From Burkholderia metallica (GTDB lineage: Bacteria; Pseudomonadota; Gammaproteobacteria; Burkholderiales; Burkholderiaceae): a stretch of 64,000 bases of DNA. A program made the translations under genes and the position numbers. The notes beneath the pieces were generated by a model that saw only the letters and a program-made list of their open reading frames with translations, searched no databases and was not told where the DNA came from. Shown here one piece after another: positions 1 through 64,000 of the stretch. How positions within the stretch are numbered: position 1 is the first letter of the stretch; every line of letters starts with the position of its first letter. The stretch is from NCBI RefSeq assembly GCF_902832845.1, contig NZ_CADFDB010000002.1:558001-622000 (forward strand), written 5' to 3'.

Positions 1-2668
1 GCCATTCCTGCGGCAGCGCCACCGTCGGCACGTCGGCGAGCCCCGTCACCTTCAGGTATTCCTGCCGGTACGTGAGCGTCATCGCCGGATCGAGGCCGAC
101 CAGCGCGACGCCCGAGCGCGCCAGCGCGGCCAGGTGCGTCGCATTGCGGATCGCCGCCTGTTCGAACGCGCGCAGAAAGCCCTGCACGTGCAGCGCCTTG
201 CCGTTCGGCGCGAGCGGCGCGAGCCACACCTGAAAGCCCGTGCGCGCCGCCAGCTCGATCAGCGTCGCGAGTTGCTCGGGTTCGAAATAGCGCGTGAACA
301 TGTCCTGCACGATGACGACGCTACGCGCGCGCTGCGCGTCGCTCAGCGCGGCGAGCGCCTGCGGGTCGGCCGGCTTCACCTGCCATTCGCGGATCACGGC
401 CGCGAGATCGAAGCGGCTCAGCAGCGGGCTGTCGACCATGCCGACGTGCCGCTCCAGCACCGTGCGCACCCATCCCGCCCGCATCAGCCCGTTGTACAGC
501 GCGGGCACCCGCGCCATCCACGGCATCGTGTATTCGAGCGAACCGATCAGGTAGTCGCGCAACGGCCGCAGGTAGCGCTGGTGATACAGCTCGAGAAAAC
601 GCGAGCGGAACTCCGGCACGTTCACCTTCACCGGGCACTGCCCCGCGCACGACTTGCACGCGAGGCACCCGGCCATCGCGTCGTACACCTCGTGCGAGAA
701 GTCCGCTTCACCGTTGCGCGCCGCGCGGCTGTTGCGCCAGCGCGTGGCCAGGCTCCGCAGGAACGGCTGCCGCGCACGCGCGGCCGCGACGACGTCGACG
801 CCGGCCTGCCCTTGCAGGCGCAACCATTCGCGCATCAGCGACGCGCGCCCCTTCGGCGACTGCACGCGCTCGCGCGTCGCCTTCCACGACGGGCACATCG
901 CGTCGTCCGGATCGAAGTTGTAGCACGCGCCGTTGCCGTTGCAGTGCATCGCGGTGCCGTAGCTTTGCCACACGCGCTCGTCGATCTGCCGGTCGTGGTC
1001 GCCGCGCGTCGGCACTTCGTCGATCTTCAGCAGCCGCATCGCGGGCTCCGGCGGCGTCGCGATCTTGCCCGGGTTGAACTGGTTGTGCGGGTCGAACGCG
1101 GCCTTCAACTGCTGCAGCGACGGATACAGTTCGCCGAAGAACGCGGGCGCGTATTCGGAGCGCACGCCCTTGCCGTGCTCGCCCCACAGCAGCCCGCCAT
1201 GGCGCTGCGTGAGCTCGGCCACCGCATCCGACACGGGCCGCACCAGCGCCGCCTGCTTCGGGTCCTTCATGTCGAGCGCCGGACGCACGTGCAGCACGCC
1301 GGCATCGACGTGCCCGAACATCCCGTACTGCAGCCCGTGGCCGTCGAGCAGCGCGCGGAATTCGGCGATGTACGCGGCGAGGTTCTCGGGCGGCACCGCG
1401 GTGTCCTCGACGAACGGCTGCGGGCGCGCCTCGCCCTGCACGTTGCCGAGCAGGCCGACCGCGCGCTTGCGCATCGCATACACGCGCTTCACCGCGTCGT
1501 CGCCGGCCGCGAGCGTGTGGCCCAGGCGCTCCACGCCCGTGTCGGTGCGCAGATGGTCGACGAATGCACGCACGCGCGCGTCGACGTCGTGTTCGTCGTC
1601 GCCGCTGAATTCGATCAGATTGATGCCGAGCGTCAGCCGAGCGTCGTCCTGCGGGAAATACTCGGCCACGCTGCTCCACACGAAGTCCTGCATCGCGAGC
1701 ATCAGCACCTTCGAGTCGACCGTCTCGATCGACAGCGGCCGGTGCGCGAGCAGCGCGCGCGCGTCGCGCAGCGCGTCCATGAAGCCCGCGTAGCGCACGT
1801 TGACCAGCACCGAATACTTCGGGATCGGCAGCACGTTGAGCTTCGCCTCGACGACGAAGCCGAGCGAGCCTTCGGCGCCGCACAGCACGCTGTTCAGGTT
1901 GAAGCGGCCGTCGGGTTCGCGCAGGTGCGCGAGGTCGTAGCCGGTCAGGCAGCGGTTGAGCTTCGGAAACTTCGCTTCGATCAGCGCCGCCTTGTCGTCG
2001 CTGATGCGCCGCGCGGTGCGGTAGACCTTGCCGATGCGGTCCTGCCGCGCGCAGCGGCGTTCCAGTTCGTCGTCGTCGAGCACGTCGCTGTGCAGCTGCT
2101 CGCCGCCCATCAGCACGAAATCGAGCTCGAGCACGTGATCGCGCGTCTTGCCGTACGTGCAGCTGCCCTGCCCGCTCGCATCGGTGTTGATCATCCCGCC
2201 GACGGTCGCGCGGTTCGACGTCGATAGCTCCGGCGCGAAGAACAGCCCGTGCGGCTTGAGCGCCGCGTTGAGCTGATCCTTGACGACACCGGCCTGCACG
2301 CGCACCCAGCGCCGCTCGACGTCGATTTCGAGAATCCGGTTCATGTTGCGCGACAGGTCGACCACGACGCCGTCGGTCAGCGACTGCCCGTTGGTACCCG
2401 TGCCGCCGCCGCGCGGCGCCACCGCGACGTCGCGATGCGCGGGCTCGGCGAGCAGCCGCGCGAGCAGCCGGACGTCGTCCGCATGCGCGGGGCAGATCAC
2501 CGCTTGCGGCAGGCGCTGGTAGATCGAGTTGTCGGTGGCCTGCACCGTCCGGTTCGCATGATCCGCGCGGATTTCCCCGGCGAATCCGGCGGCTTGCAGC
2601 GCGGCGAGAAAGGCGCGGTACGCGTGCGCGGGCGGGCTGGCGGGACGGGGCAACGGAGCAATCGACAT
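1..2668 (-). CDS. FAD-linked oxidase with 4Fe-4S domain, YdiJ / D-2-hydroxyacid dehydrogenase type (3' end outside window)
   Basis: Reading from the ATG at 2668, 889 codons are present and the C-terminus lies beyond base 1. The N-terminal third is a PCMH-type FAD-binding domain with the glycine-rich stretch PRGGGTGTNGQSL and then VGGMINTDASGQGS. Four cysteines at about residues 668, 671, 674 and 678 (CLACKSCAGQCP) form a ferredoxin-like 4Fe-4S site. This order is that of the roughly 1000-residue YdiJ family, several members of which oxidise D-2-hydroxyglutarate or similar D-2-hydroxyacids; the substrate here is inferred only. A LysR gene is divergent, with a 152-bp shared promoter region, so it is the likely regulator. 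Confidence 0.85.
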   Translation of the reverse strand, partial: MSIAPLPRPASPPAHAYRAFLAALQAAGFAGEIRADHANRTVQATDNSIYQRLPQAVICPAHADDVRLLARLLAEPAHRDVAVAPRGGGTGTNGQSLTDGVVVDLSRNMNRILEIDVERRWVRVQAGVVKDQLNAALKPHGLFFAPELSTSNRATVGGMINTDASGQGSCTYGKTRDHVLELDFVLMGGEQLHSDVLDDDELERRCARQDRIGKVYRTARRISDDKAALIEAKFPKLNRCLTGYDLAHLREPDGRFNLNSVLCGAEGSLGFVVEAKLNVLPIPKYSVLVNVRYAGFMDALRDARALLAHRPLSIETVDSKVLMLAMQDFVWSSVAEYFPQDDARLTLGINLIEFSGDDEHDVDARVRAFVDHLRTDTGVERLGHTLAAGDDAVKRVYAMRKRAVGLLGNVQGEARPQPFVEDTAVPPENLAAYIAEFRALLDGHGLQYGMFGHVDAGVLHVRPALDMKDPKQAALVRPVSDAVAELTQRHGGLLWGEHGKGVRSEYAPAFFGELYPSLQQLKAAFDPHNQFNPGKIATPPEPAMRLLKIDEVPTRGDHDRQIDERVWQSYGTAMHCNGNGACYNFDPDDAMCPSWKATRERVQSPKGRASLMREWLRLQGQAGVDVVAAARARQPFLRSLATRWRNSRAARNGEADFSHEVYDAMAGCLACKSCAGQCPVKVNVPEFRSRFLELYHQRYLRPLRDYLIGSLEYTMPWMARVPALYNGLMRAGWVRTVLERHVGMVDSPLLSRFDLAAVIREWQVKPADPQALAALSDAQRARSVVIVQDMFTRYFEPEQLATLIELAARTGFQVWLAPLAPNGKALHVQGFLRAFEQAAIRNATHLAALARSGVALVGLDPAMTLTYRQEYLKVTGLADVPTVALPQEW

Positions 2669-2820
2669 GGGGTCAAGACGCAGTGTGGGTGGAACCGACC
2701 GGTTCGCGTGGACGAAACATGAATTTTCAGCAAGTTTCCGCGCGGCCGGGAATTCCAGTATCTTTGGATACTTCGCGACAAACAAACGAATTCTGCTCCG
2801 GCGAATATTGCATAAAACTC

Positions 2821-3717
2821 ATGAATTACCGTCGCCTCACCCCGTCGATGTCGCTGCTGCTCGTGTTCGAGGCCGCCGCGCGGCACGAAAGCTATACACG
2901 CGCGGCCGACGAGCTGTCGCTGAGCCAGAGCGCGATCAGCCGGCAAGTCCAGACGCTGGAAGACCAGCTCGGCGTGCCGCTGTTCCGGCGCGAGGGCCGT
3001 TCGGTGAAACTGACCGAGGTTGGGCGGCGCTACTTCGTCGAGTTGAGCGGCGCGCTCGGGCGCATCCGCGGCGCGACACTGCAGGCGATGTCGCACCAGG
3101 CGGGCGCCGGCACGCTGCGCCTCGCGACCTTGCCCACCTTCGGCTCGAAATGGCTGTTGCCGCACCTGCACGACTTCTACGCCGCGCATCCGGGCGTAAC
3201 CGTGCACCTTCATTCGCGGATCGGCGCGATCGATTTCCTCAACGACGACCTCGATGCGGCGATCACCGTCGGCGCGGGCGACTGGCCGGGCCTGCACGCG
3301 CACCGGCTGTACAACGAGTTCCTGATCGCGATCGCGCCGCCGGACGCGGGCAGCGGCAGCCGCCGCAAGGCCGGCGCACGGCCGCCCGCCTGGGCCGCGA
3401 AGCAGACGCTGCTCGGCGTGACGAGCAACCAGCAGGCGTGGGCGGAATGGTTTTCGCACTATCGGCTCGACCATCGGCAGATGCGCATCGGCCCAAGCTT
3501 CGAGCTGACGTCGCACCTGATCCAGGCCGTGCGGGCCGGGATGGGGATCGGACTGGTGCCGAAAGTGCTGGTGGAAGACGAACTGAGCCGCGGCGAACTC
3601 GTGTCGATCGGCGACGCGATCACCAGCCAGCGCAGCTACTACCTCGTCTACCCGCCGGGAAACGACACGCTGCCCTCGCTCGTCGCGTTCCGCGAATGGC
3701 TGCTGAAGTCGTGCTGA
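2821..3717 (+). CDS. LysR-family transcriptional regulator (GcvA-like)
   Basis: This 298-residue protein has an N-terminal winged helix-turn-helix (about residues 20-60, with LSLSQSAISRQVQTLE as recognition region) and a periplasmic-binding-like effector domain. I chose the ATG at 2821 because the HTH then begins at the usual distance from the N-terminus; an in-frame ATG at 2683 would add 46 residues unlike the family. It is divergent from the FAD/4Fe-4S oxidase, and LysR proteins usually control the divergent neighbour, so it may respond to that enzyme's substrate. The effector is not predictable from sequence. It ends 22 bp from the convergent LysR gene. Confidence 0.85.
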   Translation: MNYRRLTPSMSLLLVFEAAARHESYTRAADELSLSQSAISRQVQTLEDQLGVPLFRREGRSVKLTEVGRRYFVELSGALGRIRGATLQAMSHQAGAGTLRLATLPTFGSKWLLPHLHDFYAAHPGVTVHLHSRIGAIDFLNDDLDAAITVGAGDWPGLHAHRLYNEFLIAIAPPDAGSGSRRKAGARPPAWAAKQTLLGVTSNQQAWAEWFSHYRLDHRQMRIGPSFELTSHLIQAVRAGMGIGLVPKVLVEDELSRGELVSIGDAITSQRSYYLVYPPGNDTLPSLVAFREWLLKSC

Positions 3718-3739
3718 ACCACGACCGCCGGCGGGCCGC

Positions 3740-4591
3740 TCAGGTGCGCCATTCGCCGAGAATTTGCTCGGCCAGGTAGTCGCACGGCGGGCGCGCGGAT
3801 TGCGCGCTGCGCGCGAGCACGACCTCGAGTTCGCCAAGCGACGGCAGCCCGTGGCTTTCCGACAGCTGCACGAGATGATCGGGAATGCAGCAGCGCGCGA
3901 GCGGCGCGACCGCCAGCCCGGCCTCCACCATGCTGAGCAGGCCAAGGTGGCTCGGGCTTTCGTACGACATCCGGTACGGGATCTTCCGCCGGTTCAGCGC
4001 CTTGACCGCCTGATCGCGCGCCATGCTGCCGCCGTGCGTGAAGAACGCCACCGGCAGCGGCCGCTCCTCCCACACGTTGCGCTTCGGCGACCCGACCCAG
4101 ACGAGCGGTTCGAGCCGGATCAGCTCGCCGGTCACGCCCTTGATCCGCGTGAGGCATGCGAGATCGACCGTGTTGTCCTTCAGCATCGGCACGAGCGCGC
4201 TGCTCGGCTGGCCGATCACGCGCACTTCCACGCGCGGGTGCATCGCGGCGAACTTGCCGAGCACCTGCGGCAGCAGCGACGAAATGTAGTCGTCGGGCAC
4301 GCCGATCGTCACGCGGCCGCGGATCTCCGGGCGCACGACCGACGCCCATGCCTCGTCGCGCATCGCCAGCATCCGGCGACCGTATTCGGCGAGCATCGTG
4401 CCGTCGTCGGTCGGCGTCACGTTGCGCGTGTCGCGGATGAACAGCGGCTTGCCGAGCGCGTCTTCCAGCGCCTTGATCTGCATGCTCACCGCCGACGGCG
4501 ACCGGTGCACGGCCTGCGCGCCCTGCGCGAACGATCCGGATTCCGCGACGGCCACCACCATCGCGAGCACATCGAGGTCGAGCCTTTTCAT
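3740..4591 (-). CDS. LysR-family transcriptional regulator
   Basis: This 283-residue protein opens with the LysR winged helix-turn-helix (SFAQGAQAVHRSPSAVSMQ, about residues 19-37), followed by a type 2 periplasmic-binding effector domain (about 90-280). It is divergent from the LysE-type exporter gene at 4702, with about 110 bp between them, so the exporter is its likely target; regulators of the ArgP/LysG kind pair with LysE-type exporters in this way. The ligand is unknown. It is convergent with the preceding LysR gene. Confidence 0.85.
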   Translation of the reverse strand: MKRLDLDVLAMVVAVAESGSFAQGAQAVHRSPSAVSMQIKALEDALGKPLFIRDTRNVTPTDDGTMLAEYGRRMLAMRDEAWASVVRPEIRGRVTIGVPDDYISSLLPQVLGKFAAMHPRVEVRVIGQPSSALVPMLKDNTVDLACLTRIKGVTGELIRLEPLVWVGSPKRNVWEERPLPVAFFTHGGSMARDQAVKALNRRKIPYRMSYESPSHLGLLSMVEAGLAVAPLARCCIPDHLVQLSESHGLPSLGELEVVLARSAQSARPPCDYLAEQILGEWRT

Positions 4592-4701
4592 GGAATTCAG
4601 AAAAACTGATTAATCAATTCAGTTTATCCCGTTTTACTGTTCTCCTCCACGGCCGGACAATGCATCTCGTCAGCCCTCACTCGTTGCAGGAATCATCAGA
4701 C

Positions 4702-5349
4702 ATGCATACGTCCGGATCGCTCTACGGATTTCTCGTCATCGGCGGCATGCTCGCGGTCACGCCCGGGCCGAACATGGTCTACGTGATGTCGCGCTCGATC
4801 GCGCAAGGTCGCACGGCGGGGCTCATTTCACTCGGCGGCGTGATGATCGGCTACCTGTTCTACATGTTCGGCGCGGCGTTCGGGATCACGACGCTGTTCA
4901 TGAGCGTGCCCTATGCGGGCAGCGGGCTGGCCGTCGTCGGTGCGGCATACCTGCTGTATCTCGCGTGGCAGGCCGTCAGGCCCGGTGGCCGCTCGCCGTT
5001 CGAGGTGCAGGCGTTGCCCAGCGAGCGGCCGCTCCGGTTGCTCGCGATGGGTGCGACGACCAGCGTGCTGAACCCGAAGCTCGCGATGCTGTTCATCTCG
5101 TTGCTGCCGCAGTTCATCGACTACCGGAACGGCAGCGTGCTCGGGCAATCGCTGTTTCTCGGTTCGCTGCTGATCACCGCATTCGCTTGCGCGAACGGGC
5201 TGGTGGCGATCTGTTCGAGCAGCATCGCGAGATTCCTGCACGGACGCCCGACGCTGCTGCTCGCGCAGCGCTGGGCGATGGGACTCATTCTCGGCGGCCT
5301 CGGCGTGCAGATGGTGGTCGATGCGTCGAAGATGGCCGGGGTCGCGTAA
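4702..5349 (+). CDS. LysE/RhtB-family amino acid exporter
   Basis: This 215-residue inner-membrane protein has about six hydrophobic segments and the family signature near the N-terminus, GGMLAVTPGPNMVYVMSRS. A second hallmark, TSVLNPKLAMLFISLLPQF, lies mid-protein. LysE/RhtB proteins export basic or neutral amino acids, homoserine lactone or related metabolites; the substrate cannot be told here. I chose the ATG at 4702; an upstream ATG at 4660 would add 14 hydrophilic residues. The divergent LysR gene probably regulates it. Confidence 0.85.
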   Translation: MHTSGSLYGFLVIGGMLAVTPGPNMVYVMSRSIAQGRTAGLISLGGVMIGYLFYMFGAAFGITTLFMSVPYAGSGLAVVGAAYLLYLAWQAVRPGGRSPFEVQALPSERPLRLLAMGATTSVLNPKLAMLFISLLPQFIDYRNGSVLGQSLFLGSLLITAFACANGLVAICSSSIARFLHGRPTLLLAQRWAMGLILGGLGVQMVVDASKMAGVA

Positions 5350-5376
5350 CGGCGCGAGAGAGCCCTCTAAACGGAA

Positions 5377-5393
5377 TCGTCCGGCCGGGACGA
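5377..5393. terminator. Short hairpin between convergent genes
   Basis: TCGTCC and GGACGA flank a 5-nt loop in the 79-bp gap between the convergent exporter and sfnG genes. There is no T-tract, so it is at best a weak bidirectional terminator. Confidence 0.3.
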
Positions 5394-5428
5394 CATCGCC
5401 GGCCGGCCGCCGCACGCCGACCTCCGTA

Positions 5429-6532
5429 TCACGCGGCCACCGCCTGCCGCTGCGCCTCGAGTTCGCGCACGAGCGGCAGCACGCGCTTGCCGAAATACTC
5501 GACTTCCTCGATGAAATGCAGGAACCCCGCGAGCACGAGATCGACACCGATCGCCTTCAGCGCGACGATGCGTTCGGCGATCTGCTGCGGCGTGCCGATC
5601 AGGTTCGTGCGGAAGCCGTCGTTGTACTGCACGAGATCCTCGAACGTCGACTTCGCCCAGTTGCCTTCGCCCTCCGGCGACGCGCTGCCCGCCTGCTTCA
5701 CCGCATCGCCGAACGCATGCACGGCCTCGACGTGCGCGTGGCGGATGATGTCGTCGAGCACGGCCTTCGCCTCTTCCTCTGTGTCGCGCGCGATCACGAA
5801 CGCGTTGACGCCGATGCGCACGCGATGGTTGTTCGCCGCGGCCTTCGCGCGGATGTCGTCGATCTGCGCCTTCAGGTTCTCCGGCGTATTGCCGTTCGTG
5901 AAGTACCAGTCCGACACGCTCGCCGCGTTGTCGCGCGCCGCGCGCGAGCTGCCGCCCTGGAAGATTTCCGGATGCGGCTTCTGCACCGGCTTCGGGCTCA
6001 GCGTGTAGTCGTTGAAGCGGTAGAAGTCGCCCTTGAACGTGAAGTTGTCCTGCGTCCAGATGCCCTTCAGTGCCTGGATGAATTCCTTCGAGCGCCGGTA
6101 GCGTTCGTCGTGCTCGAGCCACGGCTCGCCGATCGCGGTGAATTCGCCCTTGAACCAGCCGCTCACGACGTTGATCGCGATGCGCCCGTTCGAGATGTGG
6201 TCGATCGTCGCGAGCTGCTTCGCGACCACGGCCGGATGCCACGGCCCCGGCAGGATCGCGGCGAGCACCTTCAGCTTCGTCGTCGCATGCAGCAGCGCCT
6301 GGCTGAACGACACCGACTCGTGCTGGTATTCGGCGCCGTAGCCGGCCGTGAAGCGGATCTGGCTCAGCGCATACTCGAAGCCGGCCGCCTCGGCCGTGCG
6401 CGCAAGCTGCTGGTTGTATTCGAGGCTCCAGTCGGTGCGCTGCTCGATCGTGCTGACGACGAGGCCGCCGCTGACGTTCGGTACCCAGTACGCGAATTTG
6501 ACGCCGTCGGTGGAAGGATCGGTGTGGCTCAT
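5429..6532 (-). CDS. sfnG: FMNH2-dependent dimethylsulfone monooxygenase SfnG
   Basis: This 367-residue protein belongs to the bacterial luciferase-like (SsuD) family and closely matches SfnG, which oxidises dimethylsulfone to methanesulfinate with reduced flavin. Recognisable parts are FAYWVPNVSGGLV at the N-terminus, AAILPGPWHPAVVAKQLAT, and NVVSGWFKGEF. A ribosome site AGGA precedes the ATG at 6532. It lies 36 bp downstream of msuE on the same strand, so the reductase that supplies FMNH2 is co-transcribed. The sigma-54 promoter in front of msuE and the divergent sfnR place it in a sulfur-starvation regulon. Confidence 0.9.
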   Translation of the reverse strand: MSHTDPSTDGVKFAYWVPNVSGGLVVSTIEQRTDWSLEYNQQLARTAEAAGFEYALSQIRFTAGYGAEYQHESVSFSQALLHATTKLKVLAAILPGPWHPAVVAKQLATIDHISNGRIAINVVSGWFKGEFTAIGEPWLEHDERYRRSKEFIQALKGIWTQDNFTFKGDFYRFNDYTLSPKPVQKPHPEIFQGGSSRAARDNAASVSDWYFTNGNTPENLKAQIDDIRAKAAANNHRVRIGVNAFVIARDTEEEAKAVLDDIIRHAHVEAVHAFGDAVKQAGSASPEGEGNWAKSTFEDLVQYNDGFRTNLIGTPQQIAERIVALKAIGVDLVLAGFLHFIEEVEYFGKRVLPLVRELEAQRQAVAA

Positions 6533-6568
6533 GAGTGTGTCCTGGTCGGAAGAGAAAACGCAGGCGGC

Positions 6569-7132
6569 CTACGCGGCCGCGACGGAAAGCGCGTGTGCGC
6601 GCAGTTGCGGCACCGCGCGCTCGACGGCCAGCGCGATGCGCGCGCGCAGCGCCGGGTTCGCGATCTGGTAGCGATCGAAATCGCTTTCGGACGCGTACAC
6701 GCCGATCGGCAGCGTGCGGGCCTGGAAGAAGCCGAACAGCGGGCGAAGCTGGTGCTCGATCACGAGCGCATGACGCTCGCTGCCGCCGGTGGCTGCGAGC
6801 AGCACGGGCACGTCGATCAGCGCGTCGTGATGCACGAGGTCGAACAGGTGCTTGAAGAGGCCCGTGTACGACGCGCGATACACGGGGCTCGCGACGACCA
6901 GCGCGTCGGCCGTCTCGATCGCGCGCAGGTGCGCTTCGAGGTCGGCCGGCACCTGCGCGCGCGTCAGCGCGCCGGCCAGCCGGCTGCCGATTTCGGCGAG
7001 TTCGATCAGCCGCGTATCGATCGGCAGCGCGGCGCCGAGCGCCGCGACGATCGCGTCGGTCAGCGCGAGCGTGCGCGACGGTCGCTGCAAGCTGCCCGAA
7101 ATCGCGACGACGTTGAGGGGGGTATTGCTCAT
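6569..7132 (-). CDS. msuE: NAD(P)H-dependent FMN reductase, MsuE/SsuE type
   Basis: This 187-residue flavodoxin-like reductase has the signature [12 protein letters not shown] near the N-terminus and [17 protein letters not shown] in the middle, both shared with MsuE and SsuE. It would supply FMNH2 to SfnG, encoded immediately downstream. I chose the ATG at 7132 over the one at 7147 because GGGAA sits about 8 nt upstream of 7132, while the upstream ATG has no ribosome site. A consensus sigma-54 promoter lies about 75 bp upstream. The in-cell role is to allow use of sulfones and sulfonates as sulfur sources. Confidence 0.88.
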
Positions 7133-7147
7133 GCGATGCGTTCCCAT

Positions 7148-7626
7148 GGTTGAACCGTTGAGCTGTTGAGCCGCGTGTCGATTGCCGCGAGTCCGCTTCG
7201 GGTCAGCAAGGAGCGTGCCATCATCGTGACTGCATCACGGCGCGATCATCTGCATCGCGAAATGTATGCGTCGTGCCTCGCCGGAGCAGGCGCTCGCGCA
7301 CATTCCGTGAAGTGGCAAGCGTTCCCGCGCGGCCGTCACATCGATATGCGCGGACGTGATGAACCGGGTGAAGCGGCGCTGCTGGCAGGCTGCTGATCAG
7401 GCAGCAGCGCGCCTACGCGATCGCGCCGGATTCGCCGCGATGACGTCGCGGCGCAGCCGTACTTCCGCACCGTTGCGGGTTCCGCAGCAATCGCGCTTTG
7501 GTTATCAGAAATCGATGCTTTCCGCGTGCGGCAAAACATTGAACACTTTGCTGATCCCGCAGCAGCCGGGCCGTGCCGCCCGTTCGCGCGGGTCTGCTTC
7601 GTTCAGCCTTCCTACGGTTTACCGCC
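7148..7626. other. Divergent regulatory region msuE/sfnR
   Basis: This 479-bp stretch has no convincing gene. It holds the sigma-54 promoter of msuE at its left side. I found no equally good -24/-12 element for sfnR and no clear activator-binding palindrome, although one is expected 100-200 bp upstream of the msuE promoter. Confidence 0.6.
7206..7220 (-). promoter_or_regulatory. Sigma-54 (-24/-12) promoter of msuE-sfnG
   Basis: On the minus strand the bases read TGGCACGCTCCTTGC, a full match to the RpoN consensus TGGCAC-N5-TTGC with GG and GC 12 bp apart. Transcription would start near 7194, giving an untranslated leader of about 60 nt before msuE. The divergent gene encodes a GAFTGA-containing sigma-54 activator, which fits. 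Confidence 0.88.
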
Positions 7627-8778
<1,152 letters not shown>

Positions 8779-9025
8779 CCGTTCATGGGAGCGCGCCGCC
8801 GCGCCGTTCCGGCGCGATCGCGCCGCGATCCGTGCAGCAACGTCCGAACCTGATGTATCGTGGCGCGAAGCGTGCGCCGCGTCCTCCTCCCGCATCCGGT
8901 CCTCCGTTACCCGATCGCGTGCGTCCGGCGACAGCGCGCCCGCACGATCCTGCGCACCATGCGAGGCCGCCCGGCGCCCGAGCGGGCCCGGCCGCGCCGC
9001 GCTCACCCGTCCGGAATCCATCGCC

Positions 9026-10726
9026 ATGAAAAAGCTCGTCAACCGCCCGTCCGATGTCGTGCGAGAAATGCTGGAAGGCATCGCGCGGCAGTCGCCCCAT
9101 CTCGCGATCCTCGGCGACGAGCACGTGCTCGTCCGCCAGCCGCTGCCCGAGCCGGCGCAGCGCCCGGTCGCCGTTCTTTCCGGCGGCGGCAGCGGCCACG
9201 AACCCGCGCACGGCGGCTATGTCGGCGAAGGGATGCTGAGCGCGGCCGTGTGCGGCGAAGTGTTCACGTCGCCGTCCATCGACGCCGTGCTCGCCGCGAT
9301 CCGCGCGAGCGCCGGCCCGAACGGCGCCCTGCTGATCGTGAAGAACTATACCGGCGACCGGCTCAATTTCGGGCTCGCCGCCGAACTCGCGCGCGCCGAA
9401 GGCATTCCGGTCGAAACGGTCATCGTCGCCGACGACGTCGCGTTGCGCGGCCGCGTCGAGCGCGGCCAGCGGCGCGGGATCGCCGGCACCGTGCTGATCC
9501 ACAAGCTCGCCGGCGCGGCTGCCGCGCGCGGGCTGCCACTCGCCCGCGTCGCGGCGATCGCGCGCGACGCGGCGGCCGAACTCGGCACGATGGGCGTCGC
9601 GCTCGACGGCTGCACGATCCCCGGCGCCGACAAGTCGGGCTTCAGCCTCGGCGATCACGAGATCGAACTCGGACTCGGCATCCACGGCGAGAAAGGCGTC
9701 GAACGCCGCGCGCCGCTGCCGGCCGACGCGCTCGTCGACACGCTGCTGTCGAGCATCGTCGCCGACCTCGTGCTCGATCGCGGCGAACGCGTCGCGCTGT
9801 TCGTCAACGGCCTCGGCGCGACGCCGGACATGGAACTCGCGATCGTGCTGCGCGCCGCGTACGACAACCTGCACCGGCGCGGCATCGTCGTCGCCCGCGC
9901 GTGGGCCGGCACGTTCCTGTCGGCGCTGAACATGCCCGGCTGCTCGATTTCCGTGCTGCGGCTGAACGACGAACGCGCGGGCCTGCTCGACGCGCCCACG
10001 CAGGCGCGCGCGTGGCCGGGCGGCGGCGCGGTGAATACGCAGATCCGCGTGGCCACGGCCGCCGCGCAGGAAGCGCCGTTGCCGCCGCTCGATGCGGCCG
10101 GCCGTGCGTGGGCCGGGCGCCTGCAACCGGCGCTGCACGCGGTCGCGCAGACGCTGACCGATCACGAACAGACGCTGACCGACCTCGATGCGGCGGCCGG
10201 CGACGGCGATCTCGGCGCGAGCATGCTGCGCGCCGCGCAGGCGATCGTCGCGCTGCCGGACGCCGCATACGGCACGCCGGCCGGTACGCTCGCGGCGCTC
10301 GGCGCCGCGTTGCGCCGCGCGATCGCCGGCAGCTCGGGGCCGTTCTACGCGACCGCGCTGCTGCGCGCATCGCGCCGGCTGGCCGGGATCGACGAGCCGT
10401 CGGCGCGCGACTGGGCCGCGGCGTTCCGCGGCGCGGTGGAGTCGATCAGCGAGCTGGGCGGCGCGCACGCCGGCGACCGGACGATGCTCGATGCGCTGGT
10501 GCCGGCCGTCACCGCGTTCGAGCGCGCGCTCGATGGCGACAAGGATGCGTCGGCTGCATGGGCGGCGGCCGTCGAAGCGGCCGAACGAGGTGCGGAGGAA
10601 ACGGCTCGGATGACGCCGCGCGCGGGGCGCGCCAGCTATCTCGGCGAGCGCGCGATCGGCACGCCGGATGGCGGTGCGGTGGCGGTGTCGTACTGGTTGC
10701 GCGCGTTGCAGCCGCACATCGGGTGA
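9026..10726 (+). CDS. dhaKL: Dihydroxyacetone kinase, DhaK-DhaL fusion
   Basis: This 566-residue cytoplasmic enzyme is a single-chain, ATP-dependent kinase. The DhaK half (about 1-340) has GGGSGHEPAH (53-62) and the histidine at about 220 (GLGIHGEKG) that binds dihydroxyacetone as a hemiaminal. The DhaL half (about 370-566) carries the Mg-ATP site TDLDAAAGDGDLG near 385-397. It should convert dihydroxyacetone (or glyceraldehyde) to the phosphate for entry into glycolysis. It stands alone, with no glycerol dehydrogenase next to it. A hairpin follows the stop codon. Confidence 0.9.
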   Translation: MKKLVNRPSDVVREMLEGIARQSPHLAILGDEHVLVRQPLPEPAQRPVAVLSGGGSGHEPAHGGYVGEGMLSAAVCGEVFTSPSIDAVLAAIRASAGPNGALLIVKNYTGDRLNFGLAAELARAEGIPVETVIVADDVALRGRVERGQRRGIAGTVLIHKLAGAAAARGLPLARVAAIARDAAAELGTMGVALDGCTIPGADKSGFSLGDHEIELGLGIHGEKGVERRAPLPADALVDTLLSSIVADLVLDRGERVALFVNGLGATPDMELAIVLRAAYDNLHRRGIVVARAWAGTFLSALNMPGCSISVLRLNDERAGLLDAPTQARAWPGGGAVNTQIRVATAAAQEAPLPPLDAAGRAWAGRLQPALHAVAQTLTDHEQTLTDLDAAAGDGDLGASMLRAAQAIVALPDAAYGTPAGTLAALGAALRRAIAGSSGPFYATALLRASRRLAGIDEPSARDWAAAFRGAVESISELGGAHAGDRTMLDALVPAVTAFERALDGDKDASAAWAAAVEAAERGAEETARMTPRAGRASYLGERAIGTPDGGAVAVSYWLRALQPHIG

Positions 10727-10738
10727 AGGGTAAAGGCT

Positions 10739-10760
10739 GAACGCGCGGCGTCGCGCGTTC
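10739..10760 (+). terminator. Hairpin after dhaKL
   Basis: GAACGCGCG and CGCGCGTTC pair around a GCGT loop (perfect 9-bp stem), 12 bp after the dhaKL stop. The T-tract is missing, as is common in Burkholderia. Confidence 0.45.
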
Positions 10761-10872
10761 GATGCATCGACACGCGGGACGCGATGTCGCGCCGCGTGCC
10801 GATGCCGCGGATCGCTGCGAGGCCCGGCGCCTTCACCTGCGTCGACGTCCGCATCGAAGCGCCCGCCATCGA

Positions 10873-11328
10873 TCAGCGCGGCTTCGTCCGACCGGGCAAC
10901 AACGCCGCGCCGACCGACGCGGCGCCGAAACTCGCCAGCCAGCACCAGTAGCCGATCGCGTCGAGATGCACGGGCTCGACGTCCCCCGCTTCGTTGACGA
11001 TGATCCGCTGCTGCGCCAGAAAGCTCATCCCGAACAACAACGCGAGCACGGCCAGCACGACCGCCTGGGTGCGGTAGCGCTTCGCCGTCAGCAGCCACGC
11101 GGCAAGCACGAGCGGATTGGCGAGCCACGCGCAGATGCCGTCGAACACGCCCAACCAGCCGGTCAGCAGCACCTCCCAGCCATCGGCCCACGGCTGCGGA
11201 TCGGGCGAACCGGTGCGAAACGGCGTGGTGAACATCGCGACCAGATACAGCACCACGCTGATCGCAAGCAGACCGGTCGTGGCGCGGCCCATCGGCGGGC
11301 GAACGGGCGCGGAAGTCGTCGTCGTCAT
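10873..11328 (-). CDS. Small membrane protein of unknown function
   Basis: The protein is 151 residues with about four predicted transmembrane segments (near 20-33, 50-80, 88-105 and 125-143). I do not recognise the family. Codon use is normal for the region. It is followed on the right, same strand, by the DUF1330 gene, whose stop is about 50 bp upstream of this start, so the two may be co-transcribed. Confidence 0.6.
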   Translation of the reverse strand: MTTTTSAPVRPPMGRATTGLLAISVVLYLVAMFTTPFRTGSPDPQPWADGWEVLLTGWLGVFDGICAWLANPLVLAAWLLTAKRYRTQAVVLAVLALLFGMSFLAQQRIIVNEAGDVEPVHLDAIGYWCWLASFGAASVGAALLPGRTKPR

Positions 11329-11379
11329 GAGTGGGCGCGTACGCGGGCATCGCGTCGCGTCGACGCCCTGCGGGGCCGC

Positions 11380-11667
11380 TCAGACACCTTCGACCAGCAC
11401 CGCGCGATAGCGCGCCCCGTTGAACCGGTGCTGGACGATGGCCTGGTATTCGGGGCCGTGATACCACGCGTGCGCCGCTTCCTTCGACGGGAACTCGACG
11501 ATCACGACGCCTTCCGGGCCCTCGCCTTCCAGCGTTTCCTGCGGCCCGTACGCGGCAAGCACCTTCACCGGATGTCCGGCGAGCGTCGCGCCGACCTTGC
11601 TCTGGTAGCGGTCGAATTCTTGCTGGTCCTGCATGCTTTCACGTGTAAACACGATGTAAGTGGCCAA
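11380..11667 (-). CDS. DUF1330 family protein
   Basis: A 95-residue protein beginning LATYIVFTRES and containing VVIVEFPSKEAAHAWYHGPEY, the core of DUF1330, a small ferredoxin-like alpha+beta barrel family of unclear function related to the stress-responsive/EthD-like fold. I chose the TTG at 11667 because AGGAG lies 8 nt upstream and the family normally starts with (M)ATYIV; the ATG at 11718 would add 17 unrelated residues. Cytoplasmic, function unknown. Confidence 0.75.
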   Translation of the reverse strand: MATYIVFTRESMQDQQEFDRYQSKVGATLAGHPVKVLAAYGPQETLEGEGPEGVVIVEFPSKEAAHAWYHGPEYQAIVQHRFNGARYRAVLVEGV

Positions 11668-11982
11668 GATACGTGCTCCTGATGCGATGCGTAAAAAGGG
11701 GGACTCACGCGGCGCCATCGGAAGCCGCGCGGGTCGTGCGTACCGCGACCGCGCATGCAGCGTGCGCGGCCAGCGAGCAGATTACAGCGGTTTGGCGAAG
11801 CGCGTCGGGACCGGTGGCGGCGCGTCGCATGCGTGCGTCGCGCATCATCCTTCGGCGACCGGCAACGAACGGCGCGGGGTTCGCCGCCCGAACGGAAGTC
11901 GATACCACCGCACATGTCCTCACGGAACGGAACGCGGTTCGCGGCCAGCTCGCCTGGAATACGCCCCGGCCGTTCGCGGCTT

Positions 11983-11998
11983 CCCATAAACGGCATCC
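11983..11998 (+). repeat. Distant iteron-like site, one mismatch
   Basis: CCCATAAACGGCATCC differs by one base from the origin iteron CCCATAAACGGCAACC at 34534. It is about 22 kb from the iteron array. It could bind RepA or be chance. Confidence 0.4.
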
Positions 11999-12172
11999 AT
12001 TACCTCGCCCATCGCCCTGCAACGAACAGCGAGTGATGGGCTTTTCGGGTATCGGGACGGCGTCGCGATTGCGCGTGGTCGTGCACGGACATCGTCGCGC
12101 GCTCCCCGCTCGCCGAATCCGGTCACCCCGCTTCGGCGCGCGATCGTCGTCCGCTGCCGCTTCGCCGTCGAT

Positions 12173-12191
12173 TGTTGTCTCCAGGACAACA
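12173..12191. promoter_or_regulatory. Palindromic operator-like element upstream of the MBL gene
   Basis: TGTTGTC and GACAACA form perfect 7-bp arms around TCCAG, 165 bp upstream of the metallo-beta-lactamase-fold gene. The shape suits a dimeric repressor. No regulator gene adjoins it, so the binding protein is unknown. Confidence 0.4.
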
Positions 12192-12356
12192 TCATGTGCG
12201 CCCGTGCAGCGCTACTGGCGCGCGCCGCCGCTACCTACAATCGTCCACACGCTCGATCGACAGACGAGCGAAACGCGGTGCACGACACCTGACGTCGCAC
12301 TCGCCAACCGCGCTGCGCTGCGCGGCTTACCCACTCGATGAACAGGACATTTCAAC

Positions 12357-13289
12357 ATGAGCGCATCAATCCGCAACGTACGACCGGTTACCGCCCCGCT
12401 GGGCAACGACGGTTCGGGCGAGCTCGTTTCTTCCCGCTATGCCGTGCGCGTGGGCGATGTGGACGTCGTGCTGATCAGCGACGGCGTGCTGCCGCTGCCG
12501 ACTTCCACGATGTCCACCAACGCGAGCGAAGCGGACCGCAACGCCTGGTTCGACGGCCGCTTCCTGCAGCGCGACATGTTCGACTGGGCGCTGAACATCG
12601 CGCTCGTGCGCAGCGGCGATCGCCTGATCCTGATCGACTCGGGCGTGGGAGACGGCTTCGACTATTTCACGCGCGCCGGGCGCTCGGTCATGCGTCTGGA
12701 ATCGGCCGGCATCGACCTCGCGGCCATCACCGATATCGTGATCACGCACATGCACATGGATCACGTTGGCGGGCTGAACAACGACGGCGTCAAGGCGAAG
12801 CTGCGCCCGGACGTACGCATTCACGTATCGGCAGCGGAAGTGGCGTTCTGGAAGCAGCCCGACTTCAGCAAGACGGTGATGCCGGAAGCCGTTCCGCCGG
12901 CGCTGCGCAAGGCTGCCGACCGGTTCGTCGCACTCTATCGCGAGAACTTCGTGCAGTTCGAGCAGACCGCGGAAATCGCGCCGGGCGTGTCGGCGCGCGT
13001 GACGGGCGGGCACACGCCCGGACACTGCGTGGTGGACATCGCGTCGAACGGCGAAAGGCTGACGTTCGTGGGCGACGCGATCTTCGAAGTCAACTTCGAC
13101 CATCCCGAGTGGCAAAACGGCTTCGAGCACGATCCCGAAGGGTCCGTCGACGTGCGTCTCGCACTGTTCAAGGAAGCCGCCGAGACCGGTGCGATGCTCG
13201 CCGCCGCGCACGTCGCGTTCCCGTCGATCGGGCACGTCGCACGAGACGGGGACGGCTTCCGCTTCGTTCCTGTTACGTGGGATTACTGA
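12357..13289 (+). CDS. Metallo-beta-lactamase-fold hydrolase
   Basis: This 310-residue protein has the metal-binding motif HMHMDH (131-136), then GGHTPGHCVV and VGDAIFEVN further on, giving the HxHxDH...H...D set of dinuclear zinc hydrolases. The arrangement is that of the group containing N-acyl-homoserine lactonases (AiiA-like) and related lactonases or esterases; lactonase activity is possible but not shown. There is no signal peptide (start MSASIRNVRP), so it acts in the cytoplasm. It stands alone, with a palindrome in its upstream region. Confidence 0.8.
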   Translation: MSASIRNVRPVTAPLGNDGSGELVSSRYAVRVGDVDVVLISDGVLPLPTSTMSTNASEADRNAWFDGRFLQRDMFDWALNIALVRSGDRLILIDSGVGDGFDYFTRAGRSVMRLESAGIDLAAITDIVITHMHMDHVGGLNNDGVKAKLRPDVRIHVSAAEVAFWKQPDFSKTVMPEAVPPALRKAADRFVALYRENFVQFEQTAEIAPGVSARVTGGHTPGHCVVDIASNGERLTFVGDAIFEVNFDHPEWQNGFEHDPEGSVDVRLALFKEAAETGAMLAAAHVAFPSIGHVARDGDGFRFVPVTWDY

Positions 13290-13424
13290 ACATTGGCAGG
13301 CGGATGAAGATCGTCGCCTGCGCCGCACCGGCGATATCCGGTCTGCGCTGATTCTTCCCGCAGACATCGCCGGCGCGTCGTGACGACGAGCGACGTCGCG
13401 CGAATCGGCATCCGCCCGAACAAG

Positions 13425-13454
13425 GACGCCGCCGCACTTTCGTGCGGCGGCGTC
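13425..13454. terminator. Strong hairpin after the MBL gene
   Basis: GACGCCGCCGCAC and GTGCGGCGGCGTC pair perfectly (13 bp) around TTTC. It lies 136 bp after the MBL stop and between convergent transcription units. There is no T-run. Confidence 0.5.
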
Positions 13455-13477
13455 AGTCCGTCTGAACCCTGCTCTGC

Positions 13478-13600
13478 TCACTCCGCGACCGCGTCCACCG
13501 CGGCCTTCACGACGCCGACGATTTCGTCCGCTGCCTCTTTCGTCGCCACGAGCGGTCGGCCGAACGGGACGCGACGCTTCACCGACGAGCGCGCAGCGTG
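13478..13600 (-). pseudogene. Possible remnant of a class III aminotransferase C-terminus
   Basis: The last roughly 35 codons before the stop at 13478 read VPFGRPLVATKEAADEIVGV and then KAAVDAVAE. This resembles the extreme C-terminus of class III (aspartate/ornithine/omega-amino acid) aminotransferases, where a PPLxxT(k/e)xxxDExV pattern is typical. No aminotransferase core precedes it: the upstream codons are arginine-rich noise. It may be the tail of a deleted gene. The similarity is short and the call is weak. Confidence 0.25.
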
Positions 13601-13669
13601 CCCGTTCCGTCGTGGCGCGTGCCGGGTTCTTCGTCGATGAAGCCGACGACACACGGCACGCGTCACATG

Positions 13670-14530
13670 TCATGCAAGCGTCGCGGTGGCCTGCATCGTC
13701 AGCCAGCCGTCGCGATCCTTCGCCCACAACTCGATCGTCGTACCGTCGTCCGACGGTTTGCCGCACAACGTGAACGGCTCGCCGTCGAACGTCGGGCGCA
13801 CCGCGCGGAACGCGAAGCTCGCGAGCGTCGCGTCGGGCCGTTCGCGGCGCACGAGATCGGCGAGCAGCGTCGCGATCAGCGGGCCGTGCACGACGAGCCC
13901 CGGATAGCCTTCCTCCTGCGTCACGTAGCTGCGGTCGTAGTGGATGCGGTGACCGTTGAAGGTCAGCGCCGAATAGCGGAACAGCATCACGGCGTCGGCT
14001 GTTACCGTGCGCGCCCACGCCTCGCCCGCCGGCGCCGCGACCGGCTTCGGCGCCGGTGCGCCCGGCAGCGGCGCGTCTCGATAGACGATGTCGTGCTCCT
14101 CCTCGACGCACAGCGCGCCGTCGCATTCGATCCGGTGCTGCACCGTCACGAACACGAGCCGGCCGCTGCGGCCCGTCTTGTCCTCGAGGTTCGCGACCGT
14201 CGATTCGCGCGTCGCGCGCCGCCCCGTGCGCAGCGGCGCATGGAACGTCAGGCGGCCGCCGGCCCACATGCGGCGCGGCAGCGGCACGGGCGGCAGGAAG
14301 CCGCCGCGCTTCGGGTGGCCGTCGGGGCCGACTTCGGCCAGCGGCGCGACGGGCAGGAAATAAAGCCAGTGCCACATCGGCGGCACGACGTCGCCGGGCG
14401 ACGGACGGTCGAGCGTGGCGGCCAGCGCGTTCAGCGGGAACGCGGTGATGTCGTCGCCGAGGGTTTCGGTCTTGCCGAGCCACGCGTCGAGCGATGCGGA
14501 GGCCGGGGGCTGCGAGGATGAGGTGGACAC
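13670..14530 (-). CDS. MaoC-like hydratase / FAS1-type dehydratase domain protein
   Basis: This 286-residue protein matches the double hot-dog family of mesaconyl-C4-CoA/itaconyl-CoA hydratase-like enzymes. The N-terminal half has PPMWHWLYFLPVAPLAEVGPD. The C-terminal half carries the MaoC-type active-site stretch FRYSALTFNGHRIHYDRSY. It probably hydrates an enoyl-CoA; the substrate is not evident because no acyl-CoA genes adjoin. I chose the GTG at 14530, which has CCGGAG about 9 nt upstream; a further upstream ATG at 14686 would add 52 arginine-rich residues. It is divergent from the MarR-efflux operon. Confidence 0.75.
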   Translation of the reverse strand: MSTSSSQPPASASLDAWLGKTETLGDDITAFPLNALAATLDRPSPGDVVPPMWHWLYFLPVAPLAEVGPDGHPKRGGFLPPVPLPRRMWAGGRLTFHAPLRTGRRATRESTVANLEDKTGRSGRLVFVTVQHRIECDGALCVEEEHDIVYRDAPLPGAPAPKPVAAPAGEAWARTVTADAVMLFRYSALTFNGHRIHYDRSYVTQEEGYPGLVVHGPLIATLLADLVRRERPDATLASFAFRAVRPTFDGEPFTLCGKPSDDGTTIELWAKDRDGWLTMQATATLA

Positions 14531-14806
14531 GTGCGGAATCTCCGGGATGCAGGCAATGGCCCAATATGCACGCAGTCCGCCGTTTCGCGAAGCCGGATTT
14601 CCCGAACCCCGGCTTCGAATCAGCCTGACCCGCCGGGCAGCCCCGCCGGACGGCTTTCGTCCGATCATTTGAACCTTCGATCGCAACCGCCGCGCGCCCG
14701 GACGGCGCCGGAAACCTTACAGCTTGACCATCCCCCGCACGCCACCTAAATTGCTTCGAACGGGCCGGCCGTGCCGCACGCGACGTTTCATTCGCGCCTC
14801 AAAAAA

Positions 14807-14822
14807 CGATAGTTTGCTATCG
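14807..14822. promoter_or_regulatory. MarR operator overlapping the efflux promoter
   Basis: CGATAG and CTATCG form a perfect inverted repeat around TTTG, 27 bp before the marR start. It overlaps a plausible promoter (TTGCTA at 14815, 16-bp spacer, TATCAT at 14837). Autorepression of the marR-efflux operon is the natural reading. Confidence 0.65.
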
Positions 14823-14849
14823 AATTAATTTGGCCCTATCATCTCGCCC

Positions 14850-15329
14850 ATGACCAATCTGCACGACCTCCGCCTCGCCGTCAGCAGCCTGCTGGTGCTG
14901 TCCGCGCGCAAGTGGCGCCGTACCAGCGACGGCGTGCTGACCGCGTACAACGTGTCCGAGGCGTGTGCGACGCCGCTGCTGATCGCCGGGCGTCTCGGCG
15001 AGAGCGTGCGGCAAGGCACGCTCGCCGAACACGTCGGCATCGAAGGGCCGTCGCTCGTGCGCCTGCTCGACCAGCTGTGCGCGGCCGGCCTCGCGCGCCG
15101 CGACGACGATCCGCACGATCGACGCGCGAAAACGATTTCATTGACGGCCGCCGGCCGCGCGGTCACCGCGAAGATGGAGGAAGACCTGCGCGTGCTGCGC
15201 GCGCAGGTGCTCAAGGGCGTCTCGCGCGCCGATCTCGAGGCGACGCTGCGCGTGCTCGCCGCGTTCAATGCGTCCGAGTCGCACACGCACGCCGCGCGTG
15301 CTTCCCACACCGGCGACGCCACGTCATGA
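14850..15329 (+). CDS. MarR-family regulator of the efflux operon
   Basis: This 159-residue winged-helix protein includes the recognition region LAEHVGIEGPSLVRLLDQL and the wing DDPHDRRAKTISLT, both typical of MarR. It is the first gene of a five-gene operon; its stop codon overlaps the start of the FUSC gene (ATGA, 4 bp). A palindrome overlapping the promoter suggests autorepression relieved by an aromatic acid or fusaric-acid-like ligand, by analogy with similar operons. Confidence 0.88.
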   Translation: MTNLHDLRLAVSSLLVLSARKWRRTSDGVLTAYNVSEACATPLLIAGRLGESVRQGTLAEHVGIEGPSLVRLLDQLCAAGLARRDDDPHDRRAKTISLTAAGRAVTAKMEEDLRVLRAQVLKGVSRADLEATLRVLAAFNASESHTHAARASHTGDATS

Positions 15330-17467
15330 CCTATCCGAGCCTCCGCGACTGGCTGTTCTCGGGCAAGACGTTCGCCGCGTCGATGCTGGCGCTGTACCTC
15401 GGCCTGTATTTCCAGTTGCCGCGCCCGTACTGGGCGATGGCGAGCGTCTACATCGTGTCGAATCCGTTCGTCGGCGCGACGCGCTCGAAGGCGCTGTATC
15501 GCGCGCTCGGCACCGCGCTCGGCGCGGCCGCCGCGATCTTCTTCGTGCCGCCGTTCGTCGAGACGCCGCTGCTGTTCGCGATCATCGTCGCCACCTGGTG
15601 CGGCACGCTGCTGTACCTCGCGATCTCCGATCGCACCGCGCGCAGCTACGTGTTCATGCTCGCCGGCTATACGATGCCGCTCGTCGCGCTGCCGACCGTG
15701 ACCGATCCGTCCACCGTGTTCGACGTCGCGATCGCGCGCACCGAGGAGATCGTGCTCGGCATCGTGTGCGCGAGCGTCGTGGGCAGCGCGATCTTCCCGA
15801 ACCGGCTCGCGCCGACGCTGATCGAGCGCACCGACGCGTGGTTCAAGGACGCCGCGTTCTACGGCCGCGAGACGCTGTCCGGGCACCTGGCCGGCAAGGC
15901 GCTGTCCGCGTGCCGGCAGCGCCTCGCGGCGACCATCACCGGCCTCGAATTCCTGCTGAGCCAGCTGAGCTACGACCATGCGCATCCGCGCATCCTCGCG
16001 CGCGCACAGGCGCTCGCGGGCCGGATGCAGCTGTTCCTGCCGCTGATGTCGTCGCTCGCCGATCCGTTGATCGCGCTGATGCGCGACCTGCACGTCCGGC
16101 CGGCCGGGCTCGACGAGCTGCTCGCCGATGCCGCGAAATGGTTCGACGCGCCGCTGCCGGCCGTGCGCGCCGGCAGCGACGGCGACATGCCCGCCGATCC
16201 GGTCGCGGATCGCCTGCGCGAACGCATTGCCGCACTGCAGCCGGCCGACCACGCGCTGACGAGCTGGGACGGCGCGCTGCTGTCGAACGCGCTGTGGCGG
16301 CTGCGCCAGGTCATCGACATCTGGCAGGACTGCCGCTCGCTGCGCGCGCTGATCGGCAACGAAGCGGGCGTCTGGCAGCCGCGCTACCGGCACTGGCGGC
16401 TTGGCGGCACCGAGCGTTTCTTCGATCGCGGGATGATGCTGTTCTCGACGCTGACCGTGGTCGCCGCGATCGTGTTCGCGAGCTGGCTGTGGATCGCGTC
16501 CGGCTGGCACGACGGCGCCGCGGCCGTCACGCTCGTGGCCGTGTCGTGCAGCTTCTTCGCCGCGCTCGACGAGCCGGCGCCGCTCGTGTTCAAGTTCTTC
16601 CTCGCGACGACCGCGAGCGTCGTGTTCGCGGGCCTGTACCTGTTCGTCGTGCTGCCGCACGTGCACGATTTCGCGATGCTCGTCGTGATGTTCGCGGGCC
16701 CGTTCATCCTGATCGGCACGCTGCTGCCGCGCCCGCAGTTCAACATGGTGACGATGCTCGTCGCCGTGAACACGGCCACCTTCATCAGCATCCAGGGGGC
16801 GTACGACGCCGATTTCTTCGTGTTCCTGAACAGCAACCTCGCGGGCGTCGCCGGGCTGCTGTTCGCCTATGTGTGGACGCGTGCGACGCGGCCGTTCGGC
16901 GCGGAACTCGCGGTGCGGCGCCTGCTGCGCTCGGGCTGGGAAGACGTCGCGCGCTCCGCGTCGACGCAACCGCTCGACGACCAGCGCAACCACGCGTCGC
17001 GGATGCTCGATCGCGTCACGCAGCTGCTGCCGCGCCTCGGCGCGTCGGACGACCACCGCCACCCGTCGATCGAAAGCTTCCGCGACCTGCGCATCGCGCT
17101 CAATGCGCTCGACCTGCGCCGCTCGCGCCGCCGGCTGTCCGGCGACGTGCCCGATGCGATCGACCGCGTGCTGGCCGGCGTCACCGATCACTATGCGCGC
17201 TGCGCCGCCGCGAACGCGCGCCAGCCGGCGCCGCCCGCGCTGCTCGCGACGATCGACGACGCGCTGCGCCGCGTCGCGGGCCGCAACCTGCCGGGCACCG
17301 CGCCGGCCGGCGACGGCACGGCGAGCGCCGCGCCCGCCGCACCGGCCACGCCCGCCACGCATCGCCGGCTGCGCGACACGCTGCACGCGCTCGTCGGCCT
17401 GCGCCTGTCGCTGTATCCGGCCGAGGCGGGGCATCCGCCGCAGGCGCCGGACGGAGCACGCGCATGA
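15326..17467 (+). CDS. FUSC-family inner-membrane efflux protein (AaeB-like)
   Basis: This 713-residue protein has two blocks of membrane segments (about 10-165 and 360-515), each followed by a soluble part, as in AaeB and fusaric acid resistance proteins. The first block opens SGKTFAASMLALYLGLYFQL. It should act with the HlyD-type adaptor and outer-membrane factor encoded downstream to expel aromatic carboxylic acids or related toxic compounds. The start overlaps the marR stop by 4 bp, so translation is probably coupled. Family certain, substrate inferred. Confidence 0.88.
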   Translation: MTYPSLRDWLFSGKTFAASMLALYLGLYFQLPRPYWAMASVYIVSNPFVGATRSKALYRALGTALGAAAAIFFVPPFVETPLLFAIIVATWCGTLLYLAISDRTARSYVFMLAGYTMPLVALPTVTDPSTVFDVAIARTEEIVLGIVCASVVGSAIFPNRLAPTLIERTDAWFKDAAFYGRETLSGHLAGKALSACRQRLAATITGLEFLLSQLSYDHAHPRILARAQALAGRMQLFLPLMSSLADPLIALMRDLHVRPAGLDELLADAAKWFDAPLPAVRAGSDGDMPADPVADRLRERIAALQPADHALTSWDGALLSNALWRLRQVIDIWQDCRSLRALIGNEAGVWQPRYRHWRLGGTERFFDRGMMLFSTLTVVAAIVFASWLWIASGWHDGAAAVTLVAVSCSFFAALDEPAPLVFKFFLATTASVVFAGLYLFVVLPHVHDFAMLVVMFAGPFILIGTLLPRPQFNMVTMLVAVNTATFISIQGAYDADFFVFLNSNLAGVAGLLFAYVWTRATRPFGAELAVRRLLRSGWEDVARSASTQPLDDQRNHASRMLDRVTQLLPRLGASDDHRHPSIESFRDLRIALNALDLRRSRRRLSGDVPDAIDRVLAGVTDHYARCAAANARQPAPPALLATIDDALRRVAGRNLPGTAPAGDGTASAAPAAPATPATHRRLRDTLHALVGLRLSLYPAEAGHPPQAPDGARA

Positions 17468-17501
17468 TCCCGCTTTCCCATCCGTCCTTCCGACCGCGAC
17501 C

Positions 17502-17714
17502 ATGATCGGCGAAATCGACATTTTCGGCGTATTCGTGCCGGCCCCGCTCGTACTGATGCTGATCGCGTACCTGATCAACATCGTCGTGCGCGCCGTGCTC
17601 GAGCGCGTCGGCTTCTACCGCCTCGTCTGGCACCGTTCGATCTTCGACCTCGGCATCTACGTGTTCGTGTTTGCCGCCGTCGTGATCGTTTCCCACCGTC
17701 TCGTGGCTACCTAA
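17502..17714 (+). CDS. DUF1656 small membrane protein (AaeX-like)
   Basis: A 70-residue protein starting MIGEIDIFGVFVPAPLVLML with two transmembrane segments (about 10-30 and 48-66). DUF1656 proteins occur next to FUSC and HlyD genes (aaeX in Escherichia coli); their role in the pump is not well defined. It sits 34 bp after the FUSC gene and 1 bp before the HlyD gene, so it clearly belongs to the operon. Confidence 0.85.
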   Translation: MIGEIDIFGVFVPAPLVLMLIAYLINIVVRAVLERVGFYRLVWHRSIFDLGIYVFVFAAVVIVSHRLVAT

Positions 17715-17715
17715 C

Positions 17716-18711
17716 GTGAAAAAAACCTGGCTCTCGGCAGGGCAAATCCTGCTCACCCTGATCGTCGTCGTCGTGGCCGCCATCGTGCTGTGGCGCATCG
17801 TCAACTACTACATGTTCTCGCCGTGGACCCGCGACGGTCACGTGCGCGCCGACGTGATCCAGGTCGCGCCGGACGTGGCGGGCCTCATCACGTCGGTGCA
17901 GGTCGTCGACAACCAGGAGGTCAGGCGCGGCCAGGTGCTGTTCGTGATCGACCAGGCGCGCTACGCGCTCGCGGAACGGCTCGCCGAAGCCACGCTCGCG
18001 CAGCGCCGCGCGACGCTCGCCCAGGCGAAGCGCGAATACGCGCGCAACCTGCAGCTCGGCAACCTGGTCGCGAGCGAACAGGTCGAGGAAAGCCGCACGC
18101 GCGTCGAACAGGGCGAAGCCGCCGTCGCCGACGCGCAGGTGTCGCTCGACACCGCGAAGCTGAACCTGCAGCGCACGACCATCGTCAGCCCCGTAGACGG
18201 CTACCTGAACGACCGCGCGCCGCGCGTCGGCGAATACGTGCCGGCCGGCCGCGCGGTGCTGTCGGTCGTCGACCGCAACTCGTTCCGCGTCGACGGCTAC
18301 TTCGAGGAAACCAAGCTGCGCGGCATCCACATCGGCCAGCCGGTGGACATCATCGTGATGGGCGAGCCGCATGCGCTGCGCGGCCACGTGCAGAGCATCG
18401 TCGCCGCGATCGAGGATCGCGACCGCACGCAGGGCGCGAACCTGCTGCCGAACGTGAACCCGGCGTTCAGCTGGGTGCGGCTCGCGCAGCGCGTGCCGGT
18501 GCGCGTCGTGCTCGACGAGGTGCCGGACGATTTCCGGATGATCGCGGGCCGCACCGCGACCGTGTCGATGCGCGACGCCGACACGCGCCGCAACGACAAC
18601 GCGAAGCCGACGGCCGGCGCGTCGGCAGCTGCCGCCGGCACCGCGTCGGCCGTCACGCCGGTAGCGACGGCTTCCGGCACGGCCGCCGGCGCGGCAGGAG
18701 CATCGCAATGA
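17716..18711 (+). CDS. HlyD-family periplasmic adaptor (AaeA-like)
   Basis: This 331-residue membrane-fusion protein has one N-terminal membrane anchor (about 8-28), a lipoyl-like barrel (DVAGLITSVQVVDNQEVRRG) and a short coiled-coil hairpin (about 80-145). A second lipoyl half follows at SPVDGYLNDRAPRVGEYV. It would bridge the FUSC pump and the TolC-like protein. The start is a GTG, placed 1 bp after the DUF1656 stop. The last 40 residues are Ala/Thr-rich low complexity. The stop overlaps the next gene by 4 bp. Confidence 0.88.
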   Translation: MKKTWLSAGQILLTLIVVVVAAIVLWRIVNYYMFSPWTRDGHVRADVIQVAPDVAGLITSVQVVDNQEVRRGQVLFVIDQARYALAERLAEATLAQRRATLAQAKREYARNLQLGNLVASEQVEESRTRVEQGEAAVADAQVSLDTAKLNLQRTTIVSPVDGYLNDRAPRVGEYVPAGRAVLSVVDRNSFRVDGYFEETKLRGIHIGQPVDIIVMGEPHALRGHVQSIVAAIEDRDRTQGANLLPNVNPAFSWVRLAQRVPVRVVLDEVPDDFRMIAGRTATVSMRDADTRRNDNAKPTAGASAAAAGTASAVTPVATASGTAAGAAGASQ

Positions 18712-20273
18712 GCCGGCACGCCCCGCGCGTCGCCGCGCCGCTCGCGTCGCTCACGTCACTTGCCCCGCTTGCACTTGCGCTCGCGCTCGGCGCGTGCAAA
18801 TCCGTCGGCCCCGACTACACGCTGCCGCAGCAGGCGTACGTGAATGCGCCGCTCGCGAACCATGCGCTCGACGACGCGAACGCCACGCTCGTGTCGCGCG
18901 ACGTCGTGCCCGGCAACTGGTGGCAGCTCTACGACGACCCCGTGCTCAACGCGCTCGTGCGCGACGCACTGAAGTCGAACACCGACCTGCGCGTCGCCGC
19001 GGCCAACCTCGCGCGCTCGCGCGCGGCGCTGGAAGTCGCGAGCCGGCAGGGCGGCTTCTCGGGCGGCGCGGAAGCCGCGGTGCAGCGCGCGCAGGAATCG
19101 GCCGAGCAATACCTGCTCGAGAACAAGCTGCCGGTCGTCAACGAAGGCTCGGTCGGCATCAACGTGTCGTACGAGATCGACCTGTTCGGCAAGCTGCGGC
19201 GCGGCGTCGAAGCCGCGCGCGCGGACAGCGAGGCCGTCCGCGCGGCCGGCGACCTGGCGCGCATCACGGTCGTCGCCGATGTCGTGCGCGCGTACGTCGA
19301 ATCGTGTTCGGCCGGCGACGAGCTGGCTGTCGCGAAGCAGTCGCTCGCGCTGCAGCAGCAGCGCGTGAAACTGTCGCAGCGGCTGCGCGACGCGGGACGC
19401 GGCAACCAGACCGACGTGACGCGCGGCGTGACGCAGGTGCGTACGTTGTCCGCCGACATCCCGCGCTTCGAAGGCCGCCGCAAGGTCGCGCAATACCAGC
19501 TTGCCGCGCTGCTCGCGCGCTCGCCGGCCGATCTGCCGAAGGCCGTCACCGAATGCGAGCGCCTGCCGAAGCTGCGCCAGCCGATTCCGATCGGCGACGG
19601 CGCCGCGCTGCTGCGCCGTCGGCCCGACGTGCGTGCCGCCGAGCGGCAGCTCGCCGCGGCGACCGCGCGCATCGGCGTGGCAACCGCCGCGCTGTACCCG
19701 TCGATCAGCATCGGCGCGTCGGCCGGCTCGGTCGGCGTCGCCGCCGACCTGTTCTCGTCCACGACGAATCGCTGGTCGTTCGGCCCGCTGATCAGCTGGT
19801 CGTTCCCGGTCAACGGCCAGCGTGCACGCGTGCGCGAAGCCGAAGCGGCGACGGGCGGCGCGCTCGCGCACTTCGACGGCGTCGTGCTGAACGCGCTGCG
19901 CGAGACGCAGTCGAGCCTCGCGACCTATGCGGCCGACGTGCAGCGCACGGAAGCGCTGCGCACGGCCTACGAATCGGCCCGCAGTTCCGCCGACGAAACG
20001 CATCGTCTCTATCGGGCCGGCCGCGAATCGTTCATCTCCGATCTCGACGCGACGCGCACGCTCACCGGCGTGCAGGCGCAGGTGGCGGCTGCCGAAGGGC
20101 AGGTCGCGGCCGACCAGGTGCGGCTCTTTCTCGCGCTCGGCGGCGGGTGGGAGGACGATGCGGCGCCCGAGGCGGCGAAGTCGACGCCGTTGCCGATGTC
20201 GCAGCCGATGTCGCAGCAGGCGCCGGCAAGCGGTGCGTCGGCGGCCTCGGCCGCAGTTGATGCAGCCGAGTAA
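18708..20273 (+). CDS. Outer-membrane efflux lipoprotein, NodT/RND-OMF family
   Basis: This 521-residue protein has a lipoprotein signal peptide with lipobox ALALGACKS and the start of the mature protein VGPDYTLPQQAYV, typical of NodT-like outer-membrane factors. The two repeats with long helices and strands follow (for example VSYEIDLFGKLRRGVEAARA). It should form the exit duct of the FUSC-HlyD pump. The C-terminal 50 residues are Pro/Ser/Ala-rich and include a short duplicated PMSQ motif. It is last in the operon. Confidence 0.9.
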   Translation: MSRHAPRVAAPLASLTSLAPLALALALGACKSVGPDYTLPQQAYVNAPLANHALDDANATLVSRDVVPGNWWQLYDDPVLNALVRDALKSNTDLRVAAANLARSRAALEVASRQGGFSGGAEAAVQRAQESAEQYLLENKLPVVNEGSVGINVSYEIDLFGKLRRGVEAARADSEAVRAAGDLARITVVADVVRAYVESCSAGDELAVAKQSLALQQQRVKLSQRLRDAGRGNQTDVTRGVTQVRTLSADIPRFEGRRKVAQYQLAALLARSPADLPKAVTECERLPKLRQPIPIGDGAALLRRRPDVRAAERQLAAATARIGVATAALYPSISIGASAGSVGVAADLFSSTTNRWSFGPLISWSFPVNGQRARVREAEAATGGALAHFDGVVLNALRETQSSLATYAADVQRTEALRTAYESARSSADETHRLYRAGRESFISDLDATRTLTGVQAQVAAAEGQVAADQVRLFLALGGGWEDDAAPEAAKSTPLPMSQPMSQQAPASGASAASAAVDAAE

Positions 20274-20595
20274 GCCGCCGGGCGCTTCAGGTTGTTTCGC
20301 GGCGCAGCAGGCGGAGCCGGCGTAACGCCGTCGTTCTGCTCGCCCGACGACGGGCAGCATGGGGGGCGTATCGTCGTCGCTCTGCTTGCCGGACGACGCG
20401 CACACCCGCCCGGGTTCGCCGGAAGCGCCCGACGAACGACACGCCGGGCAGCCGCTCGATCATTCGCAAACGGATGCCGGGCATCGCAAATCCCGGCCGT
20501 ATTTCGCCGGCATAGACGGTAAACTCATCCGCAATTTCCCGTCTTTTACCCGCCGCTCGCCTCGCGCCGGGCGACTCATTTTCCGGAGATTCATC
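20274..20595. other. Intergenic region upstream of the Mop gene
   Basis: No gene and no T-tract terminator is visible in these 322 bp. I looked for a ModE-type palindrome in front of the molybdate-binding gene and found none convincing. Confidence 0.4.
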
Positions 20596-21021
20596 ATGCG
20601 AACCAGCGCCCGCAACCATTTCGCCGGCCAGGTCAGCGCCGTCAAGACCGGTGCCGTCAACGACGAAATCACGCTCCGCACGCAGGACGGCCTCGACATC
20701 GTCGCCGTGATCACCCACGGCAGCGCGGCAGCGCTGGGCCTCGCGGCCGGCTCGAAGGCGTTCGCGCTCATCAAGGCGTCGTCGGTCATCGTGATGGTCG
20801 ACGTCGACAGCAGCAAGGTGTCGGCCCGCAACTGCATCGCGGGCACCGTCTCGTCGGTCGAAAAGGGTGCGGTCAATTCGGAAGTCGTGATCAAGGCCGC
20901 CGCCGGCGCCGAGATCGTCGCGATCGTCACCAACGACAGCGTCGCTCGCCTCGGCCTCGCGAGCGGCACGGCTGCGTCCGCGATCTTCAAGGCATCGAGC
21001 GTGATCGTCGGCGTCGAGTGA
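20596..21021 (+). CDS. Molybdenum-pterin-binding (Mop) protein, two Mop/TOBE domains
   Basis: This 141-residue protein is an internal duplication: SARNHFAGQVSAVKTGAVND (4-23) and SARNCIAGTVSSVEKGAVNS (about 75-94) each begin a Mop domain of about 68 residues ending in IKASSVIV or FKASSVIV. Di-Mop proteins assemble into rings that bind molybdate and serve as cytoplasmic molybdenum stores. I chose the ATG at 20596 because CGGAG precedes it; the longer frame from 20359 adds unrelated residues. A NifQ-like gene follows 84 bp later, so the pair handles molybdenum. Confidence 0.88.
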   Translation: MRTSARNHFAGQVSAVKTGAVNDEITLRTQDGLDIVAVITHGSAAALGLAAGSKAFALIKASSVIVMVDVDSSKVSARNCIAGTVSSVEKGAVNSEVVIKAAAGAEIVAIVTNDSVARLGLASGTAASAIFKASSVIVGVE

Positions 21022-21105
21022 ACGCGTGACGATCGCGATGGCGATCCGGCCGGCGCCGCGCATCCGCACGGATCGCGCCGCCCGGCTGTCGGGCCGGTAC
21101 ACGCG

Positions 21106-21696
21106 ATGACAACCGCGTCCGATCAGACGCGACAACGGGCACTGCAAGCGCTGCTGTCCGCGGCGGCCGACGCCGACACGCCCGATGCGCGGCTGTTCGG
21201 CGCACTCGTTGCGGCACGCGCGCACCGCAACGAACTCGGGCTGCTCGGCCTGTCTCATGCGCAACTGGCCGGCCTGCTGGCGCGGCACTTTCCGCGCCTG
21301 CCTGCGGCCGACGCCGCGGCACTCGCGCCGACGGCCGCGATGGCCCTGCTGTCATCCCCGCATGCGACGTTCGTCGCGACGCTGCACGCGCGGCTGATGA
21401 ACGACGCGCATCCCGCTGCCGACCATGACGACGCCGACTGTCTCGCGTCGATCATCGCGCACGCGTGTCTGCGCCCCGATCATCTGTGGCGCGATCTCGG
21501 GCTCGACGGGCGCGACGCGGTATCCGCGATGCTCGACCGCTATTTCCCCGCGCTCGCCGCGCGTAACGTCGCTCAGTTGCGCTGGAAAAAATTTCTCGCG
21601 CAGGAAGTGGCCGCTTCGCTCGGTGTGCCGCCCGGACCTGCGCCCGGGTGTCCGGGTTGTGAAGATTTCGGCTTCTGTTTTCCTCACGCACGATAG
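21106..21696 (+). CDS. nifQ: NifQ-like molybdenum-handling protein
   Basis: This 196-residue protein resembles NifQ throughout (DDADCLASIIAHACLRPDHL, LRWKKFLAQEVAASLGVPP) and ends with the metal site CPGCEDFGFC (Cys 182, 185, 191). In diazotrophs NifQ carries an Fe-Mo-S cluster and donates Mo to FeMo-cofactor assembly; its motif is Cx4Cx2Cx5C. Here the first cysteine of that motif is absent (Gly at about 177). No other nif gene is in the window. It lies behind the di-Mop gene and probably serves general molybdenum homeostasis. Confidence 0.75.
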   Translation: MTTASDQTRQRALQALLSAAADADTPDARLFGALVAARAHRNELGLLGLSHAQLAGLLARHFPRLPAADAAALAPTAAMALLSSPHATFVATLHARLMNDAHPAADHDDADCLASIIAHACLRPDHLWRDLGLDGRDAVSAMLDRYFPALAARNVAQLRWKKFLAQEVAASLGVPPGPAPGCPGCEDFGFCFPHAR

Positions 21697-21737
21697 TCGC
21701 CACGGCGGTACTGCTGCCCGCGCGATTCAGCGCACAC

Positions 21738-21753
21738 CCCATAAACGGTTACC
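21738..21753 (+). repeat. Isolated perfect iteron, 12 kb from the origin
   Basis: CCCATAAACGGTTACC is a perfect fit to the consensus of the origin iterons. It is in the 91-bp gap between the convergent nifQ-like and DMT-exporter genes, about 12.3 kb from repA. Confidence 0.7.
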
Positions 21754-21787
21754 TTGTGTGCCGTCTTGCCCACCGTCACCGATGCGG

Positions 21788-22849
21788 TCAATGCCGGTGC
21801 CGGTGATGAATGTCCGGAAAATGCGCATGGCTGTGCGTGATCGGCAAATGCACGTGCGGATGCGAGTGCGGTTCGCGGCCGTCGTACGCAAAGTCATGCG
21901 CATGCTGGTGATGTTCATCATGCCGATGCCAATGCGTGTGTTCGAGCCGCTCGTGCGTATGCGTATGTTCATGCCGTTCGCGAACGTGCAGCCAGATGCC
22001 GAGTGCCATCAGCGCGGCCGCGGTCCAGAACGTTGCGGGCGGCAGCGCGGGCCAGATCAGCAGCGACAGCACGACGCCGAACAGCGGCGCGATCGAGAAA
22101 TACGCGCCCGTGCGGGCGCTGCCGAGATGGCGCAGCGCGACGACGAACAGCACGAGGCTGATTCCGTAGCCGCCGAGCCCCGTCAGCATCGCGGCGGCCG
22201 TGACCGGCGCGGCCGGCAGCGTCGCGCCGTTCGCCAGCGCGATGCCGATATTCACGGGGCCGGCGATCAGCCCCTTCACGCACGCGATGACCATCGCATC
22301 GTTCGCGGCTACCTTGCGGGTCAGGTTGTTGTCGATCGCCCAGCACAGGCAGGCGCCGGCGATCAGCAATGCGCCGACCGGCACGCCGGCCCGACCGGGC
22401 GTCCACGACAGCAACGTGCCGCCGGCGACGATCGCGACCATCCCGACGAACACCTGCGTATCGACGTTCTCGCGAAACACGACCCATGCGATGACGGCCG
22501 TCAGCACGCCTTCGAGATTGAGCATCAACGCGCTCGTCGCCGCGGGCGTGCTCGATAGCCCGAGCATCAGCAACGCCGGGCCGGCCACCCCGCCCGCCGC
22601 GATCGCACCGGCCAGCCACGGCAGATCGGCGCGCTGCAGCGGCGCGGCGCCCGCGGCCGATGTACGTCCGTCGTGCAGGCGGCGAAGCAGGATCCCGATA
22701 CCAAGCCCGACGCCGCTGCCGAGATAGAACAGGCCTGCGACCATGAACGGCGACATCGCGCCGATCAGCGCCTTCGCGAGCGGTGTCGCGGCGCCGAACA
22801 GCGCGGCGGCGGTGAGCGCGACGAGAATCGCGGAATGTCTCGTGTGCAT
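21788..22849 (-). CDS. DMT/EamA-family exporter with histidine-rich cytoplasmic tail
   Basis: This 353-residue protein has about ten membrane segments in two EamA repeats (about 8-145 and 155-285). The last about 65 residues form an unusual tail with many histidines (HEHTHTHERLEHTHWHRHDE and further HxH motifs). EamA proteins are drug/metabolite exporters; a His-rich tail suggests binding of Zn, Ni or Co and possibly a metal or metal-complex substrate. It is convergent with the NifQ-like gene. No metal regulator adjoins. Family sure, substrate unknown. Confidence 0.85.
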   Translation of the reverse strand: MHTRHSAILVALTAAALFGAATPLAKALIGAMSPFMVAGLFYLGSGVGLGIGILLRRLHDGRTSAAGAAPLQRADLPWLAGAIAAGGVAGPALLMLGLSSTPAATSALMLNLEGVLTAVIAWVVFRENVDTQVFVGMVAIVAGGTLLSWTPGRAGVPVGALLIAGACLCWAIDNNLTRKVAANDAMVIACVKGLIAGPVNIGIALANGATLPAAPVTAAAMLTGLGGYGISLVLFVVALRHLGSARTGAYFSIAPLFGVVLSLLIWPALPPATFWTAAALMALGIWLHVRERHEHTHTHERLEHTHWHRHDEHHQHAHDFAYDGREPHSHPHVHLPITHSHAHFPDIHHRHRH

Positions 22850-23351
22850 GATCCGGTTTGAATGGAAGTTGAAAGGGGCAAGCCCGTGCTTCGGGTGGTG
22901 TCGCCGTTGATTTGCCGGGCTGTTCGAAATGCGGGCAGCAACGCTTCGGCCGATTTTCAGGCAACCCGACGACTCCGTCGGGATTATCGACCGTCATCAT
23001 GTCACGACACCGGGCGCGAGCGCTCGCACGCCGGTCGATGCGTGCCGGTATGTTCTTGTTTTAGGAAACCGAATTAATTGATCGAAGCGTTGCCGCATTC
23101 GCGGCATGCATACCGTCCATGCGCAAACGACGCAGTCGAAACATCGCGCATGCAGCGTCGATCGGCGAACGTTCTTCGTCCGGTCGCAGGGTCTGTTCGG
23201 GGCGGGACAGGTAAAGGCCGGGCACGTCGTGTCGTGCCGGTGAGAACAGCGCTGACCCGCGTGTGTCGACGCAGGTCAGCCTGTCGTGTATTCGCCGCAT
23301 GCGAAGCGCGTGCGGATCAGCGCCGTGCGTGATGCAGCGGCGCGGGCCGGG
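22850..23351. other. Gene-free region
   Basis: About 500 bp with only short frames that resemble nothing. It separates the DMT exporter start from the ProQ gene stop, so it holds the exporter promoter; I see no clear -35/-10 pair or terminator. Confidence 0.4.
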
Positions 23352-24026
23352 TTACTCGTTTCCGGCCGTTTGCTGCTCGACCTGCGGCGCTGCGTCGGCT
23401 TGCGCGTCCACGTTCGCCGGTTGCGGTTCGGCCGCGGCGTCCGCCTGCTGCTCGACCTTCGGCGCCTGCTGCGCGCCCTTCGCCGATTGCGCCGCACCCT
23501 TGCCGGGGCGGCGAGCCTTCAGCCGGCGCGCCCGAGCCGCGTCGTCGTGCGTGACGCGACCTGCTTCGTTGCCCTGCAGATCGACCCGCACCGCGTCTTC
23601 GACGAGGCACGACCAGTAGCGGTTGCCGCGGCACCACGTCGACATCGCGTCGCGCAGTTCGGCTTCGTTGAGCCCGATGGCCTCGGCTTCACGTGCGAGG
23701 TCGTCCCAGATGCCGACCTTGAGCGGCACTTTGGGGGCCGGATTCTTCGGGAACGCACGCGGAAACTTGCGCTGCAGTTTGCCGATCGCAACGATGACCG
23801 GATCGACCGGCGCCGACGGTTTCGCCGAAGCGGGTTTGGCCGAAGCCGGCTTCCCGCGGTGCGGTGCTTTGGCGTCGGCAGCCGGCTTGGCGCCACGCTG
23901 CGGCCGGTCGCCGGACTTCGGCTTCGCGCCGGTGTCCGCCGGCGCTGCCGGCCGCTTCGCATTGCGCTCCTGCTTGGCCTTCGCGGCGAGCTGCGCCCGC
24001 AATTCGGCAAGTTGTTCAAAACCCAT
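23352..24026 (-). CDS. ProQ/FinO-domain RNA chaperone
   Basis: This 224-residue protein has a basic, Lys/Pro/Ala-rich N-terminal linker (about 10-75), a ProQ/FinO domain (about 76-160, with LQRKFPRAFPKNPAPKVPLK and MSTWCRGNRYWSCL) and a low-complexity Ala/Gln tail. ProQ proteins bind structured sRNAs and mRNA 3' ends. I chose the ATG at 24026, which has GGTGG about 9 nt upstream; the next ATG upstream (24173) adds residues outside the family. Confidence 0.88.
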   Translation of the reverse strand: MGFEQLAELRAQLAAKAKQERNAKRPAAPADTGAKPKSGDRPQRGAKPAADAKAPHRGKPASAKPASAKPSAPVDPVIVAIGKLQRKFPRAFPKNPAPKVPLKVGIWDDLAREAEAIGLNEAELRDAMSTWCRGNRYWSCLVEDAVRVDLQGNEAGRVTHDDAARARRLKARRPGKGAAQSAKGAQQAPKVEQQADAAAEPQPANVDAQADAAPQVEQQTAGNE

Positions 24027-24730
24027 AAATTCAATCCACCAGGATATATAAGGTGTGGTTCGTGCGGCCATGCCGCGCGGCGCGAAAGCTTCACCGCCAT
24101 GCGGGCGACCCGTCTGCCGCCGATGCGGAACCCGACGGGGTCGCATCGCGCACGCCACTCTGTTTTCAGGCACCCGGCCACGATGCCGGACAAGGCAGGA
24201 GTGGAAGTATACCGGTACGCGCGACGGCCGGTCGACTCGCCGGTCTGCATCGGCCCCTTTCGGGGCACCGGAAAGGCGTCCGTACGGTCGTGTTGCGCAT
24301 TATAGGGATACGTTCGCGGAAGTCATGCCGTTCGCTCTCCATACAGTGGAAATCGGGGCCATCTTGCGTGTCGGGATTGCCCTGACGGTGGCAATTGTCG
24401 ACGCGCCGTGCGGGGGTATTTACCGGTTAGACGGTGAACGCGATCGTGGCGTTTCGAGGTTTCAGTGTTTTGGTAATCGCGCCAACGTGACGCGCATGGC
24501 GATGAATCTGCACTGGGGGCGTGCCCCTTCCATTGCATCGGTGACCCTGTGTGACTCGTTGCGCCCACATCGATTCCGTTGCGCACGAAAGCGCCGGAAA
24601 GTGCGTAGTATGGCCAAATCGATGTCGTCGGCAGCAGACGTCTGGCCGTTTCGCTGCGCACGCAGCCCGCCGTCGACATCCCGCTTGCCTGTCCAAAGAA
24701 CGAACCGGTAGCACGAAACGGAGCAGATAC
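24027..24730. other. Gene-free region
   Basis: These 704 bp lie between two divergent genes (ProQ and DUF2889). Frames exist on both strands but none resembles a protein. No strong hairpin with a T-tract was seen. Confidence 0.4.
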
Positions 24731-25315
24731 ATGGTGCCCCCACACGACATCCCGCACGACGGCATCACGCGCGAGGAGATTCACCATCGGCAGATCGACA
24801 TGCGCGGCTATCGACGCAGCGACGGCCAGTTCGAAGTGACGGCCTGCCTCGCGGACCGCAAGACCTTTGATTTCACGCCGCCGGGCGGCACGCGGACGGT
24901 CGCTGCGCTGTCGCCGATCCACGACCTCGGGGTAACGCTGGTGTTCGATGCCGACATGATCGTCCGCGCCGTCTCCACGTTCCTTCGATCGCATCCGTAT
25001 GCCCAATGTCCGGGCGGCGGCGACTCGCTGCAGGCGCTCGTCGGACTGCGCATCGGCGCCGGCTGGAACAGCGAGGTTCGCAAGCGCCTGCCGTCCTGCG
25101 ATACGTGCACGCACCTGAAGGAATTGCTCGGCCCGATCGCCACCACGGCTTATCAGACGATGGTCGGCATGCGAAAGTCGTCGCTCGAGGACCGCGACAG
25201 CGACGGTAAGCCGCTCAAGATCGACAGTTGCCATGCCTATGGTGCGTCGCGCGATCTCGTGCAACGTCTTTGGCCCGAATACCACCGGCCTTCGTCGACG
25301 ACAAAAAGCAACTGA
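24731..25315 (+). CDS. DUF2889 domain protein
   Basis: A 194-residue cytoplasmic protein beginning MVPPHDIPHDGITREEIHHR, with DMRGYRRSDGQFEVTACLAD, the hallmark start of DUF2889. Three cysteines of a possible metal site occur in LPSCDTCTHL and IDSCHAYG. DUF2889 has no settled biochemical role to my knowledge. It stands alone, with a flavodoxin gene convergent to it. Confidence 0.8.
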   Translation: MVPPHDIPHDGITREEIHHRQIDMRGYRRSDGQFEVTACLADRKTFDFTPPGGTRTVAALSPIHDLGVTLVFDADMIVRAVSTFLRSHPYAQCPGGGDSLQALVGLRIGAGWNSEVRKRLPSCDTCTHLKELLGPIATTAYQTMVGMRKSSLEDRDSDGKPLKIDSCHAYGASRDLVQRLWPEYHRPSSTTKSN

Positions 25316-25422
25316 GGGCCGGCCTCCGACCGATCGCGCGCCCGGATCGGGACGCTCGACAATGCGCGCGTGCTTCGGTCCGGCGCCGCTGGAACCGGAC
25401 TTCGCCGTCATGGTGTCGATGA

Positions 25423-25914
25423 TCAGAAAACGCCCAGCGCAAGTCCCGCGGCAATACCGGCGCCCAGTTCGGCGCAGCGCGCAAGATCGTCGTGCTCGAT
25501 CGTCTTCGCCGCGAGAATACGTTCCGGCGTCTGCGCATGCGTACAGACGATCAGGCCCGGCGCCACGTTCTTCAGCCGCCACCCTGTCGCGATCCGGTCG
25601 ATCTGGCGCAGTGCGTTCTGCCCGTCGCTCCCCGCGCAGATCATCACCGCGTATGGGCGACCGTTCACGCGATCGAGCGCTGCGTAGTAGCAGCGATCGA
25701 AGAAATCCTTCATCAGCCCGGACATCGCCGCGAGATTCTCGGGGGTCGCGAACAGGTAGGCGTCGGCGGCGAGCACGTCGTCCGGGCTCGTCGCATCCGC
25801 GCGCTGCAGCCTGACGTCGACGCCGGCTTGCTCGCGCGCCGCGCCGGCAGCCGCTTCGGCCATCTGCTGCGTGCCCCCGGTCATCGTGTGATAGACGATC
25901 AGCAGCGTCTTCAT
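25423..25914 (-). CDS. Flavodoxin-family protein
   Basis: This 163-residue protein begins MKTLLIVYHTMTGGTQQMAE, where the loop at 9-16 is the FMN phosphate-binding site. ATPENLAAMSGLMKDFFDRC follows at the position of the flavin isoalloxazine contacts. It is of NAD(P)H-dependent FMN reductase / flavodoxin-like type, so an electron carrier or small reductase; the partner is not known. It is convergent with the DUF2889 gene. Confidence 0.82.
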   Translation of the reverse strand: MKTLLIVYHTMTGGTQQMAEAAAGAAREQAGVDVRLQRADATSPDDVLAADAYLFATPENLAAMSGLMKDFFDRCYYAALDRVNGRPYAVMICAGSDGQNALRQIDRIATGWRLKNVAPGLIVCTHAQTPERILAAKTIEHDDLARCAELGAGIAAGLALGVF

Positions 25915-26093
25915 TCGTCGTTACTCGCGTTCGGTTTCAAATGAATCGGCGGCATCGCCGGTATCGGCTGGCCCTCATATGAAGGCATGTTCCATGCGCC
26001 CTTCGGCGGGTCGCCTGTTCGCCGCTGCCTCGCGCGCATCGATCATGCGCGCTGCGCCGGCTTCGGTTCGCGCTTGTTCGCCCGGATATGCGC

Positions 26094-26747
26094 TCAGTCC
26101 GTTGCGGCGCGTGATGCGCCGCCGTCTTCCGGCCGTGCGTAGTACGCAAGAAACATGTCGGCAGCGGATTCGGCGACTTTGCGTTGCTCCGGCGCCGCGA
26201 GCGGCGGCTGGCCCATCGTGACCTGCGGCCAGAACGCGAATACCTTCACGACACCGTGCAATTGATGCGCGGCAAAGACCGGATCGGTGACCGACAGGCG
26301 CCCGGCCGCCGCGGCCGTCCGCACCCAGACCGTCATGTCTTCCTCGCGCTCGCCGAGACGCTCGACCATGTCGCGCGCCCGTTCCGGCGAATGGATGGCG
26401 GCACCGATCGCGACGCGTGCGAGCGCGAGAAATGCCTCGTCGCTGAGCAAGCGCATTTTGCGATCCAGCAACGTGAGCAATTGCTCGCGCAGCGGGACGT
26501 CGGCGCGATAGGTCGGCGAGCTGCCTGTCTGCGTCGCCTCCCACATTTTTTGCAGGATCGCGGCGAACAACGTTTCCTTGCCAGGGAAATGGTTGTAGAT
26601 CGTGCGCTTCGACACGTCCGCGCGTGCGGCGATGCGGTCCATGCTGGTCGCGTCGTAGCCCGCGGCAAGAAATTCCTCGATGGCCGCGTCGACGATGGCC
26701 GCGCGCTTTCGATCGGTCAGGCGCTGAGGGGAAGTGCTGGTATCCAT
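26094..26747 (-). CDS. TetR-family transcriptional repressor
   Basis: This 217-residue protein has the TetR DNA-binding domain (about 12-58; IAARADVSKRTIYNHFPGKE) and a TetR_C-type ligand domain. It is divergent from the MBL hydrolase at 26831; the 83-bp gap holds a near-perfect 24-bp palindrome that is a good operator. It therefore probably represses both genes until a ligand appears. Confidence 0.87.
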   Translation of the reverse strand: MDTSTSPQRLTDRKRAAIVDAAIEEFLAAGYDATSMDRIAARADVSKRTIYNHFPGKETLFAAILQKMWEATQTGSSPTYRADVPLREQLLTLLDRKMRLLSDEAFLALARVAIGAAIHSPERARDMVERLGEREEDMTVWVRTAAAAGRLSVTDPVFAAHQLHGVVKVFAFWPQVTMGQPPLAAPEQRKVAESAADMFLAYYARPEDGGASRAATD

Positions 26748-26787
26748 TCAGAAATTTTACACCGGGCAGTTTACTTATCCCAAAAAT

Positions 26788-26811
26788 AAACTACACTGTT
26801 TAGTGTACTTT
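26788..26811. promoter_or_regulatory. TetR operator palindrome
   Basis: AAACTACACT and AGTGTACTTT flank GTTT: the inner 6 bp of each arm pair perfectly and only one of the 10 positions is mismatched. It lies 20 bp before the MBL gene and 41 bp from the tetR start, in the divergent promoter region. A related half-site (TTTACAC) lies near 26757. Confidence 0.7.
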
Positions 26812-26830
26812 ATCCATCGGACGAACCGAC

Positions 26831-27955
26831 ATGGCATCGCCTCTCGTTTTGATTCATCGCCTTCTGGGTTTCGCGGCCGCCCGACGCGGCCGCGCGCTGT
26901 CGGGCCATTCGCCGCAACACAATGGCGAGCGCTTCCGCAATGCCGCACCGCGTCCGGTCGAGGGGTTCGGCAAGACGCTCGGGATTGCCTGGAACATGCT
27001 GTTCAACAAGCCGCGCAATACCGTACCGGCAGGCGCGCTGCCCGTCGATTTGCTGACCCGCGCGGAACTCGACGCGGCCCCCGACCGCAGCCTGTACCGG
27101 CTAGGGCATTCGACGCTGCTGCTCAAGCTGCGCGGCGAATTCTGGCTGACCGATCCGGTGTTTGCCGAGCGCGCGTCGCCCTTCCGGCGCATCGGCCCGA
27201 AACGTTTCCATGCGCCGCCGATTGCGCTCGAGGATATTCCGCCGCTGCGCGGCGTGATCCTGTCGCACGATCACTACGATCATCTCGACCGCGACACGGT
27301 GCTCGCGCTCGCGGCGACCACCGACGTGTTCGTGACAACGCTGGGGGTCGGCGACCGCCTGATCGAATGGGGCATCGACGCAAAGAAGGTCCGTCAGCTC
27401 GACTGGTGGCAGAGCGTCGACGTGGCCGGCCTGACGCTGACTGCGACTCCCGCCCAGCACTTTTCCGGGCGCAGCCTGTTCGACGGCAACAGTACGTTAT
27501 GGGCGTCCTGGGTGATCGTCGACGACGACCTGCGCGTGTTCTTCAGCGGCGACACGGGCTACTTCGACGGTTTCCGGACAATCGGCGAGCGCCTCGGGCC
27601 GTTCGACGTCACGCTGATCGAAACCGGCGCATACGATGCGCAATGGCCGTACGTGCACATGCAGCCGGAAGAAACCGTGCAGGCGCACATCGATTTGCGC
27701 GGACGCTGGCTGGTTCCTATCCACAACGGCACGTTCGATCTCGCGATGCATCGTTGGCAGGATCCGTTCGAGCGCGTAACAGCACTCGCGCTCGTGCATG
27801 GTATCGAGCTGTCGACGCCCAGGATGGGCGAGCGCCTCGCGCTCGACGATCCGCATCGCGGCGAGCGATGGTGGCGCACGGTGGACGAGCGTGCGACGGC
27901 CGTTGCGCCGAAATCGCGCCGCTGGACGCTTTGCGCATCGCAAGCGACGAAGTAG
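26831..27955 (+). CDS. MBL-fold hydrolase of UlaG / NAPE-PLD type
   Basis: This 374-residue protein has the metal-binding HDHYDH (146-151), an earlier RLGHSTLLLKLRGEFWLTDP typical of the NAPE-PLD/UlaG group, FFSGDTGYF, and VPIHNGTFDLAMH near the end. These proteins hydrolyse phosphodiester or lactone bonds; the substrate is unknown. A stretch of about 85 residues precedes the core and starts hydrophobic (PLVLIHRLLGF), possibly membrane-associated. The divergent TetR probably controls it. Confidence 0.82.
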   Translation: MASPLVLIHRLLGFAAARRGRALSGHSPQHNGERFRNAAPRPVEGFGKTLGIAWNMLFNKPRNTVPAGALPVDLLTRAELDAAPDRSLYRLGHSTLLLKLRGEFWLTDPVFAERASPFRRIGPKRFHAPPIALEDIPPLRGVILSHDHYDHLDRDTVLALAATTDVFVTTLGVGDRLIEWGIDAKKVRQLDWWQSVDVAGLTLTATPAQHFSGRSLFDGNSTLWASWVIVDDDLRVFFSGDTGYFDGFRTIGERLGPFDVTLIETGAYDAQWPYVHMQPEETVQAHIDLRGRWLVPIHNGTFDLAMHRWQDPFERVTALALVHGIELSTPRMGERLALDDPHRGERWWRTVDERATAVAPKSRRWTLCASQATK

Positions 27956-28091
27956 ATCCGCCGATCATTGCTCGATTTTCCCGGAGCGCGGGCATGCCGC
28001 GACTCCGGGATGGGCGTTTACCTGTGCATTACCGGCGCACCCGCCTCTCGCCATACCCGCCTGTAGACCCGATTACCTGAATAGAGAAGTC

Positions 28092-29108
28092 ATGCTTCCG
28101 GCACCCGCCCGATACGCATCCGGCCAGCGCGCCGACGACGTCACCATCGCTGCAATCAACCCTGCCGGCGCCCGAGCTACGCGCCAGCGTCGGGAGGACG
28201 ACCTGCGGCAAACGCTCGCCGAGCGCGTCGCGAAATGGACGAAAGGCGTCGATCACCTCGCCACGGCAATTCCCGGCTTGAGCCTCCATCGAAGGGAGGC
28301 GCCGACGCAACCGATGGACTGCATGGTCGAGCCGAGCTTTGGTCTCGTCGTTCAAGGCACGAAACGGCTCATTCAGAGCGGCGACGTGTATCTCTGCGAC
28401 GCCAATCGCTTTCTGATCACGTCGCTCGACTTGCCCGGTTCGACGCAGGTCATCGAGGCCAGCCACGAAAAGCCGTTCCTCGGAATCGGTCTCAAGCTCG
28501 ATTTCCGCGTGATGGCCGAAGTGATGGCGCAGGTCGCGCCGGATCACGACGAAGCCCCGGCGGGCCGCGGCCTCGTCGTCGGCGATATGAGCGAACCGCT
28601 CTACGATGCCGTGAACCGGTTGCTGGCGATGCTGGATGACCCGAGCGCCATTGCCGTTCTCGCACCGTATGTCGAGCGGGAGATCTACTACCGGCTGTTG
28701 ACGAGCGACCAAGGTGCCCGTCTGCGTCAGATCGCGTCGACGGGCAGTCAGGGCAATCGCGTGTCGCGGGCGATCCAGTGGCTGCGGACGCATTACGACG
28801 AATCGCTGCGAGTCGACGATCTGGCGGCGCGGGTTCAGATGAGCAGCTCGACCTTCCATCATCACTTCCGCCAGCTCACCGGGATGAGTCCGCTGCAGTA
28901 TCAGAAATGGATACGGCTCAACGAGGCGCGGCGGCTGATGCTGTCGGAGCGGCTTGATGCCGCGTCGGCATCGTTCCGGGTCGGATATGCGAGCCCGACC
29001 CAGTTCAATCGAGAATACAGCCGGTTGTTCGGCAATTCGCCGAGAAGAGATATCGACAACCTGCGGGGCGGAATGGATGTCGTTCTGTCCGCGGCAGCGA
29101 GTTACTGA
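28092..29108 (+). CDS. AraC-family transcriptional regulator
   Basis: This 338-residue protein has an AraC_N-type effector region (about 50-200; MVEPSFGLVVQGTKRL) and a C-terminal AraC DNA-binding domain with both helix-turn-helix units (LRVDDLAARVQMSSSTFHHH and SFRVGYASPTQFNREYSRLF). The ATG at 28092 gives the normal family length; an open frame continues upstream but is not conserved-looking. It follows the MBL gene by 136 bp on the same strand. Its target is not evident. Confidence 0.85.
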   Translation: MLPAPARYASGQRADDVTIAAINPAGARATRQRREDDLRQTLAERVAKWTKGVDHLATAIPGLSLHRREAPTQPMDCMVEPSFGLVVQGTKRLIQSGDVYLCDANRFLITSLDLPGSTQVIEASHEKPFLGIGLKLDFRVMAEVMAQVAPDHDEAPAGRGLVVGDMSEPLYDAVNRLLAMLDDPSAIAVLAPYVEREIYYRLLTSDQGARLRQIASTGSQGNRVSRAIQWLRTHYDESLRVDDLAARVQMSSSTFHHHFRQLTGMSPLQYQKWIRLNEARRLMLSERLDAASASFRVGYASPTQFNREYSRLFGNSPRRDIDNLRGGMDVVLSAAASY

Positions 29109-29519
29109 ACTCGTGGACAGTACTGTAAAGGCGCGATGTCGATTTTGACGGCATCTGCGGAATGGCTGGATCGTCCCCAGGTGTGAGGGATCGATTCAGG
29201 CGCGGCGGACGACCGCTGCGGGAATTGCGGTTCTTGCCGACTCACCGTTCATGGCTCAGCGCGTGCGTGGGAATTTGAAATCGAATGTCGAAGGGCGGGT
29301 GGGAGACGCCTGAAGGCAGACGTCCTCGTAGACTCGCGAGCGAAGGTCGGCGACAAGCCAGCTCGCCAATGCCGCTGGAGTGAACCGGAAAGGTCTGCGC
29401 CTCTACCCTGCCTTCAACGATCAGGTCGCTTCACTCTCTTCCGCGGGCCGGTCCGGAAGTCCTCCGATGCCGCTATTCTCACGCGACTCTGCAAATCAAT
29501 CAGGCTGGGCAGCTGGTGC

Positions 29520-29535
29520 GTTGTCACGTGACAAC
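29520..29535. repeat. parS: parS site 1
   Basis: Perfect 16-bp palindrome GTTGTCACGTGACAAC, 1.4 kb upstream of parA. This is the centromere type I recall for the third replicon of the cepacia complex. Confidence 0.9.
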
Positions 29536-29690
29536 TCGCGCGCGGATCGTCGACGCGGATCATCGACGCGGATCATCGAATCGGAGACTCGGCGGCGTGC
29601 CGCAAGGCGGGTGGTCTTGGTAGTTTGGGCTCTGCCAGCGCCAGGCACGACGAATACGTTCTAAATACTACATATCACGTATTAAATGAC

Positions 29691-29707
29691 ACAATTCCGG
29701 GAATTGT
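29691..29707. repeat. 17-bp palindrome ACAATTCC-G-GGAATTGT
   Basis: Perfect inverted repeat of 8-bp arms between parS sites 1 and 2. A partial second copy (ACAATTCCCGGAATCG) is at 30621-30636. Binding protein unknown. Confidence 0.5.
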
Positions 29708-30262
29708 CACTCCGGTTTTTGGACATGGTGCCGGAAATGATCATACGCCCCTATTTATGGGGCCGATCTCGATCGTTTGGCGTGAAACAACATGAAGAAT
29801 ATGGCGCAACCCATTGCTGGACAAGGATTTCCGTCAAGACGTCATTTTTCGAAAATGTTTCACGATCCGGCCCGATTGACGTGTCACACGGCCTTCAGGG
29901 CTGAAATTTGTCGCATATTTGACTCGCAGACGGAGTTCAGACACGGGCCTTTGAGGCACCGGCCGTAATGGCGGGCACGTGTAACAAAACCGCTCCCCTC
30001 CCCTCCTAGTCAACATAGAACGAAGTGGATGCGAATGCGTGTCGTTAATTGGGGACATATCATACCCCGCAGACATTTCGCCGTGGAGTTCAACGTATTG
30101 GCCTGCGCCTCCCAGCTGGATCATGAAGACGACGGGCGGCAAGAAGCGCCTCTGGGATTGCCGACTCATTGACGCGCTCGAATCCTCAACAGAGATGCGC
30201 ACCGACTCGACACGCGGCCTAACGTGTCACTTCGACACCCCATTACCCTCTGGATCGCCCCG

Positions 30263-30278
30263 GTTGTCACGTGACAAC
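30263..30278. repeat. parS: parS site 2
   Basis: Perfect GTTGTCACGTGACAAC palindrome. Confidence 0.9.
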
Positions 30279-30427
30279 GCATCACTCGACCGACTCGGAT
30301 AGGCGCATTACGCAACGTATCAACGACTGCAAATGACGTCACTGCAGTCGATCAGCTCATCGCCATCCGAGTTCGATCGTGACAGCGCTAAAAAGACTCC
30401 GTGCCGAAGCCACCTCCACCCGATTCG

Positions 30428-30443
30428 ATTGTCACGTGACAAC
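30428..30443. repeat. parS: parS site 3
   Basis: ATTGTCACGTGACAAC, one base off the perfect palindrome at its first position. Confidence 0.85.
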
Positions 30444-30577
30444 TCGCCTTACTGACGGCGGCTGGATCTATCCAATGCCTAAGGCGAGCATCTAAACGAT
30501 CTCGTCATATCCGTGACCCGCATTGAGACGACGATTTCCTGACGATGGATAGCCCTGAGGGGATCGAACTCTTGTCG

Positions 30578-30593
30578 CTTGTCACGTGACAAC
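30578..30593. repeat. parS: parS site 4
   Basis: CTTGTCACGTGACAAC, one base off at its first position. Confidence 0.85.
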
Positions 30594-30826
30594 TACGTTT
30601 TCCTCGGCAGCTCCCGAAACACAATTCCCGGAATCGCGACGAGCCTCGTCAAGAACGATACGCAGAATCAAAAGCCGCAACCCTATGTGCGAATACTCAA
30701 TCGCCGCTGCCGCCCCTCGGATTTTGTCTCTAGATTTTTGTTGATGTTTTCAATCGTCTAGCGTCGTCGCAAATTTTATTTTTACTCAGCGACTAACCAT
30801 GGCTGGAGAACTAGCCATTCAGCCAA

Positions 30827-30842
30827 CTTGTCACGTGACAAC
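30827..30842. repeat. parS: parS site 5, nearest to parA
   Basis: CTTGTCACGTGACAAC, 108 bp before the parA start. Its position suggests ParB bound here could also affect parAB transcription. Confidence 0.85.
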
Positions 30843-30949
30843 CGCATCGATCCACTAGACACACATCGAGACATACACCAAATCGAACGCTTTTCTGGAC
30901 ATTTTTCTAATAACTGCATATATTACGCAAAACTCCCTGGAGGAATTTA

Positions 30950-31648
30950 ATGGCTTTCAAGATCGCCGTCAGTAATCAAAAAGGTGGGACTGGAAAGACA
31001 ACCATCTCCGTCAACATCGCTGCCGCGTTCGAAGCGGGCGGCAACAAGGTCGCGCTGATCGATGCCGACCCTCAAGGCACATCCGTCCGATGGGTGACGA
31101 GCGGCGAGAACACGCTGCCGATGACGGTCCTCTCGCTGGCCCCTGCCGGTCGCGGCATCGGCGGCGAGATCAAGAAGCAGGACGCGAACTTCGACGTGAT
31201 CGTCGTCGACTGTCCCGGCAACCTCGAGGATCCGCGTATCGCATCGGTACTCGAAGTCGCCGATTTCTGCCTCGTGCCGCTGTCGCCGTCGCCGGCCGAT
31301 CTCTACAGCACCGTCGCGATGATCCGGATGATCGAGTCGATGCGATCTGTCCGTAACCCCAATCTTTCTTCTGCATTAATGCTGAATAGCGTTAATGGAA
31401 AAACTAAAATGCGTGAAGAAATTTTAAAAATTCTAAGAGCAGAAGAAATAGGGGAGCATCTGCTCGACAGCCAGATCGCGCAACGCGAGGTCTACCGTCA
31501 GACGTTTGCGCTCGGCACCACGATCCATCATCACAATCGATACCTGAAGGGCCTGAAAGAAGCCCGTGCGGAAATCGAAAAGCTGGTCACGGAAATGGCC
31601 CAATACATCGCGTCGACGCGCGCTACAGGAGCCGCCGCCCATGGCTAA
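30950..31648 (+). CDS. parA: ParA partition ATPase of the replicon
   Basis: This 232-residue ATPase has the deviant Walker A KGGTGKTT (11-18), ALIDADPQGT, and the Walker B VIVVDCPGNL. It lacks an N-terminal helix-turn-helix, so it is a short ParA and probably does not repress its own operon directly. It segregates replicon copies together with ParB on parS. GGAGG lies 6 nt before the ATG. It overlaps parB by 8 bp. Codons 138-167 (31361-31450) are only 28% GC, unlike the rest of the gene. Confidence 0.93.
   Translation: MAFKIAVSNQKGGTGKTTISVNIAAAFEAGGNKVALIDADPQGTSVRWVTSGENTLPMTVLSLAPAGRGIGGEIKKQDANFDVIVVDCPGNLEDPRIASVLEVADFCLVPLSPSPADLYSTVAMIRMIESMRSVRNPNLSSALMLNSVNGKTKMREEILKILRAEEIGEHLLDSQIAQREVYRQTFALGTTIHHHNRYLKGLKEARAEIEKLVTEMAQYIASTRATGAAAHG
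31361..31450 (+). other. AT-rich patch inside parA
   Basis: I counted 25 G/C in 90 bases (28%), against well over 55% on either side. The reading frame stays intact. It includes the near-palindrome GAAATTTTAAAAATTC at 31418-31433. The cause is unknown: a recombined segment or an embedded DNA element. Confidence 0.7.
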
Positions 31649-32672
31649 GGACACCTCGAAAGACAAGAAGCCGACCGGCAACCTGCATCTCGCAGCCGGC
31701 CTGCTGCGCGGACTCGCGCAGGAAAATGCCGCCCTCGAAACGCGGCTGCCCGAACCTGCGGCCGCACCCGATGTCGTCGGCGAAACGGCGCCCACGAACG
31801 TTCCGTCCGCGGCCACATCCGCCGCCTCGCAGGATCTCGGCGCGCCGCAGAAGGTGCAGGTCAAGGATTGCATCCCGAACCCGTTCAACCCGCGCGTCTT
31901 CTACTCGGAATCGAGCCTGCACGAGCTCGCGCTGACGCTGAAACGGGAAGGGCAGATCGAGCCGATCAAGGTGACGCGGCTTCCGGAGTTTCCGGGCAAG
32001 CTCGTGGTGATCGACGGTCAGCGCCGGCTCCGCGCGACGAGCATCAACGGCGACGAAACCATCAACGCCACGTTCCGTACGGATCACACGCCCGAACAGC
32101 TCTATACGATCGCGTATCGCGCGAACCACGACCACGAACGCCAGACGATCTTCGACGACGCGGTCGCGTGGAAGCGTCTACTCGACGAGAAAGTCTTTTC
32201 CGACCAGAACACGCTGGCGGAGAAGATCGGCAAGGACAAGGCATCGATCAGCAAGACGCTGTCGCTCAATGCTCTCCCGAACACGCTGCTGGAACGGATG
32301 GCGAGCGCGAGCGACGTGGTCGGCCTGCAGGCGGCGTACTTCCTGAAGCTGATCTTCGAACGCCTGGGCGAGCCGACGGCCGACCGGTTGCTCACGGCCG
32401 TGATCGACCGGAAAAAATCGGTTCGCGATCTCGAGAATTTCCTGCGCGCGCAAAGCGACGGCAGCAAGAAAGCGGGGCGCACGCGTTACAGCGTTCGGCA
32501 CGACTTCGCGCTCGAATCGCGTGCGATCGGTCAGTTGAAGACCTATCCGGACGGACGTGTGGATCTTCAGCTCAAGGGCGTCGACGCATCGCACCAGGAG
32601 GCGCTCGCCGACAAGCTCAAGACCGTCATCGATGCATACGTTGCCGAACTGGCAACGACCACGCAGCAGTAA
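31641..32672 (+). CDS. parB: ParB centromere-binding protein
   Basis: This 343-residue protein has a flexible N-terminal region (1-70), a ParB/Srx N-terminal domain with the CTP-binding-type box VIDGQRRLRA (about 123-132), and the central helix-turn-helix for parS (NTLAEKIGKDKASISKTLSL). It would load on the five parS sites upstream of parA and stimulate the ParA ATPase. The ATG at 31641 lies inside the parA end (8-bp overlap), so the two are one operon. It is convergent with repA. Confidence 0.93.
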   Translation: MAKDTSKDKKPTGNLHLAAGLLRGLAQENAALETRLPEPAAAPDVVGETAPTNVPSAATSAASQDLGAPQKVQVKDCIPNPFNPRVFYSESSLHELALTLKREGQIEPIKVTRLPEFPGKLVVIDGQRRLRATSINGDETINATFRTDHTPEQLYTIAYRANHDHERQTIFDDAVAWKRLLDEKVFSDQNTLAEKIGKDKASISKTLSLNALPNTLLERMASASDVVGLQAAYFLKLIFERLGEPTADRLLTAVIDRKKSVRDLENFLRAQSDGSKKAGRTRYSVRHDFALESRAIGQLKTYPDGRVDLQLKGVDASHQEALADKLKTVIDAYVAELATTTQQ

Positions 32673-32687
32673 CGGACGAAAAGCAGA

Positions 32688-32763
32688 AGGCCTCGCATCC
32701 GCGTGGCATCGCGAAGCCGGACGACGACGTCCGGCACGCGGCATCCACCCGGCTGCGAGGCCT
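32688..32763. terminator. Cruciform terminator between convergent parB and repA
   Basis: Outer arms AGGCCTCGCA (32688) and TGCGAGGCCT (32754) pair perfectly. Inside is a hairpin GCCGGACG-ACGA-CGTCCGGC (32716-32735). It starts 15 bp after the parB stop and ends 22 bp before the repA stop, so it can serve both strands. Confidence 0.65.
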
Positions 32764-32784
32764 CGTTCGATTGCTTCAGCCGCG

Positions 32785-34101
32785 TCAGTTGCCTGCGAGG
32801 CTGCTCTTCAGCAGGAATTCCAGCAGGTCGTCCGAAGTCGGCTCGCCCCACGTATCCAGTGCGAGCCACCGGAAGAAGCTGGTCTGCGCGAGCTTGCTCG
32901 CCTTCTTCTTCGGCGACAGCGTCAAATCCTTCGAGCCTGCCACGGTCTCGTTGTAACGCTCGATCAGCTTGGTCTGGTCGTCGATCTCCAGTTCGCGGAA
33001 ATACGCGCCGGCTTCCTCGACCTTCGCCGCCAGGTATTTGTCGCGAATCTGCTCCTGCTTGCTCTGCGCGGATTCCTTCGCCGGCGCGACCGTCTCCGTT
33101 CCCTGCCCGTCCGCCAGCGTGTAGCCGTGCGTCAGCGCCTTGCGGAAATAGGCGGCCACGTTGTCGATCGGCGCCGCATTCTTCTTCGTAGTCCGATTGA
33201 GCGTATAGGCGATCGCCGCCTTGATGCGCTGCACGCCGTATTGCGTGATCAGCCGGCGCGCCTCCGAACGCGGAATGCCGAACTTGGCGACCTCGTCGAC
33301 GAGCGCCTCGTTCTTGACGTCGCCATCTTCCACCGTGTCGGTGCTCTGCTTGCGCGTCACCTTGAACTGGACGGCTTCCACGCTCCGGCCGGCCTTGTGT
33401 TCGATCAGCTCGAGCGTGTGATCCGATACTTCGTTCACCTCCTGAATGCACGGCACCAGGACCTTGCTCTTGAACAGCTTGTATTCCTTGTACGACTGCG
33501 ACGCCTTGTCCTGGCCGAGAATGAGGTCGCGAAATTTCGGCAGCGGGATCTTCGCGGTGATGCCGATCCCCTCATAGCGCACCGTGTTCTCCCACAACGC
33601 GAGCGAGTGCGACCGCCGGAACTCGCGGGCGATCCGCATATCGATCAGTGCGTAGATTTCGGGGTTGAGCAACTCGCTGCGAATCTGGTCGGAGAAGCTG
33701 TACTTCAGCACCGACTGCTCGAGCTCCGCGCCCGCGAGCAGGCCGGACGCTTTCCAGACCGTCGATCGATCCGCGGCCAGATAGTCCCAGTTGACGACGG
33801 TACTGATCAGCGAGTTGACCGTGTCCTTCACGTACTTCGTGTTGTTGCTGTTCAACCCGCTCTCGTGCGAAAGCGACGCGAGCGAAATCGAGAAGCTCGT
33901 GCGGCCCGGCTCGAACGCCTCCTGCCGAAGCGCGTTCTTGATCAGCGAGCTGAACATCTTGCGCTGCTGCAGACCGATCTTTCCGGACTTGGGCGCGATA
34001 TGAATCGCCTGCACCGCCTTGCGCAGCAAGTCGGGCGGCTCGGGAGTCTGAAACAGCGAAACCTGTTTGTCGGAGCCTTTGCTTGCGGGCTTGCGCGGCA
34101 T
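32785..34101 (-). CDS. repA: RepA replication initiator, Rep_3/RepB-like
   Basis: This 438-residue protein matches the plasmid-type iteron-binding initiators found at the secondary replicons of Burkholderia. It includes IGLQQRKMFSSLIKNALRQE and KYSFSDQIRSELLNPEIYA (winged-helix regions) and IPLPKFRDLILGQDKASQSY. It should bind the iterons upstream of its own start and open the origin. It is convergent with parB, and the iteron array begins about 150 bp upstream of its start codon. Confidence 0.9.
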   Translation of the reverse strand: MPRKPASKGSDKQVSLFQTPEPPDLLRKAVQAIHIAPKSGKIGLQQRKMFSSLIKNALRQEAFEPGRTSFSISLASLSHESGLNSNNTKYVKDTVNSLISTVVNWDYLAADRSTVWKASGLLAGAELEQSVLKYSFSDQIRSELLNPEIYALIDMRIAREFRRSHSLALWENTVRYEGIGITAKIPLPKFRDLILGQDKASQSYKEYKLFKSKVLVPCIQEVNEVSDHTLELIEHKAGRSVEAVQFKVTRKQSTDTVEDGDVKNEALVDEVAKFGIPRSEARRLITQYGVQRIKAAIAYTLNRTTKKNAAPIDNVAAYFRKALTHGYTLADGQGTETVAPAKESAQSKQEQIRDKYLAAKVEEAGAYFRELEIDDQTKLIERYNETVAGSKDLTLSPKKKASKLAQTSFFRWLALDTWGEPTSDDLLEFLLKSSLAGN

Positions 34102-34110
34102 CTTAATGTC

Positions 34111-34131
34111 CGGATAAGGTCACCTTGGTGA
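34111..34131. promoter_or_regulatory. Possible repA operator
   Basis: TCACC-TT-GGTGA (34120-34131) is an inverted repeat 10-30 bp from the repA start. With the preceding AAGG it resembles the 3' half of the iteron (AAGGTTACC). Rep proteins of this type often repress their own gene by binding an inverted repeat of half-iterons. Confidence 0.4.
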
Positions 34132-34833
34132 GAGCGGACTTTATACCTTTTCGTGCCAACGGGCAACGTCCCTGTTCCCGCGTTACTTGCACTATCAGAG
34201 CTAAGCTCCGGATACGAAAGGAAAAATCATGTTCAGACAATCTGCTCGGCGTCCCATACCCGTCTACCTTTCCGCCAAAATGCTTCCCACAAGCCGCTAC
34301 CTTTCATACTCGGACACGGAAACCCGGCACGAGATTTGCCCCCGGCAAGGTAACCGTCCATGGGAGGCAATCGGGCAAAACGGAGCGTGTCGGGCGCATT
34401 CATGGTGCCGTGCAGCACAGCGGCTTTTCGTCCCATAACCGGCTACCTTCGACGACTCCCACAGGTGGGTACCTGTCGACCGGATTCGACGATGGCGCGC
34501 CTGTCGATTTTGGCCTAGGAGGGAGATATCGCTCCCATAAACGGCAACCAATCGGTTTCCCCATAAAAGGTTACCTGTCCGTGCCGTCGATCCTGTTTAT
34601 GGGAGCCGGCCATGGGATGTCTTCGCGGTATGCGTTCACCCGCTGCAAATGCTCCCCATAACCGGGTACCTTTGATGCGCCCCATAAATGGCTACCAGAA
34701 GAATATCCCTGTGCTCCTCAGCATCCAGCGATCAAAAAAACGCCTCCCATAAAAGGCTACCTACAGGGGTTCCCATAGATGGCTACCCGACGCTTTTCCA
34801 GGCCGATTTCCCATAACCGGGTACGCTTGCCCC

Positions 34834-34886
34834 ATATCCACAACCCCAACTCCCCACAGCGCGGTACCCCAAACCCCAAATCCACA
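34834..34886. promoter_or_regulatory. DnaA-box-like sequences in the origin
   Basis: ATATCCACA (34834-34842) and AAATCCACA (34878-34886) differ by one and two bases from the DnaA box TTATCCACA. They sit between iterons, where host DnaA would be expected. Confidence 0.4.
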
Positions 34887-34950
34887 GACCTTAAGCCCCA
34901 AATCCTTCCACCTGTGCTCCCATAAATGGGTACCGAACGCCTGTCAAACC

Positions 34951-35030
34951 CTTATCAGATAAGGCTGTGAGCCGTCTAAAGGTAGTTAAAGAAGTAAACG
35001 TTGTTTACAAAAGATGTAAACACACGTGTG
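34951..35030. other. AT-rich repeat-containing stretch, candidate unwinding element
   Basis: This part of the origin holds CTTATC-A-GATAAG (34951-34963), GTAAAC-GTT-GTTTAC (34994-35008), another GTAAAC near 35016, and the palindrome CACACGTGTG (35021-35030). It is AT-rich compared with its surroundings and lies at the repA-distal side of the main array. The role in strand opening is inference. Confidence 0.45.
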
Positions 35031-35275
35031 CTTCCACAGAAAGACGAACCCCATAAACCGCTACCAATGGGAGCCGTCTATGGTGAGGTCAGCGTCTCAG
35101 CGCATCGATTCAGGCCTGAAAGCAGGGCGCTCGCCCAGCGTTTACCAACGGCTCCAGGCCCGACAAGGGTCTCGAAGAAGGTGAGCACCTACTCACATCG
35201 ACTCGAAACGTAGAAACCTATGGGAGAAAAACGGGAAGAAATGCCCATTTCACGTTACAGGTTCCCGTCTATGGG

Positions 35276-36556
35276 ATCGAAAATCCCGCTCCATCACCTC
35301 GCGAGCACCTGCTATCGACCGGCAAAAACCGAGCGACGCCCGGAAACGCAGATCTCCGTGGTCTCGTTCACAGCAGTCTGAAATCATCCGCGACTGCCCG
35401 TGAAGGGTTTTTTGCACTCAGGCTTCCGCTGTCTGTGGACATGTTTTTCCGATGGCTTGCTCCGCGTGCTACTCGTCAAATTTAGCCTGCAGCCTGTGCA
35501 CAGAAGAAATCGCCGCGGCTGACTCACCGCCCAGGACCTTCCAACTTTCTACCTTTGGCGTAACGAACGGACGATCAATGCTGTGCCTCCCGATGGCAAG
35601 GAGAGGTCCAGGGCGGGCTTTCCGGAAATGAACCGGCCCCCCGGAGCCATTTGCATACGTCGCCCGCTCCTGGGTCGATCTGGTGCGCGACGCGAACCAA
35701 CGTGAGGAGGTACGCGACCGCAAAGCTCACCGCCATCGAATTCGAGAGACGATCCCGAACATTCTCACCTTCCGGCATTTCCGGTCCCCGTAAAAGCTCA
35801 CCGACCCGACGCGGCCACAGGTATCGGCATGCTGTGCGGCTTGAGACACGCGCCAGGGAGCCCGGCAGCCCAAGCCTCGAAATGAAAAATCTGTGATGCG
35901 CGAGCGTCGCGTGACGCGTCCCCGAGCCAAATCGGACGGATCACAAACGTTGCCGCGCGATCGCAATCCGACGTGCCACGATTTCCAGACGAGCGCGGCG
36001 ACATGGGATTCTGTTCTGTTCGCATACTCGTGATGAGATTCCGGTCGATATCCTCACCGCACGCAACACGTCCACGCTTTTCGTCTTACGAACCGTGCGA
36101 CGCCAACTCTTCCCCACGCAGGTGACCCGCCGCATCACAGCCCAACGATTGGTTGCCGGATCGCATGTTGCGCGCTGTGACGATGCAATCACGTTTGTGT
36201 TGATTGCCGTGGAACCGAATCGTGGTCGTTTATGGGAGGAACCGTCGCTCGAACTGCAGCAACGGACAACATGATTCACAGGTCGACTGCTTTTGCCTCC
36301 GTCGCAATGAGTCGGATGAGGGGCGCACGATCCGCCGACACCCAACACACGGTTTCCGTTTCGCCAGTGACGCGCGAGCGGCATCCCCGGTTTCTCCCAT
36401 ACGTGTATCCCCAACGCCATTGCCACGTTGACGCCACATTTTTCACGGCGCGGTTATGATGCACAGGTCCCGAACGCGGCATGACACCCGGTCGGGGCAG
36501 GGGCGGTATTTCGATGGTTGTTCAATCCGTGATAAACCAGAAAAGAGAGTTCAGCG
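35276..36556. other. Gene-free region beyond the origin
   Basis: About 1.3 kb with no frame I recognise on either strand. A degenerate reverse iteron (CGTGGTCGTTTATGGG) is at 36221-36236. Small frames of 70-160 codons overlap each other and look like noise. Confidence 0.5.
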
Positions 36557-36865
36557 ATGCGAATCCAGATCAGAAAACTCACGCTGGCTGCTACTGCAGC
36601 CGCGTTCCTGTTCGGCTCGGCAGTTCCCGTGTTTGCACAGACCGAAGCCAGCGCGCCCGCCGCACAGGACGCCAAGGCAGCGAAGAGCCAGGCACGCAAG
36701 GCGGCCAGGGCCCAACACAAGGCAGAACGCAAGGCTGCGCGTGCGAAGAACAACGCCGAGCTGAAGAAACTCGAAGACGCTGGTTACAAGCCGGCGGCCA
36801 ATGATCCGAACTATCCGCAGAACCTGCAGAACGCGGAGAAGAAGGCGGCCGGCGCCAGTCAGTAA
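36557..36865 (+). CDS. Small secreted DUF4148-type protein
   Basis: A 102-residue protein with a signal peptide ending FGSAVPVFAQ (cleavage near residue 28), then an Ala/Lys/Arg-rich helical part and a conserved-looking end LKKLEDAGYKPAANDPNYPQ. This is the pattern of short periplasmic DUF4148 proteins common in Burkholderia, whose function is unknown. It stands alone next to the origin and is followed by a good hairpin. Confidence 0.8.
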   Translation: MRIQIRKLTLAATAAAFLFGSAVPVFAQTEASAPAAQDAKAAKSQARKAARAQHKAERKAARAKNNAELKKLEDAGYKPAANDPNYPQNLQNAEKKAAGASQ

Positions 36866-36877
36866 GCGTCGTCCGAC

Positions 36878-36907
36878 AGCAAGCCGCGACTCGGTCCGCG
36901 GCTTGCT
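36878..36907 (+). terminator. Hairpin after the DUF4148 gene
   Basis: AGCAAGCCGCG and CGCGGCTTGCT pair perfectly (11 bp) around an 8-nt loop, 13 bp after the stop. No T-run. Confidence 0.6.
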
Positions 36908-37013
36908 GCGTGCGTCGCGGTTCCGCGACGCACATCGAAAACCGCATTCCAGATATCGACGAAGGCAATACGCAATTCACATACCGGCGTTATTTGTTTC
37001 GTATTCCTTCATG

Positions 37014-37247
37014 TCATGACGCGCATGGCAAGCACGACCGGCACATGGAAGCGGTCAATTGTGCCCGCGCAGCGCCACTGCATTCCCTTGCCTTCAGCCA
37101 TTCCTTGAACGTCCGCATTGCGTCGTCGTTCGCGCGTGCCGAGGCCACGTACATAAAGTAACGCCACGGCGGCAATGCCGGTTCGCCGAACGGCGGCTGC
37201 ACGAGCCAACCTTCGGCGATGTCGTCCGCGAAGAGTGCCGAGGGAAC
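37014..37247 (-). pseudogene. Remnant of a LysR effector domain
   Basis: The minus strand reads VPSALFADDIAEGWLVQPPF and, shortly after, WRYFMYVASARANDDAMRTF followed by KEWLKA. This matches the C-terminal end of LysR effector domains (xLVxPFxxxxxxxxxYYLVxP...AFRxWL). An in-frame TAG at 37248-37250 stops it upstream, and no HTH is found nearby in any frame. It is a decayed fragment. Confidence 0.6.
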
Positions 37248-37576
37248 CTATATTGCCGGCGACAGCAGATGCGACCGGACCAGCGAGCCCGCCGAGCGCG
37301 CTCGGCGAGCCGAACGGGCTTCCGCCCAAACTACGGGAAGCACCGCCATTCGGCGCAAAATTCCTTGTCCTTCCTGCGTCGACAACTGAATCCAGCCGAC
37401 GAATCGCAACGCGCCCGCATGAGACGGTAGTATCGGACTGGTCCGATTTAATGACGTCAGTGCGCACGATACGCTTTGAGTGTCCATAAACGGCCGGTCG
37501 TTGCGCTCGCCGGTTCTTCGTCCGTCACCTTTGCCCCACCGGCCCGGCTGCTCGCCGGCTCATCCAGGAATCCGCC

Positions 37577-38833
37577 ATGCCCCACACCGTCGAACTAGCC
37601 GGCGCGATCATCTTCGGTCTCGCGCTGCTCCACACCTTCTTCGCGAAGCGCTTCGAAGTGCTCGCGCATCGCCATCCGCGCCACGCGGGCCTGTTCCATT
37701 TCCTCGGTGAAGTCGAAGTCGTGTTCGGCTTCTGGGCGCTCGTGCTGCTGATCGCGATGACGGCGCTGGCAGGCCCGAAGCTCGCGCTCGACTATGCGGA
37801 ATCGCGCGAATTCACCGAGCCGCTGTTCGTGTTCACGATCATGGTGATCGCGGCGAGCAAGCCGATCCTCGACGCGGTCACCGGCATCGTGCTGCGCATC
37901 GCGCGCATGCTGCCGGTCGACACCGGCGTGGCCGTCGTGTGGCTGTCGCTCGCGCTGATTCCGCTGCTCGGCTCGTTCATCACCGAGCCGGCCGCGATGA
38001 CGCTCGCCGCGCTGATCCTGCGCGACCGGCTGTTCGGCGCGCCCGTCAAGGAGCACTGGAAGTACCTCGCGCTCGGCGTGCTGTTCGTCAACGTGTCGAT
38101 CGGCGGCACGCTCACCGCGTATGCGGCGCCGCCGGTGCTGATGGTCGCGTCCGCGTGGGGCTGGGACAGCGCGTTCATGGCTGCGCAGTTCGGCTGGAAG
38201 GCGCTCGTCGCGGTGCTGATCAACGCGAGCGTGCTGACCGTGCTGATGCGCGGCGCACTGGCCGCCGCGCCCGCGCCGGCCGCGCAGCCGGACGCCGTGC
38301 GCGTGCCGGTGGGCGTCACGCTGATTCATGTCGGCTTCCTGGTCGGCGTCGTGCTGAGCGCGCACCATCCGGTGATCTTCGTCGGTCTGCTGCTGTTCTT
38401 CCTCGGCTTCACGCACGCGTACGAGCGCTACCAGTCGCCGCTGATGCTGCGCGAGAGCCTGCTCGTCGCATTCTTCCTCGGCGGCCTCGTGGTGCTCGGC
38501 GGCCTGCAGCAGTGGTGGCTTCAGCCGATCGTCGCGTCGATGGACGCGTACGCGCTCTATGCCGGCGCGCTCGGCTTGACGGCGGTGATGGACAACGCGG
38601 CGATCACCTATCTCGGCTCGCTGATCGCCGGCATCCCGGACGAAGCGAAGTACATGCTCGTGGCGGGCGCGGTCGCGGGCGGCGGGCTGACCGTGATCGC
38701 CAACGCGCCGAACCCGGCCGGGCTCGCGATCGTGCGCAAAGGCTTCCACGACGAATCGGTGAGCGTCGGCGGGTTGCTGGCCGCGGCGATCGGGCCGACG
38801 ATCGTCGCGACGGCCGCGTTGCTGCTGCTCTGA
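37577..38833 (+). CDS. Putative Na+/H+ antiporter
   Basis: This 418-residue inner-membrane protein has about ten to eleven hydrophobic segments. Conserved-looking parts are LGEVEVVFGFWALVLL near residue 43, LLGSFITEPAAMTLAALILR and MDNAAITYLGSLIAGIPDEA, features of the putative Na+/H+ antiporter family (Pfam Na_H_antiport_3), which is distantly related to the ion transporter superfamily. Ion specificity is inferred from family only. It stands alone; a strong terminator lies 108 bp after its stop. Confidence 0.8.
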   Translation: MPHTVELAGAIIFGLALLHTFFAKRFEVLAHRHPRHAGLFHFLGEVEVVFGFWALVLLIAMTALAGPKLALDYAESREFTEPLFVFTIMVIAASKPILDAVTGIVLRIARMLPVDTGVAVVWLSLALIPLLGSFITEPAAMTLAALILRDRLFGAPVKEHWKYLALGVLFVNVSIGGTLTAYAAPPVLMVASAWGWDSAFMAAQFGWKALVAVLINASVLTVLMRGALAAAPAPAAQPDAVRVPVGVTLIHVGFLVGVVLSAHHPVIFVGLLLFFLGFTHAYERYQSPLMLRESLLVAFFLGGLVVLGGLQQWWLQPIVASMDAYALYAGALGLTAVMDNAAITYLGSLIAGIPDEAKYMLVAGAVAGGGLTVIANAPNPAGLAIVRKGFHDESVSVGGLLAAAIGPTIVATAALLLL

Positions 38834-38940
38834 GCGGCGACGCCGATCGAATATCGGACCGGGCTGATTCACTTCGCCGGTCCGCTACGGAACAATGGCG
38901 ACATCGGCGGCAGGGTGGGCCGTCGGTGTGGTGATCCGGT

Positions 38941-38972
38941 CGGGCCGCCCGGTATCGGGCGGCCCGTTTTTT
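38941..38972 (+). terminator. Rho-independent terminator
   Basis: CGGGCCGCCCG and CGGGCGGCCCG pair around GTAT and are followed by six T. It ends transcription from the antiporter gene. Confidence 0.85.
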
Positions 38973-39015
38973 CTCCGGACCGCCGGATCGCCGGATCGCC
39001 GGACCGCACGAACGT

Positions 39016-39129
39016 GCAAGCGTGAATGTCCTGTGGCGACCGGTGGGCACGGTCGCAAACCGATTTCATATCGACGGGTGTTCGGAAAATTCACGCTGCC
39101 AGATGCGAGCACAGGGCATTCACGCTTGC
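39016..39129. repeat. Long inverted repeat with 74-bp spacer
   Basis: GCAAGCGTGAATGTCCTGTG (39016-39035) is repeated in inverse orientation at 39110-39129 with one mismatch over 20 bp. No open frame lies between. It may be a small palindromic mobile or regulatory element. Confidence 0.55.
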
Positions 39130-39361
39130 GCGTTCGACGTTCAGGGCTGCTTTCCACTGCGACGATCGCCGGTCGCGTCTACTCCCCTTCTTGTCCTCGT
39201 CGCGATTTCGCCGGCCGGTTGATCGACCGCACACGAGAATAGGCCTGGTCCTACTGCCAGATCGCCTGCGGGTCCGCACAATGAATCGGACGATCAACCC
39301 GGCGCCGCGGTTTCGTGAGCGACGCGCACGAACCGCCGGTACCCCGCCAGAAGGAGACTCC

Positions 39362-40600
39362 ATGAACAAGATGCGTACCCTGTCCGTGCTGCCGCGCCTC
39401 GCGATGTGGCAGCAGATCCTGCTGGCGATGCTGCTCGGCGCCGCCGTCGGTCATTTCGCCGGCGAGCCGGCCATGCTGCTGCAGCCGCTCGGCGACATTT
39501 TCATTTCGTTGATCAGGATGTGCGTGATTCCGGTCGTGTTCGTGTCCCTCGTGTGCGGGATCACGTCGTTGTCGGATCTCGCCGCGATGCGCCGGATCGC
39601 GTGGAAGTCGATCGCGGTATACGCGGTGCTGATGGCGTGCGCCGCGATGCTCGCGATGGCCGCGGCGACGCTGGCCGGCGTCGGCAAGGGTTTCAGCCTG
39701 CCTGCCGGCATCGACGCCGCGCAGCTCGGCACGACCGCGTCGCTGAAGGACGCGCTGATGGCCGCGATCCCGTCGAACCCGTTCAAGGCGTTTGCCGATG
39801 GCGCACTGCTGCCGACGATCGTGTTCGCCGTATTCTTCGGACTCGCGATCAACCTGTCCGGCGAGCGCGGCGCACCGGTGCGCGCGTTCTTCGACAGCCT
39901 GTCGGCGGTCGTGTTCCGGCTCATCGGCATGGTGCTGAAGTTCGCGCCGGTCGGCGTGTTCGGTCTGATCGCGTACGTGACGGCGGATCACGGCTTCTCC
40001 GCGCTGGGTCATCTCGGCTCGCTGGTAGCGGTCAACTACGTCGTGCTGCTGGTCGTGATGATCGTGTTCAGCAGCCTGCTGCTGGCGCTGCGCGGGCTCA
40101 AGCCGTGGCCGTTCCTGCGCAAGATGGTGCCGGTGCAACTGTTCGCGTACTCGTCGGCCAGCAGCGCCGCCACGCTCCCGCTCAACCTCGAAACCTGCCG
40201 CACGCGCCTGGGCGTCGACAGCCGCATCGCGAGCTTCGTGCTGCCGCTCGGCTCGACGATCAACATGGCGGGCCTCGCGGTCTATCTCGGCACGGTGGCG
40301 ATCTTCGCGAGCCATGCGTACGGCATTGAATTGTCGGCGGGGCAGATGGCGATGGTCGTCGTGACGACGACGCTCGCATCGATCGGCGCGGCAGGCGTGC
40401 CGGGCGCGGCGCTCGTCGTGATGAGCCTCGTGCTGGCGTCGGTCGGGCTGCCGATCGAGGTGATCGTCGTGATCGCAGCGGTCGACCGGCTGATCGACAT
40501 GGCGTGCACGGCCGCGAACGTGACGGGCGACACCGTGGCGGCCGTGCTGGTCGCGCGGGCGGAAGGCGCGCTCGATATCGAGCAATACAACCGGGCATAG
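39362..40600 (+). CDS. Dicarboxylate/amino acid:cation symporter (DAACS family)
   Basis: This 412-residue membrane protein is of the GltP/DctA family. It shows the re-entrant loop YSSASSAATLPLNLE with the serine-rich signature, the PLGSTINMAGLAVYLG stretch and the terminal substrate region AAVDRLIDMACTAANVTGDT. These bind dicarboxylates or acidic amino acids together with Na+ or H+. The ATG at 39362 is preceded by AAGGAGA. A T-tailed terminator follows. No regulator adjoins. Confidence 0.9.
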   Translation: MNKMRTLSVLPRLAMWQQILLAMLLGAAVGHFAGEPAMLLQPLGDIFISLIRMCVIPVVFVSLVCGITSLSDLAAMRRIAWKSIAVYAVLMACAAMLAMAAATLAGVGKGFSLPAGIDAAQLGTTASLKDALMAAIPSNPFKAFADGALLPTIVFAVFFGLAINLSGERGAPVRAFFDSLSAVVFRLIGMVLKFAPVGVFGLIAYVTADHGFSALGHLGSLVAVNYVVLLVVMIVFSSLLLALRGLKPWPFLRKMVPVQLFAYSSASSAATLPLNLETCRTRLGVDSRIASFVLPLGSTINMAGLAVYLGTVAIFASHAYGIELSAGQMAMVVVTTTLASIGAAGVPGAALVVMSLVLASVGLPIEVIVVIAAVDRLIDMACTAANVTGDTVAAVLVARAEGALDIEQYNRA

Positions 40601-40623
40601 AACGCTGCTGCCCGTGACAGGTC

Positions 40624-40665
40624 GAACCGGCGACGTTTTCGCGACGCGCCGGTTCTTTTGTTTTT
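40624..40665 (+). terminator. Rho-independent terminator after the symporter
   Basis: GAACCGGCG (40624-40632) and CGCCGGTTC (40647-40655) pair, followed by the T-rich run TTTTGTTTTT. Confidence 0.8.
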
Positions 40666-40713
40666 CGGCTGTCGTGCGTGCATCGGCACGCCGCGCTTCA
40701 TGAGAGCCCTTCC

Positions 40714-41730
40714 ATGCATATCGTCTTTCGCTATCCGCTGATCGTCGCGCTCGCGTTGACGGCCGGCTACGCCGGCGCACGCGATCGCGCGCCGTGGCCC
40801 GCGCCGGTACACGATGGCGCGCCGCTCGTCGGCGTGCAGGTCAAACTGCAGTCCTTTACGGCGGACGACGCGCAACGCATCCGGCATGCGGGTTTCGGTT
40901 TCGTGCGGATGGGCGTGTGGACCGACCGGCTGGCGCAGCCCGCGTATCGCGCGACAGTCGACGCGGCAGTCGCGACCGCGCATGCCGCGCATCTGCCGGT
41001 GCTGCTGACCATTCGCGCGCTCGAACCGCTCGCACCGCGCGATGCGCCGCCCGACCGGCGTGCGGCCTTGCTCGCCGAAGCGGGCGCGAGCATGGCCGGC
41101 ACGGTGATGCGGCTTGCCGACGCGTACCGCGCGCGGCTGTTGGCGATCGAGCTGTGGAACGAGCCCGATCTCGCCAAATACTGGCCGACCGGGGATGTCG
41201 ACACGACGTTCGCGCCGTTCATGAAGGCTGTCTGCGCGCGTTTCGGCGCCCGCCGCCCGAACGTGCCCGTCATCGGCTTCGCGTTCTCGCGGGCGCCTTT
41301 TGCGGGGTCGGCGCCGGATCGGCTGCTGGAGCCGCTGGCGTCGTCGCTGGCTGGATGCGTCGACGCGATCTCGTATCACGCGTACGGGATGACGCCCGCG
41401 CAGATTCGCGCGGCGGCGCAGGACGTGCGGGCGCGTTACGGCCTGCCGGTCGCCATCACCGAGGACGGCGCAACGTCGGCCGGCGTCGACGGCGACAGGC
41501 GTCAGGTGCAGCGCCTGACGACGCTGTTGCGCGCATCGGGCGAGCTGGAAACGCCGCTGATCTCGATCTACGAATGGGCCGATACGCCGAACGGGCCGGA
41601 CGCCGCGCAGCGAAACTACGGCCTCGTCCGCGCGGATCGCACGGCCAAGCCGGCGCTCGACGCGGTGGAGCAGGCGCTGCGCGCCGGGCAGCCGCACGCG
41701 CGCTCAGGCCGGCCGAACGGCGGCGGCTGA
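40714..41730 (+). CDS. Secreted clan-A glycoside hydrolase next to the EPS operon
   Basis: This 338-residue protein has an N-terminal signal peptide (about 1-22) and a TIM-barrel of GH clan A type. The acid/base glutamate is E150 in ELWNEPDLAKYW, the nucleophile is probably E250 in VAITEDGATS, and YHAYG lies near 221. It resembles GH39/GH5-like enzymes. It is convergent with the EPS operon and its 3' end overlaps the polymerase gene by 27 bp, so a role in trimming or releasing that polysaccharide is a fair inference. The start is the ATG at 40714, which directly precedes the signal peptide. Confidence 0.75.
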   Translation: MHIVFRYPLIVALALTAGYAGARDRAPWPAPVHDGAPLVGVQVKLQSFTADDAQRIRHAGFGFVRMGVWTDRLAQPAYRATVDAAVATAHAAHLPVLLTIRALEPLAPRDAPPDRRAALLAEAGASMAGTVMRLADAYRARLLAIELWNEPDLAKYWPTGDVDTTFAPFMKAVCARFGARRPNVPVIGFAFSRAPFAGSAPDRLLEPLASSLAGCVDAISYHAYGMTPAQIRAAAQDVRARYGLPVAITEDGATSAGVDGDRRQVQRLTTLLRASGELETPLISIYEWADTPNGPDAAQRNYGLVRADRTAKPALDAVEQALRAGQPHARSGRPNGGG

Positions 41731-42768
41731 CGCACGGGCCGTACGCAGCGGCCACAGCACCGCGACGAACAGCGCGACGCTCGACAGATGCCGCGTGTAG
41801 CTGCCGAGATCGGGTTCGAACAGCATCGACACGGCGATATGGCCAAGCACCAGGCAGGCAAGCGCCTCGCCCCCGAGCAGCGACGCGGTGCCCGCGCCGG
41901 CCGTCGGCGCGACACGCGGCCACGCCGACGCGAGCACGAACGCGATGAAGCCCTGCATCGCGACCCCTTTCACGTCGAACGAGAACAGGATCGGCAGGTT
42001 GAGCCGCACCACCGAGTACGCATAGTTGCCGACGAAGTGCACGAACGAATCGGGCGGATACGGGTTGTAGAAGCTCGTCCGCGCACCGAACGGCGATTCG
42101 TAGACGAGATAGTCGACCGCCATGTCGCGCGGATGCTGGAGCAGGAAGTAGACGGCATCCGGCAGCGCGATCAATGCCGCGCCGAGCAGCAGGAGCCCGA
42201 TGACCTTCAGGAGCACGGGAACCCGGCGAAACGCCCATGCACCGCCCGCGCACAGCACGATCAGCACGAAATAGCTGCGGATGAACGCGGCGTAGCCCGC
42301 ATAGAGCACGACCGCGGCCGCGAGCGTGCGCACCGTGCCGCAGCGGCGCGCGACCCACGCCAGCAGCACGGCGATCAGCACGACGAGCGTGTCCTTGCTC
42401 GCGACGAACAGGTTGAAGAACAGGCACGGTGCGATCAGCACGAGGTTCGCGCACAGCGAGCCCGCGCGGCGGGTCTGCCGTAGCGCGAGCCAGATGAACA
42501 GCACGCCGAGCGCGGCGACGAACACGCTCGTGCCCCCATTGCCGAGCGTCTGATAGAAGCGGCCGACCGCATCGAACGACGTGCCGTCGTAGGTTGCACC
42601 GCCGCCGATCTGCGTCTCGATCTTGTCGGCGTCGCGGAAGATGAACTCGGGCAGCAGCGCGCGCGCGTTCGCATAGACCGCGAGATACAGCAGCGCGACA
42701 CACGCGGCGATCGCATCGACCAGCCGCCGGCTCAGCAGCGGCCCGCTCGCCATCAGGCTACGCAGCAT
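41704..42768 (-). CDS. Wzy-like polysaccharide polymerase
   Basis: This 354-residue integral membrane protein has about nine hydrophobic segments and a hydrophilic loop near the middle (about 215-250, YESPFGARTSFYNPYPPDSF), the layout of EpsG/Wzy-type polymerases. Sequence similarity in this class is low, so the call rests on topology and on its place as last gene of a Wzx/Wzy operon. GGGAG lies 6 nt before the ATG at 42768, which overlaps the flippase gene by 11 bp. Confidence 0.65.
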   Translation of the reverse strand: MLRSLMASGPLLSRRLVDAIAACVALLYLAVYANARALLPEFIFRDADKIETQIGGGATYDGTSFDAVGRFYQTLGNGGTSVFVAALGVLFIWLALRQTRRAGSLCANLVLIAPCLFFNLFVASKDTLVVLIAVLLAWVARRCGTVRTLAAAVVLYAGYAAFIRSYFVLIVLCAGGAWAFRRVPVLLKVIGLLLLGAALIALPDAVYFLLQHPRDMAVDYLVYESPFGARTSFYNPYPPDSFVHFVGNYAYSVVRLNLPILFSFDVKGVAMQGFIAFVLASAWPRVAPTAGAGTASLLGGEALACLVLGHIAVSMLFEPDLGSYTRHLSSVALFVAVLWPLRTARASAAAVRPA

Positions 42769-44056
42769 CGGCGGCTCCCGGTTCGGCTTCCGTTTCGGCG
42801 CCCGCGGTGCGGGCAAGCCCGGGCGCGACGATCCAGATGAGCGCGGCGGCGATCGCGACGCTCGCGGCGAGATGCGCGCACGCCGCGCCGAGCGCGCCGA
42901 GGCCGCGGACGAAGCCGATCGACACCGGCAGGCACGCGAGCGTCAGCCCGGCCATCGCGACGGCGACCCGGCGGCCCGCGCGCATCGCGACGGCCGCCGC
43001 CCACAGCACGTCCGCGAGCGCGCGCAGCACGAACGACATCAAGAGGATCGCGAGGCCGGCAGTCTGCAGCGTATCGGCGGGTTCGTGCGCGAGCCGGAAC
43101 AACGGCCCGTGCAGCGCGGCGATCGCGACGGCCGTCGCGGCCGTCAGCGCGAACGACGCGCCGATCGAGCGCACGAGCTCGCGTCGAAACGCGCCGGGCG
43201 CCGCATCGCGTGCGCGCACCAGGCGCGGCGCGGCGACCGCGACGACGGTTGCCGCCGCAACGGTCTGGATCGCATTCGCGATCGACCAGACGAACACGTA
43301 GCGGCCAAGTTCGGCGGCCGGCAGCACGCCGGCCGCGGCGAAGCGTTCGAGATATTGCAGGACCGACATCAGCAGCAACGCGACGAAGAACGGCAGCCCG
43401 TCCAGCCAGACGCCCGACAGGCCGCGCGCCGCGGGCGCCCCGGCGGGCGTCCGCGGCGCCGGCAGCGCGCGCGCGACGCGCATGATGACGAGCCAGCCCG
43501 CCGCGACGACCGCGACGTCGGCGGCCAGCCAGAGCGCGAACAGCGCGTCGATCGATCCGATCGCGCCGGCCGCCAGCGCCGCGATCGCGACGCCGGCCCA
43601 GGCGCCGGTCCGGACGAACAGCAACCAGGACGCGGCACGCGCGCGATGCAGCGAAAACAGATAGGTGTTGACCTCCAGCGCCGCGTGTTCGGCGCAGGCG
43701 ATCAGCGCGACGAGCGCGAGCGGCAGATTCGGCAGCGTCGCGACATGCAGCATGCCGGCCGCCCAGCCCGGAACTGCGAGCGGCGCGCAGAGCGCCGCAT
43801 ACACGATGCCGTAGAGCGCGAACAGGCGCACGGCGGTTCGGATCGCATCGGCCGGCGTGTCGCCCGACAGCCGCCGGTTCAGCTCGGTGCTGAAGCCGAG
43901 CCCGAGCACCTTCGACGCGACGACCGATGCCGCGACGGCGAAGCCGTAGGCGGCGACGGCGTCGAAGCCGAGCGTGCGCGCGACGACGATCGTCAACGCG
44001 AACTTCATCGCGAGCGAGCCGACGCGCAGCCCGAGCCGGGACCCGAGCGCCTTCAT
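42758..44056 (-). CDS. Wzx-like polysaccharide flippase
   Basis: This 432-residue protein has about 12-14 membrane segments and belongs to the MATE/MOP-type oligosaccharide exporters. It begins MKALGSRLGLRVGSLAMKFA, with LGFSTELNRRLSGD in the first loop. It should move the undecaprenyl-linked repeat unit across the inner membrane. The start codon overlaps the upstream stop (ATGA), so translation is coupled with the pyruvyl transferase. Confidence 0.78.
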   Translation of the reverse strand: MKALGSRLGLRVGSLAMKFALTIVVARTLGFDAVAAYGFAVAASVVASKVLGLGFSTELNRRLSGDTPADAIRTAVRLFALYGIVYAALCAPLAVPGWAAGMLHVATLPNLPLALVALIACAEHAALEVNTYLFSLHRARAASWLLFVRTGAWAGVAIAALAAGAIGSIDALFALWLAADVAVVAAGWLVIMRVARALPAPRTPAGAPAARGLSGVWLDGLPFFVALLLMSVLQYLERFAAAGVLPAAELGRYVFVWSIANAIQTVAAATVVAVAAPRLVRARDAAPGAFRRELVRSIGASFALTAATAVAIAALHGPLFRLAHEPADTLQTAGLAILLMSFVLRALADVLWAAAVAMRAGRRVAVAMAGLTLACLPVSIGFVRGLGALGAACAHLAASVAIAAALIWIVAPGLARTAGAETEAEPGAADAA

Positions 44057-45216
44057 CGGGCGCAGGGCCGGTAGACGGCGTGGTGCAGCGCCGCGACGAG
44101 CGTGTCGCGCGCCGACTGCAGGCGCGCGAGGCCGCCGCGCGTCGCGTCGCGGAAGCGTTCGAGCGCGCCGGGGGCGAGCAGGGTTTGCGCGACGGCCGCT
44201 GCGTCGAAATCCGCCGCGTTCGCAACCCAGTCCGCGACGCCGAGATCGGCATAGGCGCCGAAGCCCTTGCGTTCGTAGCTCAGGTGGTACGCGGGCACGC
44301 CGTGCAGGATCGATTCGAGCGCGCCGTGCAGGCGCACCGACACGACGGCGTCGGGCGTGTCGTGCGCGAGCACGTCCTTGAGCGAATGCACGGCGTCGAT
44401 GCCGAGCGAGCGGTAATACGCGCTGTCGTCGTTGCCGCGGCCGGTGCTCTGGACTGCGAAGGTCAGCCGGCACGTGGTGCACAGCCGCTCGATCAGTGCG
44501 CCGGTCGACGCGTGGTAGCGCGTGCGTTGCGCGGCGCTCCACGCCGGCGGCTTGCGCAGCACGATCGCGACGTGTTCGGGCGCCGCGTCGGGCGCGGGGC
44601 GGCGCGCCACGAACCCCGCGCGGCCGCGTCCGAATTCGAGCACCGCGAGATCCGGCGTGCGCCGCGTGTTCGCGTTGCCCGCCAGGAACGCGGCCGACCG
44701 GTCGTCGCGCACGAACACGTCGTCGAACGACGCGAGCATCGTGCGCATGTGCGCGGCGAGCCACGACCGGCTCGCGGCGGGCCCGATGCTTTGCGGCAGA
44801 TAGACGGTCGGCTTGCGCGCGGCGCGCGCGAGCCGCATCTGCAGCAGGTGGCCGGCCTCGAGCTTCAGCGCTTCGGTCGCGCTGCGCGCACGCAGGTAGC
44901 CGCCGCCGACGCCGACGATCAGGTCGACGCGGCTCAGCAGGTCGCGCAGCGCGCCGAGCGACGGATTGAGCACGAGCGGCAGCGGTGCCGCGCTCGCCTG
45001 CGCGATGCGCGCCGCGCCGCGCACCGCCAGCACGGGGGCCGGATAGACGTCGGGCAGGTGCGAGAACGACGCCGGATCGGCCGCGACGACGGAGACCCGC
45101 ACGTGCGGGCCGAACGCGTCGCGCAGCAGGCCGATCGACAGGTCGACGAGCAGGCCGTCGCCGGAATTGCGCGTGCTGTACGCATGCAGCAGCGCGACAT
45201 GAACGGGCTTGTTCAT
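44053..45216 (-). CDS. Polysaccharide pyruvyl transferase family protein
   Basis: This 387-residue cytoplasmic enzyme begins MNKPVHVALLHAYSTRNSGD, and includes DLIVGVGGGYLRARS, YLPQSIGP and VSVRLHGALESILHGVPAYH, the hallmarks of the CsaB/WcaK-like PS_pyruv_trans family. It would add a ketal pyruvate (a negative charge) to a sugar of the repeat unit, using phosphoenolpyruvate. It overlaps both neighbours by 4 bp. The family has some members with other glycosyl roles, so the exact reaction is an inference. Confidence 0.8.
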   Translation of the reverse strand: MNKPVHVALLHAYSTRNSGDGLLVDLSIGLLRDAFGPHVRVSVVAADPASFSHLPDVYPAPVLAVRGAARIAQASAAPLPLVLNPSLGALRDLLSRVDLIVGVGGGYLRARSATEALKLEAGHLLQMRLARAARKPTVYLPQSIGPAASRSWLAAHMRTMLASFDDVFVRDDRSAAFLAGNANTRRTPDLAVLEFGRGRAGFVARRPAPDAAPEHVAIVLRKPPAWSAAQRTRYHASTGALIERLCTTCRLTFAVQSTGRGNDDSAYYRSLGIDAVHSLKDVLAHDTPDAVVSVRLHGALESILHGVPAYHLSYERKGFGAYADLGVADWVANAADFDAAAVAQTLLAPGALERFRDATRGGLARLQSARDTLVAALHHAVYRPCAR

Positions 45217-46424
45217 CGAGCGGGTTCCTCGAGCAGGTTCTGGTAGACGGCGAGCGTGCGTTCGACCATCGCGTCCGCCGAGTAATGGCGGGCGGCGAGC
45301 ACGCACCGCCGGCGCATGTCCGCGAGTTGCGGGGGGCAATCGGCGAGGCGCGCCACCGCGTCGGCGAATGCGCCGGGGCGGTCGTCGTTGTCGACGGTCA
45401 GCCCGACGTGGTAGCCGTCCACCAGTTCGGTCGCGCCGGCGACGCGGGTCGCGACGATCGGCACGTGCGCGGCGACGGCTTCGATGCAGACGTACGGAAA
45501 GCCTTCGTAACGGCTCGGCAGCGCGAACGCGTCGAACGCCGAGAAGTAGCGGCGCGCGTTGTCGATCCGCCCCGCGACGCGCAGGTTCAGTGGAAGGTCG
45601 TTCGCTTCGGCGCCGGCCGCCCGATTGAAGTCGCCAGAGCCGATCGCGACGATCTGCAGCCGGTCGTCGTAGCGCGCGGCGAGCGCGCGCGCGATGCGCA
45701 CCAGCCGGTCGACGCCCTTCTGCGCGTCGAAGCGGCCGACGAAGCCGACCACGAACGCGTCGTCGGCCACGCCGAGCACGGCCCGCGCGGCGGCGCGCGG
45801 CAGCAGTGCCGGCGGCGTCACGCCGTTCGCGATCGTGCGGATGCGTTCGCGGGCGATGCCGAGCGCATGCAGATGCTCGGCTTCATCCCCGGAGACGGCG
45901 ATTACCGCATCCGAGCGGCGATTGCCGAGCCAGCGCTCGATGCCGCCGTAGAGCCAGCGTTTCGCGGCGGACAGCGTCGGGTTCAGCGTGTAGACCGCAT
46001 GCGGCGTGTACACCTGTTTCCACGGGCCGGTGCACAGGCGCGCGAGCGCGCCGGCCTTCGAGCTGTGGCTGTGGACGACGTCCGGCTCCATCGCGTTCAG
46101 CAGCCGGTGCAGCGCGCGCGCGGCGCCGGCGTCGTGCAGGCCGACCGAACGGCGGAACGGCAGCCGATGGAACGATGCGCAGTGAATCAGCGCGTCGGCC
46201 AGGATCGCGTCGTCGAAACGTGCGCCGAGCGGCGCGATCAGGTGGATCTCGACGTTCGCGCGGGTCTTGAGGCCGGCGATCAGGTCGACGAGGTGGACGG
46301 CGACGCCGCCGCCGGCCGCCTCGACCACCATCGCGATGCGCAGCGGCGGGCCGCTGCGGTCGGGTCGGCGAACGGGGATGTCGGCGTGTCCGGCGCCGTG
46401 AAGATCGGTGTCGGCGAAGGTCAT
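45213..46424 (-). CDS. Glycosyltransferase family 4 (GT-B)
   Basis: This 403-residue protein has the two Rossmann halves of GT-B enzymes: PLRIAMVVEAAGGGVAVHLV with DVVHSHSSKAGALARL in the first, and VGFVGRFDAQKGVDRLV plus FALPSRYEGFPYVCIEAVAA (the E-x7-E nucleotide-sugar site) in the second. It is the only ordinary glycosyltransferase in the operon and should add the second sugar to the lipid-linked first one. Both ends overlap neighbours by 4 bp. Confidence 0.87.
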   Translation of the reverse strand: MTFADTDLHGAGHADIPVRRPDRSGPPLRIAMVVEAAGGGVAVHLVDLIAGLKTRANVEIHLIAPLGARFDDAILADALIHCASFHRLPFRRSVGLHDAGAARALHRLLNAMEPDVVHSHSSKAGALARLCTGPWKQVYTPHAVYTLNPTLSAAKRWLYGGIERWLGNRRSDAVIAVSGDEAEHLHALGIARERIRTIANGVTPPALLPRAAARAVLGVADDAFVVGFVGRFDAQKGVDRLVRIARALAARYDDRLQIVAIGSGDFNRAAGAEANDLPLNLRVAGRIDNARRYFSAFDAFALPSRYEGFPYVCIEAVAAHVPIVATRVAGATELVDGYHVGLTVDNDDRPGAFADAVARLADCPPQLADMRRRCVLAARHYSADAMVERTLAVYQNLLEEPAR

Positions 46425-48703
46425 TTCGCGCTCCCCGTCAGGCGGCGCAGCGCCGCGCGCCAGCCGCGCGCGGACGCGTCGTCGGATTCGTTCGCATAGC
46501 GGTACTCGGTATAGCGATAGCCGCCGTATTTCGTGCCGTACGCGCACCGGCCGCCACGCGGGTCGATGCCGTTCAGCACGACCCGCGGCGCCGCGCTGCC
46601 GCGGCCCGCGAGACGCTTCGCGGTCTCGACCAGTTCGCCGGCCTTGGTACGGCCGGCGCGCACGACCAGCAGGATCGCGTTCGCATGCGTGCCGAGCCAG
46701 CTTGCGTCGGCGGCGGCGAGCACCGGCGGCGCGTCGATCACGACCGTGTCGTAGTGCGTGCGCCATTGCGCGAGCAGCGTGCCGAGGCTGGCCTGCTGCA
46801 GCAGCGCGGCGGGGGCGTGTGGCACCGTGCCCGTCGAGATGAAGTCGAGATTCGGTGCGACCGCGCGATGCACGACGCCGTCGGGCGCGGCGTGTCCCGC
46901 GAGCGCATCGGCGAAGCCGTGATCGCGCGCGACGCCGAACACCTGGTGCAGATGGCCCTTGCGCAGATCGCCGTCGATCAGCAGCACGCGCTTGCCGTCC
47001 GCCGCCTGCACGGCCGCGAAGTTCGCCGCGACGAACGACTTGCCCGCGCCGGGCACCGGGCCCGTGATCAGCACGACCGCATGTTCTTCGTGCGCGAGCG
47101 AGAAATGCAGTGCGGTCTGCAGGCTGCGCAAGCTCTCGATCGCCGGCTCGTACGGTTCGGCGAGCGCGAGCAGCGACGGGCCGCCTTCCCCGCGCGCGAT
47201 TGCGCGCGTCACCGCGCGCTGGCCGTTGGCCGACGGCACCACGGCCAGCACGGGCAACCCGGCGTGCCGTTCGATCTCGTCGATGCCTTCCAGGCCGCCA
47301 TAGAGGAAGTCGCGGGCAAACGCGACGAGCATGCCGAGCGCGAGCCCGACGAGCGCGGCGACGCCGATCACGACCGGCCGGTTCGGCCGCACGGGATCGT
47401 CCGGCACGATGGCCATGTCGACGACGCGCACGTTGCCGGTCTTGCCGGCCTTCACGAGTTCGAGCTGCTGAATGTTGTTCAGCAGTGCCGTGTAGAGATC
47501 GGTTCCGACTTTCACGTCGAGTTGCGCGCGCACTTCGTCGCGCTGCCGTTCGGGCAGCCGCGCGATGTTCGTGTCGAGCTTGCCTTGCTGGCGCCGCAGC
47601 GTGTCGAGTTGCGCATCGATCGCGGCCATGTCGGGATGCGACGGCAGGAAGCGTCGCGACAGTTCGTCGCGTTTCTGCTGGAGTTCGAGCACGCGCGCCT
47701 GCACGTCCACGCTCTGCTGCAGCGCGAGCTTGCCTTCCTCGGCGAGATCGATCGAATGGCCGCTGCTGCGCAGCGTCGCATAGCGCTGCTCGGCCTGTTC
47801 GAGCTGGCGCTTCACGATCGGCAGCTGCTCCTGCAGGAACGCGAGCGAGCGGGCGGCTTCCCCCGACCGGCGTTCGACGTTCTGTTCGACATAGCGGTTC
47901 GCGATCGCGTTGAGCGTCGCGCTGATCGCGGCCGGATCGTCGCCGCGCAGCGTCGCGACGAGCACGCCGGACTGCTTGATCTTCTCCTGCACGTCGAGCG
48001 CCGTGCGCAGCGCATCGATCGTGTCGGCCCGGCCGTTACGAATCAGGCGGAAGCGGGTGCCGGGCAGCGCGTCGAAGCCGGCGACCTCGATGGACAGCGG
48101 GCCGTAGCGCGTGGCGAACGTTTCCGCGCGACCGATGCGGCCGATCGCGTCGTCGGCCAGATCCGGGCCCGACAGCCGGTAGCGCTGCGCGTCGATCCGC
48201 GTCAGGCTGAACGTGTCGCCTTCGGCGCGCCGCGGCACGTCGAAGCGCGTGACGTTCGCGCTTTCCTGGCCCCACGCGTAGCCGCCGATGCCGAGCAGGC
48301 CCGGCTGCACCGCGCCGTCGTTGAAGCGCGACACGAAATCGCCGATCAGCGGAAAGCGCTTCGGTCTGGCGACGATGTAGCTGCGCAGGTCGTCCACCGC
48401 GCGCGTCACCACGAGCCGTGACGACAGGATCTGCGCCTCGGCCGACGCCGGCGCGTTGACGTTGAAGAACGACGCGGCGTCGCCGAGCAGGTTTTTCGCC
48501 GCGGTGTCGCCGCCGTCGTCGGTCTGGATCATCAGGTCGGCCTGATAGGTCGGCGGCGCGAGAAACGCGTACAGCGCACCGATGCCGATGCCGGCGGCGG
48601 TCAGCGCGGCGATCGTCCAGCGCATGCCGCCGAGCACGTCGAGCGCGTGAATGAGGTCGAACTCGCTTTCGGCGGCGGGTTCGCGGGAAGGCGGTGCGGT
48701 CAT
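46421..48703 (-). CDS. Wzc-like chain-length regulator / tyrosine autokinase
   Basis: This 760-residue protein has a Wzz domain with two membrane segments (about 29-50 and 430-450), a periplasmic coiled-coil part (about 280-400) and a C-terminal BY-kinase. The kinase shows Walker A GPVPGAGKSF (548-557), Walker A' LLIDGD (574-579) and Walker B VVIDAPP (654-660). The tail holds a cluster of six tyrosines (722-736) for autophosphorylation. It controls polymer length and export with Wza. The ATGA overlap with Wzb is the usual arrangement. Confidence 0.9.
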   Translation of the reverse strand: MTAPPSREPAAESEFDLIHALDVLGGMRWTIAALTAAGIGIGALYAFLAPPTYQADLMIQTDDGGDTAAKNLLGDAASFFNVNAPASAEAQILSSRLVVTRAVDDLRSYIVARPKRFPLIGDFVSRFNDGAVQPGLLGIGGYAWGQESANVTRFDVPRRAEGDTFSLTRIDAQRYRLSGPDLADDAIGRIGRAETFATRYGPLSIEVAGFDALPGTRFRLIRNGRADTIDALRTALDVQEKIKQSGVLVATLRGDDPAAISATLNAIANRYVEQNVERRSGEAARSLAFLQEQLPIVKRQLEQAEQRYATLRSSGHSIDLAEEGKLALQQSVDVQARVLELQQKRDELSRRFLPSHPDMAAIDAQLDTLRRQQGKLDTNIARLPERQRDEVRAQLDVKVGTDLYTALLNNIQQLELVKAGKTGNVRVVDMAIVPDDPVRPNRPVVIGVAALVGLALGMLVAFARDFLYGGLEGIDEIERHAGLPVLAVVPSANGQRAVTRAIARGEGGPSLLALAEPYEPAIESLRSLQTALHFSLAHEEHAVVLITGPVPGAGKSFVAANFAAVQAADGKRVLLIDGDLRKGHLHQVFGVARDHGFADALAGHAAPDGVVHRAVAPNLDFISTGTVPHAPAALLQQASLGTLLAQWRTHYDTVVIDAPPVLAAADASWLGTHANAILLVVRAGRTKAGELVETAKRLAGRGSAAPRVVLNGIDPRGGRCAYGTKYGGYRYTEYRYANESDDASARGWRAALRRLTGSAK

Positions 48704-49206
48704 GATGTCGTTGAAGAGGAGAGGTCGGCCGGCCGGTCGGGCCAGCGCGCGAGGATGAGCGGACGCCAGCCCTCGACGGCGGCGGAGATCAGCGATGCGC
48801 AGTGCACGAAGGTGTCGCGCGTGCCGCGATAGGGATCGGGAACGTCGAAGCCGGCGCGCGTGGCGCCGGGCGCGAGCGCGTGCTCGCCGAGGCGGAACAC
48901 GCGGCCGCGCGCGAACAGGTGCCGCGATTCGAGATCGCGCTGCTGCGCGCGGTCCATCACGAGGATCAGGTCGGCATCCCGGCACAGGTCGACCGTGACG
49001 GAGCCGGCCACATGGGCGTCGAGATCGAGCCCGAGCTCGCGCGCGACGTCGCGCGCGAGCGGATCGGCCGGATGCCCGACGCGCGCGGCGAGGCCGGCGG
49101 AGCGGACCGTCGCGTGCGGCAGCCGCGCGGCCAGCAGCGCGGCCGCGATCGGGCTGCGGCAAAGATTGCCTTCGCACAGGACGAGCAGGGACGGGCGCGC
49201 GCTCAT
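48700..49206 (-). CDS. Wzb-like low-molecular-weight protein tyrosine phosphatase
   Basis: This 168-residue protein has the P-loop CEGNLCRSP (11-19; Cys11 and Arg17 of CX5R) and the general-acid loop DVPDPYRGT. It dephosphorylates the tyrosine tail of the adjacent Wzc, a cycle needed for polymer assembly. It overlaps wza and wzc by 4 bp each. Confidence 0.9.
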   Translation of the reverse strand: MSARPSLLVLCEGNLCRSPIAAALLAARLPHATVRSAGLAARVGHPADPLARDVARELGLDLDAHVAGSVTVDLCRDADLILVMDRAQQRDLESRHLFARGRVFRLGEHALAPGATRAGFDVPDPYRGTRDTFVHCASLISAAVEGWRPLILARWPDRPADLSSSTTS

Positions 49207-50438
49207 TTGGTCGCGATCGCCGCGGCGGCGCCGGTGTTGACGCTCGGCAGCAGCAGCGCGAGCACGCGGCTGAAGCGCACGAGGCCGTTGCCGTCGACGT
49301 AGACGATGTCCTTGGGTTCCAGCTCGAACTCGTTCGCGAGCACCATCGCGACAGGCGAGCGCGCGTCGAGATGGAACACGGTCGGCGTGCCGTGCTTGCT
49401 GCCGCGGATCACGAACATCTGCGCGGCGTCCGCGGTGTTCGAATTGATGCTGCCGGCTTGCAGCAGCGCATCGCTGAGCGTGAGGCGGCCGTTGCGCTTC
49501 GGCAGCGCGAGCAGCGGGCGGTTGACTTCGCCCATCACGTAGACGCCGTTGTCGTCGCGCGCGGCGATCTTCAGCAGATCCCCGGCGCGCAACATGATGT
49601 CGGCCGGATTGCGATGCGCGCGGATCATGCCGGCGAGATCGATGCGAACCGGCACGCCGTCGCGGATCAGCGTAACGTCGCTCTGGTCGGCCGCGGGCGT
49701 GAAGCCGCCCGCGCGGGACAGCGCGTCGGCGAGCGTCATCGGCACGTCGTTGACGGCCAGCGCGCCCGGCGTATGCACTTCGCCGTCCACGTAGACCTGC
49801 TGCGAACGGTACGATGCGACCCGCAGCGTCACCTGCGGATCGCGATACACGCGCGCGAGCGCCTGCGCGACGCGCGCCTGCGAATCGGCGGCGGTCAGGC
49901 CGGCGACCTTCAACTGGCCGGCATACGGAAACGTCAGGTTGCCGCGATCGTCGACGACGAACCCGGCCACCGGATCGGCCGCGCGCGGCGGCGACTGCTG
50001 CGATCCGGGCTGCGCGGCGGCGAGTTCGGGGTGATCCCACACGGTGATCTGCAGCACGTCGCCGGGCCCGATCCGGTAGGACGACGCGCGCGACGGAGCC
50101 GGGGCGGCGAGCGTCGCGAGCGCCGCTGCGTCCATGGCGCGCTGATGCTGGATCAGCGACGGGTCGATGCGCACGATGGGCACGGGCAGGCTCGCGGGCG
50201 AAACGTTCGCCGACGGCGACGACGCGGCGGGCGATGCCGGCGCGTTCGCGGCCGCGACGGCCGCGTCGGCATCCGATGCAGGGGCGGCCCGCAGGCTCTG
50301 GACGAATGGATGATCCATCCGCATGCCCGGCGCGAGCGCGCATGCGGACAACAGCGTACCGGCCGCCGTCGCGAGCGCGAGGCCGCGCATGACGCGCCAG
50401 CATTCACCGGCTCGTGTCGGGGCGTTCGAGGTATTCAT
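49203..50438 (-). CDS. Wza-like polysaccharide export outer-membrane lipoprotein
   Basis: This 411-residue protein has a lipoprotein signal peptide with lipobox LLSACA (Cys33), a Ser/Ala/Pro-rich spacer, then the polysaccharide-export domain (IGPGDVLQITVWDHPELAAA) and SLBB repeats (VYVDGEVHTPGALAV, VYVMGEVNRPLLALP). It forms the outer-membrane channel for the polymer. It is 126 bp downstream of the initiating transferase gene, the only gap in the operon. Confidence 0.88.
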   Translation of the reverse strand: MNTSNAPTRAGECWRVMRGLALATAAGTLLSACALAPGMRMDHPFVQSLRAAPASDADAAVAAANAPASPAASSPSANVSPASLPVPIVRIDPSLIQHQRAMDAAALATLAAPAPSRASSYRIGPGDVLQITVWDHPELAAAQPGSQQSPPRAADPVAGFVVDDRGNLTFPYAGQLKVAGLTAADSQARVAQALARVYRDPQVTLRVASYRSQQVYVDGEVHTPGALAVNDVPMTLADALSRAGGFTPAADQSDVTLIRDGVPVRIDLAGMIRAHRNPADIMLRAGDLLKIAARDDNGVYVMGEVNRPLLALPKRNGRLTLSDALLQAGSINSNTADAAQMFVIRGSKHGTPTVFHLDARSPVAMVLANEFELEPKDIVYVDGNGLVRFSRVLALLLPSVNTGAAAAIATK

Positions 50439-50564
50439 CTGCTCCTTCCTTGATGGCGGCGCCGGGGATGCGGCGACCGCGCGCGTTCCGCCCGGGGTGG
50501 CCGGGCAAAGCGGGTTCAGTGGAGAGCGCGCTGCGTTCGCCGGTCAAGCGAACGGGTCTGCCGC

Positions 50565-51983
50565 TCAGTAAGCGTTGGGATGCACGATCCCTTTCAGGAC
50601 GGTCGCGCCGATGATTCGCAGATCGAGCGCGAACGACCAGTTGCGCAGGTAGTACAGGTCGTACTCGATGCGCGACTGCATGCTTTCGACGCGTTCGGTC
50701 GCGCCGCGCAGCCCGTTGACCTGCGCCCATCCGGTGATGCCGGGCTTGATCCGGTAGCGGTGGATGTAGCCGTCGACGAGCGTGCGGTACTGCGCGTCGT
50801 GTTCCACCGCATGCGGGCGCGGGCCGACCACCGACATGTCGCCGAGCAGCACGTTGATGAACTGCGGCAGCTCGTCGAGGCTCGTGCGCCGCAACAGCGC
50901 GCCGACGGCCGTGACGCGCGGATCGTTGCGCGTCGCCTGCGCCACCGTGCCGTCCCGCTCGACGTGCAGCTTCATCGTTCGGAACTTGTAGATGTCGAAG
51001 GTTTCGCCATCGGCGCCGCGCCGCTTCTGCGTGAAGAACACGGGCCCCGGCGACGACAGCTTCACCGCGACGCCGATCGCGAGCAGCAGCGGCATCAGCG
51101 CGATCAGTGCAGCGGCCGCGAACGCGCGATCGAATACGGCCTTCGCCATCCGCGCCCGCACCGACAACGGTGAAACCGCGAGCGAGATCGCGGGTTCGCC
51201 GAGAACTTCGTCGACCTGGCTGCCGAACAGCGCCAGCTGGCTGACGTCGGGCAGCAGGCGCATGTCGACGAAGTCGTGGCGGAATTCGTCGATGACGCTG
51301 ACGATCGTCTGCTCGTCGCTCAGCGGCAGCGCGATCCAGATTTCGCTCGCCCGCTGTTGCCGCGCCTGCCGCGAAAACGCGGCGAGGTCGTGCAGAACGG
51401 GCAACGCGCCGGCGATCGGCGTGTCGTGCGGCGACGTCTGGCAGATCGCGACGAGCCGGAACGGCGAAGCTCCGTCGATCCCGGCAGCCAGTCGCGCGAT
51501 GCGCTCGCCGGTTCCGACGATCGCGATCGCCCGGTGGCGCCGGGGCGCGCGCAGGCGACGGCATCGCCACAGAAAGAGGCTGATACGGAACGCCACCAGC
51601 GCGATCGCCACGCCGAACGTCCATCGAATGAACCACGCAACCGATGCGAGGCTGACGGCGGACAGCGCGATCATCATCGCGAACACGCTGCCTTGCGCGA
51701 CGAGCCACAGGGCCAGTGTGCGCAGCAGGTAGCGAGTCGCACGGACGCCGGTATCGTTCAGGGTCCGATCGGAGAGGCTCAGCAGGAACGTCGCGAACAG
51801 CGCGCTCGATGCGACGAGCAGCGTTTCCGTACGGAGCGCCGCGAGCGACCACATCGACTCGCCGAGCATCGTCATCGCGATCGTGGCGATTACGCAAATA
51901 TCAATGAGGACTACGATAAATTCTTGATGGTGAACCTGACTTTTCTGCATTCCATGTTGACTCGAAGCATGACGGCGCGACAC
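50565..51983 (-). CDS. Undecaprenyl-phosphate hexose-1-phosphate transferase (WcaJ-like)
   Basis: This 472-residue protein has four N-terminal membrane segments (about 22-135), a CoA-binding-like middle domain ([17 protein letters not shown]) and the C-terminal sugar transferase domain ([51 protein letters not shown]). It starts each repeat unit by placing a sugar phosphate, probably glucose-1-phosphate, on undecaprenyl phosphate. It is the first gene of the operon. ATGs at 51983 and 51950 are both possible starts. Confidence 0.87.
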
Positions 51984-52381
51984 ACGCGGATCGCGTTCGC
52001 ATGCGGATTTCGAGTCCGCCTCGGGTATCTGTTTCCTGTTGTGTTGATCCGCAAAGGGAGAGATTCGAAGCGGATCGTTTGTTTCATTCTATTGACCGCG
52101 ATCAGGCGGGGCCATCGGGCAACGGGACGTTTGGTGGCGTTTCGATGTCGGACCAGTCCTGTTTTTCGCTGTCCGTCGGCATGCATTGCCGTGCGCGGCA
52201 GATTTCCCGGCGTCCGGTGATTGCCGCTACGCGCCGGTTTTAGACCGGCAGGGGGAGGGGCAGGCCCGCACCGCCCCATGCGAGGTCGGCGTATGCAGGG
52301 CGCGGCGCCGAGGGCCGCGCGATCGCCGTGTCGTATCGCCGGCGCCGCGGCCGATGAACGGTCTGCGGCGCCGGCGCGATG
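51984..52381. other. Upstream region of the EPS operon
   Basis: No gene in these 398 bp. The right end holds a hairpin after the lactonase-like gene. The EPS promoter must lie here; I found no -24/-12 element and no convincing regulator palindrome. Confidence 0.45.
52337..52376 (-). terminator. Hairpin after the lactonase-like gene
   Basis: CGCCGGCGCCGC and GCGGCGCCGGCG (12 bp, perfect) with a 16-nt loop, directly behind the stop codon at 52382. Confidence 0.5.
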
Positions 52382-53551
52382 TCAGACGCCGGCCATCCCT
52401 TGCAGACTGACGCCGCTTGCGGTTCCCGCCGGTTTCTCGTCGAGCTTCGTGAGCGACCCGTCGGCGCCGATCGCATAGGTCACGACCTTGTCGGCCCCGA
52501 GATAGCTCTGGTACAGGAACTTGCCGTCAGGGCTGATCCACGAGTCGCCCGCGAGGCTGGTCGCCTGACCGTTGACCGCGGGTTCCTGCGCGGCGACGGA
52601 TTTCAGGAGCGTGGCGCGGCCGCTCGCATCGAGCGCGTACGACGACACGCTGCCCGCGCCGTTGCCGACGTAGACGAAGCGATTGTCCGGCGAAATCGCG
52701 AGCCAGCAGCTGGCTGCTTGTCCGCTCGCGATCGGGCCGCTGCGGCCCTGCAACGTGCCGCGCGACACGGCATAGGTGTTGAGCGCCCCGCTCGCATCCG
52801 CCGAGACATAGAGGTCGCGCTGGCTGCCGTGCGCGAAGCGGCCGCCGAACGGAACGCCGCTTTGCGACGCAATGGTGGACGCGGCGCCGAGCCGGCCGTC
52901 CGGAAGCACGGGGAAGCTCACGATCGTGTCGAGCTGCGTGCCGCCCGGGCCCGACAGCGGAACGTTGACGACGACGGTCGATCCGTCGGGGCTGACTGTA
53001 ACCGACGTCGGCAGCGCGTTTTCCCGGACGAGCGGATAGGCGCCCGTCTGGGTCAGTCCGCCGTTGTCTTCGACGCGGTAGGCGCGCAGCTGCTGATCGC
53101 CGGTCTGGTGCGTGACGTACAGCACGCCGTTGTAATAAGCGAGGCTTGTGGGATGTTCGCCGCCGGTCGGGGTCACGCGCAGCAGGCGCGGCGCGTGCGT
53201 GACCGGGTCGAGCGAGAACACCGAAACGGTCGCGTCGCCCGAGTTGACGACGAACAGACGGCTGCGATCGGGCGTGACGATCACGCTGTGATTGCTCGCA
53301 AGCGAATCCGGCGCGACGGCGCCTCCCATGAAGAAATTGACGCCGTTGGTGCCGTGTCCGCCGGTCGCCACGCGCACGCCGGACGACAGCGTGCCGTCCG
53401 CGCGGCGCGAGAACATCAGCACCGCGTTGTCCGTTTCGTTGGTTTGGGAAAACAGCTTGTCGGCGTCGATGCTCTGCTGATCGATACCGCTGCCGCAAGC
53501 GGTGAGCGAGAGGGCCAGCAGCGCGCTGTACAGCATTTTTCTATTCAACAT
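52382..53551 (-). CDS. Lactonase-like beta-propeller lipoprotein
   Basis: This 389-residue protein has a lipoprotein signal peptide (LLALSLTACGSG, Cys19). The rest is made of repeated propeller strands (RLFVVNSGDATVSVFSLDP, LYVSADASGALNTYAVSRG, FVYVGNGAGSVSSYALDASG), as in the 6-phosphogluconolactonase-like beta-propeller family. As an exported lipoprotein it is unlikely to act in the pentose pathway. It may bind or process a sugar polymer, but no link to the EPS operon beyond proximity is visible. Confidence 0.72.
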   Translation of the reverse strand: MLNRKMLYSALLALSLTACGSGIDQQSIDADKLFSQTNETDNAVLMFSRRADGTLSSGVRVATGGHGTNGVNFFMGGAVAPDSLASNHSVIVTPDRSRLFVVNSGDATVSVFSLDPVTHAPRLLRVTPTGGEHPTSLAYYNGVLYVTHQTGDQQLRAYRVEDNGGLTQTGAYPLVRENALPTSVTVSPDGSTVVVNVPLSGPGGTQLDTIVSFPVLPDGRLGAASTIASQSGVPFGGRFAHGSQRDLYVSADASGALNTYAVSRGTLQGRSGPIASGQAASCWLAISPDNRFVYVGNGAGSVSSYALDASGRATLLKSVAAQEPAVNGQATSLAGDSWISPDGKFLYQSYLGADKVVTYAIGADGSLTKLDEKPAGTASGVSLQGMAGV

Positions 53552-53939
53552 CGAGTCATGCTCCGATTCGACGACACGGCCCGAGGCAACGGCTCGAAGG
53601 CTTCATCGTCCTGGTTAGGGGAGCGAATAGTCGGATCGGCCGAACGAATATGACGGCGCGCGCCGATTTTTTTTGCACGCAGATTTGAAGCGCGACATGC
53701 ATCGATCAGGTTGCCGAAGAATCAGATCAGTCTTATTGCCGGACGCCAGACGCGTTTGCGACCATCGGCTCCTTCGGTTGCGGTTCGTATCGCGACCGCC
53801 TTGTTCCGGCGCTTTCAGTTCTGCCCGTTTCGCCGGCCGCCTACCTGTTACCCGGGGAGTATCGCGGGTCGTCATCGAACACGTCGTTCGATCGACCGCG
53901 CTTCTTCAATCCGGGTAACGCATTCGATCGAGGGATTTC
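53552..53939. other. Divergent intergenic region
   Basis: Nothing recognisable in these 388 bp between the lactonase-like gene and the cytochrome b gene. Promoters for both must lie here. A sigma-factor-specific promoter for the oxidoreductase operon could not be assigned by eye. Confidence 0.4.
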
Positions 53940-54578
53940 ATGTCTGCAACGGGCTCCGATTTACGCTCGACCCGCACGCCTGCGCGGCGCGGCGGCACGG
54001 TCCATCCGGTCTGGTTGCGCGTCACGCACTGGCTCAACGCGATCGCCGCGGTGACGCTGATGCTGTCGGGATGGCGTATCTACAACGCATCGCCGATCTT
54101 CGACGGCTTCACGTTTCCGGCGAGCATCACGCTGGGCGGATGGCTGGGCGGCGCACTGCAATGGCATTTCGCCGCGATGTGGCTTTTCGCATTCAACGGG
54201 CTCGCCTATCTGGCGATCAATCTCGCAAGCGGGCGCGGTTTCCGGAAATTCCTGCCGGTGACGCCGCGCGCGATCCTGCGGGATCTCGCCCGCGCACTGA
54301 CCGGCAAGCTCTCGCATGACGACCCGCATCGCTACAACGCGGTCCAGAAGTTCGCCTACCTGTTCATCGTCTGCGATCTCGTCGTGCTGCTGCTGTCGGG
54401 GCTCGTGATCTGGAAATCCGTGCAGTTCCCGCTTCTGAGGGAACTGATGGGTGGATACGACGCCGCTCGCGTCGTGCACTTCGTCGCGATGAGCCTGATG
54501 GCGGCCTTCATCGTCGTGCACGTGACGATGGTCGCGCTGGTTCCGCGTTCGTTGATCGCGATGCTGCGCGGTCGATAA
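53940..54578 (+). CDS. Membrane cytochrome b (b561-like) partner of the molybdoenzyme
   Basis: This 212-residue protein has four hydrophobic segments with histidines suited to bind heme b (VWLRVTHWLNAIAAVTLML, LQWHFAAMWLFAFNG, ARVVHFVAMSLMAAFIVVHV). It is of the Ni/Fe-hydrogenase/formate-dehydrogenase cytochrome b type. The molybdoenzyme gene starts 10 bp after its stop, so it most likely passes quinol electrons to that enzyme, as YedZ/MsrQ-type proteins do. Confidence 0.83.
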   Translation: MSATGSDLRSTRTPARRGGTVHPVWLRVTHWLNAIAAVTLMLSGWRIYNASPIFDGFTFPASITLGGWLGGALQWHFAAMWLFAFNGLAYLAINLASGRGFRKFLPVTPRAILRDLARALTGKLSHDDPHRYNAVQKFAYLFIVCDLVVLLLSGLVIWKSVQFPLLRELMGGYDAARVVHFVAMSLMAAFIVVHVTMVALVPRSLIAMLRGR

Positions 54579-54588
54579 GGAATTCGCT

Positions 54589-55368
54589 ATGAATGAAGAA
54601 AATGGAAAGAAACGTCCGGCGCTCGATCGCGCATCGATCCTGATCGATGTGCGCCGCGAGCTGGCGCTGCCGTCGCGGCGGCTGTTCGGCAAGCAATTGC
54701 TGACGCTGGGCGGCCTGACGATGCTGACCGGCTGTTCGCTGACCGACGACGAGTCGGTCGATACGTTCCTCAGCGCCGTGTCGCGTCTGAACGACCGGGC
54801 GCAAGCGATGCTGTTCGATCCGAACCGTCTTGCGCCGACTTATACCGACGCGCAAATCACCCGGCCGTTTCCGTTCAATGCGTTCTACGGCATCGACGAC
54901 GTACCCGCCGTCGACGCGTCGGATTATCGGCTGCAAGTGAGCGGACGCGTGACCGGCCGGCGAAGCTGGACCCTGCCGGAGCTTTACGCGCTGCCGCGCG
55001 CCGAACAGATCACCCGGCATATCTGCGTCGAAGGGTGGAGCGCGATAGGGCGCTGGGGCGGCACGCCGTTCGGCGATTTCCTGCGCCGCGTCGGCGCGGA
55101 CACGACGGCGAAGTACGTCGGATTCAAGTGTGCGGACGACTACTACGAAAGCATCGACATGCCGACGGCGCTGCATCCGCAAACGCTCCTTGCGTTCGAA
55201 TACGACGGCGTACGTTTGCCCGCGAAGTACGGTTTCCCGATGAAGCTCAGGATGCCGACCAAGCTGGGCTACAAGAATCCCAAGCACATCATGGAGATCT
55301 TCGTGACCAACACGTATCCCGGCGGTTACTGGGTCGACCGCGGATACAACTGGTTCGGCGGATCCTGA
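54589..55368 (+). CDS. YedY/MsrP-like molybdopterin oxidoreductase, Tat-exported lipoprotein
   Basis: This 259-residue protein is of the sulfite-oxidase family. It has a twin-arginine signal (SRRLFGKQ, about 29-36) followed by a hydrophobic stretch and a lipobox MLTGCS (Cys49), so it is probably exported folded and anchored. The molybdenum-ligating cysteine is C146 in RHICVEGWS. MsrP/YedY enzymes reduce methionine sulfoxide in periplasmic proteins. Its neighbours, a cytochrome b and a Met-rich repeat protein, make that role likely here. Confidence 0.85.
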   Translation: MNEENGKKRPALDRASILIDVRRELALPSRRLFGKQLLTLGGLTMLTGCSLTDDESVDTFLSAVSRLNDRAQAMLFDPNRLAPTYTDAQITRPFPFNAFYGIDDVPAVDASDYRLQVSGRVTGRRSWTLPELYALPRAEQITRHICVEGWSAIGRWGGTPFGDFLRRVGADTTAKYVGFKCADDYYESIDMPTALHPQTLLAFEYDGVRLPAKYGFPMKLRMPTKLGYKNPKHIMEIFVTNTYPGGYWVDRGYNWFGGS

Positions 55369-55487
55369 CGTACGCGACTCGAATTTGGCCTGCGTCGAGC
55401 CGCTTCAGGCGTTCGGCGCGGCCAAAAAATGCCGGCGTTGCCGGCTTGTTCCCCCCTGTCATTTATCTCATCAACGGAGTTGGTTTC

Positions 55488-55778
55488 ATGAAGAAGATTG
55501 GTATTGCAGCCCTGTCTCTCGCCCTCATGTCGAGCGCCACTGTCGCTTTCGCCCAGACGGCCGACGGGATGGCAAAGGACGGCATGGCGAAGGATCATAT
55601 GGCCAAAAGCGGCATGAGCAAGGAAGGTCACATGTCGAAGGGCCTGATGGCGAAGGACGGCATGGCGAAGGACGGCATGGCGAAGGACTCGATGGCAAAG
55701 GATGCGATGTCGAAGAGCACGATGTCGAAGAGCACGATGTCGAAAGATGCGATGTCGAAGGACGCAATGTCGAAGTAA
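55488..55778 (+). CDS. mrpX: Met-rich pentapeptide MXKDX repeat protein (MrpX-like)
   Basis: A 96-residue protein with a signal peptide (cleaved near FAQTA, residue 23). The mature part is about fourteen pentads such as MAKDG, MAKDS, MSKDA and MSKST, with a methionine every fifth residue (14 of 74, 19%). A MrpX protein of this kind in Azospira scavenges hypochlorite by oxidation of its methionines, which a YedY-type enzyme then reduces. It sits 119 bp after the molybdoenzyme gene and before a strong terminator. Confidence 0.82.
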   Translation: MKKIGIAALSLALMSSATVAFAQTADGMAKDGMAKDHMAKSGMSKEGHMSKGLMAKDGMAKDGMAKDSMAKDAMSKSTMSKSTMSKDAMSKDAMSK

Positions 55779-55847
55779 TGCCGTCCGGAAGTGCAGCCCG
55801 TGAACGGCTGCACAACGCAGTTGCCGCTGGCAATTGCGTTCCACCTG

Positions 55848-55879
55848 AGCAGAGAGCGAACCGCTCTCTGCTTTTTTTT
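55848..55879 (+). terminator. Rho-independent terminator after mrpX
   Basis: AGCAGAGAGCG and CGCTCTCTGCT pair around AAC and run into eight T. It closes the cytochrome b-molybdoenzyme-mrpX unit. Confidence 0.88.
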
Positions 55880-55946
55880 GCGTCGCAGAACCGTTCCGGC
55901 CAAATCTGCGGCGGGCCGGCAATCGCGTGGCCCGCCACGCAGCCGC

Positions 55947-56165
55947 TCACACCCGATCGATCCTGAAGTGCGCGGCCGCATACGCCGCGTCGCAGGTCCA
56001 CATCGTTTTACCGTCGCGATGAAAAATCGCCACGCCGTGATCGACCGTCATCCGCGCACGCGGATACACGGCGGCATGGCCGTTGAGTGCCGCGGCGAGA
56101 TCGTTGCGTTCCTTGGAGGTGGCCTGGTATTCGCCGTCCGGCAGCGGTGCGCGAACGGGTGTCAT
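55947..56165 (-). CDS. Small hypothetical protein
   Basis: A 72-residue protein starting MTPVRAPLPDGEYQATSKER and ending AAYAAAHFRIDRV, with the middle GVAIFHRDGKTMWTCDAAYA. No signal peptide or membrane segment. I do not recognise it. The ATG at 56165 is the natural start, since upstream codons look like noise. Coding is supported only by a regular amphipathic composition and its fit between neighbours. Confidence 0.45.
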   Translation of the reverse strand: MTPVRAPLPDGEYQATSKERNDLAAALNGHAAVYPRARMTVDHGVAIFHRDGKTMWTCDAAYAAAHFRIDRV

Positions 56166-56324
56166 GGTCGTTTCCGCCCGAACGGCGGCAAGGTCCGGGG
56201 GCGGGTGCTCGATGCTCGCATCTGGCAGCGTTTCTTTAGAGACCGCAGCACGGTCAGCATCTGAATCGTGACGTGGCCGCGCCCACCGGCCACCATCGAA
56301 CACCCGCTCCGGGGCCTCGTACGG

Positions 56325-56371
56325 TCGACGGCCTGCCCGGATGCATCACGCGCACCCGGGCAGGCCGTCGA
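56325..56371 (-). terminator. Long hairpin after the APC permease gene
   Basis: TCGACGGCCTGCCCGG and CCGGGCAGGCCGTCGA form a perfect 16-bp stem with a 15-nt loop, 53 bp behind the permease stop on the minus strand. No T-run. Confidence 0.6.
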
Positions 56372-56423
56372 TGTACGTCGACCCGGCTTCAATACCGCCG
56401 GCCTCGCGGCCGGCGTTGCGTGT

Positions 56424-58076
56424 TCAACGGCCCCACGCAAAGTAATAAGAACCGGCGACCGTCAGCACCGCGCCGATCAGCGCCGCATACGGCGCGAGGT
56501 TCAGCCACGTGCTGCGCTTGGGCAACTCGATCTCCATGTCGCGCTGCATCTGCGCGGGGAAGCGGCCGCGATCCTGCCAGTAGTGGCGATAGACGAACAC
56601 CGGCACGATCAGCAGCATCGCGATCAGCCCGTTGCGCAGCGTGCCTTCGCCTTGCAGATCGGCACCCGCGCCCGCATACACGAGGTTCGCGTAGCCGCAG
56701 ACGGCGCCCGCGACGAGCAGCCAGGTCGGACAGCGGAACGGACGATCGCGGTCGCCGCGATCCATCCGGTGAATCCAGCCGGACTGCAAATTCAGGAACA
56801 CGAACAACATGTAGCAGACGTTCGAGATCGACAGCACCGTCATGTAGTCCGACATCATCAGCAGCACGAGGTTGAAGCCGAGATCGGTCCACATCGCGCG
56901 CGTGGGCGCGCCGTGCTCGTTCACGTGCGACAGGTACTTCGGCAGCCAGCCGTCAACTGACGCCTGATACAGCGTGCGCGACGAGCCCATCATCGACGTC
57001 ATCACGATCAACAGGATCGACAGCATCAGCATCACGACCACCGCATTCGCGACCCATGCGCCACCGCCGACGATCTTCGCCATCGCAGCGGCGACACCCG
57101 TGCCGTCGCGAATCGCGGGATCGAGCATCGCCTGCGTGCCGAGCGCGCCCTGGAACGCCATCGGCACGAGCGTCATCACGACGAGGCACAGCGCGCCCGA
57201 CCAGAAGATCGCCTTCGCGGTGTCGCGGCGCGGATCGCGGAATTCGCGCGTGTAGCAGACGGCCGTCTCGAAGCCGTACGACGCCCAGCCGGCCATGAAC
57301 ATCGCGCCGAGCGCCATCGTCACGCCTTGCCCGTTCCACGCGCCGAACGTCGCGGCTGTGAGGTTGCCTTGCGCATCGTGGCCGAGCGGCAGCAGTGGAA
57401 GCAGGTTCGACATCGGCACGTCGCCGAACACGAACGGCACGATGCCGACGATCAAGAGCGGCGTGAGCGATGCGATGCCGAGGATGCGCTGCGTCTTCGC
57501 GGCCTTCGATGCGCCGCTGTGCTGAAGCTTGAACGTGATCAGCAACAGGATCGCCGCGATGATGAAGATCGCGTTGATCCGCAGCGACAGGCCGGGCTTG
57601 ATGAAGCTCAGGTCGGCCAGCTTGAGCTGCCAGGTCAGCACCGCCGCATCGGCGGGAAAGAGGCTCGTGAGCGCGTAGCTCGCCGCGAGGCCACAGCCGA
57701 GCGCGAGCATCGGCGACCACGCGAGCCAGTTGCACCATACGGAAACCGGGGCAATCAGCTTGCTGTAGCGCACCCAGCCGATCGCGCCGTACACCGACGC
57801 GCCGCCCGATTTGTGCGGAAACAGGCTGGAGATTTCCGCGTAGGTGGCGCTCTGGATCAGGCCCATCGTGATCGCGGCGATCCAGACGGCCCAAGCGGGG
57901 TGGCCGATCGTCGCGGACACGCCGCCGATCGTGAACAGCACGCCGGCGGGCACGCCGCTCGTGACCCAGAATGCGTCTTTCCAGGTCAGGCCGCGTTGCA
58001 GCGTATGGCCGCCGGAATCGCTGCGCGCATCGGCGGCGGCGTCGGCATGGCGAGTAGACGATCCTGCATCGTTCAT
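56424..58076 (-). CDS. APC-family amino acid/polyamine permease
   Basis: This 550-residue membrane protein has about 12-13 hydrophobic segments and the APC start region TWKDAFWVTSGVPAGVLFTI with an unwound glycine-rich helix 1. FMAGWASYGFETAVCYTREF corresponds to helix 6 of the family. The substrate is probably an amino acid or amine. I chose the ATG at 58076, which has AGGA about 7 nt upstream; an in-frame ATG at 58244 would add a disordered stretch. Confidence 0.85.
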   Translation of the reverse strand: MNDAGSSTRHADAAADARSDSGGHTLQRGLTWKDAFWVTSGVPAGVLFTIGGVSATIGHPAWAVWIAAITMGLIQSATYAEISSLFPHKSGGASVYGAIGWVRYSKLIAPVSVWCNWLAWSPMLALGCGLAASYALTSLFPADAAVLTWQLKLADLSFIKPGLSLRINAIFIIAAILLLITFKLQHSGASKAAKTQRILGIASLTPLLIVGIVPFVFGDVPMSNLLPLLPLGHDAQGNLTAATFGAWNGQGVTMALGAMFMAGWASYGFETAVCYTREFRDPRRDTAKAIFWSGALCLVVMTLVPMAFQGALGTQAMLDPAIRDGTGVAAAMAKIVGGGAWVANAVVVMLMLSILLIVMTSMMGSSRTLYQASVDGWLPKYLSHVNEHGAPTRAMWTDLGFNLVLLMMSDYMTVLSISNVCYMLFVFLNLQSGWIHRMDRGDRDRPFRCPTWLLVAGAVCGYANLVYAGAGADLQGEGTLRNGLIAMLLIVPVFVYRHYWQDRGRFPAQMQRDMEIELPKRSTWLNLAPYAALIGAVLTVAGSYYFAWGR

Positions 58077-58417
58077 ATGCTTTTCCTGTGTGGTCGATTT
58101 CCCGGCCGGCGGGACCGGCAAGCGGGTCGGGCAGGGTGGAAGCATTGTCGAACGCGGGGATGGCCGAAATGAATCGGCCCAGTCTGAAAGTAGGCGTGTG
58201 CTCGGACCGGTCCGATTGCGTCGCGGGCTGTCGCGCCGCGACAATGCGGTGGGTCGAGCGTTGGGTGATTGCGTTCGATTCTCCGTACCCGAAGCGAGTC
58301 TTCGTTCGATGCGCCGTCCGTTTGGACGGCGCTTTTTTTGGGTTCATCGCGGAATTCGGGGGAACGCCGGGGAGGAACGTCGGTGTTCGGCCAGGCGCAG
58401 ACGTTCGACACAGCGGC
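58077..58417. other. Intergenic region with an orphan plus-strand terminator
   Basis: No protein gene in these 341 bp. It contains the palindrome CGGACCGGTCCG (58203-58214) and a good terminator for the plus strand (58311-58339), although no plus-strand gene precedes it. Confidence 0.5.
58311..58339 (+). terminator. Rho-independent terminator without an upstream gene
   Basis: GCGCCGTCC and GGACGGCGC pair around GTTT and are followed by seven T on the plus strand. The nearest upstream plus-strand gene ends 2.5 kb away and has its own terminator, so a small RNA may end here. Confidence 0.75.
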
Positions 58418-59512
58418 TCAGCCGTTTAGCTTCCTTCTCGCCGTCTGCTTTGCTGCGGGCTTCTTCGCGCTCATCGGAGCGTCCGGCTTATCGGGATTTG
58501 ACGGCGCTACCGATGCCACTTTCTTTACGGATTCCGATGCGAGCTTCTGTTTGTCCATAAATACCAACAATGCCTTTCCTTTAGCGGTTAAGCGATATCG
58601 CTGCCACGCTACTCCACTCACTTTTTCGACCGCGGCCAGCTCATGCATTTCTAACTTCGGGCAAACGTTGAAGTAAAGCAAGCTCTCCCTTTCCTTGATT
58701 CCCATGCTGTTGGTGACGCCCGTAATTAACTTGTCTCGCATCACATCAAATATGCCCAGCACATTCACCTTGATAGGCGGGTCTTCCGGATTTTTGTTAA
58801 AGGCCTTGGTATTAATTTCCATTGCCTCAAGAAGTTCTATTAGTTCATTGAATTCGTTATCTGACCAGCGAGCCGGTGATCGAGGTGCCTTATTTTCCGG
58901 TAATAGCTTCATTTGACTTAATTGCGACAAAGCCTCATCGCGCTCCTTTCGCAATTTTTGCATCTCCTCAAGCATCGACGTCATGTCAGGCAAATCACGA
59001 GCAGGAATCCATCCTGCTAACTTATATCGAGCTTGAAAATCAGAAAGCGTCTCGTGCACAGCAAGCTTGATGTCCTTGGTGTCTGAGAAAAATGAGGAGA
59101 TTCTTGAAAGCACCTTTTCGCGGAATAATTTAAGTTCTTTCGTACTCTCTGTTTCGATTACGTCCCTTCCGTCTTTCTGAACCTTTACATTCAACGCTTC
59201 ATCGGTAATAACGACTGCGAAGACAGGTTTGCCTTGCGATACAGCGTAGTCGTACTCCAATTCGGTGTAGCTGAGGGAGGTGTTAGGCTCAACCGAGCCA
59301 TAACGACCACCAGAAATAAGCATATAGACGTCGGATTCGTCTATCCATCGGCGAATTGTTTCCAATTGCGACTCATTGCCCGCCGAAAACAATTCCATGC
59401 CAGCAGGGATGTGGCCGGCTTTAAGGATCGCCTCAACTGCTGCCTGACGTTCAATTTTCAAGTCACGATAAGTGGATGAAACAAAAACTTGCAGCTTCTT
59501 TTTTATCGACAT
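58418..59512 (-). CDS. DUF4062 domain protein
   Basis: This 364-residue protein begins KKLQVFVSSTYRDLKIERQA and continues with ELFSAGNESQLETIRRWIDE and YMLISGGRYGSV, the DUF4062 domain (about 5-110), a Rossmann-like module often fused to NTPase or signalling parts in suspected defence or sensing proteins. Here it is followed by a coiled coil (about 175-205) and an unassigned C-terminal region, with a Lys/Ala-rich end. The gene is much poorer in GC than its surroundings, suggesting acquisition. No partner gene is adjacent. Confidence 0.75.
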   Translation of the reverse strand: MSIKKKLQVFVSSTYRDLKIERQAAVEAILKAGHIPAGMELFSAGNESQLETIRRWIDESDVYMLISGGRYGSVEPNTSLSYTELEYDYAVSQGKPVFAVVITDEALNVKVQKDGRDVIETESTKELKLFREKVLSRISSFFSDTKDIKLAVHETLSDFQARYKLAGWIPARDLPDMTSMLEEMQKLRKERDEALSQLSQMKLLPENKAPRSPARWSDNEFNELIELLEAMEINTKAFNKNPEDPPIKVNVLGIFDVMRDKLITGVTNSMGIKERESLLYFNVCPKLEMHELAAVEKVSGVAWQRYRLTAKGKALLVFMDKQKLASESVKKVASVAPSNPDKPDAPMSAKKPAAKQTARRKLNG

Positions 59513-60187
59513 TGGGATATCTATATTTAACGAGGGCTAGTTCATCAAAACCATCGCACACGTGATGGAAACTGGCAATCCGATTTGTATGATATGCGGA
59601 AAACGATTGCTTGTGCATTGGGACTGGTGCGCGATAGTCAAAGTGACGCCGCTATCTTATGCCGTAGGCGGCACAAGGTTCCGAGTCCGACGAGCGACCG
59701 AGGCCGTAACATCCCGCTGCGCGGAGCGTGCTGATATCACCGATTGCAGAACTGCGTGTGAAGGGCTCATATCAGGGACGTAGCGGACTAATGCTCGTGT
59801 TGACTGATTGACTCAAACGGGTCGATCTGCGCCAGTCGCGCGTTGCAGGGCGTGGCCGTCCGCCGGCCGCGTTCGGCCAAGTCCCGCTACTCGCGACCGT
59901 GTCCGACATGTCATTCGGGCGCCTGCAGCGTTGCAAGCTCGGGCACCTCTCCAGTCAACCACGCAACCTCAGCCGTGAGTCTCGGATATCCGAGAAAAAC
60001 GCCAATGCCGGGCGCGACTTCCCATGCCCGCATCCGGTGCGTCGGGGCGCCAACACGAGTCATATCCACAGGCCGGCTGCCCCAATGGCGGGAACGCAAC
60101 GTTTGCGTTCTTAAGCCATCGCACCCTTCGAACTGGCCCAAAGCTTGCGTAACCGGCAGATCGGGCAACGTTCACAGGAACTACGGC
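59513..60187. other. Gene-free region
   Basis: These 675 bp hold the DUF4062 promoter (AT-rich next to 59513). A short plus-strand frame (59562-59783) resembles nothing. The frame upstream of the MCP-like gene is open from 59843 but has no conserved feature. Confidence 0.4.
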
Positions 60188-61222
60188 ATGTCGAATCCCC
60201 AGGCTATCGTCGACCTCACGCATGAAGTCAAACGAATCGCAACGAGCAAGATCAGCGACATCAACGACATCAATCGCGAGGCCACGTTTCTCGCACTGAA
60301 TGCACGCATCGAAGCTGCGCGCGCCGGCAACGCGGGCAAAGGCTTTGCCGTAGTCGCAAACCAGGTCAAGCACGTTTCCAGCCGCATCTCGGAAATCACC
60401 ACGGCTCTGAACAAGGATCTCGCCGGCTCGCTGTCCACGCTTACGCAGCTCGGCGACAGCATGATCGAACGCCTGCGATCGCACGACGGCCAGCGCTGTG
60501 CCGATCTCGCGCTCAACATGATCGACGTCATCGACCGCAACCTCTACGAACGCTCGTGTGACGTGCGCTGGTGGGCAACCGACTCGGCCGTCGTGGACTG
60601 TCTCCAGAACAACGACGCTGCTTCGGTGAAGCATGCCGGCGAGCGACTATCGGTGATTCTCGACAGCTATACGGTTTACCGTGACATTTGGGTAGTCGAC
60701 GAACGCGGCTTCGTCGTCGCGAACGGCCGGCCTGGTCTGTATTCCGTGCGCGGGCAGAACGTAGTGGGAGCGGCCTGGTTCAAGGCCGCGATGAAAACCA
60801 GCTCGGGCGCGGACTATGTCGCATGCGACGTCGAGGCGCTCCCTTTGATGCATGATGCCCAAGTGGCGACCTACGCGACGGCGATCCGCGAGGGCGGTCG
60901 TGCGAGCGGCCGCGTGCTCGGCGCACTCGCTATTTTCTTCGACTGGGCACCGCAAGCTGGCGCTGTCGTCAAGGGCGTACGCCTGAGCGACGATGAATGG
61001 ACACGCACTCGCTGCATGATTGTCGATTCGGCTTTTCGCGTGATCGCCGCGTCGGACGGACGAGGACTCCTGACCGAGCGCTTCCGCGTGCAGGCCGAGG
61101 GCAGGAAGACAGGCTTCTATCGGGCAGCAGACGGAGCGATTGTCTCGTTCGCCGCGACGCCAGGGTACGAGACGTATCGCGGGTTGGGTTGGTATGGCGT
61201 GATCTGCCAGAAGCCTGCGTAA
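60188..61222 (+). CDS. Soluble MCP-like protein with C-terminal sensor region
   Basis: This 344-residue protein starts with a short piece of the chemoreceptor signalling tip (NREATFLALNARIEAARAG at 29-47, then KGFAVVANQVKHVS), without transmembrane segments, HAMP or the long flanking helices. The rest (about 90-344) looks like a Cache/PAS-type sensor (DSYTVYRDIWVVDERGFVVA, VVGAAWFKAAMKTSSGADYV, YRAADGAIVSFAATPGYETY). Signalling part first and sensor last is the reverse of ordinary MCPs. AGGA precedes the ATG at 60188. No che genes adjoin. Confidence 0.75.
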   Translation: MSNPQAIVDLTHEVKRIATSKISDINDINREATFLALNARIEAARAGNAGKGFAVVANQVKHVSSRISEITTALNKDLAGSLSTLTQLGDSMIERLRSHDGQRCADLALNMIDVIDRNLYERSCDVRWWATDSAVVDCLQNNDAASVKHAGERLSVILDSYTVYRDIWVVDERGFVVANGRPGLYSVRGQNVVGAAWFKAAMKTSSGADYVACDVEALPLMHDAQVATYATAIREGGRASGRVLGALAIFFDWAPQAGAVVKGVRLSDDEWTRTRCMIVDSAFRVIAASDGRGLLTERFRVQAEGRKTGFYRAADGAIVSFAATPGYETYRGLGWYGVICQKPA

Positions 61223-61379
61223 GATCGGGCCGCATCCGGGTAGTGTCTGCGCCGGTTACTCGTTCCGCTACGCCGTGAACTCGCAATCGTGCTTTACGTT
61301 CGCGTGATGGCAAAGCGGTGTCGTCGATGAGCACCCGGCACGGCATATCTCGTACGGTTCGACGATCTTCCTTTAGCAC

Positions 61380-62798
61380 TCACGACAACTTTCCGGTGCG
61401 GCACCAGACTTCGAGAATCCTGCCCGCGTCTTCGACAGTTGCGTGCCAGTCGCCCATCATCGGTTGCCGAACGATGCGGACATTCGGATACCACGGTGTC
61501 GCCGTGGGCATTCGCTCGTAGCGCCAGTCCCCATGCAGCGGCGAAAGCAGAATGGTCGGCAGGTTCAAACTGGCCGCAAGATGCAGCGGGCCGCTGTCGA
61601 CGCTGACGACAGCGGCCGAGGCCGTCGAAAGCAGCATCGCCAGCGAATGCAGATCGGTTGTCGAGTCGATGTTGGTTGTCGAGTGCGACAAGTCATCTGC
61701 CAGCCATCGCTGCATTTCGAGGCCACGTTGCAATACGATCCAATGAATGTCCTGATTTTCCAGCAGTGGACGTATCTGATGCAGGCGCAGGCTTCTCCAC
61801 GCGAAATCTCCGTGAGCAGATTCATTCCCTGACCAAAAGAGCGCAACGCATGGGCGCCCGCGCGCATCGTGGCGAATGCGTGTTGCGAGGTCCGCACTGG
61901 ACGGAGACGGTGTCTCTTCGTACATCGCGCGTCGCGCCGGCAGATAGCCGGCCAGTGGAAAAAGCGCGGTGAACAGCGAGAACGGCGTGGCCCACATTTC
62001 GTCGTGTGGTGCGCTGCCTGATAGCGGTGCCAACAGTTCGCGGGCGCCGATGTCACGGTAATCGTTCAACCACGCAGGGTTGACGGGCAGGCACGGCCAC
62101 GGCTCATGAAGGATGAGTTCTGTCCCGGTCTGCGCGAGCAGCGCGCGATACCGGACGAACTGGAGCCAGTCACCGAAGCCGCCGCCACGCACGTAGCGGA
62201 GAATGCGCGGCAAGGGTGTGTCACCACACCAGTAGCCGGGGTCTGTGATCCCGTATATCTCGGAGACGGCTGCGCGGCTTGTAAATGCCGATGCATATTC
62301 GTTGAGGCCCGCGGCGATGCCATAAGCCCGCATCAGCGATGTGCTTCGATTTTTTCGCAGTTGGATGGCGGTGGCGTTCGGAATCGCACCTGCGAGGTGC
62401 GATGCCTGACACGACGCGGATCGCGTGATGATTTCGTCGTCCTGGCCGAACAGGGATTGAATCTCGAACTGTATCTGCAGGCGATCCCATTCATTGAGTC
62501 CATGCACGAGTGCTTCGAAGTGTGCGTCGAGAACGTCGATTCTGCCGAGGTGCGCGCACGCATGGAACAGGATCATGCGATGGTTCGTATAGCCTGGTGC
62601 ACGCTGGGTCACTGCCACGCACAGGTCGACTGCTTGTTCAAACTCGCCGAGGAAATAGTGAAACTGAGCGCATGCGTGGAAAAATAACGCGCTATCGCCG
62701 TCGTCGGCTCTCACACTGTCCAGCAAGCGTCGGGCTTCGTCCATCTCACCACGTTGCACGAGATGTTGTACATCGAGCACAGGATTACCGTTGGTCAT
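61380..62798 (-). CDS. TPR and glycosyltransferase-9-like domain protein
   Basis: This 472-residue cytoplasmic protein has an N-terminal helical-repeat part like TPRs (about 1-130; RGEMDEARRLLDSVRADDGD). A C-terminal half follows that resembles the GT-B, ADP-heptose-transferase-like domain of TPR glycosyltransferases (ILRYVRGGGFGDWLQFVRYR, CVALFWSGNESAHGDFAWRS, VVSVDSGPLHLAASLNLPTI). The DSGPLHLA box is typical of glycosyltransferase family 9. The acceptor may be a protein or glycan; none is evident nearby. It is convergent with the MCP-like gene. Confidence 0.72.
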   Translation of the reverse strand: MTNGNPVLDVQHLVQRGEMDEARRLLDSVRADDGDSALFFHACAQFHYFLGEFEQAVDLCVAVTQRAPGYTNHRMILFHACAHLGRIDVLDAHFEALVHGLNEWDRLQIQFEIQSLFGQDDEIITRSASCQASHLAGAIPNATAIQLRKNRSTSLMRAYGIAAGLNEYASAFTSRAAVSEIYGITDPGYWCGDTPLPRILRYVRGGGFGDWLQFVRYRALLAQTGTELILHEPWPCLPVNPAWLNDYRDIGARELLAPLSGSAPHDEMWATPFSLFTALFPLAGYLPARRAMYEETPSPSSADLATRIRHDARGRPCVALFWSGNESAHGDFAWRSLRLHQIRPLLENQDIHWIVLQRGLEMQRWLADDLSHSTTNIDSTTDLHSLAMLLSTASAAVVSVDSGPLHLAASLNLPTILLSPLHGDWRYERMPTATPWYPNVRIVRQPMMGDWHATVEDAGRILEVWCRTGKLS

Positions 62799-63246
62799 GG
62801 ATCGCGCTCTGTGGTTGATAGGGCGTTATTTTCTCGAAGCTCTCGAAGCGAATGTTGAGAGCAGTTCGAACCGAAGAGGGGCGTCCTTCAGTCAGGAAGG
62901 ATACGCGTCTTTTCGGATGGCGCGTGGCCGGCAGGCGACGAACCGACGACGGGTCGACTTGCTGTCGAACGTCAACAATATAGCGGTTGATCAGCGGGTA
63001 TTTCGAACAGCGCCATGGGCGAACGTTGGGTGATACGCGGTGGGCCGGATCGAGCATACCCACCGCGAGAGAGGCAGGTCGAATGTGTCGAGTGACGGCG
63101 CGCAGTTCGACCTTGGGTGATCGGTGCCGCGATCTGAAACTGCGAACGGTCTTTGCCACCGATCCGCGCCGGCGGCCGACCGCGACCGCTCCAGGTCGCA
63201 CCGGTATCGGGGTGGCGATACCGACTGTCATGGGTGCAATTGGAGG
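62799..63246. other. Gene-free region
   Basis: 448 bp with no recognisable gene, between the TPR/GT gene start and the small membrane protein stop. Confidence 0.4.
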
Positions 63247-63573
63247 TCAATCATACGGACCCACATTATCAAGAATGATTCCAAGGCACGTCATTTTTGC
63301 GATATACCGATGGCCATCCGATCGATACGGGACCTTCCATTGGTGGAGGTCGGTGACGTATTCGAAATTTTCATCAAAAATAATTTTTGATGCGCCATTT
63401 TGTTTGGCATATTTTTCAACGAATCCAGTTATTTCGTGGCGACGCATGTTTGGGCACACACCGTCTCCGCCGTCCCAATTTTTAACGTAAATTAAAATGG
63501 CAAATAAAACTAGTATGCAAACTATTAATGCGCCAATGGTGGTGGCCGAGTACTTCAGTATTTTTTTTGTCAA
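63247..63573 (-). CDS. Small membrane-anchored protein, candidate immunity to the adjacent toxin
   Basis: This 108-residue protein has one N-terminal membrane segment (KYSATTIGALIVCILVLFAI, about 7-28) and a likely periplasmic domain with two cysteines (VCPNMRRHEITGFVEKY and MTCLGIIL). I chose the TTG at 63573 because GGAGG lies 5 nt before it; the ATG at 63585 overlaps that ribosome site. Colicin M immunity proteins have the same build: about 110 residues, one anchor, periplasmic domain. It directly follows the colicin-M-like gene. Low GC, typical of acquired toxin loci. Confidence 0.6.
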   Translation of the reverse strand: MTKKILKYSATTIGALIVCILVLFAILIYVKNWDGGDGVCPNMRRHEITGFVEKYAKQNGASKIIFDENFEYVTDLHQWKVPYRSDGHRYIAKMTCLGIILDNVGPYD

Positions 63574-63610
63574 AATTACCTCCATAAACAAAAATCCGGT
63601 TTGCTGATGT

Positions 63611-63634
63611 GAGGAAAGCTTCTGAGCTTTCCTC
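63611..63634. terminator. Hairpin between toxin-like and immunity-like genes
   Basis: GAGGAAAGCT and AGCTTTCCTC pair perfectly (10 bp) around TCTG in the 91-bp gap. It could reduce read-through or stabilise the mRNA. Confidence 0.45.
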
Positions 63635-63664
63635 ATGCCGGTTCGAGGGGGCAGTAAAATCGAC

Positions 63665-64000
63665 TTACGATCTGCGCCCGAAACCTCCGATCCGAGGCGT
63701 ATGGACGGCCGCTGGCGTACCATCCGGATTCATTGCCTTGATACTGGCTCTCGTTCCGTTGACGTTGAGTGGTTGCGATCCAGTAAAATAGATCATGAAA
63801 TCTTTGTGATCAGTAAATTCTCCAATTTTGCGGACGAGTGTAGTCAAAGCCTCTTGTATCGACGGGCGAGACCGCGAAGCGTCAAAATCGAATTTGTCTG
63901 GATTAAGTGTGTATTCGCCTCTGAAATAGAAGCTATCATCACTTCCTAAAAATAGCTCACCTTGGATGTGGCCGCTCACTCGTCCAAGGGCCGATCCAAC
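63665..64000 (-). CDS. Colicin-M-like (lipid II-degrading) toxin domain, N-terminus outside window
   Basis: The 111 visible C-terminal codons read LGRVSGHIQGELFLGSDDSF, then YFRGEYTLNPDKFDFDASRS, then a helix EALTTLVRKIGEF and DFMIYFTGSQPLNVNG. This order (strand GxIxGxL, FxGxx..DxYDF-type catalytic loop with Asp/Asp/Arg, helix, final strands) resembles the colicin M catalytic domain, which cleaves the lipid II undecaprenyl link in the periplasm. The aromatic residue is Phe rather than Tyr, and SR replaces HR. The frame continues beyond 64000. Low GC. Confidence 0.55.
   Translation of the reverse strand, partial: VGSALGRVSGHIQGELFLGSDDSFYFRGEYTLNPDKFDFDASRSRPSIQEALTTLVRKIGEFTDHKDFMIYFTGSQPLNVNGTRASIKAMNPDGTPAAVHTPRIGGFGRRS

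Follow-up and report, generated by a model that had tools for sequence, protein, structure and literature searches.

Why does a single iteron lie by itself between two convergent genes, more than 12 kb from the origin where such iterons belong? The word at position 21738 of the DNA analysed here raises this question. The window, that is, the whole analysed stretch of 64,000 nucleotides from Burkholderia metallica (G000:C2:558001-622000), comes from an assembly of 7.55 Mb in 37 contigs. It carries the origin region of the Burkholderia cepacia complex c3 replicon, with parS-like sites, parA, parB, repA and an iteron array (Table 1). The gene for the Rep_3 initiator (32785-34101), the cognate initiator expected of a c3 iteron, is on the same replicon as the 21738 box, and the same RepA is encoded by seven named plasmid records (94.5-98.6% identity). 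The parS-like sites were found in the window with a motif that we take to be that of c3.

Table 1. Features of the window that bear on the lone box at 21738
Feature	Position	Strand	Basis or remark
Remote iteron, class Ia, CCCATAAACGGTTACC	21738..21753	+	27.4 bits on c3 origin matrix; single, 12.7 kb from main iteron array
Extended footprint, consensus over species CCCATAAACGGTYACCTTGCGA	21738..21759	+	anchored column profile, 39 genomes; changes per column on 37-tip tree
nifQ, convergent neighbour of 21738 box	21106..21696	+	Pfam NifQ, 1.9e-33
EamA-family (DMT) transporter gene, convergent neighbour; anchor and tree gene	21788..22849	-	Pfam EamA, 1.5e-21
Second isolated box, class Ib, CCCATAAACGGCATCC	11983..11998	+	about 22.4 kb from main array, adjoining hairpin; exact in 11 of 65 genomes
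Five c3 parS-like sites	29520..30842 (29520, 30263, 30428, 30578, 30827)	.	motif matches, 0.2 expected
parA of c3	30950..31648	+	Pfam AAA_31/CbiA
parB of c3	31644..32672	+	Pfam ParB_N, HTH_ParB
repA, Rep_3-family c3 initiator	32785..34101	-	Pfam Rep3_N and Rep3_C
c3 origin iteron array, several boxes paired at 26 bp	34253..35275	.	pattern and matrix matches
c2-type iteron ATCCCGAACATTCTCACCT in c3 origin region	35752..35770	+	2 mismatches to c2 word; 702 bp past last forward c3 box
Second c2-type box CCCCGTAAAAGCTCACCG	35786..35803	+	same phase as relatives

The box was scored on a matrix built from 172 boxes of 21 c3 origins (20 fetched ones and that of the window). These boxes were gathered with CCCATNNNNGGNNNCC, hence its letters are fixed in the matrix by construction. 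Origin boxes have a median score of 25.8 bits and 95% of them reach at least 20.6; the only match of the reversed matrix in the window to exceed 8 bits scored 8.4. The original prediction that the word matches the origin iterons at their fixed positions was confirmed: at 27.4 bits it is a full match to the matrix, on a par with the better origin iterons. It also fits the published c3 consensus tCCCATAAacggntACCtnt, which, as given in a legend of PMC4948915, agrees with the origin boxes of the window. The strict pattern CCCATRNNNGGNWACC has 13 matches in the whole assembly, namely ten in the origin, the 21738 site, one on contig C13 and one on contig C19. A chance match had been called very unlikely, and 17 window matches with up to three mismatches, against 0.05 expected from dinucleotide shuffles, bear this out.

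The setting of the box is also as first described. It stands alone between the convergent nifQ and EamA-family genes, and the distance of about 12 kb to the origin proved to be 12.7 kb from the main array. The locus consists of one box rather than the several boxes of a titration locus. On that side of the origin the next matches above 10 bits are at 18190, 3.5 kb away, and then at 11983; the 18190 match is in frame inside an HlyD-family gene and was dropped. A further window match was seen at 8774. The reported one-mismatch copy at 11983-11998 is real, with one mismatch to the degenerate pattern and three to the 21738 site, while the degenerate copies placed near 36221 are not supported, as nothing there exceeds 8 bits. 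A parS-like palindrome (resembling GTTGTCACGTGACAAC) is absent from 21738, all five matches in the window being within the parS cluster. Neither an intrinsic terminator (a GC-rich hairpin with a T run) nor a promoter was found at the site when 21500-23400 was scanned, and no Rfam family reached its gathering score there, the weak matches to mir-933 and Xoo5 being far beneath it. A hairpin suggested by adjoining GCACAC and GTGTGC in the window was rejected because it is absent from the aligned relatives.

Conservation of the site was examined by seeking the intergenic stretch in 65 genomes of the genus, in fetched pieces that span only a kilobase or two. A close homologue of the transporter (82-100% identity) was present in 47 genomes, and 39 of these keep the box with up to three mismatches, always starting 44-71 nt past the transporter stop codon. 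The box is thus outside the origin and conserved in place, as expected of an extra-origin titration locus. Its absence from close relatives with conserved flanking genes, which had been named as evidence against a function, was checked and was not seen: nifQ was in the fetched locus in 31 of the 47 genomes, and all 31 keep the box. Where nifQ was not in the fetched piece, 8 of 16 keep it. In two B. pyrrocinia records an extra gene lies between nifQ and the site, yet the box is retained. The rows compared were picked by likeness to the box, which favours box columns and raises the contrast between box and flanks, and therefore a blind search for 16-mers was also done over the 160 nt past the transporter stop of the 47 genomes. 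With up to two mismatches, its top word was this box (38 of 47 genomes), and the best 16-mer not overlapping the box reached 18.

Changes per column were counted on a tree of the transporter gene with 37 of the 39 box-bearing genomes, G026 and G041 being dropped for short coverage of the gene. The site had 1.38 changes per column, against 10.21 in the left flank and 10.15 in the right flank, counts that are inflated by indels since flank columns were compared ungapped. The transporter gene itself had 2.80 at third and 0.44 at second codon positions. The 13 fixed columns of the box had four changes in total, and the whole box of 16 columns had 22, including columns 9, 12 and 13, which vary at origins as well. 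Since 363 of 632 stretches of 16 columns in the transporter gene have 22 changes or fewer (median 20), the box has the conservation of a coding sequence and is remarkable only by comparison with its non-coding flanks. The extended footprint has a sharp left edge at 21738 and fades rightward, the window copy ending in TTGTGT. In G003, apart from coding matches, a 23-bp island is identical to window positions 21734-21756. Each reading frame across the site falls short of 40 codons in four or more of the 39 genomes; together with the diverged flanks, this disfavours a coding cause of the conservation. The exact word CCCATAAACGGYYACC occurs at 48 places in 39 of the 65 genomes and its reverse at one. 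By coordinates, 27 of these places are at the transporter, 17 are in origin arrays and four are elsewhere or unplaced (G000:C19, G042, G047 and G052). The exact boxes without an assigned place are at G042:C61, G052:C2 and G047:C145:16718. These comparisons make it well supported that the 21738 word is kept for a purpose by purifying selection.

The conservation of the box is tied to c3-type loci. Beside more distant homologues of the transporter (74.6-78.4% identity), none of eight fetched stretches has the box with up to two mismatches. Five of these eight come from genomes that lack the c3 parS word (G021, G035, G038, G040 and G042), the one in G011 is a second copy on another contig (C4), and those in G024 and G052 are unplaced. 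Among the 47 genomes with the close homologue, eight lack the box at the transporter. In one species group a box is found at another near-origin place instead: G010, G059 and G062 each carry one box on the transporter side, some 8 kb from the origin, and in B. stagnalis (W05), which also lacks the transporter box, a single box at about 8 kb lies just past a gene annotated as an NAD(P)H-dependent oxidoreductase. These four boxes have the opposite orientation relative to the array. In G020 a decayed box of 13.2 bits remains at the former place. Scans of G022, G034 and G048 over 18.9-19.7 kb to that side of their origins gave no box above 10 bits, nor did 19.7 kb beside the transporter of G047, whose origin was not located. 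In G034, with a transporter 91% identical, nifQ is absent as well as the box. Three multivorans-type replicons (W06, CP020399 and G023) have neither transporter nor box; therefore the box is not essential. In a Paraburkholderia sp. D15 plasmid, the one record examined at that distance (RepA 74% identical), no lone box with up to three mismatches was found in the 41 kb examined, and its boxes are all within 1.3 kb of repA.

The remote sites differ from origin boxes in their right half. T12 is found in 32 of 39 remote sites against 29 of 172 origin boxes, and C13 in 19 of 39 against none of 172; T17 and T18 are present in 38 and 37 remote sites, respectively. The form GGTCACC scores 18.8 bits, beneath 95% of origin boxes. 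Species-wide, the remote sites do not make the same base choices at the variable positions as the origin boxes do. The window copy, with T12 and T13, is inside the range of origin boxes and is therefore classed as an iteron; the set over all species is classed as a variant. This departure in the right half is the main sequence evidence against a plain iteron label for that set. T12, C13 and T17 are the bases of the c2 iteron, both in the c2 boxes found here and in the word given in PMC4948915; therefore the drift of the remote sites heads toward the c2 word.

The c2 boxes themselves deserve attention. Using the published c2 word, we located a c2 array at C10:15.9-17.2 kb, with genes for a Rep_3 protein and ParB next to it. 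Further c2 boxes, single or in twos, lie 2-12 kb to one side of it (C10:4095, 6675, 9452 and 14296), and a second set of 12 boxes (up to four mismatches, period about 23 bp) is at C10:149291-152813, about 135 kb away. According to the S1 Table legend of Du et al. 2016 (PMC4948915), B. cenocepacia J2315 has another c2 cluster at a distance of 140 kb, and other iteron-like repeats occur throughout the genome. Exact c2 boxes were found in all 65 genomes with none in the reversed control, and among the matches listed (G001-G018) a lone exact c2 box lies 8.9-10.1 kb from the c2 array in 11 of 18 genomes. The strict c3 pattern has no match on C10. The c2 replicon is laid out similarly to c3, with some boxes close to its origin and others at least 130 kb off, and this parallel counts in favour of the explanation of the c3 box preferred below.

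The c3 origin region also contains c2-type boxes. In 29 of 35 c3 origins (the window and 34 relatives, among which some named records and other genomes may be the same species), a c2-type box lies 571-709 bp past the last forward c3 box; it is absent from that place in W06, G064, G037, G063, G023 and G029. The columns of the second box, +34 to +50, played no part in the selection; their conservation is 0.69-0.93, and that of columns +51 to +90 at most 0.72. Across the first 20 loci, 166 kb in all, the reversed c2 word has no match. Single c2-type boxes were also noticed off the c3 origin, on contigs that are or seem to be c3 (G000:C19:780, G008:C3:176392 and G012:C3:772960). The putative c2-type boxes in the c3 origin hint at control across replicons.

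Other c3-like boxes lie away from the c3 origin. The 11983 box occurs exactly at 12 places in its 11 genomes, with none in the reversed control, and in nine relatives where it shares a contig with the origin the two are about 24-38 kb apart, the box being to that side of the origin where the transporter box lies. The hairpin that follows it (12000-12045, recognised by eye) is kept with the box in relatives though the left flank differs. Another 20 stretches, 362 kb in total and one of them just 340 bases long, come from genomes that lack the exact 11983 word; six of them have variant boxes with the same hairpin. An open reading frame at 11673-12341 covers this box; a coding origin was rejected, as the frame has no Pfam match and the exact box stands beside unlike left flanks in the 11 genomes. 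A pair of boxes at C2:438698 and 438938 was dropped because the first can be translated (PITDY) within a stretch that looks coding, and, of its look-alikes in other records, one in W06 falls inside a polymerase gene.

Outside the origin array, 35 of 65 genomes have boxes in tandem that repeat every 26 bp, as the origin pairs do, but mostly have Y at position 14. The reversed control gave none throughout, and all 35 belong to the 53 genomes in which the c3 parS word occurs. In the 13 of them with four contigs or fewer, the arrays are on the contig of the origin. Twenty-three such loci were inspected, G000:C13:47786-47827 among them; their period is exactly 26 bp, and Y mostly replaces A at position 14. 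In the three annotated records examined, an AraC-family gene ends beside the array. An isolated parS-like word was studied in 20 regions, which were fetched since it had already been seen there; judged by coordinates, 14 of them have it across the origin, and a c3 box lies 328-400 bp from it in five (G000, G001, G008, G011 and W02). On C19 of G000, a contig that seems to be c3, the parS-like word GTTGTCACGTAACAAC is at 18649 and the c3 iteron CCCATAAACGGCTACC is 394 bp on, at 19044; this pairing recurs in G001, G008 and G011, and in W02 at 328 bp. In many of the 20 regions the isolated parS-like word is preceded by TATATAAA.

Rep proteins that bind iterons control copy number through titration and through the bridging of iteron sets. 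It is plausible, at about even chances, that 21738-21753 is a single-iteron RepA site outside the origin, held by purifying selection, that damps re-initiation of c3 by titration or handcuffing. Two parts of this reading differ in strength. Binding of RepA at 21738 is quite probable from the sequence, and a negative-control role has roughly equal odds of being right or wrong. A titrating, handcuffing or timing role had been proposed originally, and we, too, infer it. Being 12.7 kb from the origin, the box would be copied soon after firing and would early provide a second site that holds RepA. This timing would make it well placed as a sink for RepA or a partner in handcuffing at the moment when re-initiation must be prevented; in passages of PMC4948915, the forks of c1 and c2 are stated to move at about 33 kb per minute. 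The box may take up RepA, and RepA on it may pair with the origin array, so that early re-initiation would become less likely. It may act jointly with the 11983 box, 22.4 kb from the array, and with the small tandem arrays elsewhere on c3, and its position at convergent gene ends may spare bound RepA from transcription. As it is one box against about a dozen at the origin, it can do little titration alone and therefore can only tune.

Several other explanations have to be weighed against a damping RepA site. A relic or chance copy without function is highly improbable. The box was lost in 8 of 47 genomes, and off-origin iteron-like repeats are noted in that same legend (PMC4948915), but the fixed columns barely changed while the flanks turned over and the exact word outnumbers its reverse by 48 places to one in 65 genomes, so the relic reading is strongly disfavoured. 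It is unlikely, though less so, that the box is read by another protein or is a hybrid site for the c3 and c2 initiators. The departures from the c3 origin boxes at positions 12, 13, 17 and 18 do run toward c2, and c2-type boxes do occur in the c3 origin. However, the left half of the box is purely of c3 type, and the C13 form is not fixed, C and T having switched on the tree with eight changes.

The position of the box between gene ends suggests a protein-bound roadblock that parts two convergent transcripts, a reading to which we give a low probability, somewhat below that of a hybrid site. The start 44-71 nt past the transporter stop in 39 of 39 genomes, the similar place just past a gene end in B. 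stagnalis and the strong hairpin adjoining the 11983 class are all consistent with it. On the other hand, distant transporter homologues manage without the box (0 of 8), the box persists despite an extra gene in the interval, and gene ends may simply spare a bound initiator from the sweep of transcription. A site for segregation or folding of c3, where bound RepA would anchor or bridge the origin domain, jointly with the parS cluster and the isolated parS-like site on the opposite side, is about as unlikely as a hybrid site. In its favour are the 14 of 20 regions with that word across the origin and the five with a c3 box near it; yet 15 of the 20 words have no c3 box at 328-400 bp, no parS lies beside the nifQ-side 21738 site, and RepA is not known to take part in segregation.

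A RepA site that damps re-initiation of c3, which we prefer, has counterparts in known systems. Control iterons such as incA of P1 are Rep iterons beyond the minimal origin that cut copy number by titration and handcuffing. The c3 box resembles them in being a Rep-protein iteron off the minimal origin; those, however, are clustered arrays near rep, whereas the c3 site is one box 12.7 kb off. The parallel with Vibrio drawn in the original prediction is a fair one. According to passages of PMC6090056, PMC11711613 and PMC3937223, six extra RctB sites spread over about 74 kb, about 40 kb from ori2, lower the origin copy number in trans, though the loss of one of the strongest of them alone gave no growth phenotype. 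As portrayed in those passages, they are, like the c3 box, initiator boxes of a plasmid-derived chromosome that lie off the origin on the same replicon and are copied early. They differ in being several, in using RctB and another box, and in that binding and an effect on copy number were shown there, whereas the c3 box is known by sequence.

The second c2 cluster of B. cenocepacia J2315, as far as the legend in PMC4948915 describes it, is likewise a case of remote initiator repeats on a secondary replicon of Burkholderia, while the c3 site is single and has another box on another replicon. E. coli datA is similarly a locus near the origin but outside it that binds the initiator, a binding that is putative for the c3 box; unlike the latter, it has DnaA sites and promotes hydrolysis of DnaA-ATP, according to the same Vibrio passages (PMC6090056, PMC11711613 and PMC3937223). 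Vibrio crtS, as outlined in passages of those papers, resembles the c3 box as a short remote site read by the initiator of a secondary chromosome, reading being putative for c3. It differs in lying on another chromosome and in not being iteron-like, and matters here only for the c2-type pair in the c3 origin region. The passages of PMC4948915 that we used make no mention of remote c3 sites. Nor was a treatment of remote c3 iterons or of c2-type boxes at the c3 origin found in titles, beginnings of abstracts and passages of the literature.

A wider reading, which we regard as rather unlikely, is that the Rep_3 replicons of Burkholderia would be wired together through initiator boxes, with the c2 initiator gating the firing of c3 and the lone c3 site serving as a shared read-out of the duplication of the c3 origin. 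Its basis is the lone boxes about 10 kb from both the c2 and the c3 origin, the distant arrays, the conserved c2-type pair and the right half of the remote box that leans toward c2. If true, this wiring would be a molecular basis for the reported order of segregation, c1, c2 and then p1/c3. The control that limits replication to one round per cycle in bacteria with several chromosomes has been worked out mainly in Vibrio. The 21738 site, the kindred c2 boxes and the c2-type boxes in the c3 origin offer small, exact targets for the study of titration, handcuffing and control across replicons in a genome with three large replicons.
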